A stretch of 64,000 bases of DNA from Candidimonas sp. (lineage in GTDB: Bacteria > Pseudomonadota > Gammaproteobacteria > Burkholderiales > Burkholderiaceae_B), in NCBI GenBank assembly GCA_004297945.1, contig SCRC01000046.1, positions 1-64,000 on the forward strand, given 5' to 3'. A program made the translations under genes and the position numbers. Under the pieces are notes generated by a model. That model was given only the letters and a program-made list of their open reading frames with translations. It had not been told where the DNA came from and searched no databases. Each line of letters opens with the position of its first letter. Position 1 is the first letter of the stretch. Positions 1-64,000 of the stretch are shown in pieces.

Positions 1-1367
1 TCGCCAAAGCTGGGTTTGCCTGCATAGGCGGGCTTGTCGCCAAAGCCAGGCTTGCTTGCATACGCGGGCTTGTCACCGAAGCGAGGCTTGCCCGCGTAAG
101 CAGGTTTGTCGCCGTATGCGCGATCGCTGCCAGGCTTGTGGCCATAGCTGGGTTTGCCGCCGAAACCACTGCGGGCGCCAAAATTCTTGCCACTGCCCTT
201 GCGGTCCGTGTAGGTGGGGCGTGCCGTTTTCTTAGGCTCCAGGCCTTCGATTGTCTGGATAGCAATAGGCTGGCCGATGAAATGTTCTATACGGCGTATT
301 TTGTGGCGTTCGGCCAGAGTGGCCAGTGTGATGGCCAAACCGCTATGGCCGGCGCGACCTGTACGACCGATGCGGTGTACGTAGTCTTCGGCTTGCATGG
401 GCAAGTCGTAGTTGAAGGCGTGGCTGATTCCCTGCACGTCGATGCCGCGTGCAGCGACGTCGGTCGCTACGAGAATGCGCAGACGGCCGTTTTGCAGCAA
501 GCCCAGGGTGCGAGTACGCTGGCGCTGATTCATATCGCCATGCAGAGCCGCTGCGGAGAAGCCTTGTTCGGATAGCCGGTCGGCCAGCGTATCGGCACCG
601 CGTTTGGTGGCGGTAAAGACAATGGCTTGTTGCAGGGTGGCATCGCGCAGCAGATGGTCGAGCAGACGCAGCTTATGGCTGTTGTCGTCGGCGTACAACA
701 GGCTTTGGGTGATGTTTGTATGTTGCTGTTTCTGGCTGCTCAATTCGATACGCAGGGGGGCGCGCATCATTTTTCCGGCCAGATGGGCGATTGTGCCGTC
801 CAGGGTTGCCGAAAACAGCAGAGTCTGGCGGCTGGCTGGCGTGCTGGCGACGATGGTTTCGATGTCTTCGATGAAGCCCATATCGAGCATGCGGTCGGCT
901 TCGTCCAGCACCAGGGTGTGGACCGTCGACAAATTGACCCGTTTGGATTGCAAATGGTCGATCAGTCGACCCGGGGTGGCTACCAATACGTCAACACGGC
1001 GCGACAAGGCCTTGAGTTGAGCCGCATAGGGCATGCCGCCGACGACAGTCGCGGTACGCAGGTCTTTAAGATGCGCGCCGTATGAGCGTGTCGCATCGGT
1101 GACTTGCATGGCCAGTTCGCGGGTGGGGGTCAGTACCAGGATTTGTACGCCCGTGCCCTTGTTGGCAGGCATTTGAGATATGCGGTTAAGCGCGGGCAAC
1201 ATGAAGGCAGCGGTTTTACCGCTGCCTGTTTGCGAGGACACCATCAGGTCGTGTCCGGCCAATGCCTTGGGAATGGCGGCTGCCTGGACGGGAGTGGGCT
1301 CGGTGAAGCCGGCTTTCAGTACGGCGGACAATAGGTCGGGTGCGAGACCCAGGGTTTCGAAAGACAT
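1..1367 (-). CDS. rhlE: DEAD-box ATP-dependent RNA helicase, RhlE-like (3' end outside window)
   Basis: Minus-strand reading from ATG at 1367: MSFETLGLAPDLLSAVLKAGFTEPTPVQAAAIPKALAGHDLMVSSQTGSGKTAAF...VLDEADRMLDMGF...SAT...HRIGRTGRAGHSG; Q, Walker A, DEAD, SAT and HRIGRTGR motifs. Absent from the ORF track because it runs off the window edge. Confidence 0.9.
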   Translation of the reverse strand, partial: MSFETLGLAPDLLSAVLKAGFTEPTPVQAAAIPKALAGHDLMVSSQTGSGKTAAFMLPALNRISQMPANKGTGVQILVLTPTRELAMQVTDATRSYGAHLKDLRTATVVGGMPYAAQLKALSRRVDVLVATPGRLIDHLQSKRVNLSTVHTLVLDEADRMLDMGFIEDIETIVASTPASRQTLLFSATLDGTIAHLAGKMMRAPLRIELSSQKQQHTNITQSLLYADDNSHKLRLLDHLLRDATLQQAIVFTATKRGADTLADRLSEQGFSAAALHGDMNQRQRTRTLGLLQNGRLRILVATDVAARGIDVQGISHAFNYDLPMQAEDYVHRIGRTGRAGHSGLAITLATLAERHKIRRIEHFIGQPIAIQTIEGLEPKKTARPTYTDRKGSGKNFGARSGFGGKPSYGHKPGSDRAYGDKPAYAGKPRFGDKPAYASKPGFGDKPAYAGKPSFG

Positions 1368-1681
1368 GCAGAATCCTTTGCCGAATAAACGGCGCGTAGA
1401 CGTAGCGTCTCGGCTCATGTGTGGCCGGGCGCAGGTTGATTGGCATCGTGCCGACCAAATCAACCTAAAGTGCTGCGCGTACCGTGGTAACAGGCGGCGA
1501 AAGGTTCGGAGGTCAGGGAGCGATGGCGTTCGACATGGGTGCTGATAAGTCAGTCAACTGCTGAGACACAGCTGGAATGCTGTAAAAAAATGTCGACGCA
1601 TTAATGGTGCAGTGCAAAAATTATAGCCGGATTTATAAATTAGGGAAACCCCGGTGTTGTAAATAAGGGAATGTACGGTTT

Positions 1682-1793
1682 GTAGCGCCACCCGTAGCGC
1701 CACCCGTAGCGCCACCCCTTGTGGGTGGCATCGGCGATCTATAAATGCCGCCTTGCTTCTCAACGATTTGGCAGCCACAAGGGCTGTCGCTAC
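1682..1793. repeat. REP-like cluster A (two head copies + full hairpin, then inverted copy)
   Basis: gtagcgccaccc at 1682 and 1694; hairpin gtagc-gccaccc-cttgt-gggtggc 1706-1729; inverted copy ggcagcc-acaag-ggctgtc-gctac 1770-1793. Confidence 0.9.
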
Positions 1794-1800
1794 ATGCCCG

Positions 1801-2535
1801 TTACGCGCCGATCCAATCGATGGGCGCCTGGCCTTGTTGTATCAGCCAGTCGTTAGCCTGCTTGAAATGATGACAGCCTATAAAAGGCTTCGGGGGGCGC
1901 AGGGCGGACAGGGGCGAGGGATGGTTGGCGGTGAGGATGAGCTGCTGCGGGTTGCTGGGGAGAAGTTGCCGCTTGGCTTGGGCGTGCGAGCCCCACAGCA
2001 TGAACACCTTGGGCTGGGGGCTTTGTGCGACGCGCTTGATGAGTGCGTCAGTGACAACTTCCCAGCCTTGTTTTGCGTGCGAGGCAGGTTGCTGCGCTTC
2101 GACGGTCAACACTGTGTTCAGCAACAGCACGCCTTGCCTGGCCCAACGGGATAGCTCGTTGCCTGGCGCACGTGCGCCAGCAGGATATTCCAGCGCCAGC
2201 TCTTTGAAGATATTTCTCAGGCTCGGTGGGCAGGGGCAGGAGTCGGGCACCGAGAATGCCAGCCCTTGCGCCTGGTTGGGTCCGTGGTATGGGTCTTGTC
2301 CGAGGATGACGACGCGGATCGTATCCGGTTGTACAAAATGCAGTGCGCGAAATGGTTGCTGGGGATAGATTTCGGCCCCGGCTTCAAGCCGCGCGGCAAG
2401 AAATCTCGATAGCTGCCGCAGAGCCGTCTTGGGCTCGGGCACACGCAGGACTTCTTTCCACACTTCGTCGAGGCTTTGGAGGTGGCTTAGCAGCGTGCTG
2501 TTCAACGCGTTTTGAGTGGAGTCGAATTGAGGCAT
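1801..2535 (-). CDS. ung: Uracil-DNA glycosylase, family 1
   Basis: VVILGQDPYHGPNQAQGLAFSVP and HPSPLSA motifs. Confidence 0.95.
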   Translation of the reverse strand: MPQFDSTQNALNSTLLSHLQSLDEVWKEVLRVPEPKTALRQLSRFLAARLEAGAEIYPQQPFRALHFVQPDTIRVVILGQDPYHGPNQAQGLAFSVPDSCPCPPSLRNIFKELALEYPAGARAPGNELSRWARQGVLLLNTVLTVEAQQPASHAKQGWEVVTDALIKRVAQSPQPKVFMLWGSHAQAKRQLLPSNPQQLILTANHPSPLSALRPPKPFIGCHHFKQANDWLIQQGQAPIDWIGA

Positions 2536-2553
2536 GGTTGCGCAATCCAGGGT

Positions 2554-3003
2554 TCAGGCGGCGAGTGTCGTGATCAGGGCGTCGTGGTAGGCCGCGACTT
2601 GCCGCGTCAGCAGCGCGCTTTGTTTTTGCCATGCGGCGATCTGCTCGGGCGTGCGTGCCGGGGCGGGCGCCCATATCGCCTCGGGAAAGCGGCTATCGGC
2701 CTGCCAGCGCGCAATGACGTGCCAATGCAGGTGGGGCGTCATATTGCCGAATTGCGCCAGATTGATTTTGTCGGGTTTCAGATGGCATCGCTGGGCCCGT
2801 TCCACCTGCCATACCGCCGTCATTAAATCCGTGCGCTGCTTAGGCGACAGATCGGTCATTTCCTTTACATGGTCATTCCAGATGACTCGCGTCAAGCCCG
2901 GGTAGTCGGCGTCGGTCACCGATATGACCCGTAGTTGATTGTTCTGCCAAAGTACATCGTCGCTGGTGTGGCGGCACAATGGGCAATCGCTTATTTTTGT
3001 CAT
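2554..3003 (-). CDS. HIT domain protein
   Basis: MTKISDCPLCRHTSDD...HLHWHVIARW (HIT-like HxHxH); start chosen at internal Met rather than the ORF-track start. Confidence 0.8.
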   Translation of the reverse strand: MTKISDCPLCRHTSDDVLWQNNQLRVISVTDADYPGLTRVIWNDHVKEMTDLSPKQRTDLMTAVWQVERAQRCHLKPDKINLAQFGNMTPHLHWHVIARWQADSRFPEAIWAPAPARTPEQIAAWQKQSALLTRQVAAYHDALITTLAA

Positions 3004-3022
3004 GATGGTTGTGCAGATTGTG

Positions 3023-4534
3023 TTAATTTTTGCGGGTATCAAGCGCTTTTTCCAGCGCCTTGACCGTGTGTTCGAGAACCGCCACGCGGGCGTGCCGTTT
3101 ATCGTTCGATGATAGCGCATGCCAAGGGGCCCAAGTGGTATCGGTGCGGGCCAGCATCTCGTCAGCGGCTTGCAGATAGGCCGTCCATTTTTTTCGATTG
3201 CGCCAGTCTTCGGGCGTGATTTTGAAACTTTTGAAGGGCGATGCTTCCCGTTCGTGAAAGCGCTTCAATTGTTCCGCGCGTGTTATGGCCAGCCAAAACT
3301 TCACCAGCACCGCACCGTTGTTGGTCAGCTGAGCCTCGAATTGATTGATTTCTGCGTAGGCGCGCCGCCAGTCCTGTGGCGCCGCGTATTTCTCCACGCG
3401 TTCGACGAGCACCCGTCCGTACCAGGATCGATCAAAAACCGCGATTTTTCCAGGGGCGGGCACGGAGCGCCAGAAACGCCACAAGTACGGGTGGGCTATT
3501 TCAATATCACTTGGTGCGGCAATCGGGTGGATGCGGTATTGACGAGCGTCGAAGGCGTGAGCGACGCGCCGGATGGCGCCGCCTTTGCCTGCGGCATCCT
3601 GGCCTTCGAAGACCAGGATCAAAGAGCGGTCCTTGAACTTGTCGCGGCGCGTCAGCTCGGCCAGGCGGGCCTGCCAGTACCCCAACTGCGCTTCGTACTC
3701 CTTGCTGTCGAGCCGCGCCGTATAGTCAAGTTTCTCGATTCGAGGAGGAATTTTTGCTCCCGCTGTGGCGTGACTGCGAGCCGCTTTTGAATTCTCATTA
3801 TCCCGCGCAGAATTTGAACCGACGGAAGAAGGTTTTTGCCGCAATGCGGTCAGAATGGCCTGACCCGTTGCAACTGCCCGCATGTCCGGGTCCGCGCTGG
3901 GGATGATTTGCCATGGGGCAAAATCGGCCTGAGTCAGGTTGATCGAAAGTTCTGCCGCACTGCGCAGGCGTGCAAATTTCTTTCGTACTTTAATCTCACC
4001 GGGATGGACTTGCCAGGCGGTTTCACGATGGGCCAGGAGTTCGTCGGTTCGTTTTTTCTGGGCCTTGCGCGAGAGGTGGTGCCAGAGCTTAACGATTTGT
4101 ATGCCATTGTTGGCTAGCATGGATTCAAATTCGCGTATGCCTTGCGCAAGGTTCTGAATGGCGTCCGGATTGGGCTTTTTTTTGGCGGCTTCTCTGAGCA
4201 AGGGCTGGTACCACGAGCCGAACACGATGCCAGTGCGGCCCAGAGCCGGCAACGGCTGCCAGTAGCGCCACAAGGGTGGATAGCGTTTTTCCTCGGGCGT
4301 CGCCTCGTCAAAGGCCATCGTACGGATAAATCGTGCGTCCATCCATTCGTTGATCAGACTGACCGAGGCGCCCGTGCCTGCGCCATCTATTCCGGCAATC
4401 ACGATCAACAACGCACGCTGCGCCTTTTGCAGCCGCGCGTATTGCGCTTTGAGGAGCTCCGTGCGAAGTTTCGCCTCGAGTGGTTCTGCTTGTTCCTTGC
4501 TGAGCTTCGGGTCGGACTCTGCGACAGTAAACAT
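3023..4534 (-). CDS. pap: Polyphosphate:AMP phosphotransferase (two PPK2 domains)
   Basis: Duplicated PPK2-like domains: IAGIDGAGTGASVSLINEWMD... and LVFEGQDAAGKGGAIRRVAHAFDARQYRIHPIAAPSDIEIAHPYLWRFWRSVPAPGKIAVFDRSWYGRVLVERVE. Start at MFTVAESDPK; the ORF-track extension to 4696 translates repeats. Confidence 0.88.
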   Translation of the reverse strand: MFTVAESDPKLSKEQAEPLEAKLRTELLKAQYARLQKAQRALLIVIAGIDGAGTGASVSLINEWMDARFIRTMAFDEATPEEKRYPPLWRYWQPLPALGRTGIVFGSWYQPLLREAAKKKPNPDAIQNLAQGIREFESMLANNGIQIVKLWHHLSRKAQKKRTDELLAHRETAWQVHPGEIKVRKKFARLRSAAELSINLTQADFAPWQIIPSADPDMRAVATGQAILTALRQKPSSVGSNSARDNENSKAARSHATAGAKIPPRIEKLDYTARLDSKEYEAQLGYWQARLAELTRRDKFKDRSLILVFEGQDAAGKGGAIRRVAHAFDARQYRIHPIAAPSDIEIAHPYLWRFWRSVPAPGKIAVFDRSWYGRVLVERVEKYAAPQDWRRAYAEINQFEAQLTNNGAVLVKFWLAITRAEQLKRFHEREASPFKSFKITPEDWRNRKKWTAYLQAADEMLARTDTTWAPWHALSSNDKRHARVAVLEHTVKALEKALDTRKN

Positions 4535-4609
4535 GGACGGATTCCAGGACTTTAGTGGCGAACGGCAATGAACGTTTTGTGGATGTTGTTTAGACTTTTT
4601 CAATCTGGT

Positions 4610-4756
4610 GGCACCCGCAAAGGGTGCGGCTACATGATCAACGGTTTTGGCACCCACAAGAGGTGCGGCTACATGATCAACGGTTTTGGCACCCACAAGG
4701 GGTGCCGCTACATAGCGTACCGGGCGGTTTTTGTAGTGGCACCCCTTGTGGGTGCC
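4610..4756. repeat. REP-like cluster B (three inverted copies in 39-bp tandem + one forward copy)
   Basis: Minus copies 4610-4633, 4649-4672, 4688-4711; plus copy gtagtggcaccccttgtgggtgcc 4733-4756. Confidence 0.92.
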
Positions 4757-4789
4757 ATTGCGACGAAGCCGACCATGCGCCCATGGTTC

Positions 4790-5584
4790 CTATTCTGCCT
4801 CGAACAAGTCGCGCAAAGCGATGCCTGGTTCCTTGGCGCGCATGAATGCCTCGCCTATCAGGAATGCATCTACCTTGTGTTGGCGCATGAGGGCCACATC
4901 CTCGATTTTAAGAATGCCGCTTTCGGTTATGACCCGCTTGTGAGGTGGGACGGCAGGCAGGAGGTCCAGGGTGTTTTGCAGCGAGGTTTCAAAGCTGCGC
5001 AAATTGCGGTTGTTGATGCCCAGTAGCGGCGTATGCAGGTCTAGCGCGACATCCAGCTCGGTTCGGTCGTGAATCTCGACCAGCACGTCCATGCCCAGTT
5101 CGGTGGCCACGTCTTCAAACTCGCGCAACTGCTGCGGACTTAGCGCGGCCACGATCAGCAGAACGCAATCGGCCCCCAGCGCGCGAGCGTGGACAATCTG
5201 GTAAGGGTCGATGATGAAATCCTTGCGCAACACCGGCAAGCTACAGGCGGCACGAGCCTGGCGCAGGTGGTCGTAGGAACCTTGGAAGAACTGTATGTCG
5301 GTTAGAACCGAAAGGCAGGTTGCTCCGTACGCGGCATAGGACGCCGCAATTTCGCTTGGAACGAAGTGTTTGCGTATGACGCCTCTGGAAGGCGAGGCCT
5401 TCTTGATTTCGGCAATGATCCCGGGCTTGCCCTGGGCGATTCTCTCTTCGAGGGCACTGCCAAAGCCGCGTACGTCCTTGCGACTTTTGGCTTCGCGCAA
5501 AAGGTCGGCTTCGCTGCGCATCTGGCGCGCAGTAGATACCTCTATTTTTTTGGTTTCGAGGATTTTGGCAAGGATATCGTTCAC
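4790..5584 (-). CDS. trpC: Indole-3-glycerol phosphate synthase
   Basis: [36 protein letters not shown]...LGINNRNL; probable GTG start ([13 protein letters not shown]). Confidence 0.95.
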
Positions 5585-6612
5585 GCGCTGAGTTTCCGTG
5601 TATAGGTGCAAAACTCGTCCAGTTTAGCGCGGGCCGACCCGTTGGCAATAGTTTCGAAGGCCAGCGTCAGGCCGCCCTGGACAGAGTCAGCCTGGTTGCC
5701 AGCGTAGATCGCCAGGCCAGCATTAAGGGCGACGATATCACGGGCCGCGCCTGAAGTGTTTTCCAGCGCCTCCAGGACCAGCTTGGCGGATTCCTCGCGA
5801 TTATTCACCTTGATGGAGCGGTTCGACACCATGGACATGCCGAAATCTTCCGGGTGGATTTCGTATTCGAGCACCTTGTCGTCTTTTAGCTCCCCGACCA
5901 GCGTGGCCGCGCCCAGCGAGGCCTCGTCCATGCCGTCCTTGCCGTGCACAATCAGCACGTGCTTGGAACCCAGGCGTTGCAGTACACGAACTTGTATGCC
6001 GACCAGGTCGGGGTGAAATACCCCCATTAGCTGATTTGCGGCGTTCGCCGGGTTCGTGAGTGGGCCGAGTATATTGAATATCGTCCGGACTCCCAGCTCC
6101 TTGCGCACGGCCGCCACATTTTTCATGGCGCCGTGATGGGCCGGGGCGAACATAAAGCCGATGCCGATTTGTGCAATGCATTGGGCGACTTGTTCCGGGT
6201 TTAATGCGATCTGGGCGCCCAGCGATTCCAGGACATCGGCGCTGCCCGACGATGATGAGGCGCTGCGGTTGCCGTGCTTGGCGATTTTGACGCCTGCCGC
6301 AGCGGCCACGAACATGGCCGCTGTCGAAATATTGAAGGTATGCGAACCGTCGCCGCCGGTGCCGCACATATCCAGCAGGTTTTCAGGATATGGCGTAGCC
6401 ACAGGCAGCGCAAATTCGCGCATGACTTGTGCTGCGGCGGTGATTTCGCCCACCGTTTCTTTTTTGACGCGCAAGCCCATCAGCAAGGCACTGGCGATTT
6501 GGGGGGACATTTCGCCGCGCATCAGCATGCGCGTGAGATGCAGCATTTCGTCGTGAAAAATTTCACGGTGTTCAATACAGCGCGCCAGCGCTTCGGCAGT
6601 AGTGATGGTCAT
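5581..6612 (-). CDS. trpD: Anthranilate phosphoribosyltransferase
   Basis: [49 protein letters not shown]. Confidence 0.97.
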
Positions 6613-6626
6613 GGTTGTATCCCTGG

Positions 6627-7190
6627 TTATAGCGTTAGAAAGTTGCGCAGCAACGCGTGGCCGTGCTCGCTAAGAATGGATTCAGGATGAAACTGTACTC
6701 CGTAAATCTGCAGCGTCTTGTGGCGCACGCCCATGATTTCATGATCTTCGGTTTGCGCCGTTACCTCCAGGCAGTCGGGCAGACTGGCGCGTTCGATGGC
6801 CAAAGAGTGATAGCGGGTTACGGTATAAGGCGAGGGCAGGTCTTTGAAAACATCGGTGCCGGTATGGGTAACGGGCGACGTTTTGCCGTGCATGATGTGC
6901 TGGGCACGCACAATTTTGCCGCCGTAGGCTGCGCCTATCGCCTGGTGGCCCAGGCAGACCCCGAGTATCGGCACCTTGCCGGCAAAATATTGGATCAACT
7001 CAACCGAAATGCCGGCTTCGGCGGGAGAGCAAGGGCCGGGCGAGACACAAATGCGATCGGGGTTGAGTGCTGCGATTTCCGCAACTGTAGCCTGATCGTT
7101 GCGTATTACCTTGACCTCTTCGCCCAGTTCGCCGAAATATTGCACCAGGTTGTATGTAAACGAATCGTAATTGTCGAGCATCAATAGCAT
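6627..7190 (-). CDS. trpG: Anthranilate synthase component II (glutamine amidotransferase)
   Basis: [19 protein letters not shown]...[10 protein letters not shown]...[12 protein letters not shown]. Confidence 0.96.
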
Positions 7191-7217
7191 GTAATTCTCC
7201 TGACGATGCCAAGGGCA

Positions 7218-8738
7218 TCAAATGGGCTCGTCCAGACCGAATTGAACTTGTTCGGCAGCGCGCAGCACGGCGCGCGCCTTGGCTTCGGTTTCGAGCCATT
7301 CTTTTTCAGGATCGGAATCGGCCACAATGCCCGCAGCGGCCTGCACGTACAGCATGCCGTCCTTGATGATGCCGGTGCGTATGGCGATGGCCACATCCAT
7401 CTCGCCGCCGTAGCTCAGGTAACCCGCCGCTCCGCCATAAATACCGCGCCGGACGGGTTCGAGCTCGTCAATGATTTCCATTGCCCGCACCTTCGGGGCG
7501 CCGGTGAGCGTCCCTGCGGGGAAGGTGGCGCGCAGGACGTCCATATTGCTCATGCCCTCGTGCAGCGTTCCGCTTACATTGGAGACCAGGTGCATGACGT
7601 GCGAGTAGCGTTCGATGGCCATCGTGTCGGTTACCTTGACCGAGCCGGTCTGGGCGATGCGGCCCACGTCGTTGCGCGCGAGGTCTATCAGCATGACGTG
7701 CTCGGCGCGCTCTTTGGGATCGGCCAGCAGCTCTTGGGCGAGCAGGGCGTCTTCTTCGGGCGTGGCGCCGCGTTTGCGGGTGCCTGCAAGAGGGCGAATC
7801 GTCACTTCGCACTGTTTGCGATCTTCCTGGTTGACGATTTCCTGGCGTACCAGGATTTCGGGAGACGAGCCCACCACGTGGAAACTGTCGAAATCCCAGT
7901 AATACATATAGGGCGAGGGGTTCAGGGAGCGCAGGGACCGGTACAGCGACAGGGGGGAGTCGCGAAATGGTTTGGCAATGACTTGTCCGATCTGGACTTG
8001 CATCAGATCGCCGGCGGCAATGTATTCCTTGGCCTTTCGCACGGCCGCGATGTAGTCGTCTTTTTTGAAGTCGCGGCGAATATTGGTTTGCATGCTGGCA
8101 TAGGCATAAGGGATTACGACCGGCGTACGCAGCTTTTCACGCAGCTCCTTGAGGCGCCGTTTGGCCAGGGCGTAGCTTTCGGGCTGATGGGGATCCGCGT
8201 AGACGATCAGGTAGGTGTGCCCCGCCAGATTGTCGACGATGACGAGTTCGTCGATATGCAGCAGCATAATGTCCGGCGTGCCGCCTTCTTGTCCGGCGGG
8301 AAAGGGTTTGGTCGCGGGGCCCAGCCGGGGTTCCATATGGCGCACGGTGTCGTAGCCGAAATAGCCCGCCAGCCCGCCCGAAAAACGCGGCATTCCGGGC
8401 CGGATGGCTACCTTGAACCTCTTCTGGTAGCGCTCGATAAAATCCAGCGGATCGCCTTCATGGGTTTCCACCACTTCACCCTGGTGCAGCACTTTGGTAT
8501 GCGTGCCCGATGCGCTGATCACTGTCTTGGCCGGCAGGCCTATGAATGAATAGCGCCCGAAGCGTTCCCCGCCCACCACCGACTCCAGCAGGCAGCTATT
8601 GCGTCCGCCCTCGGGCCCGGCGTGTGCCAGCTTCAGATAGATCGCCAGCGGCGTGTCCAGATCGGCGTATGTCTCGGCGATGAGCGGGATTCGGTTGTAG
8701 CCCAGCGCGGCCAGTGCCTGGAATTCGATTTCTGTCAT
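7218..8738 (-). CDS. trpE: Anthranilate synthase component I
   Basis: Chorismate-binding fold: [50 protein letters not shown]. Confidence 0.96.
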
Positions 8739-8784
8739 AGTGGTCTCGATGTGATGCAGCTTTACATACAGGCCGGGCAGGAAT

Positions 8785-8816
8785 CAAAAAAGCCCGGCCA
8801 AATTGGGTTCCGGGCT
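8785..8816 (-). terminator. trp attenuator terminator
   Basis: Minus strand AGCCCGG-(loop)-CCGGGCT followed by a T run, between the leader peptide and trpE. Confidence 0.85.
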
Positions 8817-8881
8817 TAGTTTTCAGGTAATGCTGTCGGCACGAAAAAGACGTAGTCTTGAAGGCCGGGAGAGGATTACCG

Positions 8882-8953
8882 CTACCCAGAACACAAACGC
8901 CACCAGCGCCAATAGGCGCTGGGCGTAGTGTAATGGAAGGTAGTGGCAGTCAT
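8882..8953 (-). CDS. trpL: trp leader peptide
   Basis: Minus-strand MTATTFHYTTPSAYWRWWRLCSG* (23 aa) with WRWW, upstream of the attenuator and trpE; not in the ORF track. Confidence 0.85.
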   Translation of the reverse strand: MTATTFHYTTPSAYWRWWRLCSG

Positions 8954-9071
8954 GGTGTTGATTGGGTGTGAGCGTGTTTTAGTGCTTGGCCGACCTTGTG
9001 AGCCCTTTCTTGGATTGGTGACACTATATCACCGACGGCAGGAATTCGCACGTATTGGTTTCATCATTGAT

Positions 9072-9201
9072 GGCAGCCACAAGGGCTGCCGCTACATGAT
9101 TCACGGTCACGTTTTTGTAGCGGCAGCCCTTGTGGCTGCCATAATCGTTGGCAATCATGGCCATGTCTTGCATCGATGACAGGCACAAGGCCTGTCGCTA
9201 C
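9072..9201. repeat. REP-like cluster C (-,+,-)
   Basis: ggcagcc-acaag-ggctgcc-gctac 9072-9095; gtagc-ggcagcc-cttgt-ggctgcc 9117-9140; gacaggc-acaag-gcctgtc-gctac 9178-9201. Confidence 0.93.
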
Positions 9202-9210
9202 AGGGAGCCG

Positions 9211-9912
9211 TTACACCGAGATGGATTCGGCCTTGATGATTTCGCGGCGCATTGCCGCGATGACTGCCTTGTAATCGGCCTGGCCGAATATGGCGGAGCC
9301 GGCCACAAAGGTGTCCGCGCCTGCGGCGCGGATGGCGGCAATGTTGTCGACCTTGACCCCGCCATCAACCTCAAGGGCAATATCCTGGCCGCCGTTGTTG
9401 CACCAGGCGTCGATTTTTTGCCGCGCGTGGGCCAGCTTGTCCAGCGTTGCGGGGATGAAGTGTTGGCCGCCGAACCCGGGATTGACGGACATCAGCAACA
9501 CCACATCGAGCTTGTCCATGACGTAGTCCAGCCAGTTGAGCGGCGTAGCGGGGCTAAACACCAGCCCTGCCTTGCAACCATGCTCTTTGATTAGCGCCAG
9601 GGAGCGGTCAGGGTGGCGCGAGGCCTCGGGGTGAAAACTGATGATGTGGGCGCCGGCTTTGGCAAATTGCGGGATAATGGCGTCAACTGGCTCGACCATC
9701 AGATGTACGTCAATGGGCACCGTGGAGTACGGCCGTATGGCCTCGCATATCATGGGGCCCATCGTCAGGTTGGGAACAAAATGATTGTCCATGACGTCGA
9801 AGTGTATCCAGTCGGCGCCAGCAGCAACGACATTGCGAACTTCTTCACCCAAACGGGCGAAATCGGCAGCCAGAATGCTGGGTACGATGCGGGTGGTAGG
9901 CATGGGCGTCAA
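9211..9912 (-). CDS. rpe: Ribulose-phosphate 3-epimerase
   Basis: [17 protein letters not shown]...[17 protein letters not shown]...[14 protein letters not shown]. Confidence 0.96.
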
Positions 9913-10015
9913 CTGAATCCGTGGTTCGAGAATAGAATCGAATATGTGCCATTATTACAGATTGGCGTCGAATGTCCTTTTTACACCGATGAATTGCTTA
10001 ACTCGGGATCTCCGC

Positions 10016-10390
10016 GTGAAACCTTACGATCTGACTATTACCGTGACTCCGCAATACCTGCCAGAGCAGTCCGAACCCGACGAGCAGCAATTCCTGTTTG
10101 CTTACACGGTTCGTATCACCAATAGCGGCGAACATGCGGCTCAGGTTATCAGCCGCCACTGGATCATTACCGATGGCCAGCAACGAGTCCAAGAGGTGCG
10201 CGGTCTGGGCGTGGTGGGGCAGCAGCCTTTGCTCAGTCCGGGGGAAACCTTTGAGTACACCAGTGGCTGTCCATTGCCTACTCCCATCGGGACGATGCGT
10301 GGCGCTTATCATTGTGTGGGCGAAAATGGCATTCCCTTCGAAGTCGCCATCAACGAGTTTGTGCTGGCCATGCCGCGCACGCTGCATTAA
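10016..10390 (+). CDS. apaG: ApaG (DUF525) protein
   Basis: YDLTITVTPQYLPEQSEPDEQQFLFAYTVRITNSGEHAAQVISRHWIITD; likely GTG start. Confidence 0.9.
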   Translation: MKPYDLTITVTPQYLPEQSEPDEQQFLFAYTVRITNSGEHAAQVISRHWIITDGQQRVQEVRGLGVVGQQPLLSPGETFEYTSGCPLPTPIGTMRGAYHCVGENGIPFEVAINEFVLAMPRTLH

Positions 10391-10426
10391 GCCGTATACG
10401 GATACCTTCCTTTTTAAAGTAGTGGC

Positions 10427-11710
10427 ATGAAAAGAATATTGCTGTCTTCCTTCCTGCTGACTCTTCTGGCGGCGTGCAGCACCGCGCCCGAACGCAATCA
10501 GGCGCCTGCGCTTGGATCCACTGCGGCGCCAAGCATCTCAGAGCAACCATTACGCGTGCCCCCGCTTGGCGCCATGCCTGTCACCGCGCCGCGCGCCTTG
10601 GCTGGCAAGTTCCAGCTCACGTCCTGGGCGGCCCTGCCCGGCTGGCAAGACGATGACTTGTCTCATGTCTGGAAGGCGTTCGTTAATAACTGCAAGGGTT
10701 TGATGCGGCCTGTCTCGGGGTCGGTGGCGATGCCGGCGCGAGCGACGCCACGTGCCTGGCAGCCGGTGTGCGCCGCAGTTCTTTCATCGGGCATCCCGCT
10801 GGAGGCGCCGGACCCTGTGTCGGTTCGGCGGTTTTTACAAGATCACTTACAGCCCTGGCGCATGCTGGACTCCGCGGGGCGTCCGGCCATCAATACCGTG
10901 ACGGGCTATTACGAGCCGCTGGTGCATGCATCGCGCACACGCGGCGGCGCGTATCAGTGGCCTTTGTATGCCACGCCCGACGATTTGCTGACTATCGATC
11001 TGGGTTCTGTTTATCCGGAACTGGCCGGTAAGCGGATACGTGGCAAGCTGGTGGGCAAACGTGTCGTTCCTTATGACACCCGGGCGGAAATAGCGGCCTC
11101 GGCCAAGCAGCCGCCTGTCATTGTTTGGGTCAACGATCCGGTAGAAGCCTTTTTTCTCACTATCCAAGGGTCGGGTCGCGCCTTGCTGCCCTCGGGTGAA
11201 ACAATACGCCTGGCCTATGCCGACCACAACGGCCGGCCGTATGCGTCGATAGGGAAATGGTTGGCTGATCGGGGGCAGATCCCTTTGGCAAAAGCGTCGA
11301 TGCAGAACATCAAGGCCTGGGCCAAGTCGCATCCCGACCGCGTGCAAGAGATGCTCAATGCCAATCCGGCCGAAGTTTTCTTTCGTGAAGAGGCTGTGTC
11401 GGACGCCGATCTGGGTCCGCGCGGCGCCTATGGCATTGCGTTGATTGGCCAGCGCGCGATTGCCGTTGACACCCGTTTTGTACCACTGGGCGCGCCGGTT
11501 TATCTAAGCACCACCTATCCCGCCACGGCTCGCCCGCTTGACCGACTGGTCTTTGCCCAGGACACCGGGGCGGCCATCAAAGGCGCTGGCCGCGCCGATT
11601 TTTTTTGGGGCTTTGGCGACGAGGCCGGCACGCAGGCCGGGCGCATGAAACAGCGTGGTGAAATGTGGCTGTTGTGGCCCAAACAGGCAGGAGCTCCCTC
11701 GGCGCGATGA
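10427..11710 (+). CDS. mltA: Membrane-bound lytic murein transglycosylase A
   Basis: Lipobox LLAACS; TGYYEPLVHASR..., FAQDTGAAIKGAGRADFFWGFGDEA 3D-like C-terminus. Confidence 0.93.
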   Translation: MKRILLSSFLLTLLAACSTAPERNQAPALGSTAAPSISEQPLRVPPLGAMPVTAPRALAGKFQLTSWAALPGWQDDDLSHVWKAFVNNCKGLMRPVSGSVAMPARATPRAWQPVCAAVLSSGIPLEAPDPVSVRRFLQDHLQPWRMLDSAGRPAINTVTGYYEPLVHASRTRGGAYQWPLYATPDDLLTIDLGSVYPELAGKRIRGKLVGKRVVPYDTRAEIAASAKQPPVIVWVNDPVEAFFLTIQGSGRALLPSGETIRLAYADHNGRPYASIGKWLADRGQIPLAKASMQNIKAWAKSHPDRVQEMLNANPAEVFFREEAVSDADLGPRGAYGIALIGQRAIAVDTRFVPLGAPVYLSTTYPATARPLDRLVFAQDTGAAIKGAGRADFFWGFGDEAGTQAGRMKQRGEMWLLWPKQAGAPSAR

Positions 11711-12879
11711 ACAAAGAGTCCGTTGTTGTTTGCGGTGCCGGTATCGTGGGGCTGTCTTGCGCCCTGGGGTTGGCCCGGGGCGGCTTTAGTGTGACTTTGA
11801 TTGGGCCGCGTCCCACGTCGCCGCAGCCCGAAGTTGGCGTATATTGTCCGCGGGTTTATGCCATTTCGTCGGCCAGCCAGCAGTTTCTGGCTGATCTGGG
11901 AATCTGGAGTCTGCTCGATTCCGCGCGCCTGACGCCGGTCGAGTGCATGGAAATTTACGGCGATGCCAATGGTTGCGTCACTTTGCAAGCATGGCAGGAC
12001 GCCCGAACGACCCTGGCCTGGATTATGGAAGCCAGTGAACTTGAGCGCGTGTTGCAGCAGGCGGTGCAGGTGTATGGCATACACTGGCAGTCTGAATCGT
12101 TTCGCGAGCGGCAGGCCACTGCGGTGACGACCGAATCGGGCCGGCGCTTTGCGGCCAACCTGCTGGTCGGGGCGGACGGCGCCAGCTCGCCGGTACGTCA
12201 TGCCGCTGGCATTGCGGCCCGATCCAGGCCTTACGGTGATACAGGTCTGGTTGTGCATTTGACGTCTGACTTACCGCATCAGCAGACCGCTATGCAATGG
12301 TTTACCACCGATGGTGTTCTGGCGCTTTTGCCCATGCCCGATACGGCCGATGGCCATCAAGTGTCGATGGTCTGGTCCATGCCGCAGTCCCTGGCCAAAA
12401 CGTTGCAGGATCTGCCCGAACCGCAACGTAATGCGGATCTGCAGGCCCGTTTGCAAGCCGTCACCGGCGGGCGTTTGGGGAGTTTGCGGGTGCGCAGCCC
12501 ACTGTTAGGTTTTCCCCTGTTTCTGGAGCACAGCGATATGGTTGCGCCGGGCGTGGCGCTGGTAGGCGATGCGGCGCACCGGATTCATCCGCTCGCCGGC
12601 CAGGGGTTGAATCTGGGTCTGGCCGATGTGCAGGAGTTGTTGCGGGTGCTGGGCGAGAAGGAAGCGTATCGAAGCGTGGCCGATTATCGTGTGCTACAAC
12701 GTTATCGTCGGGCACGCGCCGAACCGGTGCTGGCCATGCGGTTGGCCACCGACGGGCTGCATCGCCTGTTCGCCGCGCAATCGGCACCCATCGCGTGGGC
12801 GCGCAACGCGGGCATGCAATGTGTTGATCGCCTGCCCTTCATCAAACGGTTTTTGATTGCCGGCGCCTCGGGGCAGTAG
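11707..12879 (+). CDS. UbiH/UbiF-family FAD-dependent monooxygenase
   Basis: VVVCGAGIVGLSCALGLARGG and GDAAHRIHPLAGQGLNLGLADV. Confidence 0.85.
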   Translation: MNKESVVVCGAGIVGLSCALGLARGGFSVTLIGPRPTSPQPEVGVYCPRVYAISSASQQFLADLGIWSLLDSARLTPVECMEIYGDANGCVTLQAWQDARTTLAWIMEASELERVLQQAVQVYGIHWQSESFRERQATAVTTESGRRFAANLLVGADGASSPVRHAAGIAARSRPYGDTGLVVHLTSDLPHQQTAMQWFTTDGVLALLPMPDTADGHQVSMVWSMPQSLAKTLQDLPEPQRNADLQARLQAVTGGRLGSLRVRSPLLGFPLFLEHSDMVAPGVALVGDAAHRIHPLAGQGLNLGLADVQELLRVLGEKEAYRSVADYRVLQRYRRARAEPVLAMRLATDGLHRLFAAQSAPIAWARNAGMQCVDRLPFIKRFLIAGASGQ

Positions 12880-12918
12880 TTTTTTTGTTTAGCGTCTGGC
12901 AAGTAATCAGGAGTTTTT

Positions 12919-13698
12919 ATGAGTATGCGGTTCACGATGTGTCTGGGTACGGCTTTATGCGCTGCCCTGAGCCTTTTTGGCGTGCCTGGACAGGCGCAAA
13001 CTGTCGGCGCTGCCGCTGCCCCACTGGCTGAATCCATCCCCGCGTCACAGGGCAATAGTGCGACGGATGCCATCAAGAAGCTGTTTTCCGCCCGATTTCC
13101 CGAAGTGGATGTCACGGCCGTCAGCGAGACGCCGTTCCCGGGTTTGTATGAAGTACAGATTGGCATGGACGTGGTGTATACCGATGCGCAAGTCAGCTAT
13201 TTGCTGCAGGGATCCCTGATCGACGCGAAGTCCCGCGTCGATCTGACTTCAGAGCGTTTGGCGACGCTCTCGAAAGTGTCTTTTGCGTCATTGCCGCTCA
13301 ACCTGGCGATCAAGCAGGTCAAGGGCACGGGCGCGCACAAGATGGCGGTTTTTGAGGATCCCAATTGTGTATATTGCAAGCAGTTGCATCACACGTTGAA
13401 GGACATCGACAATGTCACGGTATACACATTTCTGTTGCCTATCCTGACGCCCGATTCCGTCACCAAGGCTCGTGACATCTGGTGCGCCAAGGATCAAGCG
13501 GGGGCCTGGACTGACTGGATGGTTAATGGCAAGGCTCCGGCCGAGGCGAAGTGCAATACACCCACCAAGCAGATTCTGGCACTGGGTAAAAAGCTAATGA
13601 TACAAGGTACGCCTGCCATCTTTTTTGCCGACGGCACCCGTGTCAATGGCACCTTGCCACTGGAAGCCTTGCGGGAAAAACTGGACAGCCTGAACTAA
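12919..13698 (+). CDS. dsbC: Thiol:disulfide interchange protein DsbC
   Basis: Signal peptide; VFEDPNCVYCKQLH CxxC thioredoxin-fold motif; GTPAIFFADGTRVNG. Confidence 0.9.
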   Translation: MSMRFTMCLGTALCAALSLFGVPGQAQTVGAAAAPLAESIPASQGNSATDAIKKLFSARFPEVDVTAVSETPFPGLYEVQIGMDVVYTDAQVSYLLQGSLIDAKSRVDLTSERLATLSKVSFASLPLNLAIKQVKGTGAHKMAVFEDPNCVYCKQLHHTLKDIDNVTVYTFLLPILTPDSVTKARDIWCAKDQAGAWTDWMVNGKAPAEAKCNTPTKQILALGKKLMIQGTPAIFFADGTRVNGTLPLEALREKLDSLN

Positions 13699-13717
13699 CA
13701 AATAGTGGGTAATACCC

Positions 13718-13830
13718 ATGAAAATTAAAATAGCGGTGCTCGTCGCGTATTTTCTGTCGCCTTGGTCTCCTTCCCGTCGAGGCCAACGCCAACCGGAAAG
13801 GCTATCGATACTTGACCATAGGAGGGTGAT
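13718..13830 (+). pseudogene. Possible 5' remnant of a TAXI-type TRAP transporter solute receptor
   Basis: ATG and signal-peptide-like start (MKIKIAVLVA), then in another frame VEANANRKGYRYLTIGG*, resembling a TAXI-family mature N-terminus; cut short by the convergent GMC gene. Confidence 0.35.
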
Positions 13831-13837
13831 GTCTTCC

Positions 13838-15466
13838 TCATGAGGATGCATCCCCCAAAACCAGGTCGGCCCCGCGCTCGCCCAACATGATGGCGGGCGC
13901 ATTCGTGTTCGAAGAAGCCAGCGTCGGCATGACCGACGCATCAATGACGCGTAAGCCTTGTACTCCGTGCACGCGTAAATGATCGTCCACGACGCCTTTG
14001 CCAGGTGGGCCGATACGGCACGTCCCAACTGTATGCCATGCAGTCTGACCACTATCTCTGGCATATTCCAGTAGCGCCGGCTGGTCGGTAATGTCGGGGC
14101 CGGGCCGACGCTCCGCCACGATCAAGCGTTGCATGGCAGGTTGTGAGGCAATATGGCGGATTGTTTGCAGCAAACGTGTTGCATGGGCTACGTCGCTTGG
14201 GTGCGACAGGTAATTTGGCTGGATCAGCGGCGGCTGCGTTACGTCGGGCGAGCCAATATGCACCGAACCGCGCGACTCCGGATAGAGCTTGAAGCCGCCG
14301 ATCGAAAAGCCTGAGTATGGGTCGATACCGGCACCGGGGCTGCGCGAATAGCGGTCTTTGCCACTGATGTGATAAATCCGGATCATGATGTCCGGGCGCC
14401 TCAGGGCGGGATCTGTTTTTGTGATCGCATGCGCGGTCGAAGAGGTTCCCGCCATGAGACCTCGGCGTGACGTCAGATACTGAAGGCCCGCCAGCATACG
14501 CCGTATGGGGCTTCTCATTAGATCGTTGATAGTGATAGGCAGTGTCGTCTGGTAGGTGCAACGCAGCTGGATGTGATCGATGAGATTTTCTCCGACGGCA
14601 GGCAGATGCACGACTACTGGAACGCCAACGCGATTTAACAGAGCCGAATCTCCGATGCCGGAAAGCTCAAGAAGTTGTGGAGATTTAATGGCGCCAGCCG
14701 CCACCAGAATCTCACGCGCTGCGCTAACTAGGCGACATTGCCCGTTTTGCAGGTATTCCACGCCCGTAGCACGTGTACCTTCGAAGATGATGCGTGTGAC
14801 CAGTGCATGGGTCTGGACACATACGTTGTGACGCTTGCGAGCGGCACGCAGATAGGCAACTGCAGTGCTCCATCGGCGCCCCTTCCAGGCGGTTTGCTCC
14901 AAATACCGCACGCCTTCGTAGCGTACCGCGTTGTAGTCGGTAGTTTGCGCTATCCCCGCTTGCATGCAGGCGGCGATGAAGCCATCGGACAAGGCGTCGG
15001 TATCACGTTGTTTGCGATCGGTAATGCGCACTGGGCCGTTATGCCCGCGACGCGGGTCGTCGTTGTAGGTGTAGCATTCGAGACGCTTGAAATAGGGGTG
15101 CAGGTCGTTGAAGCTCCAGCCGTGACAGCCTAGTTTCTCCCAATTGTCGTATTCTTGCGGATCTCCCCAAACATATGCCATGCCGTTGAGTGAGCTTGAT
15201 CCTCCCAGAACCTTGCCACGTGGAGAATATACCTGTTGGCCGTGCATCGAGGCCTGTGGTTGCGTTTCGAATTTCCATGCGTACCGTTCATTAGTCAGCA
15301 GCTTTCCTACGCCAAGGGGTACATGGATCCACACATTGCTGTCTTCGCCACCCGCCTCGAGGAGCAGTACACGGTGGCGGCCGCTTTCGCTAAGCCGTGC
15401 AGTCAGTGCGCAGCCGGCAGAACCACCGCCCACGACGATGTAGTCGAGCTTGGCATTTGAGGTCAT
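13838..15466 (-). CDS. GMC-family oxidoreductase (choline/alcohol dehydrogenase-like)
   Basis: YIVVGGGSAGCALTARLSE; GGSSSLNGMAYVWG; WHTVGTCRIG...DASVMPTLASSNTNAPAIMLGERGADLVL. Confidence 0.92.
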   Translation of the reverse strand: MTSNAKLDYIVVGGGSAGCALTARLSESGRHRVLLLEAGGEDSNVWIHVPLGVGKLLTNERYAWKFETQPQASMHGQQVYSPRGKVLGGSSSLNGMAYVWGDPQEYDNWEKLGCHGWSFNDLHPYFKRLECYTYNDDPRRGHNGPVRITDRKQRDTDALSDGFIAACMQAGIAQTTDYNAVRYEGVRYLEQTAWKGRRWSTAVAYLRAARKRHNVCVQTHALVTRIIFEGTRATGVEYLQNGQCRLVSAAREILVAAGAIKSPQLLELSGIGDSALLNRVGVPVVVHLPAVGENLIDHIQLRCTYQTTLPITINDLMRSPIRRMLAGLQYLTSRRGLMAGTSSTAHAITKTDPALRRPDIMIRIYHISGKDRYSRSPGAGIDPYSGFSIGGFKLYPESRGSVHIGSPDVTQPPLIQPNYLSHPSDVAHATRLLQTIRHIASQPAMQRLIVAERRPGPDITDQPALLEYARDSGQTAWHTVGTCRIGPPGKGVVDDHLRVHGVQGLRVIDASVMPTLASSNTNAPAIMLGERGADLVLGDASS

Positions 15467-17172
15467 TTGTTCGACGGGTCGCGATGTTTGAAGGAGTCGC
15501 GGCGAAAACTGTAGAGTGCGTTGGGATCAATTTGTACGTCGATGACGGCGGGTCTGCCGCACGCGAGCGCTGTCGCCAGTGCCGGTTCGAATTGATCGGC
15601 CCGGTCGACTCGGAAACCCTTCGCACCGAATAGTTCTGCCACTTTGTCATAAGGCGGGTTGGGTACGTCGGCGCCAAGATAACGGCCACCGAAGAAGTCG
15701 CGCTGATAGGCTTTCTCTGCCCCCCAGCAGCCGTTGTTCATGACAATGCAGATGCTGTTGATTTGATGCGTCACGGCTGTACCGATCTCGCTCATGGTCA
15801 TACCGAAACCCCCATCTCCCATAAGGCTGATGACGGTGCGTTCAGGGCAGGCCACTTTGACGCCAAGACCGCATGCGTACGAAAACCCCACCAACCCGAA
15901 GTCAAGTGGAGTGAAGAGCGATGGTGGTTGCACATACCTCAACTGGTCGGTTGCCTGCAGGCACAGTGTGCCGGCATCCATGGTGAACATCGTGTCAGGT
16001 GGGCAGACCTCGCGCAACATTTTAAAGAGCGTCCCTGGTTGTAGCGGATTGGTTACCTTGGCTGCAGCCTCATCGCGTTGCGCCAACATGGCAATGCGTT
16101 TGCGCCTGAAATCGGCCGCCCAATTTACCGCATCGGTGGCTTTATGCATGGCCAGCTCGTGACTCAATTGCTGGGCCACTATGCCCGCGTCCGCAAAAAC
16201 TGCTAGCGCGACTGGCACTAGCCGCCCGAGCGCGAGCGGATCGCTTTCTACCTGGATGATGGCTGCATTGGGGTTCAGGTTGTCAGCCGAGTAAAACGTC
16301 GTGTTGAATCCGATGCGTGTGCCGAGCGCGATAATTACGTCGGCCTGTCGAGCCAGATCGGTCGCCACAACATTGCCGCGTGGCCCCATCTGCCCGCCAT
16401 ACAAGGGATGGTCGCAGGGCACGGCATCGCCGTGGCCGGGTGACATCACTATCGGGGCGTGAAGCAACTCGGCAAGCTTAAGTACGGCGGCATGGCTGCG
16501 CCCGTTCTTTACTCCACCACCTGCGAGAATCAGCGGTCGTACGGCTCCCGACAAGAGTTGCACGGCCCGTCCTATGCTATTCCGATCGGCAGCTGGCATT
16601 GAGGACGCATGTTGCGCGTTTTGGACTTCTTCAAGTTCCACATCCTCAGCAAGAATGTCGCGTGGCAAATTGACCGCCACTGGGCCACGGCGTGGTGTGA
16701 GTGCGGTGCGGAATGCTTCATGCACCATCTCGGGAAGCCGTTTGGATTGCGTTACCGTCCAGGTTTTTTTGGTGACTGGCTTTAGAAGTGACTGCTGATC
16801 GATTTCCTGAAACGCGTCGCGATACACATGCGCGGTGGATAGTGAGCCGGCGAGAGCCACGACCGGCGAATAGGCGGCAGACGCCTGCGCAAGGCCGGTG
16901 ACCAGGTTAGTGACGCCTGGGCCGTTCTGACCCGCGAGGATCACTCCGGCCTTACCCGATGCACGGGCGTAGCCGTCGGCCATATGAGTGCCTGTACGCT
17001 CGTCTCGCACGCCGATGTAGTGAATGTCAGGCGCATCGTAAAGGGCATCAAAAATTTCCATGCCTGCCGAACCGATCAGGCCGAACACGTGATCGACACC
17101 TTCGCCGCGCAAGGCCTCGACAACCGCTTTGCCGCCGGGAATGCTGATCATAGTTATGGGCCCTTGAACCAA
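15463..17172 (-). CDS. Thiamine-diphosphate-dependent enzyme (acetolactate synthase / sulfoacetaldehyde acetyltransferase-like)
   Basis: VFGLIGSAGMEIFDAL...QNGPGVTNLVTGLAQA...GDGGFGMTMSEIGTAV ThDP motif; start may be MISIPGG at 17151. Confidence 0.88.
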   Translation of the reverse strand: MVQGPITMISIPGGKAVVEALRGEGVDHVFGLIGSAGMEIFDALYDAPDIHYIGVRDERTGTHMADGYARASGKAGVILAGQNGPGVTNLVTGLAQASAAYSPVVALAGSLSTAHVYRDAFQEIDQQSLLKPVTKKTWTVTQSKRLPEMVHEAFRTALTPRRGPVAVNLPRDILAEDVELEEVQNAQHASSMPAADRNSIGRAVQLLSGAVRPLILAGGGVKNGRSHAAVLKLAELLHAPIVMSPGHGDAVPCDHPLYGGQMGPRGNVVATDLARQADVIIALGTRIGFNTTFYSADNLNPNAAIIQVESDPLALGRLVPVALAVFADAGIVAQQLSHELAMHKATDAVNWAADFRRKRIAMLAQRDEAAAKVTNPLQPGTLFKMLREVCPPDTMFTMDAGTLCLQATDQLRYVQPPSLFTPLDFGLVGFSYACGLGVKVACPERTVISLMGDGGFGMTMSEIGTAVTHQINSICIVMNNGCWGAEKAYQRDFFGGRYLGADVPNPPYDKVAELFGAKGFRVDRADQFEPALATALACGRPAVIDVQIDPNALYSFRRDSFKHRDPSNK

Positions 17173-17234
17173 TGAGAGAAATGAATCGGTGATTTTTGTG
17201 ACGTGACCAGATTATGAACATTAAAAACGAAAAA

Positions 17235-17258
17235 TGCATTAATGTCGACATTAATGCA
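17235..17258. promoter_or_regulatory. 24-bp perfect palindrome, candidate GntR operator
   Basis: TGCATTAATGTCGACATTAATGCA in the intergenic region between the divergent ThDP-enzyme and GntR genes. Confidence 0.7.
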
Positions 17259-17449
17259 AAGTATTTTTTAACCTTAACCTCGGCTGTGCATCAATTGCGC
17301 TAATGAGGTCAATGAACAGTGCAAGTGCTGGTATCGCGCGGCTACATTTCTATCGGGCAGTGGTATAAGGTATGGAACACTGCTAAAGTTTCATCCGTAG
17401 CTTCTACTCTCGATATTCCTCGTGTATTAACGATGCCAATTAATTCTTT

Positions 17450-18175
17450 ATGCCACATAGTTTTATTCCAGCCGCGCTGACCGGGACCTTGGCAATTCAG
17501 ATCGCTGATCAGATCGGGGGGGCCATCGTAGAAGATCAGTTCATACCGGGAGAGCGCATACCCGAGGTGAGCCTGGCGGCTACTTTCAATGTAAGCCGCG
17601 CAACCGTGCGTGACGCTCTACGTATTCTCGAAAGCCGCGGCTTAGTGCGCATCCTGCCGCAACGCGGCGCACAGGTCACCCTGCTATCGACTCAGGAACT
17701 GCGTAATTTATTTGAAATTCGTGCCGTGTTGCTGGCGCTCGCATCCCGTCAGGCGGCCGCCCACTTCCAGTCAACCGGCGCTGATCGACTTAGAAACGCT
17801 CTTGCGCAGCTCAAGCAAGCCGTTGGGGACGCGGGCGCGTATGCGCATGCCAGCGCTGCTATCGTCGCCGATGTGACGCATTTGTCGGAAAACGAACAAC
17901 TGGCCGAAATGATCGCTGGCTTCGCTCAGCGCATTGGTCGCTACACGCGGCTCGGCCTGCTAACGCGAAAGCGTCGCATCCGGTCGCTTGCAAATTGGAG
18001 GGCTTTGGCCGCGGCTATTATGACGGGTGATCAGGATCTGGCGGAGGCCACGCATCGTCGCTTGGCGCTTGAAAATCGCGATGCGGCCATTGCTCAGATC
18101 GATGTTCGTGCTCGCCTCGAATTCGAACGTACTGCCGCGAATAGTAGCAAACACAAGCCACGCATTAAGAAATAG
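17450..18175 (+). CDS. GntR-family (FadR/FCD-like) transcriptional regulator
   Basis: GERIPEVSLAATFNVSRATVRDALRILESRGLVRILPQRGAQV winged helix. Confidence 0.9.
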   Translation: MPHSFIPAALTGTLAIQIADQIGGAIVEDQFIPGERIPEVSLAATFNVSRATVRDALRILESRGLVRILPQRGAQVTLLSTQELRNLFEIRAVLLALASRQAAAHFQSTGADRLRNALAQLKQAVGDAGAYAHASAAIVADVTHLSENEQLAEMIAGFAQRIGRYTRLGLLTRKRRIRSLANWRALAAAIMTGDQDLAEATHRRLALENRDAAIAQIDVRARLEFERTAANSSKHKPRIKK

Positions 18176-18408
18176 AAGATGCTTTACGGGCCGGGTTGGA
18201 AATCGGCATTCTGTTGCATAACCATGGTGTGCCCGGTGTCGCGCTGTTCATCGTCATTGCGGTGGTGATTGGAATTTGCATAATCCTGCTCGGCCCCTCC
18301 ATCACGGGCTGGTGCCGGAGAAAGTCAGCCGTTAATGGCCGTCCGAAAATCGCTAGACAAGAGGGTGGCGGCGCATTAGCATTTACGGATGCTTCTTGAT
18401 CACAATGC

Positions 18409-19353
18409 GTGCCGCCGCGCCCTTTGCGCCCGCGAGTCATGGTAGGGCCGGGCGCTCCGGATGACGCCGATATTTCGGTCGGCCCACACGGGGAAGTCGA
18501 GCTTTTGTTGCGCTATCGTCCGCCGTACGATTGGCCGGCCATGTTGGAGTTTCTGCGCAGGCGGGCTATTCCGGGCATCGAACGCGTCACTGCCGGCCTT
18601 TATGTACGATCGGTGCAGTTCGATGGGGTGCAGGGAACGGTCGCGGTCCAGGCGACCGACGAGGATGCGCTGCGTGCTACGCTGCGGTTTCCCAATCTAT
18701 CGGCGCTACCCGTGGTTATCGCGCGCCTGCGGCGTGTGTTCGACCTGGCCATCGATCCAGCCATTGTTGCCAGCCATCTTGCCAAAGATCCGGTGCTGGC
18801 CGCCTTGGTTCAGGCGCGACCGGGCTTGCGTGTACCCGGTGCCTGGGATGGGTTTGAGCTGGCCATCCGTGCCGTGCTGGGGCAGCAGATAACGGTGGCT
18901 GCCGCCGTGCGTCTGGCGGGGCGCCTGGTTGCCGCGTATGGCCTGCCTATGACGCGGCCCGACGGAGATTTGACGCATGTGTTTCCCGAACCCGAGGCGT
19001 TGGTGGAGGCGGACTTGGCCTCGCTTGGCATGCCTCGCAGCCGGGCCGCTGCGCTCTCGGCTGTGGCGACCGCCGTTATGTCCGATACGCATCTCTTTGA
19101 TGCGGGCCGAGGTTTGGACGAGGCTGTCCGGCGGCTACGCCTGATTCGCGGCGTAGGCGAGTGGACGGCGCAGTACATTGCTTTGCGCCAGTTGCGCGAG
19201 GCTGATGCTTTTCCCGCTTCTGACATCGTCCTTCTGCGTGTCATGGCCAGGCAGGAGGGGCGTGACTATTCCTCTTCCGAGCTTATTCAGCGAGCCCAGA
19301 CGTGGCGGCCTTGGCGCGCCTATGCGGCCCAGCACCTCTGGGCCTCGGCATAG
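18409..19353 (+). CDS. alkA: DNA-3-methyladenine glycosylase II (AlkA)
   Basis: AIRAVLGQQITVAAAVRLAGRLV; IRGVGEWTAQYIALR; ASDIVLLRVM HhH-GPD; start uncertain. Confidence 0.87.
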   Translation: MPPRPLRPRVMVGPGAPDDADISVGPHGEVELLLRYRPPYDWPAMLEFLRRRAIPGIERVTAGLYVRSVQFDGVQGTVAVQATDEDALRATLRFPNLSALPVVIARLRRVFDLAIDPAIVASHLAKDPVLAALVQARPGLRVPGAWDGFELAIRAVLGQQITVAAAVRLAGRLVAAYGLPMTRPDGDLTHVFPEPEALVEADLASLGMPRSRAAALSAVATAVMSDTHLFDAGRGLDEAVRRLRLIRGVGEWTAQYIALRQLREADAFPASDIVLLRVMARQEGRDYSSSELIQRAQTWRPWRAYAAQHLWASA

Positions 19354-19458
19354 GCGTTGCGACGGGGGCGCGCCAATTTCTGATAAAGTCTCTCGAGGTA
19401 GTGTGTGCGGTCGGCTGCGGCATCGCGAATTCAAGAATACGAGGGAAGTGGGAATGGC

Positions 19459-20181
19459 ATGGGCAAGGGATGCGTCGCAGGCTTGGTCTTGATACTGGGA
19501 ATAGGGCTGACAGGGTGCGCCGACTCCGGCAAAACAGGGGCAGCGGGTCCTCACAACGAGTCCATGTCATTTGACCAGTTGGTGCAAACCGACTTTGACC
19601 GCACCGTTACCATCGCCATGCGCGATAATCTGGATAGTCTGAATCGTCTGCTCGAAAAACTGTATCGCCGCAATCCGTCCGAGTGGCGCAAGACTGGGGC
19701 GCCCGATTTGGCAACGGCCTTGAAATTAGGGCGCAAAGCCATCGAGCTGGGTCAGCCACCGCCCGACCTGAAAGGGTTTCGCGATATCCAGATTCTTTCC
19801 ATTGCGCTTGACCCCACCTACCGCGGTGACCGAGTGGGGGCCTTTATTTTTGGCCTCGCCAATATGATTATTCAGGCACACAATGGCAAGACACGCTTTT
19901 ATGTGTCCGACATCCTGAATGCTCAGCATGTCTATAACGCAGCACGCAATGTAGAAATTGCCGCCTGGTTGCTACAGACCCGGCGCGATGCCTCGGGCCA
20001 CCATCTGTTGTTGGCCAACGAAATTTCTGGCGATATTGCCAACCTTAGTTTTGAACGTGAGTTTGGCGGCCTGATCGGCCGGCTCGATCTGGTGGCCAAC
20101 CTGCTCGATGAAAACCTTCGGCGAGTCGGCATCAACTATGTGCAAGGCCTGCTGTTCTTCAATTTTCTGCCGGTGCGTTGA
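19459..20181 (+). CDS. Hypothetical lipoprotein
   Basis: MGKGCVAGLVLILGIGLTGCADSG lipobox. Confidence 0.75.
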   Translation: MGKGCVAGLVLILGIGLTGCADSGKTGAAGPHNESMSFDQLVQTDFDRTVTIAMRDNLDSLNRLLEKLYRRNPSEWRKTGAPDLATALKLGRKAIELGQPPPDLKGFRDIQILSIALDPTYRGDRVGAFIFGLANMIIQAHNGKTRFYVSDILNAQHVYNAARNVEIAAWLLQTRRDASGHHLLLANEISGDIANLSFEREFGGLIGRLDLVANLLDENLRRVGINYVQGLLFFNFLPVR

Positions 20182-20231
20182 GTGTGGCAGGTATTATTGA
20201 CGTGCAAGTTTTATTTAGAGGCTTGGATACT

Positions 20232-21422
20232 ATGCTTAAACCTTTGAGCGGGATACGTGTACTCGAACTGGGTCAGTTGATCGCCGGTCCGTTTGCCGCC
20301 AAGATGCTCGGCGAATTCGGCGCCGAAGTCATCAAGATCGAACCACCGAAAACGGGTGATCCATTAAGGAAATGGCGTCTGCTGCATGACGACACCTCGG
20401 TATGGTGGGAAGTGCAATCCCGCAATAAACAATCCGTCACCCTGGATTTGCGTCAGGCCGAAGCTCAGGGCGTGATACGCCAGTTGGCGGCAACGGCCGA
20501 TATCCTGATCGAGAATTTTCGCCCTGGCACTCTTGAGGGCTGGGGCCTGGGGTGGGAAGCCCTTCATGAAATCAATCCTGGCCTGGTCATGCTGCGCGTG
20601 TCCGGCTATGGGCAGACCGGCCCCTATCGTGATCGCCCGGGTTTTGGCGTGGTGGGGGAGGCCATGGGCGGCTTGCGGCACTTAAGCGGCGAACCGGGGC
20701 GCGCGCCGGTGCGTGTGGGCGTGTCCATCGGGGATTCCTTGTCGGCCCTGCATGGCGTCATTGGCGTGTTGCTGGCCTTGCGTCATCACGAGCAGAATAA
20801 AGGCGAAGGTCAATACGTGGACGTGGCTCTGTACGAATCGGTATTCAATATGATGGAAAGCCTGCTGCCCGAATACTCGGTGTTTGACGAGATCCGCCAA
20901 CCCGCAGGCAGCAGCCTGCCCGGCATTACTCCGAGCAACGCTTACGTGTGCGCCGATGGCAAGTATGCTTTGGTGGCGGGCAACGGCGACAGTATCTTCA
21001 AGCGCCTGATGTCCGCCATTGACCGCAGCGATTTGGCGGAAAATCCGGCCTATGCGCATAACGACGGACGCGCGCGGCACGCGCCGATGATCGATGCGGC
21101 CATCGAAGCCTGGACCAGAAAGCACACGCTGGATGAAGTCCTGCAAACGCTGCACCAAGCGCGCATACCCGCAGGACGAATCTACGATATTGCCGATATT
21201 TGCGCAGACCCTCATTACCAGGCGCGCGAGATGCTACTGGATAGCCAGCTGGACGACGGCACTCCGGTCAAGCTGCCCGGCATCGTTCCCAAGCTTGGCT
21301 CAACGCCGGGCGGTGTTGAGCGTCGCGCTCCCAAGTTGGGCCAGGACACCGAGCGGGTCTTGACGGCTCTGGGTATCGATGCCGAGACTCAAAAAGACTG
21401 GATCCGCCGCGGCATTACCTGA
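20232..21422 (+). CDS. CaiB/BaiF-family CoA transferase
   Basis: LSGIRVLELGQLIAGPFAAKMLGEFGAEVIKIEPP. Confidence 0.95.
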   Translation: MLKPLSGIRVLELGQLIAGPFAAKMLGEFGAEVIKIEPPKTGDPLRKWRLLHDDTSVWWEVQSRNKQSVTLDLRQAEAQGVIRQLAATADILIENFRPGTLEGWGLGWEALHEINPGLVMLRVSGYGQTGPYRDRPGFGVVGEAMGGLRHLSGEPGRAPVRVGVSIGDSLSALHGVIGVLLALRHHEQNKGEGQYVDVALYESVFNMMESLLPEYSVFDEIRQPAGSSLPGITPSNAYVCADGKYALVAGNGDSIFKRLMSAIDRSDLAENPAYAHNDGRARHAPMIDAAIEAWTRKHTLDEVLQTLHQARIPAGRIYDIADICADPHYQAREMLLDSQLDDGTPVKLPGIVPKLGSTPGGVERRAPKLGQDTERVLTALGIDAETQKDWIRRGIT

Positions 21423-21431
21423 GCACAGATC

Positions 21432-23276
21432 CTAGGTGCCAAGCTGCCCGCTTAGCTGGTTTTGCAAGTTGCGCAGTTCTGCGGGCAGTCGTTTTTTAAG
21501 CTTGTCGAACAGTTCTGCGTGCAGGCCAAGCTCTTTGCGCCACGCGGCGCGATTGATCGCCGTGATGTGCTGAAACTTGTCGATGCCGAAATCGAGCCCG
21601 TCCCAGGTGATGTCTTCGTAGCGTGGCGAAATGCCGAACAGGTTGTCTTCGCCCAGGGCCGAACCGTCGATGCGTTCGAGCATCCATTTAAGGATGCGCA
21701 TGTTTTCGCCAAATCCGGGCCAGATAAACTTGCCGTGGTCGTCAGTCTGAAACCAATTGACGCAAAAAAAGCGCGGCAGCGTTGCGCCTGCTGCGCGCAA
21801 CTGTTCGCCCAGATTCAGCCAATGCGCGAAGTAGGCGCTCATGCTGTAGCCGCAAAACGGCAGCATTGCGAAAGGATCGCGGCGCACTACGCCCTGCGCA
21901 CCTGCGGCCGCAGCCGTGGTCTCCGAGCCCAGCGTAGCGGCCATGTATACGCCTTCGGCCCAGTTGCGCGCTTCGGTCACCAGCGGCACCGTGTCCGAGC
22001 GGCGCCCGCCCACAATGAATGCATCAATAGCCACCCCTGCCGGATTGTCCCATTCTGGATCGATAGCCGGGTTTTGCACCGCCGCCACGGTAAAGCGGGC
22101 GTTGGGATGCGCAGCCTTGCGGCCTGAGTCGGGTGTCCAGTCCTTGCCATGCCAATCGAGACAATGTTTGGGTGCCGGCCCCATGCCTTCCCACCAGACG
22201 TCGCCTTCGTCGGTCAGCGCGACGTTGGTGAACAGCACATTCTCGCGTAGCGACGCCATGCAATTGAAGTTGGTTTTTTCGTTGGTGCCGGGCGCTACGC
22301 CAAAATAGCCCGCCTCGGGGTTGATGGCATACAGGCGGCCGTCGGCACCGGGCTTGATCCAGGCGATGTCGTCGCCAATGGTGGTGACTTTCCAGCCCGG
22401 CAGCGACGCGGGCGGAATCAGCATGGCGAAATTGGTTTTCCCGCAGGCTGAAGGGAAGGCCGCCGCTACGTGCATTTTCTTGCCGTTGGGGGAAGTAACA
22501 CCCAAAACGAGCATGTGTTCGGCCATCCATCCCTGATCCCGGCCCATGGTGGACGCAATGCGCAGAGCAAAACATTTCTTGCCCAGTAGCGCGTTGCCCC
22601 CATAGCCTGACCCAAACGACCATATTTCGCGGCTTTCCGGATAATGCACGATATACTTGGTATCGTTGCAGGGCCACACGACGTCGGCCTGGCCGGCGGC
22701 AAGCGGCTTGCCGACCGAATGCACACAGGGCACAAACTCGCCGTCGGCGCCCAGCACGTCGTAGACCTTGCGGCCCATCCGCGTCATAAGGCGCATATTG
22801 GCAACGACGTAAGGCGAATCGGACAGCTCCACGCCGATGTGCGCGATGGGCGAACCCAACGGGCCCATGGAGAAGGGGATTACATACAGCGTGCGCCCGC
22901 GCATGCAGCCCGCGAACAGACCGTTCAGGGTTTCGCGCATGGCCGCCGGCTCGATCCAGTTGTTGGTGGGGCCGGCATCGTCTTCTTTTTCGCAACAGAT
23001 AAAAGTGCGGTTTTCCACACGCGCAACGTCGCTCGGATCAGACCATGCCAGGTAAGAATTGGGCCGTTTGGCTGGATTCAAGCGCTGCAATGTGCCGGCC
23101 TGCACCATCAGTTCGCATAATCGGTCATATTCTTCTTGGGAACCATCGCACCATTCGATGCGGTCGGGTTCGGTCAGCGCAGCGACCTGTGCCACCCAGG
23201 CTTTGAGACGCGAGTGCGGCACCCAATGAGGGGCGTTGACGTCGGCAGATGGGTTGAGGGTGGTCGCAGGGGTCAT
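21432..23276 (-). CDS. pckG: Phosphoenolpyruvate carboxykinase (GTP)
   Basis: [53 protein letters not shown]. Confidence 0.96.
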
Positions 23277-23482
23277 GATGGTGGTCTCCGTTATACAGGA
23301 TTGTGCTCTTTCGTTATGGCCTAATATCATACAAGAGAGCGGGTAGGGCGGTGTGATCGCGTATGGGGGAGCTAGAATAGCAAGTTTGATACAAGCTGCC
23401 TGGCTTACATACGATTATTACGACGCTTTTGTTGTTGAATGCACAAACCAGACATCATCGGACTCGGAAGCCGGAACCTCTC

Positions 23483-25009
23483 ATGACAGACAAAGACACT
23501 CATCATTTATCCAAAATTCTCAAGGAAGTGGGTCAGGCGGCGGGCGATGGCGATATGTTCGATATTGCGCCGGCCTCGCTTTGGCTGGAAGACTATAGCG
23601 GCATACAAACGTTGTTTGCTCAATGGCGCGCCGGCGGGATAAGCAATCTGGGCAGCCATTTGCTGGCCAACCCGCATCTGGTGGAACAGTGCACCGAGCA
23701 AATGCGGGTAATTAATGTGAACCGTCGCACGCTTAGTCTTTTCGAGGCGAACGACCTGGAACATCTCAGGCAGAATCTTGGCCAAATATTCAGCGGCGAG
23801 ATGCTGGCGGGCTTAATTGGCGAACTAGTGCAGTTATGGAATGGGCAGCGTCATTTTGCGGGCCATAGCGTGAACTACACCCTTTCGGGACGCCGGCTGG
23901 ATGTACAAATACGAGGCAGCATTTTGGGCGATGATCCCGACGATTGGAGTCGGGTTTTGGTGGCGGTGGAAGATGTTACCGAGCGATTGTCGGTTCAAAG
24001 CCAACTGTTGGCCAGCGAGGCTTACGCGCGCGGCCTGTTCCAGTATTCGCCTGTGTCTCTGTGGGTCGAAGACTTCAGCGCGGTTCGGTGCCTGTTCGAC
24101 GAGATTCGTCGCGCTGGCATTTCGGATTTCCGCACGTTTACCGATGTTCATCCCGAGTTCGTCAGTCGCTGTGCACAAGAAGTCAGGGTGATCAATGTCA
24201 ATCAGGTGACTCTTGGGTTGTTCGTTGCCCCCGACCAGGCAACGCTTTTGAATAATCTGGACAAAGTATTTCGCGATGATGATATGCATCCACATTTTCG
24301 CGAGCAACTGATTGACCTGTGGGAAGGAAAGTTATTTCAGCAGCGAGAGGTGGTCAATCACACATTAACCGGCGATGAGCTGTACCTGTACTTGCAGTTT
24401 TCAGTGCTGCCCGGGCATGAAGAAAGTTGGGACTTGGTGCTCGTGGCGCTTACGGATATTACCGCGCGAAAAAAGGCCGAGGCGTATCTTGAGTTTCTGG
24501 GCAAGCACGATTCCCTGACCAAGCAGCACAATCGGGGCTTTTATGTCGAGGAACTCAATCGGATCGAGCGAAAAAAGCTCTATCCCGTCAGCATCATTAT
24601 TATCGATCTGAATGGCTTAAAGGTATGCAACGACGCGTTAGGACATGCGGCCGGCGATGATTTATTGCGCCGGTTCGGAGAAATCCTGGACGCAGTGGTC
24701 GCTAAACCTGCCTGCGCTTCGCGCATTGGTGGAGATGAGTTCGCAATTTTGCTGCCTTCAACCGACGCTGAGGACGCGACCGATGTCATGGAGCAGATTA
24801 TTGCCCTGGTGGCGCTGAATAATCAATATTATTCAGCGACGACACTTTCGATCTCGATGGGGTGCGCCACGGCTGTGGATGGAGAGCGTCTCGAACTGGC
24901 GGCGCAAAGAGCGGATAAGAACATGTACCAGAGAAAACGCGCGTTTTATTCCGACGACCACCATGAGCGCCGCCGCCTCGACCGCGACGCAGGCGTTTCG
25001 GATGTGTAA
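23483..25009 (+). CDS. Diguanylate cyclase with duplicated PAS-like sensor modules
   Basis: Two homologous N-terminal modules (SLWLEDYSGI.../SLWVEDFSAV...; MRVINVN/VRVINVN) plus RIGGDEFAILLP. Confidence 0.88.
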   Translation: MTDKDTHHLSKILKEVGQAAGDGDMFDIAPASLWLEDYSGIQTLFAQWRAGGISNLGSHLLANPHLVEQCTEQMRVINVNRRTLSLFEANDLEHLRQNLGQIFSGEMLAGLIGELVQLWNGQRHFAGHSVNYTLSGRRLDVQIRGSILGDDPDDWSRVLVAVEDVTERLSVQSQLLASEAYARGLFQYSPVSLWVEDFSAVRCLFDEIRRAGISDFRTFTDVHPEFVSRCAQEVRVINVNQVTLGLFVAPDQATLLNNLDKVFRDDDMHPHFREQLIDLWEGKLFQQREVVNHTLTGDELYLYLQFSVLPGHEESWDLVLVALTDITARKKAEAYLEFLGKHDSLTKQHNRGFYVEELNRIERKKLYPVSIIIIDLNGLKVCNDALGHAAGDDLLRRFGEILDAVVAKPACASRIGGDEFAILLPSTDAEDATDVMEQIIALVALNNQYYSATTLSISMGCATAVDGERLELAAQRADKNMYQRKRAFYSDDHHERRRLDRDAGVSDV

Positions 25010-25039
25010 TGGGTTTGCCGGCGCCAGGTCGAGCTTGTC

Positions 25040-26620
25040 TCAAGGACGTTTAAGGGCCGCACGATAGCGGTCCACGTAAGTGTCGAAATCTTCGCGGTCG
25101 TTTTGTTCCAGGTAAGCCTGTTCTTGCACCGATTGTGCGGCCAGCTCAAGCAGTTCTTGCTGTGTTGCCGCGCTTAAAGGCCTGGCGCGCAGCGCGTCGC
25201 GGTGTCGCTGGCTTTGCCCCAAGGTGTAGTCATGCAGACTGATGCCGTCGGCGCGTAGCGCCCGCAACAGTTTGGCTGACGGCGTCTGCTCGCTGTCGCG
25301 GAGTTTAGGCTGTTGCGCTTGGACGGCCTGTACATAGTTCTGCCCGCCATGCGTAGCATCGAGCACCTCTGCGTAGGGGACAATGCGCTCGATCAGTTCC
25401 AGGCCCCAGTCGGCCAGGCCGACCGATTGGTGCGAGTTGGCCACGTCATCGGATTTGACCAGTTGCAGGTCAGGCTTGCGGCCTTCCTTGACGACCAGGC
25501 CGAAATTGCTGCGGCTGTGGCGGCAGGTGCCGTCTTGCGGAAAGAATGGGCTTTCCTCGGTGGCGCAAAAAAGCAGAAAGGCGTCCATGAAGTAACTTGT
25601 CTGAGGCGAAATGCCGATTGGCGAGTCAGGGTCTATATCCAGGCAACGCACTTCGATATATTGCACACCACGCTCGGCCAACGCTGTTACCGGCCGCTCG
25701 CAGCGCCCAGTGGTGCGCTTGGGCCGGATCGTGGAGTAATATTCGTTTTCGATTTGCAGCACATGCGTGTTGAGCTGAATCCATTTGCCGTCGCGATGCG
25801 TGCCTATGGCTTCGTAGGCCGGCCACGGTTTGGTGACGGCGTTGTACATGCGGGCCAAAAAAGTTCCTATATCGTTATAGCAAAGCTGCAATTCCGACTG
25901 TGCTTTGTTTTGATAGCCGAAGTCACTCATGCGCAAGCTAGTGGCGTACGGCAGGTACAAGGTGTCGGCGTCCAGGCTTTGCAAGGAATGCCTGGCGCTA
26001 TGCATGAATGCACTGGATACCGCAGGTGAGGCGCCGAACAAATACATCAGCAACCAGGAATAACGTGTGAAGTTGCGGATCAGGGCCAGATAGCCCTTGG
26101 ATCGGCGATCTTCAACAGTAGGCCCCCGGACGCTGAAACGCTCCCAGATTTCGTCTGGCAACGAGAAGTTGTAATGCACGCCAGCGATGCATTGCATGGT
26201 CTTACCGTAGCGTTCGGCCAGGCCGCGCCGATAGACATGTTTGAGCATGCCGGTATTGGATGTGCCGTACCAGGCGATGGGGATGTCGGCCTCTGCGGGC
26301 AGATGCGCCGGCATGGATTGATTCCATATCAGTTCCTGGCCCAGCTGCTGCGCCACAAAACGATGCGTATCGTCCAGCTCGGCGAGCAGCTCGGTGACCG
26401 TGCCGTGAGTTCCTGTGATCAGTTCCAGCAATGATTCGGAGTAGTCTGTCGTGATGCGCGGATTGGTCAGCGCCGAACCCAGCACGCCGGGGTGAGGCGT
26501 ACGGGCAAGAACCCCTTGGTTATCGACGCGTAAGCCTTCTTTTTCGATACCTCGCAATACACCTTTGAGCAATTGAGGGTTTTGGCGTAGCGCCGTATAG
26601 CGGGAGTGCTTGGGAGTCAT
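25040..26620 (-). CDS. gshA: Glutamate--cysteine ligase
   Basis: GIEKEGLRVDNQG; TDYSESLLELITGTH; YGTSNTGMLKHVYRRGLAERYG. Confidence 0.95.
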   Translation of the reverse strand: MTPKHSRYTALRQNPQLLKGVLRGIEKEGLRVDNQGVLARTPHPGVLGSALTNPRITTDYSESLLELITGTHGTVTELLAELDDTHRFVAQQLGQELIWNQSMPAHLPAEADIPIAWYGTSNTGMLKHVYRRGLAERYGKTMQCIAGVHYNFSLPDEIWERFSVRGPTVEDRRSKGYLALIRNFTRYSWLLMYLFGASPAVSSAFMHSARHSLQSLDADTLYLPYATSLRMSDFGYQNKAQSELQLCYNDIGTFLARMYNAVTKPWPAYEAIGTHRDGKWIQLNTHVLQIENEYYSTIRPKRTTGRCERPVTALAERGVQYIEVRCLDIDPDSPIGISPQTSYFMDAFLLFCATEESPFFPQDGTCRHSRSNFGLVVKEGRKPDLQLVKSDDVANSHQSVGLADWGLELIERIVPYAEVLDATHGGQNYVQAVQAQQPKLRDSEQTPSAKLLRALRADGISLHDYTLGQSQRHRDALRARPLSAATQQELLELAAQSVQEQAYLEQNDREDFDTYVDRYRAALKRP

Positions 26621-26788
26621 TGAAGGATTGTTCTTTAGTCGGTCAGTTTGCGATTTTACGGGTGTTTGGCAATTAGTGTTGGGATACAGGTTATGGCGAG
26701 GGTGGATTTGCCCGACGGCGGTGCAACCGCCGACCGAGGGGGGCGGTAAACTGGGCTCTTTTTAGGAACGGCGCGCGGGGGGGACGGA

Positions 26789-27301
26789 GTGTTCAGACGC
26801 ACAGCAGCGATTGCAATGGTTTGTATGACCTTGATGGGGTGTTCGCCCGAGTACAACTGGCGAGTGACCGCGGTGGCCGATGGCTCTGTGACGGCGATTT
26901 TTCCGGACAAGCCCGAGGTTGCGCAGCGCTCGCTGGATTTCTCAGGACATTCGATTCAGTTTTTCCTGACGGCGGCCCATGTCGATGACGCCGTGTTTGC
27001 GGTGGGCTATGCACCGTGGCCCGATGAATGGGCGCATGACGATCAGGCCAGGCACGATTTGGCCAAGGCAATAATACGTTCGCTTTATCAGAATCTGGGT
27101 GTGGCCCCGCCTAATGTGCTGCCGGCGCTTGGCAAGCGCTTTACCGTTGAGGGCAAGTCGCAGAAAGGTGCGGCCCGGCTTGAGGCTAAGGTTTGGCTGT
27201 TGCCCCACGGCTTGGTCGAGGGCCTGGTAACCGCCCCCGTCCGGGCTTATCCGAAACCGGAGGCGGATGAATTTTTTGGCTCTTTGGGGGCGGCTCGGTA
27301 A
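26789..27301 (+). CDS. Hypothetical lipoprotein
   Basis: IAMVCMTLMGCSPEYNWR lipobox. Confidence 0.75.
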   Translation: MFRRTAAIAMVCMTLMGCSPEYNWRVTAVADGSVTAIFPDKPEVAQRSLDFSGHSIQFFLTAAHVDDAVFAVGYAPWPDEWAHDDQARHDLAKAIIRSLYQNLGVAPPNVLPALGKRFTVEGKSQKGAARLEAKVWLLPHGLVEGLVTAPVRAYPKPEADEFFGSLGAAR

Positions 27302-27500
27302 GGACATTTAGCCAGCCGGCCTGTAAAACCGCCGTAATGGCCGCCTGACGGCCATGCACTTGTAGTTTTTGGCAGGCATTTTGAATATGAAAGTTGACCG
27401 TGCGTTCGGCCACGCCCAGGATGATTCCCATTTCCCAGCTGGTCTTGCCGATGGCTGCCCAGCGCAGGCAGGTCAGCTCCTTGGTTGTAAGCGGATTCAT
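27186..27500 (-). CDS. LuxR-type HTH domain-only protein
   Basis: MNPLTTKELTCLRWAAIGKTSWEMGIILGVAERTVNFHIQNACQKLQVHGRQAAITAVLQAG; 3' end overlaps the convergent lipoprotein gene. Confidence 0.65.
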   Translation of the reverse strand: MNPLTTKELTCLRWAAIGKTSWEMGIILGVAERTVNFHIQNACQKLQVHGRQAAITAVLQAGWLNVLTEPPPKSQKIHPPPVSDKPGRGRLPGPRPSRGATAKP

Positions 27501-27639
27501 GGCTTGGCTCTTGCTCATTGGTGCGTCGCTTTAATTACAATAATTAAACTAATGTATCAATTTTAATCATTTTGGTAAAACCCGAGAAGACAAAACCGTG
27601 CCTGGCTTATTTCAAGGTGATAAACTTCAGTATCGAATC

Positions 27640-27692
27640 GGCGCCGATTTGCGTGATCTGCTTGCGGGCGCTTCATAAATCCAGCTAAAGAG
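27640..27692 (+). ncRNA. SAM-II riboswitch
   Basis: gcgccGATTTgcgtgatctgcTTGCgggcgc-ttcATAAATccAGCTAAAgag: P1 GCGCC/GGCGC, GAUUU loop and AUAAAU..AGCUAAA tail of the SAM-II class, with the SD next to metX. Confidence 0.8.
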
Positions 27693-27697
27693 TCCAT

Positions 27698-28951
27698 ATG
27701 ACCCAACAATCTGCTTCGTCTACGTCGCCCGTATTGCCTGAATTTCCCACGTCCGATATTCAAACCCACGTGCCTGCCGGCTCTGTCGGGTTTGTGGCCC
27801 CCCAGCTTATTGCGTTTAACGACCCCTTGCCGCTTAGCAGCGGCCAGGTTTTACCGTCTTACGAGCTGGCCGTTGAAACTTATGGTGTTCTGAATCCGGC
27901 GCGCAGCAATGCCGTGCTGATCTGCCACGCCCTGAATGCATCGCATCATGTGGCCGGTATGGCCTGCGGCAACCCCAAAGATGTGGGGTGGTGGGACAAT
28001 ATGGTGGGGCCTGGCAAGGCCGTTGATACCGATCGGTTCTTTGTTATTGGCGTCAATAATATTGGTTCGTGCTTCGGTTCTACGGGGCCTGCCAGTATCA
28101 GGCCCGACACGGGCAAGCCCTGGGGCGCGGCATTTCCTGTCCTGACCATCGAAGACTGGGTGCTGGCTCAGGTGCGTCTGGCCGACCATTTCGGCATTGA
28201 AAAATTTGCGGCGGTGATGGGTGGGTCGCTGGGCGGCATGCAGGCGCTAAGCTGGGCCATCACCTGTCCCGAACGGGTAGCGCATTGCATTGTGATTGCC
28301 AGCACGCCGCGTCTGTCGGCTCAGAATATCGGGTTCAACGAAGTGGCGCGCCGCTCGATTATTTCCGACCCTGATTTTCATGGCGGCGATTACCTCGCCC
28401 ACAACACCTTGCCCAAGGGCGGACTGTCGGTCGCGCGCATGCTCGGCCACATCACCTATCTGTCAGACGACGATATGGCCGAGCGATTTGGCCGCACGCA
28501 GCGCGCACCGGCCGAAGGGGGCGAATTTCACTACGGTTATGGCGTTGAGTTCGAAGTGGAGTCTTACCTGCGCTATCAAGGTGAGAAATTCTCGGGCTAT
28601 TTCGATGCCAATACCTATTTGCTGATTACCCGTGCCCTGGATTATTTTGATCCGGCACGCAATTTTGGTGGCGATCTGGCGCGGGCCCTGTCCAAGGTAA
28701 AGGCCGATTTTCTGCTGGTCGCCTTCACGACCGACTGGCGCTTTCCGCCGGCGCGCTCACGCGAAATTGCGCGAGCGCTTTTAAAAAACAACCGTCCGCT
28801 GGCGTATGCCGAGATCGACGCACCCCACGGTCACGATGCATTTTTGCTGGAAGATCCGCGTTATCACGCGGTTGTTCAGGGTTACTACGACCGCATCGCA
28901 GATAAGCTGAACCTGGCGCCACGCCAGACAAGCAACGGGGTGTTAGCGTGA
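27698..28951 (+). CDS. metX: Homoserine O-acetyl/succinyltransferase
   Basis: [36 protein letters not shown]. Confidence 0.95.
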
Positions 28952-29583
28952 CGCCAACGCAATCTTCAACGGAGCCGGGCCTTATCAGACCTGATCTGGC
29001 GCGTATCGCCAGCTGGATCATGCCGCGAAGCCGGGTGCTCGATCTGGGCTGCGGCGACGGCGCGCTGTTGGCTTATTTGCACAAACAAAAAGAGGTAGTG
29101 GGTGCCGGCGTTGAGCTGGATGATGCGCAGTTCATTGCTTCGGTGCGCCGTGGCGTTTCGGTAGTTCAGCAAAACCTGGAAGAAGGCCTGGCCTTGTTTG
29201 ACGACCAGCAGTTCGATACGGTGGTGCTGTCGCAGACATTGCAGTCCATGCACCATACAGAGCACATCCTGCGCGAAATGGCGCGGGTGGCGCGTTTCGG
29301 AATCGTGTCGTTTCCCAACTTTGGCTACTGGCCCCATGGCTGGTCGATCTTGCGTGGACGCATGCCGGTCACCGGCGAAATGCCGTATCAGTGGTACGAC
29401 ACACCCAATATCCATTTGTGCACATTGAAGGATTTCCAGAGCCTGGCGGCGTCGCTCAACTTGCGCATTACGCATCTGGCCACCTTTAATGTCGACAAGG
29501 AGATCAAGTTTCTGCCCGGCTGGCGCAGCACGCTGGCGGTATATCGATTCGAGTCGCCCCAAGAGGACGCACGCAAAGAGTAA
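28948..29583 (+). CDS. metW: Methionine biosynthesis protein MetW
   Basis: [36 protein letters not shown]; immediately follows metX. Confidence 0.94.
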
Positions 29584-29637
29584 AGGAGAATTATCGTTTC
29601 GTCGTCTAATGTCTACGCAAGCCCGCGCGTCATTCCT

Positions 29638-30822
29638 TTGCTTGTTCTGGGCTTTTCCAGTGGGCTGCCGCTGGCGCTGACTACCGGGACCTTGCAGGCG
29701 TGGGCTACGGTGTCCAATGTCTCTTTGCAGGATATTGGTTTTCTCACGCTGATCGGTTCGGCCTATACCCTCAAGTTTCTTTGGTCGCCCCTGGTTGATC
29801 GCTACGCCCCTCCCGTGTTGGGGCGTCGGCGCAGCTGGATTTTCATGACGCAGATTCTGCTGGCGATGGCTATCGCCGGCATGGGTTTTTTTTCACCTTC
29901 CGGTAGTTTGGCAACGCTGGCAATGTTGGCGGTTGTGGTGGCGTTTTTATCAGCCACGCAGGATATTGCGTTCGATGCCTACAGCACCGATGTATTGCGC
30001 AAGCACGAGTTGGCGGCTGGCGCAGCGGTCAAGGTATTGGGCTATCGGATTGCCATGGTCGTATCTGGCGGCCTGGCGTTGATTCTTGCCGATCAGTGGC
30101 TGGGCTGGGGCGGCACCTACTTTCTGATGGGCGCGTTCATGGTGGTGTGCGCATGCGCCACGCTGCTTGCACCCGAGCCCGAAGTGGTCGCACGCACGCC
30201 TCGAACGCTGGGGTTGGCGGTCATGGAGCCGCTGGCCGAATTTTTCAAGCGGCGCGGCGCGATCACAATTTTGCTTTTGATTGTGCTGTACAAATTGGGC
30301 GATGCGTTTGCCGGAGCACTATCGACTACGTTCTTATTGCGGGGGGTGGGCTTTAGCGTGTCCGAGGTGGGGACCGTCAATAAAGTATTTGGGCTGATTG
30401 CCACGATTATCGGCGCCTTGCTGGGCGGCTCGTTAATGGCCCGCCTGGGGCTGTATCGTTCCCTGATGATGTTCGGCATCTTCCAGGCGGTTTCGAATTT
30501 TGCCTATTGGGTGCTGGCCGTGACGCCGCCTCATCTGTATTCGATGGCGGCGGCGGTGGCCATCGAGAACCTGTGCGGGGGTCTGGGTACGGCGGCCTTT
30601 GTAGCCTTGTTGATGGCGCTGTGCAATCAGGAGTTTTCCGCGACTCAATTCGCACTTTTGTCGGCGCTGTCGGCGGTGGGGCGTACCTATCTGGCCGGGC
30701 CATTGACTCCGCCGCTGGTCGAGCATCTGGGCTGGCCGGCTTTCTTCATGGCAACGGTGGCCATATCCATACCGGGCTTGCTGCTGCTTTGGTGGCGGCG
30801 TGCCGAGATCGAGAGTCTGTAG
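29638..30822 (+). CDS. ampG: Muropeptide transporter AmpG (MFS)
   Basis: LVLGFSSGLPLALTTGTLQAWATV; WSPLVDRYAPPVLGRRRSWI; start uncertain, coding similarity begins upstream near 29593. Confidence 0.88.
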   Translation: MLVLGFSSGLPLALTTGTLQAWATVSNVSLQDIGFLTLIGSAYTLKFLWSPLVDRYAPPVLGRRRSWIFMTQILLAMAIAGMGFFSPSGSLATLAMLAVVVAFLSATQDIAFDAYSTDVLRKHELAAGAAVKVLGYRIAMVVSGGLALILADQWLGWGGTYFLMGAFMVVCACATLLAPEPEVVARTPRTLGLAVMEPLAEFFKRRGAITILLLIVLYKLGDAFAGALSTTFLLRGVGFSVSEVGTVNKVFGLIATIIGALLGGSLMARLGLYRSLMMFGIFQAVSNFAYWVLAVTPPHLYSMAAAVAIENLCGGLGTAAFVALLMALCNQEFSATQFALLSALSAVGRTYLAGPLTPPLVEHLGWPAFFMATVAISIPGLLLLWWRRAEIESL

Positions 30823-30842
30823 CGCCGCCCCTTGTGGGCGGC
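30819..30842 (+). repeat. REP-like single copy D
   Basis: gtagc-gccgccc-cttgt-gggcggc; overlaps the ampG stop codon. Confidence 0.9.
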
Positions 30843-30862
30843 AGGCAACGCCGGCAACAGCG

Positions 30863-31540
30863 CTACGAAACCCCGTATCGCAAGCGGTACGCGACTACGG
30901 CGGCGCGGTGCTCGGCCAGTTCGGGGTCGTGGTCCAGCAGCCCCATGATATCGCCCAGCGAAGCGATGCTGACTACGGGAATGCCATAGGTATTGCTGAC
31001 ATCCTGCACGGCCGAGTGAGGCGACAGGGCGTCGTCGGCGCCCGCACGTTCCATGCGGTCCAGGGCGATCAATACTGCTGCAGGTTCGGCGCCCGATCGG
31101 CGAATAATGTTGACGGATTCTCGCACCGATGTGCCGGCGGTGATGACATCGTCGATGATGATGACGCGGCCCTGCAAGGGGGCTCCCACCAGCACGCCGC
31201 CTTCGCCATGGTCTTTGACTTCTTTGCGATTGAAGGCAAACGGCACATCCTGGCCGGCCATGGCTGGATGCCCGGTCAGCGCCACGGCCGTGGCGGTCGA
31301 CAGAGGTATACCCTTGTATGCGGGGCCGAACAGCATGTCGAATTTCAGACCGGAGTCGATCAGGGCTTGCGCATAGAATTTGGCCAGGCGGCCTATCGAC
31401 AATCCGGTGTTGAATAGGCCGGCATTAAAGAAATACGGACTGAGACGTCCGGATTTGACCTTGAATTGCCCGAAACGCAAAACGCCTTGCTCTAAAGAAA
31501 AGCGCACAAAATCGCTGCGGTTCTGCGTGGAATCAGCCAT
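30863..31540 (-). CDS. pyrE: Orotate phosphoribosyltransferase
   Basis: [36 protein letters not shown]. Confidence 0.95.
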
Positions 31541-31761
31541 GGTGGGATTTGAGATTAAAAACATTATTATCGGTGATTCTGGGTATGCATGCCGTGCGCC
31601 GCGCACAGTCTCCCCCCGGGAGTATATTTATTAAGCAGATTCTCGTACACTTCGCGCAATGTGATCGGGGGTTTCGTATCCGTTGCGGTGTTTTGCGTAC
31701 AGGGGTTGCAGCAAGCCTTGGCGCAGGACGGGTTTTTATCATCTTTTTGTAGGGAATGAGT

Positions 31762-32169
31762 ATGTCAAAAGGCAGTTGCGAAATGTGGTCCTCGTACGCG
31801 CAAGCCGTCCTTCGCGTGGTTAGCGCTTATATGTTCATGCTGCATGGTGCCGCCAAGCTTCTGCATGTTCCACATATCGCCAGCTATGATAATTTGCAGA
31901 TTTTTTCGCTAATCGGTCTGGCCGGTGTACTGGAACTGGTGTTTGGCGGGTTGCTGTTGATCGGTCTGTTTGCTCGTGCCGCCGCTTTTATCTTGTCGGG
32001 CGAAATGGCGGTTGCTTATTTTATGGCTCATGCCAGCCAGGGCAATCCTTTGTTTCCGCTGATGAATGGCGGCGAACCTGCGGTTCTGTATTGCTTTATA
32101 TTCCTGTTCCTGGCTGTGGCCGGAGCCGGGGCGTGCAGTATTGATCGCTTGCGTGGTGCAAAGTGCTGA
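31762..32169 (+). CDS. DoxX-family membrane protein
   Basis: LRVVSAYMFMLHGAAKLL...GVLELVFGGLLLIGLFARAAAFILSGEMAVAYFM. Confidence 0.88.
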   Translation: MSKGSCEMWSSYAQAVLRVVSAYMFMLHGAAKLLHVPHIASYDNLQIFSLIGLAGVLELVFGGLLLIGLFARAAAFILSGEMAVAYFMAHASQGNPLFPLMNGGEPAVLYCFIFLFLAVAGAGACSIDRLRGAKC

Positions 32170-32173
32170 TCTT

Positions 32174-32258
32174 GTAGCGACAGGCCTTGTGCCTGTCATC
32201 GATGCAATAACCTGCGTCCGGTTTATTGATAAATGGCAGCCACAAGGGCTGCCGCTAC
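32174..32258. repeat. REP-like inverted pair E (+,-)
   Basis: gtagc-gacaggc-cttgt-gcctgtc 32174-32197; ggcagcc-acaag-ggctgcc-gctac 32235-32258. Confidence 0.93.
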
Positions 32259-32341
32259 AAGCGGCGGATATGTCTTTGCAGATGCCGTTTAAATGCCCAG
32301 CTTGATGGAGTCAGTTCAATGTGGTCGCCCGGAGAATCCAT

Positions 32342-33139
32342 ATGAAAATGCCGGTGTACTTTATCTCGCATGGCGGCGGCCCCTGGCCTTACATGCCCGA
32401 GGCACGCGAGAGCAACGCGTTGCTGGCAGCCAGCTTGCGCGAGATTCCTTCGCAATTGCCCAGGCGCCCCACGGCTATATTGGCCGTGTCTGCGCATTGG
32501 GAGACTCCAGGCACGTTTGCTGTGATGGGGCACGCTCATCCGCCTATGGTCTACGATTATTACGGCTTTCCGGCGCATACATATCAGGTTCATTATTCGG
32601 CGCCAGGTATGCCGGCGCTGGCCGATCGGGTCGCGGATTTGCTGCATGCGGCAAGCTTGTCCATCGAGATTGACCGCCAACGCGGTTTCGATCATGGCGC
32701 GTTTGCTCCACTGGCCGTGATGTACCCCGATGCTGACGTTCCCGTTGTGCAGTTGTCGATCGATGCGGGCTATGACCCGGCCCTCCATGTGGCGCTGGGC
32801 CGTGCGCTGGCGCCGCTGCGCGACGAAGATGTGCTGATTCTGGGCAGCGGCCTGAGCTATCACAATCTGCGAAATATGGGCCCGGGCGGCGCGCGTCCGT
32901 CAGCGCAATTTGATGATTGGTTGCAGCAGGTGGTAGTGCAGGGGCCGCTTGAACAGCGTGTCGGGCATCTGCAAAACTGGTCATCAGCACCGGCGGCGCG
33001 TCTGGCGCATCCGCGTGAAGACCATCTGGTTCCGCTGATGGTGGCCGTGGGTGCGGCCGAAAACGAGGCGGCTACCTGCGTCTATCATGAAACCCATGCG
33101 TTTGGCTCTATTACAGCGTCCAGCTTCAGGCTCGGTTAA
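32342..33139 (+). CDS. DODA-type extradiol ring-cleavage dioxygenase (LigB-like)
   Basis: PVYFISHGGGPWPY; ILAVSAHWETPGTFAV; DHGAFAPLAVMYPDADVPVVQLSID; HPREDHLVPLMVAVGAA. Confidence 0.9.
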   Translation: MKMPVYFISHGGGPWPYMPEARESNALLAASLREIPSQLPRRPTAILAVSAHWETPGTFAVMGHAHPPMVYDYYGFPAHTYQVHYSAPGMPALADRVADLLHAASLSIEIDRQRGFDHGAFAPLAVMYPDADVPVVQLSIDAGYDPALHVALGRALAPLRDEDVLILGSGLSYHNLRNMGPGGARPSAQFDDWLQQVVVQGPLEQRVGHLQNWSSAPAARLAHPREDHLVPLMVAVGAAENEAATCVYHETHAFGSITASSFRLG

Positions 33140-33163
33140 TTCTGTCTATGAAATTGCGTTGAT

Positions 33164-33293
33164 GGCACCCACAAGGGGCGCCGCTACAAGCGACGGTATG
33201 TTTATGTAGCGGCACCCCTTGTGGGTGCCATCAACGTTTATAAATACCGTCTCGGTTGTCAACGATTTTGACAGCCACAAGGGCTGCCATTAC
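33164..33293. repeat. REP-like cluster F (-,+,-)
   Basis: ggcacccacaaggggcgccgctac 33164-33187; gtagcggcaccccttgtgggtgcc 33206-33229; gacagccacaagggctgccattac 33270-33293. Confidence 0.93.
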
Positions 33294-33307
33294 TACACAT
33301 TTACGCC

Positions 33308-34762
33308 CTAGCCTAGCTTCTCTTTTAGCAGATCGTTGACTTGCTGTGGATTGGCGCGGCCTTTTGCGGCTTTCATGACCTGGCCCACCAGTGAGTTGAA
33401 GGCCTTTTGCTTGCCGGCCCTGAACTCTTCAACAATGGTCGGATGCGCGGCCAACACGGTGTCGATCATGGCATTTATGGCGCCGCTGTCGTTGATTTGG
33501 CGCAGTCCGCGCGCGTCTATGATGGCATCGGGGTTGCCGTTTTCTTCGCCCGTCCACATGGCGGAAAATACATCGCGCGCCATATTGTTCGAGATGGTTC
33601 CGTCGACGATGCGAGCGATCATGCCCGCCAGCGCGGCGGGTGCAACGGGGCTGTGTGCGAGTGTTATCTCGTCCCGATTTAGGGCTGCGGAAAATTCGCC
33701 CATGACCCAATTGGCGGCCAGCTTGGCCTGGCTCGGAGGCAGCTTGGAGCAGACCTCTTCGAAGTAGGCGGCTATGGCACGATCCATCGTCAGTTGTGCG
33801 GCGTCATAGGGGGTCAGACCGAGTTCCTGTACAAAACGAGCTCGTTTGTGTGCCGGCAGTTCGGGCATGGCCGAGCGCACCTTTTCGATCCAGTCGGCGC
33901 CGATAATGAGCGGCGGCAGGTCGGGGTCGGGGAAGTAACGGTAGTCGTCGGCGTCCTCCTTGCTGCGCATGGTGCGTGTTTCGTTTTTGTCGGAATCGTA
34001 CAGCCGTGTTTCCTGACGCACGCGACCGCCGTCTTCAATCAGTTCGATTTGCCGCCGGACTTCATACTGTATGGCCAGTTCCATGAAACGGAAGGAGTTG
34101 AGGTTTTTGATTTCGCAACGGGTGCCGAATTCGGCTTGGCCCTTGGGGCGCACCGATACATTGGCGTCGCAGCGAAATGAGCCCTCTTGCATATTGCCGT
34201 CGCAAATACCCAGCCAGACAACCAGCCCATGCAGCGTGCGCGCATAGGCCACCGCTTCGGCCGCAGAACGCATTTCCGGTTCGGTCACGATTTCCAGCAG
34301 CGGCGTGCCAGCACGGTTCAGATCGATCCCGGTGGACGATTCGCCATGTGGGCCGGCAAAGTTTTCGTGCAGTGACTTGCCGGCATCTTCTTCGAGATGA
34401 GCCCGGGTCAGGTTGATGGTTTTTTCCTGATCGCCCACGAAGAAACTAAGCGAGCCGCCCAAAACTACCGGAATTTCGTATTGGCTGATCTGGTAATTTT
34501 TGGGCAGGTCTGGGTAAAAATAATTTTTACGCGCAAAGATCGAGCGCGGCGCAATTTGCGCGCCTACGGCCAGCCCGAACTGGATTGCGCGCTCGACTGC
34601 GCTGCGGTTCAGAACCGGCAGGCTGCCCGGCAACGCCATGTCGACTTCGTTGGCCTGCGTGTTGGGTTCCGAGCCGAATCGTGTGCTGCTGTTGGAGAAG
34701 ATTTTCGATTCGGTGGACAACTGTGTGTGTGTTTCCAGCCCGATGACGATTTCCCATTCCAT
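33308..34762 (-). CDS. gatB: Asp-tRNA(Asn)/Glu-tRNA(Gln) amidotransferase subunit B
   Basis: [43 protein letters not shown]. Confidence 0.96.
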
Positions 34763-36288
34763 TATTGCTGCCTCGGTTTGCGTTGATGCCAGTCGGTTGT
34801 CTGCTGAAAGCGATCGGCGATGGCCAAAAGTTGGCCCTCTTTGAAGTAGCTGCCGATAATTTGCAGCCCTATGGGCAGGTCGCCAGCGGCGCCGCCCAGG
34901 CCGCAAGGAATGGACATGGCCGGCAAGCCAGCCAGGCTGATGCCCAGGGTATAAATATCGGCCAGCCAGTCTGCGGTTGGATCGTCGCGGTTCACGCCTA
35001 TGGGTTTGGCGACGGTAGGTGTGACCGGACCCATGATGACATCGCAGTGCTGCGCAAAGGCTTGCTGGAAATCGTTGGCGATCATGCGGCGCACGCGTTG
35101 CGCTTGCAGATAGTACGCATCGTAATAGCCATGCGAAAGCACATAAGTGCCTACCATGATGCGGCGCAGCACCTCGGGGCCGAAGCCTTCGCTGCGCGAG
35201 CGGCTGGTCATTTCGGCCAGATCGCCGTATTGCGCGGCGCGATGGCCGTAGCGCACGCCATCGTAGCGCTGTAGATTGCTCGATGCTTCGGCCGGAGCGA
35301 TCACATAATAGGCAGGAATTGACAGCTCGGTGCGCGGCAGAGAAATCGCGACGCGTTTGGCGCCCAGCGATTCGAATACCTGCAACGCCGCTTCAATGGC
35401 CTGGGCTACGTCGCCGGCCAGCCCGGCATTGAAAAACTCTTTGGGCACCCCGATGCGCAGCCCGGCAAGGGGAAGGCGCCCTGTTTGCTGTTGCAGGGCC
35501 GCGTTGAAATCGGCGCGTATGCGTCCTGGTGCATTGGCTACGCCGTCGCAGGTTTCCAGGCTGGTGGAGTCGCGTTCGTCGAAACCGCTCATGACGTCGA
35601 GCAATTCGAGCAGATCTTTGGCATGACGTGCGATAGGGCCTGCCTGATCCAGACTGGAACCGAACGCCACCATGCCAAAGCGCGACACGGTGCCATAGGT
35701 GGGCTTGATGCCGCTCACGCCGCACAACGCAGCCGGTTGGCGCACCGAGCCGCCGGTATCGGTTCCGGTGGCGGCAACCACCAGGCCGGCGGCGACGGCC
35801 GCAGCCGATCCGCCCGACGATCCGCCAGGCACGAAATCGGGGTTCCAGGGGTTTTTTACCGGCCCGAAGGCCGAATTTTCATTGCCCGAACCCATGGCGA
35901 ATTCGTCGCAATTGAGCTTACCTATCGATACCGCGCCGGCCTGCGTCAGGCGGTGAACCACCGCTGCATCGTAGGGGCTGGTGTAGTTGGCCAGCATCTT
36001 GCTGCCGGCGGTGGTGCGCCAGCCCTGGGTGACAAAAAGATCCTTGTGCGCGATGGGTATGCCGCAAAGCGCAGTAGCGTTACCGGCGGCCAGTGCGGCG
36101 TCGGCGGCGCGCGCCTGCTGGCGAGTGAGTTCGGGGTCGATGTGCAGGAAGGCGTTCAGCGAGCTGGCCTGGGCCGCTGCGAGGGCGCTGTCGGCCAGTT
36201 CCAGTGCAGTAATTTCGCGGGCCCGTAGAGCCGCGCGCAGGGCTTCGATCCCATCGAATTCGGTGTGTATGGGGCTTGTTTTGGGCAT
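34762..36288 (-). CDS. gatA: Asp-tRNA(Asn)/Glu-tRNA(Gln) amidotransferase subunit A
   Basis: Amidase signature [47 protein letters not shown]. Confidence 0.96.
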
Positions 36289-36291
36289 AAG

Positions 36292-36600
36292 TTACTCGAT
36301 GACCGTCGGTACCACGAACAAGCCGTCCACCTCGGCTGGAGAATTGGCCATCAGGGCGTGGCGTTCAGCCAGCGTATGCGTGGGCGCGGCTGCGTCGGGA
36401 CGCAGGCGCAGCGCAATGTCCTGGTGCGCCGACAAGGGATGCGCCATGGGTTCGATGCCGTTAGTGTCAACCGCCTGCAATTGTTCGATCAACCTTATAA
36501 TACGGTTGAGTTCGGTGATCGCGCGATGGCTGGCCTGATCTGAAAGTTCGATGCGGGCGAGTCGTGCGATGCGCGCTACGTCCTGGTCGGTAATAGCCAT
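36292..36600 (-). CDS. gatC: Asp-tRNA(Asn)/Glu-tRNA(Gln) amidotransferase subunit C
   Basis: MAITDQDVARIARLARIELSD; upstream of gatA. Confidence 0.92.
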   Translation of the reverse strand: MAITDQDVARIARLARIELSDQASHRAITELNRIIRLIEQLQAVDTNGIEPMAHPLSAHQDIALRLRPDAAAPTHTLAERHALMANSPAEVDGLFVVPTVIE

Positions 36601-36854
36601 GTCAGTGTTTTGATTCGTGAGTATAAAGCCCGTCGGCGCCCGTTTCAGGCTGGATTGCAGGCAAATTCAAGGGAAAGATCGCCGCGTTACAAAAGTTAAC
36701 GAACGGCTTATTCACCCTTAACAAGGGTAAATTATAAGTTATCATTGTCGGTTTAATCGTTAGCCAGTTTTCAGGATCCGGTCATATGCCCTATTGGTGC
36801 ACGATAAAGGGCCTGCAACGGGTAATGAATTTCCCTCAATTTTGATCTAGCTGA

Positions 36855-37904
<1,050 letters not shown>

Positions 37905-37971
37905 TTCAGTCAGTCCTCGTTCGGATACCACCAGGAGTGTGCCGGGCGGATGAAGGCGCAAGTACGAAGTC

Positions 37972-38862
37972 ATGCAAGAAAATCGGACGCTCACGCTGTT
38001 CAGGCATGGACCGACCGCCGAGTTTCGGCTCTTTGTTCTGGTTGTTCTGGCGGTGTCCCTGCTGGTGGTTGATGCCCGCTGGCGCGTGCTCGATCCGGCC
38101 CGTCAGGCGATATCCGTTGTGCTGTATCCCTTTCAACGTTTGGTGCTCGCGCCTCGAGACGCCGTAGAGACATTCAACAACTGGGCCGACGCAGCCGCTT
38201 TGGCGCGCACCGAAAAGGAAGCTTTGCAAAAGCAACGCATCGAACTGGCGCAGATAGCGACTCATGCGGCGCAGATGTCAGTCGAAAACGAGCAGTTGCG
38301 CCGCTTGCTGAATGTGGCGGATACGGTCTCTCAGCCGTCGGTGGCGGTCGAGGTGCTGTACGAGCCTCCCAATGCGTTTACACATCATCTTATTTTCAAT
38401 AAAGGCACCTCCGACGGAATTCGCGCCGGAATGCCTGTGATCGACGAGGGCGGTGTGGTTGGGCAAGTGGTGCGCGTTACTCCCTTCACCTCCGAGGCGG
38501 CGCTGGTGACTGACGACATGGTATCCATTCCCGTGCAGGTCTTGCGCAATGGCCTGCGCCTGATCGTTTTTGGCGGCGGTGTGAGTGGCAAAGTCGAAGT
38601 GCGTTACCTGACGGCGAACGCGGATATCAAGCGCGGCGACACGCTGATCACCAGTGGTATTGGCGGCCTGTTTCCCGCCGGCCTGTCGGTTGCTACAGTC
38701 GACTCGGTAGAGCGCGATTCCGCCACCGGGTTTGCGCGTGCCATAGCAAGCCCTCTTTCTCATCCCGAACGTTATCGCCATTTTCTGGTGTTGCGTGTCG
38801 ATGTTTCCAATCCAAAAGTTCCTCCGGAGGCTCCGTCCAATGGTTCGCAAGCCGGACACTAA
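37972..38862 (+). CDS. mreC: Rod shape-determining protein MreC
   Basis: Position after mreB; VIDEGGVVGQVVRVTPFTSEAALVTDD. Confidence 0.93.
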   Translation: MQENRTLTLFRHGPTAEFRLFVLVVLAVSLLVVDARWRVLDPARQAISVVLYPFQRLVLAPRDAVETFNNWADAAALARTEKEALQKQRIELAQIATHAAQMSVENEQLRRLLNVADTVSQPSVAVEVLYEPPNAFTHHLIFNKGTSDGIRAGMPVIDEGGVVGQVVRVTPFTSEAALVTDDMVSIPVQVLRNGLRLIVFGGGVSGKVEVRYLTANADIKRGDTLITSGIGGLFPAGLSVATVDSVERDSATGFARAIASPLSHPERYRHFLVLRVDVSNPKVPPEAPSNGSQAGH

Positions 38863-39424
38863 GGCCGCGCGACCAGGGGTTCGCGCGCAGGCTTCTTTAT
38901 TAAGCTCCCTACAACCTGTTGATTCGACGCCGTTCAAGCAATCTGCAAATCCCATGTTTGTGTGGGCAACGATACTTCTGGTATGGTTGATCTCTTTTTT
39001 GCCATGGCGTTTATGGCAACCCGCGCCCGATATACTTTTGTTGGTGATCGCCTTCTGGTGTCTGAACGAGCCGCAGAAAGTGTCGATGCTGACGGCGTTT
39101 GTGTTTGGCCTGTTTATGGATGTGCATGATGCGGGTCTGCTCGGCGAGACGGCGCTTACCTACACACTGGTTGCGTATGGCACGATTGTTCTGGCGCGCC
39201 GGCTTCAGCGTTTCGGAGCGATGATACAGGCGATACATTTGTTGCCTGTCTTTGTCTTGTCTGAGGCGGTATCGCGTATCATTCATTCGTGGCTCGCTGG
39301 TGAATGGGCGGGCTGGCAGTGGCTTTGGTCGGCTTTGTTTACGGTGGCGCTTTGGCCGGTAGCCGATGCGCTCCTGCATATGCCGCAACGGCGCCTGAAT
39401 GAAACTGACCCGGGCTCAGTGTAG
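38840..39424 (+). CDS. mreD: Rod shape-determining protein MreD
   Basis: Multi-TM protein between mreC and mrdA; FGLFMDVHDAGLLGETAL. Confidence 0.88.
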   Translation: MVRKPDTKAARPGVRAQASLLSSLQPVDSTPFKQSANPMFVWATILLVWLISFLPWRLWQPAPDILLLVIAFWCLNEPQKVSMLTAFVFGLFMDVHDAGLLGETALTYTLVAYGTIVLARRLQRFGAMIQAIHLLPVFVLSEAVSRIIHSWLAGEWAGWQWLWSALFTVALWPVADALLHMPQRRLNETDPGSV

Positions 39425-39448
39425 TCGGCAATTGGCACAGGCCATTTT

Positions 39449-41521
39449 ATGTTCGAGTTTAAAAAAACGTCGCATCAGCAGAAACGGCGAATAGTCTTTC
39501 GGATCTGGGTGGCGGGAATTTTCGCGTTGGTGTGCTTTGGCGCCTTGCTTGGCCGTCTATGGTACTTACAGGTAGACCGCTACGAGGGTCTGGCAGCCCG
39601 CGCCAACCAGAATCGCATTGCGGTAGTGCCTATACCGCCGCGCCGTGGCGAAATCGTTGATCGCCGCGGCGTGGTGCTGGCGCGCAATTATCGCGACTAC
39701 ACTCTCGATGTCGTGCCGGCCCAAGTCGCAAACATGAAGAAAATGCTCGATGACCTCGGGCAACTGGTTTATATAAGCCCGCTAGATCGCCGTCGCTTCA
39801 AGCAGCGAATGGGGCAAACAGGGCGCTATGCCCATGTGATATTGCGCAATAACCTCAATGACACAGAGGCGGCCTGGTTTTCATCGCACGCTTTTGAGTT
39901 TCCAGGCGTTTCCCTGCGCGCGCGGTGGGTTCGTGAGTATCCGCAAGGGACCTCGGCCGCCCATGTGCTGGGTTATGTCGGGCGCATCTCCGAGTCCGAT
40001 CTGACCAAGCTCGATGATGAAGGGCGCGCGGGCAATTATCGCGGTACGGACGTCATTGGCAAAAAGGGCATTGAGAAAACCTGGGAAAGTTCGCTCCATG
40101 GCCGCACGGGCCTGGAGGAAGTAGAAGTGACGGCGGCCGGTCGGCCGGTGCGTGTATTGCACAGTGTCGATCCGGTTCCTGGCTCCAATCTGGTCTTGTC
40201 GCTGGACATAGGCCTGCAGAAGGTGGCCGAAAAGCTGTTTGAAGGCAGGCGCGGCGCGCTGGTTGCGATTGACCCGAAAACCGGCGATGTACTGGCATTT
40301 GTCTCGTCTCCGTCATTTGACCCCAATTTGTTTATAGATGGCATTGATGTGGAAAATTGGCGTCGTCTGAACGATTCGCCCGATCATCCGTTGGTTGATC
40401 GGGCGTTATATGGCACTTACCCTATCGGTTCGACCTACAAGCCTTTTGTTGCGCTGGCCGCTCTCCAGTTGGGCAAACGCAGCGCAACTCAGATCATTCC
40501 CGATCCGGGGTATTTTGAGTTTGCCGGGCAAAAGTACCGCAATGCGGCGGGTGAAGTCTTCGGGCCGACCGACATGCATCATGCCCTGGTGGTGTCGTCC
40601 GATACGTATTTCTTTTCGCTCGGGCCGATAATCGGTGTGGATGCATTGCACGATTTCACCAAGCAGTTTGGCTTTGGTCAATTGACCGGCATTGACCTGG
40701 ACGGCGAGCGGCGTGGCGTACTGCCTTCCACAGAATGGAAGCGCCACGAGTTCAAAAAACCTTCGCAACAACACTGGTATACCGGCGAATCGATTTCGGT
40801 GGCCGTTGGCCAAGGCTATAACGCATTTACCATACTACAGTTGGCGCAGGCTACTGCCGTGCTGGCCAACGATGGCGTGTACATGAAACCGCACCTGGTA
40901 AGCCTGGTCGAAAACCCGCAGACAGGCAAATCCAGGGCCACCGTAACCAAGCCCTCCTACACCATTGCGCTTAAGCCGGAAAACCTTAAAGTGGTGAAAG
41001 ACGCCCTGATTGATGTGGTTCGGTACGGTACGGCGCGCCGGGCGTTTATCGGCGCCAAGTATCAGGCCGCCGGCAAGACCGGCACGGCCCAACTGTATAG
41101 CCTGAAGGGAGCAAAATACCATTCAAGATCGGTCAACGAGCGTTTGCGCGACCATGCCTTGTTCATGGCTTATGCGCCGGCGGACAACCCGCGCATTGCA
41201 GTGGCCCTGATCGTTGAAAATGGGGGATGGGGAGCTTCAGTTGCAGCGCCTATTGCGCGCCAGGTGTTCGATTACTGGTTGTCGCCCGATCGAAAGGTAA
41301 ACGAGAATTACGTCACCCTTCCCGCCTCGCTCAAGGCGGATCTGCCACATCCAGCGCAGAGCGGATCGGCCAGCGCTACCTCGGACGACTTGCCCGACGT
41401 TATTGGGCCTCCCGATGTTCGTCCCGAAGAAGACCCAACTGATCCCGCGTTGCCCGGCGTTGGTCGCGGTCCTGACGCTTCTCTGACGCTGACCGACTCC
41501 CATAATGCGGAGAGCCCATGA
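39449..41521 (+). CDS. mrdA: Penicillin-binding protein 2
   Basis: PPRRGEIVDRRGVVLARN; GSTYKPFVALAAL (SxxK); KTGTAQ. Confidence 0.96.
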   Translation: MFEFKKTSHQQKRRIVFRIWVAGIFALVCFGALLGRLWYLQVDRYEGLAARANQNRIAVVPIPPRRGEIVDRRGVVLARNYRDYTLDVVPAQVANMKKMLDDLGQLVYISPLDRRRFKQRMGQTGRYAHVILRNNLNDTEAAWFSSHAFEFPGVSLRARWVREYPQGTSAAHVLGYVGRISESDLTKLDDEGRAGNYRGTDVIGKKGIEKTWESSLHGRTGLEEVEVTAAGRPVRVLHSVDPVPGSNLVLSLDIGLQKVAEKLFEGRRGALVAIDPKTGDVLAFVSSPSFDPNLFIDGIDVENWRRLNDSPDHPLVDRALYGTYPIGSTYKPFVALAALQLGKRSATQIIPDPGYFEFAGQKYRNAAGEVFGPTDMHHALVVSSDTYFFSLGPIIGVDALHDFTKQFGFGQLTGIDLDGERRGVLPSTEWKRHEFKKPSQQHWYTGESISVAVGQGYNAFTILQLAQATAVLANDGVYMKPHLVSLVENPQTGKSRATVTKPSYTIALKPENLKVVKDALIDVVRYGTARRAFIGAKYQAAGKTGTAQLYSLKGAKYHSRSVNERLRDHALFMAYAPADNPRIAVALIVENGGWGASVAAPIARQVFDYWLSPDRKVNENYVTLPASLKADLPHPAQSGSASATSDDLPDVIGPPDVRPEEDPTDPALPGVGRGPDASLTLTDSHNAESP

Positions 41522-42654
41522 AACGCATTATGGATTGGGGCTTAAGGGCTCTCGCCGCATTCGATTGGCCGTTGCTGGCCATACTGGCGTTAATGATGCT
41601 GCTGGGCATGACGGTCATGCAATCGGCAGTGGGTGGCATGGACTTGCGATTTGCTGATCAGTCGCGCAATTTTTTGATTGCGTTTTTGGTGATGTGGGCG
41701 GTGGCGTTGGTGCCGCCGCCACAGTTGATGCGGCTGGCGCTGCCTTTTTATATTCTGGGCATTGCACTTTTACTTGGGGTGGAGTTTGCCGGGGAAACCA
41801 GCAAGGGTGCGACCCGCTGGCTCAACCTTGGCTTTGGCCGTATTCAACCATCGGAAATGATGAAGATTGCAGTGCCTTTGATGCTGGCCTGGTATTTTCA
41901 TCGGCATAAGGGCCGCGTGCGTGTTCTGGATTTCATAGTCACACTTGCGCTGCTGGCGGTTCCATTTGGGCTGATTGCCAAGCAGCCCGATCTGGGCACC
42001 GCTTTATTGGTGTTTGTGGCGGGCTTCAGCGTCATTTATCTGGGCGGGCTGTCGTTCAAGCTGCTGGTGCCTTTGGTTCTGGTGGGCGCAATGGGGTTGG
42101 GAGCCTTGGTGCATTATGAGTCGCAAATATGCCAGCCCGACGTCAAGTGGGTGATGCTGCACGATTATCAGAAGCATCGCATATGTACTTTGCTGGATCC
42201 GACCTCAGATCCTTTGGGCAAGGGCTTTCACACGATACAGTCGATGATTGCCGTAGGCTCTGGAGGCGTGTATGGCAAGGGCTATATGCAAGGCACGCAG
42301 TCGCATCTGGATTTCATTCCTGAGCGCACAACCGATTTTATTTTTGCCGTTTACGCAGAGGAGTTCGGGCTCTACGGCGGCATCCTTTTGCTGGTACTTT
42401 ATGCTTTGCTGATCACGCGGGGCTTGTCGATTGCGGTGCATGCGCGAAGCCAGTTCGGCAGGCTTATGGCAGGTTCCATGTCGATGATGTTTTTCGTTTA
42501 CGTGTTTGTGAATATAGGCATGGTCACGGGTATTTTGCCAGTGGTGGGTGTGCCCCTGCCGTTCATGAGCTACGGCGGCACGGCGCTCATGACCCTGGGT
42601 ATCGCCAGCGGGATATTGATGAGCGTCAGCAATTATCGACCCAAAGACCCGTAG
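41518..42654 (+). CDS. rodA: Rod shape-determining protein RodA
   Basis: SEDS protein: FGRIQPSEMMKIAVPLMLAWYFH; FIPERTTDFIFAVYAEEFGLYGG; PFMSYGGTALM. Confidence 0.96.
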   Translation: MKRIMDWGLRALAAFDWPLLAILALMMLLGMTVMQSAVGGMDLRFADQSRNFLIAFLVMWAVALVPPPQLMRLALPFYILGIALLLGVEFAGETSKGATRWLNLGFGRIQPSEMMKIAVPLMLAWYFHRHKGRVRVLDFIVTLALLAVPFGLIAKQPDLGTALLVFVAGFSVIYLGGLSFKLLVPLVLVGAMGLGALVHYESQICQPDVKWVMLHDYQKHRICTLLDPTSDPLGKGFHTIQSMIAVGSGGVYGKGYMQGTQSHLDFIPERTTDFIFAVYAEEFGLYGGILLLVLYALLITRGLSIAVHARSQFGRLMAGSMSMMFFVYVFVNIGMVTGILPVVGVPLPFMSYGGTALMTLGIASGILMSVSNYRPKDP

Positions 42655-42659
42655 TTCAC

Positions 42660-42760
42660 GTAGATCCACCCGTAGCGCCACCTGGTAGCGCCACCCTGTA
42701 GCGCCACCCTGTAGCGCCACCCTGTAGCGCCACCCTGTAGCGCCACCCCTTGTGGGTGGC
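42660..42760 (+). repeat. REP-like cluster G: tandem array of REP heads ending in a full hairpin
   Basis: gtagatccaccc then five gtagcgccacc(c)t(g) units at 42672, 42685, 42698, 42711, 42724, then gtagc-gccaccc-cttgt-gggtggc 42737-42760. Confidence 0.95.
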
Positions 42761-42826
42761 ATTCGCCGCAGGTGGCGTTTACGGAAAATAGCATCGTCCC
42801 AACCTTCGCTAAGCCCTTCTAGCCCC

Positions 42827-43055
42827 GCGTCGTGGCCCCTTAAGGCGGATCGGGCTCTGACGTGCACGGTCATGGCTGCGCCATGACTTCCCACGCGCAC
42901 GACCAGGTTCGGGGCGGCGTGCGAACTCGTGGGGCGAATAGCCCACTGGGCTATTCGCAAGCTCCCACTCGAACAGCGCACGCCTTGCATCCCCGAAGCC
43001 GGCCCTGTGCGAGGCGTGCCCGAATCGCCCGCCCCGCCTTAAGGGGCCACGACGC
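42827..43055. repeat. 229-bp nested imperfect palindrome
   Basis: 22-bp perfect outer arms gcgtcgtggccccttaaggcgg (42827-42848) / ccgccttaaggggccacgacgc (43034-43055); apex gcgaatagccca-c-tgggctattcgc (42934-42958). Confidence 0.9.
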
Positions 43056-43089
43056 TCGTGTAGTCGATATTTGTATGATCGTTGTTTAC

Positions 43090-43185
43090 GTAGCGGCAGC
43101 CCTTGTGGCTGCCATTGCTGCCATTGATCGAGAGCCAAGGCGATATTTATAGAACACCGATGGCACCCACAAGGGGTGCCGCTAC
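43090..43185. repeat. REP-like inverted pair H (+,-)
   Basis: gtagc-ggcagcc-cttgt-ggctgcc 43090-43113; ggcaccc-acaag-gggtgcc-gctac 43162-43185. Confidence 0.93.
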
Positions 43186-43195
43186 ATGATTTTCC

Positions 43196-43242
43196 GCACC
43201 TGCACCTGCACCTGCACCTGCACCCGCAAACGTTGCCGCTAC
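43196..43242. repeat. Hexanucleotide repeat (GCACCT)4 adjoining a degenerate REP copy
   Basis: gcacct x4 43196-43219, gcaccc 43220-43225; minus strand GTAGCGGCAACGTTTGCGGGTGC 43220-43242. Confidence 0.8.
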
Positions 43243-44339
43243 GGTATATGCTTGCCGGCGCTTCCGATTATTTCGTTTATGCCACACAGCAGTTTTCTGA
43301 CCGGGGCGGGGAGGGCTGCGCCGGGCAGGTCTTCGACGGCTACCCAGGCTTGTTCCGGGCTGGGTTCGGCCACGCGGGTGAGTGGGCCGCGCAGGTACCA
43401 GGGCTCTATATGCAGCTTGAAGTGTGAAAAGACGTGCAGCAGGGAGGCCATCTTTTGGCCTTGTTCAATATCGGCGCCCAAGCCCAGACAAGCGTCTGCC
43501 AGGGCGTGTTGGTCGTCGTATTGCGGCAAGCTCCATAGGCCTCCCCATATACCACGAGAGGGGCGATGTTCGAGCAGTATCTTCCCATTTTGCTCCAGGA
43601 TCAGCATTTTGCACTGGCGCTCGCGACCTGCCTTTTTTGGTTTGGGCGTTGGCAGTTCGTGTTGTCGGGATTCAAGCCGTGCGTAGCACCAGGTGTTGAG
43701 CGGGCATTGCTCACAGGACGGGCGGCTGCGGGTGCAGCAGCCCGATCCCAGATCCATCAGGCCTTGCGTATAGGCGGCCATATCCAGCTTTGGGTCGGCC
43801 GCGTCCAGCACGCTCTGGGCGCAGTCCCAGAGCTCGATCTCGACGGCGCGCGAGGCGGGATTGCCGTACAGGCCGAAGTAGCGCGTGAATACGCGCTTGA
43901 CGTTGCCGTCCATGATGGCCTGGCGCTCGCCATAGGCGAAGGCGGCGATGGCCGCTGCCGTTGAACGTCCTATGCCTGGAAGTTGCTGGAGGTCGCAGAC
44001 CTCGCGCGGGAATTGGCCACCCCATTGCTCGGCGACCTGTTGCGCGCAGCGGTGTAGGTTGCGGGCGCGGGCGTAGTAGCCCAAACCTGCCCAATAAGGC
44101 ATTACCTCGTCCTGTGTCGCGTGAGCCAGGGCCTGTAGTGTTGGAAAGCGCGCCAGGAATCGCTGGTAGTAGTTGATGACGGTGCTGACCTGGGTTTGCT
44201 GCAGCATGATTTCCGACAGCCATATCGGGTAGGGGTCGCGGCTTGTCTGCCAGGGCAGGTCGTGGCGTCCGGCCTGTTGTTGCCAATGAACAATGGCTGC
44301 GGCAAAGTCTTCAAGGGCGGGGTGCGCATTGGCCAGCAT
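43239..44339 (-). CDS. mutY: A/G-specific adenine glycosylase
   Basis: LPWQTSRDPYPIWLSEIMLQQTQVSTVINYYQRF; CX6CX2CX5C cluster; C-terminal NUDIX-like domain. Confidence 0.95.
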   Translation of the reverse strand: MLANAHPALEDFAAAIVHWQQQAGRHDLPWQTSRDPYPIWLSEIMLQQTQVSTVINYYQRFLARFPTLQALAHATQDEVMPYWAGLGYYARARNLHRCAQQVAEQWGGQFPREVCDLQQLPGIGRSTAAAIAAFAYGERQAIMDGNVKRVFTRYFGLYGNPASRAVEIELWDCAQSVLDAADPKLDMAAYTQGLMDLGSGCCTRSRPSCEQCPLNTWCYARLESRQHELPTPKPKKAGRERQCKMLILEQNGKILLEHRPSRGIWGGLWSLPQYDDQHALADACLGLGADIEQGQKMASLLHVFSHFKLHIEPWYLRGPLTRVAEPSPEQAWVAVEDLPGAALPAPVRKLLCGINEIIGSAGKHIP

Positions 44340-45247
44340 TAGAAACGCGTGCTGCGGGTGACGGACCAGCGTGCCGAAAGCGCTCCCAGTATGGCTACTA
44401 AAACAACGGCCAGCGCCAGGCTGACGCTATCGGGCAGGTGCAGAGATACGCTGGCGCCGTAGCTTTGCGCCAGATGGGCCAACGCTGCATTAAGCGGAAT
44501 AAGGGCCAAGGCGCAAAGCAGTATGGCAAGCAGGCTGGCCAGCACCCCGGTAAGAGCGCCCAGATATAGAAAAGGCCGCCTTACAAAGGATTCGGTTGCG
44601 CCCACCAGTCGCGCAACCCCGATTTCCTCGCGCTGGGTAAGTGCCTGCATACGCACCGTATTGAATACTGTGGACAGCACAACCAGCGCGACGCCTATTG
44701 CGAGCAAGCCCAGGCCGATGCGCCCGAATTGGAGCAATGCTTCCAGTCGTCGCACCCAGGCGCTGTCGAGTTGCACGGCGTCGACTTGCGGCCATTGGCG
44801 CCATTCTTGTGCGAGCGAGTTGGCATGCTGGGCCAAATCGACGCCGTTTTTGAGGGTAACGACAATGGCGTCGGGCAAAGGATTGTCGGGCAGTACCGCC
44901 AGAGCATCAGCCCAGGTGGGATTTGCCTTCAGGGCTTGCAAGGCTTGCTGGCGTGGCGCCAGGCGCACGGCGTTCACATCGCCGCTGTATCCGGTCTGCA
45001 GGCGATCCTGTATTTTTTTAACGGCGTCGGCCGAGGTCTTGAGCTTGAGAAAAAGCGTAATTTCGGGGGACACGGAGACTTGCCGGGCAAGTGGCTGCGC
45101 GGAAATCAGCGCGGAAGCGCCAATGATAGGCAGAGTGAGGGTCAGTGCGATAACCAGCAGATTCGAAAGCGATGAAAAGGGTTGTTGCAGCAGGCGGCGG
45201 GCGGCTATCCGCAACGCGTAGCGGTGTTGTCGCAGCCACCGGTTCAT
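44339..45247 (-). CDS. ftsX: Cell division protein FtsX
   Basis: Four-TM permease overlapping ftsE; QREEIGVARLVGATESFVRRPFLYLG. Confidence 0.93.
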   Translation of the reverse strand: MNRWLRQHRYALRIAARRLLQQPFSSLSNLLVIALTLTLPIIGASALISAQPLARQVSVSPEITLFLKLKTSADAVKKIQDRLQTGYSGDVNAVRLAPRQQALQALKANPTWADALAVLPDNPLPDAIVVTLKNGVDLAQHANSLAQEWRQWPQVDAVQLDSAWVRRLEALLQFGRIGLGLLAIGVALVVLSTVFNTVRMQALTQREEIGVARLVGATESFVRRPFLYLGALTGVLASLLAILLCALALIPLNAALAHLAQSYGASVSLHLPDSVSLALAVVLVAILGALSARWSVTRSTRF

Positions 45248-45915
45248 GGTTGTACCCCCCGCAGGTCGGAAAATTTGCCCTGGTCGATGCGCAGCGTGCG
45301 CGCCGCGTATGCGGCCATCAGCGACCGGTCGTGCGAAGCGATCAGGGTGGTGACTCCTACACGGTTGAAATCGCGAAACACCTCCATAATACGGCGCGCG
45401 CTTTCCTGATCGAGATTGGCGGTGGGTTCGTCAACGATAAGGATGGCGGGGCGGTTGACGATTGCACGGGCGATGGCCAGGCGCTGCTGCTCGCCGCCTG
45501 ACATTTCGATGGGGTTGAGGCTCTCTTTGCCCGCCAGGCCAACCTTTTCCATGGCCGCGCGGGCACGAGTCGCTGCCAGGCTGCTCTCCAGGCCGGCCAC
45601 GGTAAGCGGCAGCAAGACATTATTGATGGCGTTGCGGTCGTATAGCAGGTGGGTGTCCTGCAAAATAATGCCAACGGCGCGGCGTAAATAGGGCCGCGCG
45701 CGCGCCGGCATTTTATCGACGCGATGGCCGTTGACGTGCACCGAGCCACGGCTGGGGGGCTCGAGCCCGCCTATGAGTTTGAGCAGGGTTGACTTGCCGG
45801 CTCCCGATGGCCCCGATACAAACACGAACTCGCCCGGTTCGACGCGGAAGTTAAGATCGGCCAGGATGTTGCGGCCGCGTCCGTAGGACTTAAATACGTG
45901 CTGGAATTCAATCAT
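45244..45915 (-). CDS. ftsE: Cell division ATP-binding protein FtsE
   Basis: MIEFQHVFKSYGRGRNILADLNFRVEPGEFVFVSGPSGAGKSTLLKLI; MSGGEQQRLAIARAIVNRPAILIVDEPTANLD. Confidence 0.95.
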   Translation of the reverse strand: MIEFQHVFKSYGRGRNILADLNFRVEPGEFVFVSGPSGAGKSTLLKLIGGLEPPSRGSVHVNGHRVDKMPARARPYLRRAVGIILQDTHLLYDRNAINNVLLPLTVAGLESSLAATRARAAMEKVGLAGKESLNPIEMSGGEQQRLAIARAIVNRPAILIVDEPTANLDQESARRIMEVFRDFNRVGVTTLIASHDRSLMAAYAARTLRIDQGKFSDLRGVQP

Positions 45916-46002
45916 GATGGGTGCCGAGTTGCGCTCCCTAATAATAACCATTAGCCCTTAGAATATGCAAAGCGCCGTAAGACTTGATCAAAACTCGAAT
46001 CC

Positions 46003-47104
46003 ATGACGATAAAGAAAACTCCATCTCCCACGCGTCGGCGCCTGTCATGGTACGACCCGTCCCTGCGGTCATGGATTTATCAAGGTCTGATATTGGCTGT
46101 GGTGGGTTTTGTTGTCTGGTATCTGGTGTCCAATACCTTGCACAACTTGTCGACGCGTAATATTGCCACGGGGTTTGGTTTTTTGCATCGCGAGGCCGGC
46201 TTTGCCATAGGCGAGTCGGCAATTGCCTACACGCCAGCCGATACTTACGGGCGGGCCATTATGGTGGGCCTGCTCAATACGCTCAAGGTGTCGGTGATGG
46301 GCGTTGTGGCGGCCACCTTGTTCGGGACGATTCTGGGCCACTGGGCCCGAAAGCGGCAGGACGCCACTGGCCGGGTTCTTCCCCTGGGGCGTATCGCCAT
46401 GCTCCTGTTGATTGGCTTGCCGGTTCTGGGCTGGTTGGTTAGCGGTGCGAGCCTGGCCATTGATATGCCGTACCTGAAAGGGCTCAATTTTACAGGGGGC
46501 ATGACGCTTAGCCCCGAATTTGCGGCCTTGCTCGCGGGCCTGGTTCTGTATATGTCGGCATTTGTGGCCGAGGTGGTGCGCTCGGGCATCCAGGCGGTTG
46601 ACCGGGGGCAGTGGGAGGCCGCTGGCCCGCTTGTTTGACTCGCCGCTAAACATTGTGCTGACCGTGCTGATCGTCTGGATGCTGCTGATGTTTTTGCCAG
46701 GCGCCTTCGAGTGGCTATTCGTCAAGGCAAACTATACCGCTTCCAATGCCCAGGAATGCCGGGCTTCAAGCGGCGCGTGCTGGGCGTTTATTGCGGCAAA
46801 ACACCGACTCATTCTGTTTGGCACTTACCCTTACGAGCAGCAATGGCGCCCGTTGCTGGCCACGATTGTCCTGATTGCAGTGATTATATGCAGTTGCCTG
46901 CGACGATTCTGGCGGCCGGCCCTGGGCCTGATCTGGGTTGTCGCCCTCGGGGCCGTCGCGGTTTTGATGTGGGGCGGCGTGGCGCGGGTTCGGCGTCGAG
47001 GCCTACCTGTTCATTGCCTTGATTTACTTTGTATTCTGCTTTTCTATTTCGCGTTATAGCCAGTCGCTGGAGCGGCGCCTGGACGCGGGATACCAACGCT
47101 GAGG
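46003..47104 (+). pseudogene. Degraded AapQ-AapM amino-acid ABC permease region with several internal deletions/frameshifts
   Basis: AapQ-like N-terminus (46003-) then HWARKRQDATGR...YMSAFVAEVVRSGIQAVDRGQWEAA; out-of-frame junction to AapM-like RLFDSPLNIVLTVLIVWMLL...ECRASSGACWAFI; second out-of-frame junction to FGVEAYLFIALIYFVFCFSISRYSQSLERRL*. Confidence 0.8.
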
Positions 47105-47114
47105 GAGTCGCAGC

Positions 47115-47297
47115 ATGTCTCGTGCCGTCATTCGCCTTGAAGATGTCAACAAATGGTATGGCCAGTTTCATGTGCTGCGTCATATCAATCTGGCGGTATC
47201 GCAGGGCGAGATCATTGAGCAGAACACGCCCGACAGGTTTTTCGATGCACCCGAAAATGAACGGACCCGTCTTTTTCTAAGCCAGGTTCTTCATTGA
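47115..47297 (+). pseudogene. Internally deleted AapP ABC ATPase (N- and C-terminal ends fused in frame)
   Basis: MSRAVIRLEDVNKWYGQFHVLRHINLAVSQGE directly joined to IIEQNTPDRFFDAPENERTRLFLSQVLH; Walker A/B and signature motifs missing. Confidence 0.85.
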
Positions 47298-47396
47298 ACG
47301 GAGCAAGTTGCGCGTGGAAGGTCTGAGACGTCCGGCAAAACTCGCGTTAGTATTGGGGTTTTGTCATTTACTTGGTCTTTAGCGGGAGTACCCTTC

Positions 47397-48401
47397 ATGT
47401 TGTCCAGCCTCAAATCGTGGCCTGCAACCATTGCCGCCAGCGCGCTTGCCTGTTTGGCGTTTATAAGCGCGGCGCCGGCTGTCGCGGCGGATTTTCCTAC
47501 CCATTCTCTGCAATTCATTGTTCCGTATTCGCCTGGTGGGCCGCTCGATACGATGTCGCGGTTACTCGCCCAGAAGGTGCAAGCCGAACTCGGTCAAACG
47601 GTGGTGGTTGAAAACCACCCCGGCGCGGGCGGCAATATTGGGGCCGCCCTGGCAGCCAAGGCTAAACCCGATGGCTACACGCTGGTGATGGGCGCGGTGG
47701 CTATCAATGCGATCAACCCCTGGTTGTATCCTCATTTGCCTTTCGACCCGGTAAAGAGCTTTGCGCCCGTAACCTTGGTTGCGTCCGTACCCAATGTGCT
47801 GATCGTCAACAATGCGTTTGCCAAGGCGCATGACATCGATTCGGTGTCAGACCTGGCCGCGTATGCCAAGAGCCATCCGGGCAAACTCAATTTTGCCTCT
47901 GGAGGCAATGGCAGCGCCGGCCACCTGGCGGGAGCCCTGTTCAATGTGCGCATGGGCATCGATACCGTACATATTCCGTATCAGGGCGCGTCACCCGCCA
48001 AGCTGGCGTTGTTGGCGGGCCAAGCCGACTTCATGTTTGACAACCTGGCATCGGCCTCCGGCCTGATCACCGACGGAAAAGTAAAGGCGCTGGCTGTCAC
48101 TACAACGCAACGTTCGTCTATTTTCCCCAAGTTGCCCACCATGGAGCAAGCGGGTGTGAAAGATTTTGATCTGGGCACCTGGTTTGGCGTATTTGCCACG
48201 GGGGGTACACCCAAGGCGATTATCGACCGCCTGAATAAAGCCTATACCAAGGCGCTCGAGGATCCGGTAGTGCGTAAAAATCTGCTGATCATGGGGTCGG
48301 ACGCCAAACCTACTACGCCCGAGGCCTTTGCTGCACTCGTCAAGCACGATTTGGCCAAGTACAAGGAGATTGTGAAGGTGTCGGGTGCCAAGCTTTTTTA
48401 A
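47397..48401 (+). CDS. Bug-family (tripartite tricarboxylate) extracytoplasmic binding protein
   Basis: Signal peptide; FIVPYSPGGPLDTMSRLLAQKVQAELGQTVVVENHPGAGGNIGAALAAKAKPDGYTLVMG. Confidence 0.94.
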   Translation: MLSSLKSWPATIAASALACLAFISAAPAVAADFPTHSLQFIVPYSPGGPLDTMSRLLAQKVQAELGQTVVVENHPGAGGNIGAALAAKAKPDGYTLVMGAVAINAINPWLYPHLPFDPVKSFAPVTLVASVPNVLIVNNAFAKAHDIDSVSDLAAYAKSHPGKLNFASGGNGSAGHLAGALFNVRMGIDTVHIPYQGASPAKLALLAGQADFMFDNLASASGLITDGKVKALAVTTTQRSSIFPKLPTMEQAGVKDFDLGTWFGVFATGGTPKAIIDRLNKAYTKALEDPVVRKNLLIMGSDAKPTTPEAFAALVKHDLAKYKEIVKVSGAKLF

Positions 48402-48528
48402 ACGTGGGCTTGAATGATGTAAAGTGTCAAGCTCGGTCAATTGCAAAAAAAACGCAACGCCTGCGCGTATGCTGTTTTGCTAACATAATGACAGCCTCTT
48501 GGGCGAGAGGCTGTAAAAGGAGAAGCAA

Positions 48529-49191
48529 ATGAATCTATCTATTCGTGTTAGTCGGACTGCGGCTTGTATTGCGGTGGTTGCGTTGATGGGGGGATGCGCC
48601 CAGATGAACGGCATGAGCACTGGTGGCAAAACGGCCGTTGGTGCGGGCGCCGGCGCGGCTATCGGAGCCGGATTGGGCGCCCTCATCGGCAATACCGGAG
48701 CTTCTGCGTTAATTGGCGCCGGCGTAGGTGCAGTGGCGGGCGGCATCGTTGGCTACAACTGGGCAGGTGTTAAAAACGACGTGCAAAAATCGGGGGCGAA
48801 AAATCTGGGAATCGACGTTACTGAGCAGCCCGACGGCACTCTGAAAGTCAATATCCCCAGCAATGTTTCCTTTGATACGGGCCGCTATACCCTCAAGCCG
48901 GCATTGCTGCCTGTGCTCGACAGCGTCGCGCGCGCGCTGGTCCAGCACCCCGAGTTGCGAGCCAAGTCGGTTGGCTATACCGATAGCACAGGTTCGGCCG
49001 CTATCAATCAGACCTTGTCTGTCAATCGTGCACAAAGCGTGATCAACTATCTCTCGCAGCAGGGTGTGGGCGCTGGCAGGATGTCCGCAGAGGGCCGTGG
49101 AGCAAGCAACCCGATCGGCGACAACAACACCGTTGCCGGCCGTGCGTTGAACCGTCGTGTCGAGCTGTATTTGTACGCGGTCAAGCAATAG
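48529..49191 (+). CDS. OmpA-family lipoprotein with glycine-zipper domain
   Basis: VVALMGGCAQMN lipobox; GAGAGAAIGAGLGALIG; C-terminal OmpA-like domain. Confidence 0.9.
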   Translation: MNLSIRVSRTAACIAVVALMGGCAQMNGMSTGGKTAVGAGAGAAIGAGLGALIGNTGASALIGAGVGAVAGGIVGYNWAGVKNDVQKSGAKNLGIDVTEQPDGTLKVNIPSNVSFDTGRYTLKPALLPVLDSVARALVQHPELRAKSVGYTDSTGSAAINQTLSVNRAQSVINYLSQQGVGAGRMSAEGRGASNPIGDNNTVAGRALNRRVELYLYAVKQ

Positions 49192-49252
49192 GCTTTAGTG
49201 GAAATGAATTCGGGCCGCTGATCGCGGCCCGAATTCATTGTTGCGTCGTGCT

Positions 49253-51306
<2,054 letters not shown>

Positions 51307-51352
51307 TTAGTATACGGTGTATATGCCAAACCTGTCTGCGGCTGCCGCCCTC

Positions 51353-51745
51353 TTACTTATGTGACAACGATACGATCAGCGCCGCCACTGTACGTTCGAT
51401 CACGGCCTTGTCTTTGCTTGAGAGCAATTGGTAGGCTTCGTGGGAAATGGTTTTGAACGGCCACAATGCGTTTGCTTGGACATGACCCGAATCGGCCAGT
51501 TGATTGCCAGCTGGAGGCGGGGCCGACATGGTTGCAGGCTCCATCTCGCCCACGCCCTGGCCAAGCCACAGCACGTTTACTCGTAGCGCCTCGGCCAGCC
51601 TGAAGATCCCTTTGGATTCTTGGCGGGTGCCGCTTTCATAATTGGCTATTGCCCCTTGCGAAAGGCGGCTAGCCCGGGCAAGCTGGGCTTGGGTAAGTTT
51701 ACGTAGGTTGCGCGCGTATTGAAGGCGCTCGGAAAATTTCTTCAC
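51353..51745 (-). CDS. XRE-family (CI-like) HTH regulator
   Basis: SERLQYARNLRKLTQAQLARASRLSQGAIANYESGTRQESKGIFRLAEALRVNVLWL; GTG start. Confidence 0.87.
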   Translation of the reverse strand: MKKFSERLQYARNLRKLTQAQLARASRLSQGAIANYESGTRQESKGIFRLAEALRVNVLWLGQGVGEMEPATMSAPPPAGNQLADSGHVQANALWPFKTISHEAYQLLSSKDKAVIERTVAALIVSLSHK

Positions 51746-51806
51746 ATTTGTGATTGAAGAAGGTTATTCAATCACGTTGGTAATAATACTAATCACGAAT
51801 GTGATT
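51740..51806. promoter_or_regulatory. Three AATCACNNNNGTGATT-like operator sites
   Basis: cttcacatttgtgatt (51740-51755), aatcacgttggtaata (51770-51785), aatcacgaatgtgatt (51791-51806). Confidence 0.65.
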
Positions 51807-51911
51807 ATTTAATGTAAATTGGCATGACTCTATTTCCACGCTGACTCCGCGTCGATGTGATGGCAGTCAGTGTGATCTTGATCCGATCCTCTTCCAAAAC
51901 AAGATTGTGCC

Positions 51912-52646
51912 ATGCGCATACGACCTTTGATCTTGCTATTTACGCCCGGCCCGGATGCGGGCCCGATGGCGTTGTTGCGGGGTGATCACGCGACGCTGCT
52001 AAGGGCGCAAGGCTTCGAGCTCGATATCTGCCGCGATCTGAACAGCACCGTCGAGCAGGCCCGTCGCATAGCGCCCGATCTGCTTGTGCTGGCCGGGCCT
52101 CTGGCCGATAACTGCCTGGCGGCAAGTTATATGCGAGCGCTACAGCCGAGGCTTAAAGTTCTGGCGCTGCTGGATTCGCAAGATGAATCTGCTTTGCTTC
52201 AGATACTGCGCAGCGGCGCCGACATGTATGGGCCGCTACGCGCATCGCCGGAGCTGCTACTGGCGTTGACACTTGGCTTGTGCCGGCAACCGGGCGTGCC
52301 TGAAAGGTCGCCGGCCGATATCTCGTCTGCCGCCTGGGCCTTGGTCGATCGGGGCTGGGTGTTGTCCAGCCCCGATGGCAATTGCGTGGACCTGACCACC
52401 GGCGAGCGGGCATTTTTGCAGGCGCTATTTCTGGCGCCCGGCCTGCGAGCGCGACGAGCCGATTTGATGAACGCAATCGATATCAGTTATGCGTCCTCGA
52501 CCCTGCCGGGCAAGGAAACCCGGCTGGGTGTTCTGGTGAGCCGCATGCGCCGCAAATTTCAGGCACGCGGCGTGGCCTTGCCGCTGAGGGCCATTCATGG
52601 CTTTGGATATATGTTTGCGGCAAGGGTACGGCCCGCAACCACCTGA
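51912..52646 (+). CDS. OmpR-type winged-helix regulator with degenerate receiver domain
   Basis: C-terminal LGVLVSRMRRKFQARGVALPLRAIHGFGYMF; receiver-like N-terminus with DLLVLAGPLAD where a phospho-acceptor Asp is expected. Confidence 0.75.
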   Translation: MRIRPLILLFTPGPDAGPMALLRGDHATLLRAQGFELDICRDLNSTVEQARRIAPDLLVLAGPLADNCLAASYMRALQPRLKVLALLDSQDESALLQILRSGADMYGPLRASPELLLALTLGLCRQPGVPERSPADISSAAWALVDRGWVLSSPDGNCVDLTTGERAFLQALFLAPGLRARRADLMNAIDISYASSTLPGKETRLGVLVSRMRRKFQARGVALPLRAIHGFGYMFAARVRPATT

Positions 52647-52662
52647 CCGCTTGCCAGCAGCG

Positions 52663-53913
52663 TTATTGGTAGCGGTGCACCGATAAATCGTCGCAGCGTA
52701 TGGCGCCCGGGCGCCCCGAGACGATATCCGATAGCAGTTGGCCGCTGCCGCAGGCCATGGTCCACCCCAGCGTGCCGTGGCCCGTATTCAGAAACAGGTT
52801 GCCGATTTCGGTGGCGCCGACAATGGGTGTGCTGTCGGGGGTTTTTGGCCGCAAGCCCGTCCAGAATGAAACGCTGCTGGCTTGGTAGCTGCCTGGGAAA
52901 AGATCGTTTAGCACCATTTCCAGTGTGCCTCGTCTTTTCGGGTTCAGCGATTTATTGAATCCGACAATTTCGGCCATGCCGCCGACGCGAATGCGTTGAT
53001 CAAAACGGGTAATCGCAATTTTGTAGGTTTCGTCCAGCAGCGTGGAGACGGGCGCTGCTGCTTCGTTGGCGACCGGCACTGTGATCGAGTACCCCTTGAG
53101 GGGATAAACCGGAATTTTGACCAGGCTTTTCAATAGAGTCGTGGAATAAGCACCCAAAGCGACGACATAGGCATCGGCGTGCAGCGTTTCATGAGTGCAT
53201 TGCACCCCGCTAATGGAGTTGCCGCTGCGTTCGACGCGCTGGATATCGACACCGTAGCGGAATTCAACGCCGAGGTCTTTGGCCAGAGCCGCCAGCCGCG
53301 TCGTAAAAAGCTGACAATCACCGGTTTCGTCATCAGGTAGTCGCAGCCCCCCCACCAGTTTGTCCTGGCTTGCCGACAGACCGGGCTCGATGCGCACCAG
53401 GTCTTGCCGCGACAGCTCTTCATAGGCGACGCCCGCTTCACGCAGCACCCGCACATCTCGCGCCACGGCGTCTACCTGATGCTGGTTGCGAAAGACCTGC
53501 AGCGTGCCTCGTTGCCGCCCTTCGTACTGGATGCCGGTTTGTTCGCGCAGCGCCCGCAGGCATTCCCGGCTGTATTCCGCTAAGCGCACCAGCCGTTCTT
53601 TGTTTGTGGCGTATCGTGCAGCAGTGCAGTTGCGCCACATTTCAAATATCCAGCGCAACTGAAAAAGCGAGCCATCGGGACGGATCGATAAGGGGGGATG
53701 CTCTGCAAACATCCATTTCAGCGCTTTGAGCGGGACGCCGGGCGCGGCCCAAGGGGAGGAGTAGCCGTAGGAAACCTGCCCTGCGTTAGCGAAGCTGGTT
53801 TCCAAGGCCGGGCTGGCTTCGCGTTCCAGAACAGTTACCTCGTGGCCTTGCCTGGCCAGATAATAAGCGCTGGTAACGCCGATGACTCCGGCGCCTAACA
53901 CAAGTATTTTCAT
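52663..53913 (-). CDS. dadA: D-amino acid dehydrogenase small subunit
   Basis: [61 protein letters not shown]. Confidence 0.96.
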
Positions 53914-54060
53914 TGTCCGAGATAAGTAATGGATTAATTTTTGTTATTCTAGTGGACATTAAGTAGTTATATTTACTGAATAAATAGAATATATAGTTGT
54001 TATTGCCAGGTACGTTACCGCCGGGTGTTCGGGCGAACCCCGGCTTATTGGAGCCACGTC

Positions 54061-54549
54061 TTGAGAGTACAGCGTTATCCCGTTCATGCGCTAGATCGGC
54101 TGGATCGGCACATCCTCGATCTGTTGCAGCGCGATGGCCGCATGTCCATGACTGAGTTGGCCGAGGCCGTGGGTTTGACGGTCACGCCGTGCATTGAACG
54201 GGTCAAGAGGCTAGAGCGCGATGGGGTGATTACGGGTTATCACGCCCATGTTTCGCCCGTTGCGCTCGACGCGGGCTTGCTGGTATTTGTCGAGATTTCC
54301 ATGTCCAGCAAGTCCGACCGCACCTTCGACGATTTTCGGCGCGAGGTGCTTTGCATCCCTCATGTACTGGAATGCCATCTGGTATCGGGCGATTTCGACT
54401 ATCTGTTGAAAGCGCGCATCAAGGAAATTGGCCAGTACCGGACGCTGTTGGGGGATATCTTGCTACGCCTGCCGGGGGTGACCCAGACCAAAAGTTGCGT
54501 GGTCATGGAGGAAATCAAGGAGACGCTATTTATCGCCGCGCAGAAATAG
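54061..54549 (+). CDS. Lrp/AsnC-family regulator
   Basis: LDRLDRHILDLLQRDGRMSMTELAEAVGLTVTPCIERVKRLERDGVITGYHA; divergent from dadA. Confidence 0.92.
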   Translation: MRVQRYPVHALDRLDRHILDLLQRDGRMSMTELAEAVGLTVTPCIERVKRLERDGVITGYHAHVSPVALDAGLLVFVEISMSSKSDRTFDDFRREVLCIPHVLECHLVSGDFDYLLKARIKEIGQYRTLLGDILLRLPGVTQTKSCVVMEEIKETLFIAAQK

Positions 54550-54553
54550 GCGC

Positions 54554-54673
54554 GTAGCGGCGCCCCCTTTGTTGTAGCGGCAGCCCTGGTGGCTGCCATC
54601 CGGGCCGTCGAAAGTCAAGGCAGCAGGCGCACAGGCGGTTGGCTTATATGGCACCCACAAGGGGTGCCACTAC
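54554..54673. repeat. REP-like cluster I (truncated +, +, -)
   Basis: gtagcggcgccccctttgt 54554-54572; gtagc-ggcagcc-ctggt-ggctgcc 54574-54597; ggcaccc-acaag-gggtgcc-actac 54650-54673. Confidence 0.88.
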
Positions 54674-54734
54674 AGAAACGTGGCCGTCGCGTCGAGGAGA
54701 CCCGCGTCGCTGCCAAAATCGTTGACAGGCTGTA

Positions 54735-54796
54735 TTTACGAGGACGTGTCGTGAATTTTGTCGATTTTACGAGGACGTGTCGTGAATTTTGTCGAT
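54735..54796. repeat. 31-bp tandem duplication at the proB 3' end
   Basis: tttacgaggacgtgtcgtgaattttgtcgat x2 (54735-54765, 54766-54796). Confidence 0.95.
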
Positions 54797-55954
54797 GTCA
54801 TCGCGAGCTGCCGGTGATCGCACGAACACCATGTTGTCGCGGTGCATCAGTTCCTGGTCCGACATGCTGCCCAGGATTTCAGGGATGCGGCTGCTGGGCT
54901 GGCGCATGATGCGGCGTGTGTCGGTGGATGAGTAATTGATCAGGCCGCGGCCGCACTCCACGCCGTGCTGATCGACGCAGGCGACGACGTCGCCGCGTTC
55001 GAATTCGCCTTCTACGGCCGTGACGCCTATGGACAACAGGCTTTTATGGTTCTGCATGACGGCGCGCACCGCGCCCAGGTCGAGCGTAACGCGCCCGCGC
55101 AATCGAAGATGGTTGGCGAGCCAGCGTTTGCGGGCGGAGCGCACCGGCAAGATGGCTCTTAATTCGCTGCCTATGCGCTCTCCCTTTGCCAGGCGTATGA
55201 GCACATCGGGTTCGCGTCCGGACGCTATTATCGTATGCCCGCCACTGTTGGCGGCTCGTTTGGCGGCCAATACTTTGGTGAGCATACCGCCGGTGCCGAT
55301 GCCGCTGCCAGCGCCGCCCGCCATGGTTTCCAGCGCAGGGTCGCCGGCCTGGGCAATTGAAATGAACTCGGCGCCGGGGTTTTTGCGCGGGTCGGCGCTG
55401 TAGAGGCCACGCTGATCGGTCAGGATAATTAGCGCTTCGGCTTCGATCAGGTTGGTCACCAGCGCGCCGAGCGTGTCGTTGTCGCCCAGCCGGATTTCGT
55501 CTGTGACCACGGTGTCGTTTTCGTTAACAATGGGCACCACGCCAAGCGACAGCAGGGTGTAGAGCGTGGTGCGGGCGTTCAGGTAGCGGCGCCGGTCGGC
55601 CAGGTCTTCGTGGGTCAGCAGGATTTGGGCCGTGCGTATATTGTGTTTGGCGAAGGCGACCTCGTAGGCCTGTATAAGCCCCATTTGGCCCACGGCCGCA
55701 GCCGCTTGCAGCTCGTTCATGGTGTGAGGGCGGTGGGTCCAGCCCAGGCGGGCCATGCCTTCGGCTATGGCGCCGCTCGATACCAGCACCAGCTGCCGGC
55801 CTTGCGCATGTAGCGCGGCAATTTGCGCCGCCCATTGGGCAACGGCTACCAGATCGATGCCCTTGCCTTCGTTGGTGACAAGCGAAGATCCTACTTTAGC
55901 AACAAGGCGCCGTGCTTTGGCAACGGCGGACGCGGCGGGGGTGGCGACAGACAT
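54767..55954 (-). CDS. proB: Glutamate 5-kinase
   Basis: [76 protein letters not shown]-terminal PUA. Confidence 0.96.
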
Positions 55955-55987
55955 GGGTTGGGGCCAGCGTATGAAAGTTGAAAAATA

Positions 55988-57539
<1,552 letters not shown>

Positions 57540-57576
57540 GTTTAGCTCCTGCTATACAAAACCGTTGAATCAAGAT

Positions 57577-57888
57577 TTAAGCCGTAACGGCTTCGATACG
57601 AAGTTCGGTGTAGTTCTGCCGATGGCCCTGACGCTTTTGATAATGCTTGCGACGGCGCATCTTGAAGATCTTGACCTTGTCGTGCCGGCCTTGTGCAAGA
57701 ACGGTTGCCGTGACCACGGCGCCGGCAACCAAAGGCGTGCCAATTTTTAATTGGTCGCCTTCGCCTACCGATAAAACCTGGTCTAGCGTAATTTCTTGCC
57801 CAATGTCTGCCGGTATCTGTTCTACCTTAAGTTTTTGACCTGCGGCAACGCGATACTGCTTGCCACCGGTTTTTATGACCGCGTACAT
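57577..57888 (-). CDS. rplU: 50S ribosomal protein L21
   Basis: [33 protein letters not shown]...[19 protein letters not shown]. Confidence 0.97.
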
Positions 57889-57991
57889 GTGGGAATACCT
57901 CAAAAATATAGCTTGGCAAAATGCCAAGCCGTACATATTAGCGTGATTTTACTTTTGAAGTCAAGGCGTTGCAGCTTTTCGCAAGATCAGC

Positions 57992-59218
57992 CTATGACCG
58001 GTAATCTGCGTTGATGCTGACATAATCATGCGAGAAGTCGCAAGTGTAGACCGTGTCGGACACGTTTCCACGCCCCAGGCCTATACGCACCAGGATTTCG
58101 GGTTCCTGCATGACACGCTGGCCATCGGCCTCCTTATAGTCGGGATGGCGCCCACCCTTGCTTGCCACCAATACATCACCTAGCCATAGATTGATTTTGC
58201 TGACATCCATATCGGCAATGCCGGCATAGCCGATGGCGCACAGGATACGGCCGAGATTGGGATCAGATGCAAAAAAGGCTGTCTTGACCAAAGGCGATTG
58301 GGCTACGGAATAAGCTACTTTCAAGGCTTCTTCGACATTTTTGGCCTGCTCGACCCGAATGGTCATGAATTTGGTGGCGCCTTCGGCGTCGCGGATGATT
58401 TTTTGGGCCAGTTCGGTCGCAGCACTGGCCAGGGCCTCGTAGAGCGCCGGGTAAAGCGGATCGGTATCCGCTTCGATGCGCAAGCCCGCTTGGCCGGTGG
58501 CCATGATGATGAAGGAGTCGTTGGTCGATGTGTCGCCATCGACCGTGATACGGTTAAACGAGCGGTTGGCTATGGCGGTCGCCGCTGCTTGAAGAAGCGT
58601 GGGCGCCACGCCCGCGTCAGTCGCCAGATAGCCCAGCATCGTGGCCATATTGGGGCGGATCATGCCCGCGCCCTTGCTGATTCCGGTAATGGTGACCGTT
58701 TTTCCACCGATATCGAGGCGCCGCGACACGATTTTGGGCTGCGTGTCGGTGGTCATAATGCTGTGCGCCGCGTCGAACCAGCGGTTCGCGCCAAAGCTGC
58801 CCACCGCTTGCGGCAAAGCGGCCGTCAGCCGGTCGACCGGGAGTGGTTCGAGAATTACGCCGGTGGAGAAAGGCAGAACCTGTTCGCTCGCGATATCCAG
58901 AAGCCCGGCGAGTGCCGTGCAGGTCTGGCGCGCCGCCTGCAGGCCGGGCTCCCCCGTGCCGGCATTGGCATTGCCGGTATTGATGACCAATGCGCGGATG
59001 CCCTTTGCGCCTGCCAGATGGCTTTCGCAGACCTGCACGGGAGCCGCGCGAAACCGGTTTTGGGTGAATACGCCCGCAACGGATGCCCCTGGGCAGAGGC
59101 GAAACACGGTCAGGTCGCGGCGATTTGCCTTGCGTATGCCGGCTTGGGTAATGCCGATTTCGATTCCCGCCACGGGAAAGATGTCGGATTCGGGTGGAAT
59201 GTGCAGATTAACGGTCAT
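57992..59218 (-). CDS. argJ: Bifunctional glutamate N-acetyltransferase / amino-acid N-acetyltransferase
   Basis: [55 protein letters not shown]; internal start MTVNLHIPP. Confidence 0.94.
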
Positions 59219-59439
59219 GGCGGTCGGCTCGGCGGCAATGCAAAGAGGAAAAAAACAGAGCAGAAATTTTAACAGGGTCGCAAATGGTGGATTGATTGTC
59301 GCTGTTGCGCTCAAGAAACCAAGCTCGCGGCATTGCGCCTTCATGCCTCCGGTTACTAACGAGGCCAAAGCCGGTTGAGGCGTGCTGCGGCAACGCGAAA
59401 CGCAAATACCCCTACCAAAACCGCTCCGCCGATACAAAC

Positions 59440-59769
59440 GAAGCGGTGGCTTTCCTCTGGTGCCCGGTTTGCAGAACTGTTCATAAAGCACGTGCATAAC
59501 AGCCAGCGCTGCTTTATGGGTGACTCTGTAAAAAAATTGCTTGCCTTCACGCCTCGTATTGACCAGATGCTCACCGCGCAAAATACCCAGTTGCCGCGAT
59601 AATGTCGGCTGCTGAATGCCGCATAGGATATCAATCTCGCCAACACAGCGTTCGCCCGGGCTTAAATGACACAGCCGCAGGCGGTCCGGATTAGCCAGTG
59701 CTTTTACAAACTGCTGGCCCGCGACGCCAAACGGCGCATAATTTCAACATTGATTTTTTCATTAGCCAT
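59440..59769 (-). pseudogene. Frameshifted ArsR-family (BigR/SqrR-like) regulator
   Basis: Minus strand [16 protein letters not shown] then, one frame over, [86 protein letters not shown]. Confidence 0.8.
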
Positions 59770-59854
59770 ATTCATCCGGCTCGGTGGCAATCAATTATAA
59801 AATATATATAATATAATAAAGCATATTGTCATTCTGACCGATAAGGGAGCGACC

Positions 59855-60604
59855 GTGATATTTCGTCAATTGTTTGAACCGGTGTCAAGCACCTACACCT
59901 ATCTGTTAGGGTGTCCGCAAACCGGGCGAGCCGTATTGATTGACCCAGTGATTGTTTGCATGGATCGCGACTTGAGTGAACTCAGCCGCCTGGGATTGAC
60001 CCTGGCTTACACCGTTGATACGCACATCCACGCGGATCACATCACCGCCGCGCTCGAATTAAAAAGGACCGTAGGCAGCAAGATAGCAGCGCCCGCTTAT
60101 GATCGCCTGCCTTGCGCTGATGTTGGAATCGAAGAAGGCACCCCGTTCGTGTTGGGCAGCCTTCAATTGCAGCCGCTGCACACACCGGGACATACCGATG
60201 GGCATTTTTCCTATGGGCTTGCCGACCGGATATTTACAGGCGATGCCCTGCTGATCGAAGGTTGTGGCCGCACCGATTTTCAGAACGGCGACGCCGAAGC
60301 GCTGTATAGCAGCGTTCATGAAAAATTATTCTCATTGCCCGACGAAACCCTGGTCTACCCTGCGCATGATTACAATAATCGGCACGTGTCATCCATCGCG
60401 CAGGAGAAGCAACGCAACCCTCGCCTGGGTCAAGGGCGCACACTGGGACAATTCAAAAAGATCATGGCAAACCTGAATCTGCCTTACCCGACGTTCATTG
60501 ATTTTGCAGTGCCGGGAAATAAGCAGTGTGGCGTTTGTCCGGATCATCTGCCCGAAAATCTTGAGAAGTACTGCGCTCATGTTAGCGAGAGCCGGCAGGG
60601 ATAA
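59855..60604 (+). CDS. MBL-fold hydrolase, persulfide dioxygenase (ETHE1/Blh)-like
   Basis: TVDTHIHADHITAALELKRTVG; HTPGHTDGHFSY; FTGDALLIEGCGRTDFQNGD; PAHDYNNRHVSSIAQEKQRNPRL. Confidence 0.9.
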   Translation: MIFRQLFEPVSSTYTYLLGCPQTGRAVLIDPVIVCMDRDLSELSRLGLTLAYTVDTHIHADHITAALELKRTVGSKIAAPAYDRLPCADVGIEEGTPFVLGSLQLQPLHTPGHTDGHFSYGLADRIFTGDALLIEGCGRTDFQNGDAEALYSSVHEKLFSLPDETLVYPAHDYNNRHVSSIAQEKQRNPRLGQGRTLGQFKKIMANLNLPYPTFIDFAVPGNKQCGVCPDHLPENLEKYCAHVSESRQG

Positions 60605-60629
60605 CTGATTCTTACCAAAAAGGATAGTC

Positions 60630-61067
60630 ATGAGTAATTTTAGACAAGCCGAGGAAAACGTTTTTATCGGCCCGCAGCCGACCCAACACGATCTTCAAGA
60701 TGCAAAGCAGCAAGGGGTTAAGACTGTCATTGATTTTCGGATGCCGGCAGAGACGACGGCGTCAAACGAGGAGCTGACAAAAAATGCAGGGCTGGATTAC
60801 GTCAACATTCCTGTAAACAAAAGTCATCTTGTTATAGACCAGATAGGCCAACTCGACGTCGTGATGAGGAGTAAAGGCGGCCCATTCCTTCTTCACTGCG
60901 CAACGGGTACTCGTGCAGCGCTCCTGTACTCATTGAGTCAAGCGGGCCAACAAAACTGGACGGCTGAACAAACCTTTGACGCAGCAAAAAAGATGGGGTT
61001 TGACTTGAAAGCGACGCCTGAATTTTCAATGTTTGTGAAAGAAACTATTGATCGAGCTAAGTGTTGA
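60630..61067 (+). CDS. DUF442 / beta-lactamase hydrolase-like phosphatase-fold protein
   Basis: VFIGPQPTQHDLQDAKQQGVKTVIDFRMPAE; HCATGTRA (HCxxGxR). Confidence 0.85.
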   Translation: MSNFRQAEENVFIGPQPTQHDLQDAKQQGVKTVIDFRMPAETTASNEELTKNAGLDYVNIPVNKSHLVIDQIGQLDVVMRSKGGPFLLHCATGTRAALLYSLSQAGQQNWTAEQTFDAAKKMGFDLKATPEFSMFVKETIDRAKC

Positions 61068-61164
61068 CAAGCGTTTGGCTGCCGTCATGCCTGACGGCTC
61101 CAAGACCAGCGCCGACATCCTCTCTCAAGCGGTCCGCTGCCGCTAAATGCGACGGGCACGTTTT

Positions 61165-61233
61165 GTAGGTGCCACCGTATGTGGCATTGCCGTTTGTTGT
61201 GTTTGTTGTCGTAGCGGCACCTCTTGTGTGCCA
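61165..61233 (+). repeat. REP-like degenerate copies J
   Basis: gtagg-tgccac-cgtat-gtggca 61165-61187; gtagcggcacctcttgtgtgcc 61211-61232. Confidence 0.7.
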
Positions 61234-61266
61234 TTTCCAGCCTCGGCCGGTTGCTTGTGTTTTATG

Positions 61267-61785
61267 TTAATTGCGCCTGGGTCGGCGTGGCTGGGTTAGC
61301 AGTTTGAGTTCGCCCAAGGCCTCAAACAAAGCGTTGCTGCTTTTTTCCGACAGGCCGCCTAGCAGGCCTTGAATCCATTGCTCGTGAGCCTGAGCCATTT
61401 TCTTGAAGATGCGCTTGCCTTTGCTGGTCAGCCTGATGAGCGAGCTGCGGCGATCCGATGCTACTTTGACGCGTTCCACCAGGCCCTCTTTTTCGAGCTG
61501 ATCGGTAATGCCGGTGATATTGCCGTTGGTCACCATCATGTGCCGGGAAAGTTCGCTCATTTTCATGCCTGCGGGCTCGCGCAGCAGTTGCGCCATCAGG
61601 TCAAAGCGCGGCAGGGTGGTTTCGTACCCGGTGCGTAGCCGGCTGCGGATTTCGCCCTCGATGAGGTTGCAGCACGTCAGCAGGCGCAGCCAGAGCCGCA
61701 AATCGTGGTGGTCTTCCGGGACAGTCCGGCTTTCGAGATCTGGAATGAATTCCGGTTCGGTTGCTTCAGGGACGTTATCGCTCAT
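61267..61785 (-). CDS. MarR-family transcriptional regulator
   Basis: MKMSELSRHMMVTNGNITGITDQLEKEGLVERVKVASDRRSSLIRLTSKGKRIFKKMAQ. Confidence 0.92.
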   Translation of the reverse strand: MSDNVPEATEPEFIPDLESRTVPEDHHDLRLWLRLLTCCNLIEGEIRSRLRTGYETTLPRFDLMAQLLREPAGMKMSELSRHMMVTNGNITGITDQLEKEGLVERVKVASDRRSSLIRLTSKGKRIFKKMAQAHEQWIQGLLGGLSEKSSNALFEALGELKLLTQPRRPRRN

Positions 61786-61991
61786 GGTTTTGTCGAAAAT
61801 CTCTCGGTAGCGCATGGGTGCGGTGACATATTGCCCGCGTCGTCAAACACATTATAAAAAGCGTGCCAGGCCTCTGAAACAGACCTGGAATCGCATTGCG
61901 TCAATTAAAACAGCTTAAACCTCAAAAGTGAATATGTTCCAACCCTAAACTAAATTTTTGAAAAAAGGCTTGCCGCTTCTTTTTTTTAGCG

Positions 61992-62015
61992 ATATAGTTT
62001 AAGCCTAAACTATAT
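61992..62015. promoter_or_regulatory. Inverted repeat, probable MarR operator
   Basis: ATATAGTTTA-AGCC-TAAACTATAT: perfect 10-bp arms immediately upstream of the monooxygenase ATG. Confidence 0.75.
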
Positions 62016-62033
62016 AAAAGATAGAAGATTTTT

Positions 62034-64000
62034 ATGAAAATCGTATGCATAGGCGGTGGGCCGGCAGGTCTGTATTTTGGTTTGTTGATGAAATTGGGCG
62101 ACCCCCGCCATGAGGTCACGGTCGTCGAGCGCAACCGTCCTTACGATACGTTTGGCTGGGGCGTGGTGTTTTCAGACGCGACGCTGGCAAACTTGAAAGA
62201 GGCCGATCCGGTGTCGGCCGCTCAGGTGAGCGCGGCGTTCAATCACTGGGATGACATCGAAATCCACTATAAGAATCGCAGCCTGCGCAGCAGCGGCCAT
62301 GGGTTTATTGGCATCGGGCGCAAGAAGCTGCTCAATATTCTGCAGGCGCGTTGTGAAGAATTGAATGTCCGGCTGGTATTTGAAACCGATGTGACCGACG
62401 ACCAGGCCTTGGCCGATAAGTATCAGGCCGATCTGGTCATAGCCTCGGATGGCTTGAATAGCCGCGTGCGCACGCGCTATGCCGACGTGTTCAAACCCGA
62501 CATCGATACGCGCTTATGCCGTTTTGTATGGTTAGGGACTAAACAGACCTTTGACGCTTTCACGTTTGCCTTTGTGCAAACCGAACACGGCTGGTTCCAG
62601 GCTCATGCCTACCAGTTCGAGGCCGGCATGTCGACGTTTATTGTCGAAACGTTGGATCAGACCTGGAAGTCCGCCGGGCTCGATGCCATGAGTCAGGAAG
62701 AGGGCATCGCCTATTGCGAAAGGCTGTTTGCGCCCTGGCTCGATGGAAATCCGCTTATATCCAATGCGACCCATCTGCGCGGCGCCGCGATCTGGATCCG
62801 CTTCCCTCGGGTTATTTGCCAGACCTGGGTGCACGAGCAAACCCTGCCCAATGGCCGGTGCGTGCCGATCGTGCTGATGGGCGACGCGGCCCATACGGCG
62901 CATTTTTCAATCGGGTCGGGCACCAAGTTGGCCTTGGAGGATTCGATCGAGCTGCATCGCTCGATCAGTGGCCACAACAATGATCTGCAAGCGGGCTTGC
63001 GCCACTATCAGGAAGTACGCAGCGTCGAGGTGCTGAAAATCCAGAACGCGGCGCGCAACTCTACGGAATGGTTCGAAAATGTGCAGCGCTACGCCAGTTT
63101 CGAGCCCGAACAGTTCGCTTACTCGCTATTGACGCGCTCGCAGCGTATTTCGCACGAAAATCTGCGCTTGCGCGATACCGGCTGGATTGAGGGGTACGAG
63201 CGCTGGATGGCAAAGAGAGCAGGGGTTGCGTCGACAGAGGGGCAAGTCATGCCGCCCATGCACACACCCTACACGGCGCGTGGGGTCACATTGAAAAATC
63301 GCGTGGTCGTGTCGCCGATGGCCATGTATTCCAGCGTTGACGGCGTGCCGGGCGATTTTCATCTGGTGCATCTGGGTGCGCGCGCCATGGGCGGCGCAGG
63401 GCTGGTGATGGTTGAAATGACCTGCGTATCGCCGGAGGCGCGAATTACTCCGGGGTGTCCGGGTTTGTGGAACGACAAGCAGGCGCAAGCGTTTGCGCGT
63501 ATTACCGGCTTCGTGCACCAGAATACCAGTGCGAAGATCGGCATACAGCTGGGCCACGCGGGCCGCAAAGGCTCCACTCGTGTCAGCTGGGAGGGCACTG
63601 ATCAGCCGCTGACGGCGGGCAACTGGCCTTTGGTGTCTGCCTCTGCCATTCCCTATATAGAGGGCGTGTCGCAGGTGCCGCAAGCGATGACGCGCGGTCA
63701 AATGGAGCAGGTACGCGACGAATTCGTAGCAGCCGCCCGACGCGTGCAACAGGCTGATTTCGACTGGCTTGAGTTGCATTGTGCGCACGGCTATCTGTTG
63801 TCCAGCTTTATTTCGCCCCTGACCAATCAGCGTACCGACGACTACGGTGGTTCTTTGCAAAACCGCCTGCGATACCCGCTGGAAGTTTTCCGGGCCGTCC
63901 GCGATGTCTGGCCGGAAAACCTGCCCATGTCGGTACGCATTTCGGCCCATGATTGGGTCGAGGGCGGAATTACTGCCGACGATGCCATCGACATAGCACG
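62034..64000 (+). CDS. FAD monooxygenase - Old Yellow Enzyme fusion (salicylyl-CoA 5-hydroxylase / 2-aminobenzoyl-CoA monooxygenase-reductase-like; 3' end outside window)
   Basis: MKIVCIGGGPAGLYFGLLMKLGDPRHEVTVVERN...VVFSDATLANL; GDAAHTAHFSIGSGTKLALEDSIEL; then OYE domain MHTPYTARGVTLKNRVVVSPMAMYSS...HLGHAGRKGST; missing from ORF track because it runs off the edge. Confidence 0.9.
   Translation, partial: MKIVCIGGGPAGLYFGLLMKLGDPRHEVTVVERNRPYDTFGWGVVFSDATLANLKEADPVSAAQVSAAFNHWDDIEIHYKNRSLRSSGHGFIGIGRKKLLNILQARCEELNVRLVFETDVTDDQALADKYQADLVIASDGLNSRVRTRYADVFKPDIDTRLCRFVWLGTKQTFDAFTFAFVQTEHGWFQAHAYQFEAGMSTFIVETLDQTWKSAGLDAMSQEEGIAYCERLFAPWLDGNPLISNATHLRGAAIWIRFPRVICQTWVHEQTLPNGRCVPIVLMGDAAHTAHFSIGSGTKLALEDSIELHRSISGHNNDLQAGLRHYQEVRSVEVLKIQNAARNSTEWFENVQRYASFEPEQFAYSLLTRSQRISHENLRLRDTGWIEGYERWMAKRAGVASTEGQVMPPMHTPYTARGVTLKNRVVVSPMAMYSSVDGVPGDFHLVHLGARAMGGAGLVMVEMTCVSPEARITPGCPGLWNDKQAQAFARITGFVHQNTSAKIGIQLGHAGRKGSTRVSWEGTDQPLTAGNWPLVSASAIPYIEGVSQVPQAMTRGQMEQVRDEFVAAARRVQQADFDWLELHCAHGYLLSSFISPLTNQRTDDYGGSLQNRLRYPLEVFRAVRDVWPENLPMSVRISAHDWVEGGITADDAIDIA

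Follow-up and report, generated by a model that had tools for sequence, protein, structure and literature searches.

Bacterial repetitive extragenic palindromes (REPs) include GTAG-tagged families, most of which, according to Di Nocera et al. 2013 (PMC3733652), comprise sub-families that carry alternative complementary residues in their stems. In group 3 TnpA-REP/REP pairs, GTAG and particular loop bases are needed and a stem mismatch abolishes cleavage, while many changes of the stem sequence are tolerated (Corneloup et al. 2021, PMC8266576); the same paper describes the mechanisms of REP dissemination as "poorly understood". The title of Higgins et al. 1988 already asks whether REPs evolve by gene conversion, and Nunvar et al. 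2013 (PMC3686654) reported RAYT/REP orthoswitches, in which REP variants are replaced within a lineage.

Here, we analysed the hairpins of a 64,000-nt window (the whole stretch of DNA under study), together with the assembly that contains it, called the source genome below, and the genome of a congener. Like the GTAG-tagged families of PMC3733652, including SMAG of Stenotrophomonas, these hairpins have a GTAG head, a perfect 7-bp stem and a short loop, and they likewise come in hundreds of copies, in inverted dimers, in sub-families with alternative stems and with a link to a RAYT. They differ from those families by their 5-nt CTTGT loop, a string that is absent from the main text of that paper, and by their Alcaligenaceae-type betaproteobacterial host, whose protein matches put it near Schauerella, Advenella and Pusillimonas. 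The REP family and its host appear new, and the kind of element is already known. Replacement of variants is common to the studies of Higgins et al. and Nunvar et al. and to ours; our data show it for individual copies at orthologous sites that align, where the two arms change together, and this is the most useful part of our analysis.

A REP family dense in two related genomes

The element is 24 nt long and consists of a GTAGC head, a 7-nt arm, a CTTGT loop and a complementary 7-nt arm. The window contains 20 matches to this motif, compared to 0.09 expected, and its hairpins are GTAG-tagged REP elements: GTAG stands at the end of the palindrome, a 7-bp paired stem carries a short loop, each genome has more than about 100 copies and inverted dimers have preferred spacings. 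Searching with the head-plus-loop pattern gave 576 exact copies in the source assembly (2.99 Mb and 83% complete; one of the two genomes compared is incomplete and in 125 contigs), spread equally over both strands (295 versus 281), and 932 exact copies in the congener, while the reversed control gave 0 in each. Among 201 genomes sampled from the family, dense repeats were confined to these two; two of the other 199 had one exact copy each, and no more.

Stems were sampled from 769 kb of the source genome and 2.0 Mb of the congener. At least 224 of 234 source-genome copies and at least 406 of 417 congener copies carried GTAG, whatever the next base, and the loop was CTTGT in 17 of the 19 REP copies detected in the window, confirming that it is constant in nearly all copies. 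The loop variant CTCGT was present in 21 of the 234 and 26 of the 417 sampled copies, among them copies beside the RAYT candidate described below, in both species. A second GTAG-headed hairpin, GTAGGGGCGACC-C(T/C)TGT-GGTCGCC, occurs in a few copies in the congener (L155, L152, L259).

REP copies in the window

When the window copies were compared with open reading frames and named genes, they were found between genes or at gene ends. Three of them lie at positions 9072-9201, flanked by trpE (7218-8738, minus strand) and rpe (9211-9912, minus strand). The first (9072-9095, minus strand) has the stem GGCAGCC/GGCTGCC with the loop CTTGT and is the left half of a GTAG-inside dimer with a start-to-start distance of 45 nt; the orthologous congener copy has the same stem. 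The second (9117-9140, plus strand), again GGCAGCC/GGCTGCC, forms a GTAG-outside dimer with a start-to-start distance of 61 nt with the third (9178-9201, minus strand), whose stem GACAGGC/GCCTGTC is the same in the congener and whose end is separated from the stop codon of rpe by 9 nt. The first-pass annotation had assigned at least five classes to this interval. Three REPs are there, but they represent two classes only (GGCAGCC twice and GACAGGC once), and one has to look outside the interval for GGCACCC, GCCACCC and GCCGCCC; all the stems that had been named do occur in the window, each together with the 3' arm that matches it.

At the start of the window, a GCCACCC/GGGTGGC copy (1706-1729, plus strand) is preceded by tandem half-REPs, GTAGCGCCACCC, and a GACAGCC/GGCTGCC copy (1770-1793, minus strand) is a one-sided variant of GGCAGCC, which the congener retains. 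Two decayed copies on the minus strand, CGCACCC/GGGTGCC with the loop TTTGC (4610-4633) and CGCACCT/GGGTGCC (4649-4672), are followed by two GGCACCC/GGGTGCC copies, at 4688-4711 (minus strand) and, with the head GTAGT, at 4733-4756 (plus strand). The copy at 30819-30842 (plus strand) is the only one with the stem GCCGCCC/GGGCGGC in the sampled part of the source genome; the GTAG of this REP provides the TAG stop codon of an AmpG-like transporter gene (29638-30822). Another GTAG-outside dimer pairs GACAGGC/GCCTGTC (32174-32197, plus strand) with GGCAGCC/GGCTGCC (32235-32258, minus strand). Next come GGCGCCC/GGGTGCC with a G.T at pair 4 (33164-33187, minus strand), GGCACCC/GGGTGCC (33206-33229, plus strand) and a decayed copy with the head GTAAT (33270-33293, minus strand). 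The remaining copies are GCCACCC/GGGTGGC (42737-42760, plus strand), preceded by several tandem half-REPs (GTAGCGCCACCCT), GGCAGCC/GGCTGCC (43090-43113, plus strand), GGCACCC/GGGTGCC (43162-43185, minus strand), GGCAGCC/GGCTGCC with the loop CTGGT (54574-54597, plus strand) and GGCACCC/GGGTGCC with the head GTAGT (54650-54673, minus strand).

The half-REP arrays, built of 12-13 nt units of GTAG plus 5' arm (GTAGCGCCACCC[T]), are found immediately upstream of REPs of the GCCACCC class (window 1682-1729 and 42684-42760), as if repeated copying had multiplied the head and the first arm. At L226:18556-18688, a tandem array whose 17-18 nt unit comprises the head, the 5' arm and the loop (GTAGCGGCACCTCTTGTT) runs into a complete REP.

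Four whole-hairpin haplotypes underlie most of the covariation among copies

To avoid circularity, copies used for the pairing test were picked by an exact head and loop alone, leaving the arms unconstrained. Fully paired 7-bp stems were found in 136 of 179 such copies in the source genome and in 395 of 432 in the congener, and the other 24% and 9%, half-REPs among them, had incompletely paired stems despite a perfect head and loop. The proportion of paired cells was 0.962, compared to 0.823 when arms were re-dealt among copies and 0.26-0.41 when partners were slid. The same four stems, GGCAGCC, GGCACCC, GCCACCC and GACAGGC, dominate in both species, bearing out the earlier proposal that subfamilies coexist and have their head and loop in common. 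Four of the classes first listed are thus real, while GCCGCCC/GGGCGGC is a variant, with one copy in 769 kb of the source genome and none in 2.0 Mb of the congener.

Mutual information was highest for pairs 2, 5 and 6 (0.88, 0.86 and 0.38 bits), with at most 0.34 for unpaired column combinations. Compensation had been proposed at arm positions 2, 4 and 6, of which 2 and 6 hold and 4 does not, pair 4 varying only in the GCCGCCC copy and a few other rare copies; two-sided change was hardly ever seen at pairs 1, 3 and 7. Pairs 2, 5 and 6 are strongly linked (chi-square 1242): of about 12 haplotypes that would be feasible, no more than 4 are common, and combinations with 13-26 copies expected under free assortment were seen 0-4 times. 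When only distinct sequences were counted, 9 rows were fully paired versus 4.3 expected, which is a modest excess. Covariation among copies is thus mostly the inheritance of four whole-hairpin haplotypes and, with the copies being clonal descendants of about four hairpins, it does not by itself demonstrate structural selection. The view that structure is being kept stands as far as pairing is retained, but the argument that was first made for it, from covariation among copies, is weaker than it first appears.

These counts could be read as the trace of founder clones only, that is of four ancestral hairpins that were amplified separately, with neither structural selection nor exchange: almost every paired copy belongs to one of the four classes, which the two species have in common, and distinct sequences add little covariation beyond them. 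We nevertheless regard this reading as quite improbable, since changes of class at orthologous sites with aligned flanks, as well as mixed classes within one spacer lineage, require replacement after insertion (see below).

Most differences between classes are swaps of C-G to G-C. Inversion of the hairpin between its arms was considered as a source of such swaps and ruled out: among the sampled copies of both genomes, no paired copy has the inverted loop ACAAG. Therefore, the orientation of the loop matters and the classes did not arise by arm-arm inversion.

Stem classes switch at matched sites

The source genome and the congener align at about 88% and, in the first aligned blocks, each of the 33 source-genome REP clusters had REPs at the matching congener position. 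Orthologous copies were identified by scoring their flanks against random pairs, with REPs masked. Among 22 copies supported by their flanks, a small sample, 11 had identical stems, 7 had switched with full pairing in both species and 4 showed a one-sided change. This corresponds to 15 changed pair columns, of which 11 were two-sided, compared to about 1.1 expected if the arms varied independently, and 4 were one-sided; leaving out two orthologous pairs whose matching is uncertain, 7 two-sided changes remained against 4 one-sided ones. Matched sites are stronger evidence than covariation among copies, and independent of it. At window position 4688, GGCACCC/GGGTGCC faces GGCAGCC/GGCTGCC at the aligned congener site, with two letters differing in an otherwise aligned hairpin. 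At 9117, the congener has GCCACCC/GGGTGGC in place of GGCAGCC, so that two pairs are changed on both sides and four letters differ, while the neighbouring REPs are unchanged. As for the question whether classes group by position or by strain, they do not do so strictly, since the two species share the same four and often carry different ones at corresponding sites.

One way to produce such sites would be stepwise compensatory point mutation at each of them, perhaps with hairpin-templated repair (quasipalindrome correction). A few intermediates fit this process, such as GGCACCC/GGGTGTC next to GACACCC/GGGTGTC, and so do rare paired haplotypes like GACACCC and GACAGCC. Yet C-G to G-C swaps offer no wobble intermediate, two pairs may switch at once, as at 9117, two-sided changes are very rare at pairs 1, 3 and 7 and the end product almost always belongs to the four strongly linked haplotypes, so that we consider the stepwise route unlikely. 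What is seen instead is a repeat that is replaced at a fixed site, between unchanged flanks, by a sequence found elsewhere in the genome, as gene conversion would have it. Since whole haplotypes are replaced at fixed sites, we infer that exchange takes place between copies. Separate re-insertion retains some plausibility as another source of the class switches at matched sites and, in clusters with several copies, an apparent replacement can arise when one copy is lost and another gained.

Like REPINs (PMC3116915) and the BIMEs of E. coli, the REPs form inverted doublets of fixed spacing, with peaks at 45 nt for GTAG-inside dimers (18 and 76 pairs) and at about 60-65 nt for GTAG-outside dimers, and their spacers are conserved. 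Unlike in REPINs and BIMEs, doublet partners share their stem class about at chance (57 of 144 GTAG-inside doublets in the congener, versus 60.8 expected), and dimers of a single spacer lineage carry mixed stem classes. GTAG-outside dimers had the same end class in 59% of cases versus 30%, so class and spacer lineage are not independent. Class switching is thus frequent but not free, because the stem class depends on the spacer lineage of the dimer. The GTAG-outside spacers of both species (about 36-40 nt, for example in window 9117-9201 and 32174-32258) fall into three sequence families, and the GTAG-inside spacers into one main sequence family.

Wobble variants do not point to RNA-level selection

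A C:G pair that mutates towards T:A gives G.T and A.C equally if the change is neutral at the DNA level, whereas RNA or strand-specific selection would favour G.T. On the GTAG strand, one-sided variants comprised 21 G.T and 26 A.C (P = 0.56). This shows no sign of strand-specific selection after insertion, and pairing is therefore more likely kept through which hairpins get copied than through the upkeep of single copies. RNA-level upkeep of the pairing is unsupported, although these wobble counts leave room for RNA effects.

The hairpins might still act as RNA in 3'UTRs, as mRNA stabilisers, attenuators or terminators, with stems that covary through RNA selection at each site. Several window REPs do lie just past gene 3' ends, like the one that follows the rpe stop, and roles of this kind were proposed by Di Nocera et al. 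(PMC3733652), partly from G-T pairing. Besides the lack of a G.T excess and the equal occupation of both strands, a generic RNA hairpin needs neither a constant loop nor a constant head, and independent compensation in situ would not leave only four linked haplotypes; altogether, we find an RNA role of this kind very unlikely to explain the stems.

A RAYT candidate is flanked by REPs in both species

A search with PF01797 alone had suggested that the genus has no RAYT, a result that was overturned by matches to NF047646. The RAYT candidate has 204 aa in the source genome (G000 C68:5245-5856; L128) and 206 aa in the congener (G001 C4:280594-281208; L127). The two proteins match NF047646 with E = 3e-13 and 6.5e-15, at 49.9 and 55.3 bits; because these scores are below the curated cut-off of 80, we call this RAYT-like protein a candidate rather than a confirmed equivalog. 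Pfam scores were borderline (21.5 and 24.8, for a cut-off of 23), and a PDB sequence search with the candidate returned nothing meaningful. In an alignment to E. coli RayT (L279), the HUH residues H91/H93, Tyr186, Asn190 and the GTAG-contact residues W165, Q166 and R175 were all matched, the roles of the HUH motif, the catalytic Tyr, the essential Asn and the GTAG-contact W/Q/R residues being those given in PMC6006769; relative to E. coli RayT, the candidate carries additional residues that separate the HUH motif from the tyrosine region.

The gene occupies the same chromosomal place in both species and has REPs on both sides in each. In both species, it lies between a hemL-like gene and a pair that resembles, by eye, a GNAT toxin and a DUF1778-type antitoxin. 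Among the 201 family genomes, it is present only in the source genome and the congener, so that gene and repeats co-occur in one genus only. We consider it very probable that the REPs serve as substrates for the RAYT candidate encoded in the same genome, a putative HUH tyrosine transposase that would act on DNA in single-stranded form. The structure-reading protein evoked in the first-pass annotation is thus likely to be a RAYT, considering the key residues and the REP-flanked gene in both species, while its other suggestion, an RNA hairpin in the 3'UTR, is unsupported by the wobble counts.

Discussion

Taken together, these are REPs of four haplotypes with a paired stem whose class switches at shared sites, and our observations make it likely that the resident RAYT candidate reads them through head and loop and that they are spread and replaced as whole hairpins. 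According to this model, the RAYT would recognise a REP by its GTAG head and CTTGT loop. The stem would have to be perfectly paired, but most of its letters would go unread, such that any fully paired stem would be tolerated. Four stem haplotypes may have spread within such freedom. They would move as whole hairpins, both arms being replaced at shared sites while the flanks stay, and replacement would result from exchange between copies, either by gene conversion or by strand transfer through the RAYT, instead of stepwise compensatory mutation.

A constant head and loop with a free but paired stem is what the rule described for group 3 TnpA-REP would leave. The system resembles the group 3 TnpA-REP/REP pairs of S. 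maltophilia and Marinomonas (PMC8266576) in its predicted reading of GTAG and loop, its perfect stem and its mostly free stem letters, and differs from them in that the candidate, a protein predicted from sequence, has about 205 aa and scores below the family cut-off. It is conceivable, though doubtful, that the RAYT itself swaps hairpins by precise single-strand exchange, with classes recombining as cassettes of 24 nt irrespective of the dimer in which they sit; if this were true, class switching would be an enzymatic feature instead of RecA-dependent gene conversion.

The question that these repeats address is how REPs spread and stay uniform. Their fixed head and loop with a free paired stem provide support from natural variation for the recognition rules established in vitro for group 3 TnpA-REP. 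With about 1,000 copies, four readable stem classes and two alignable species, this genus makes replacement events directly countable, and it lets the old idea of gene conversion be tested against RAYT-driven exchange.
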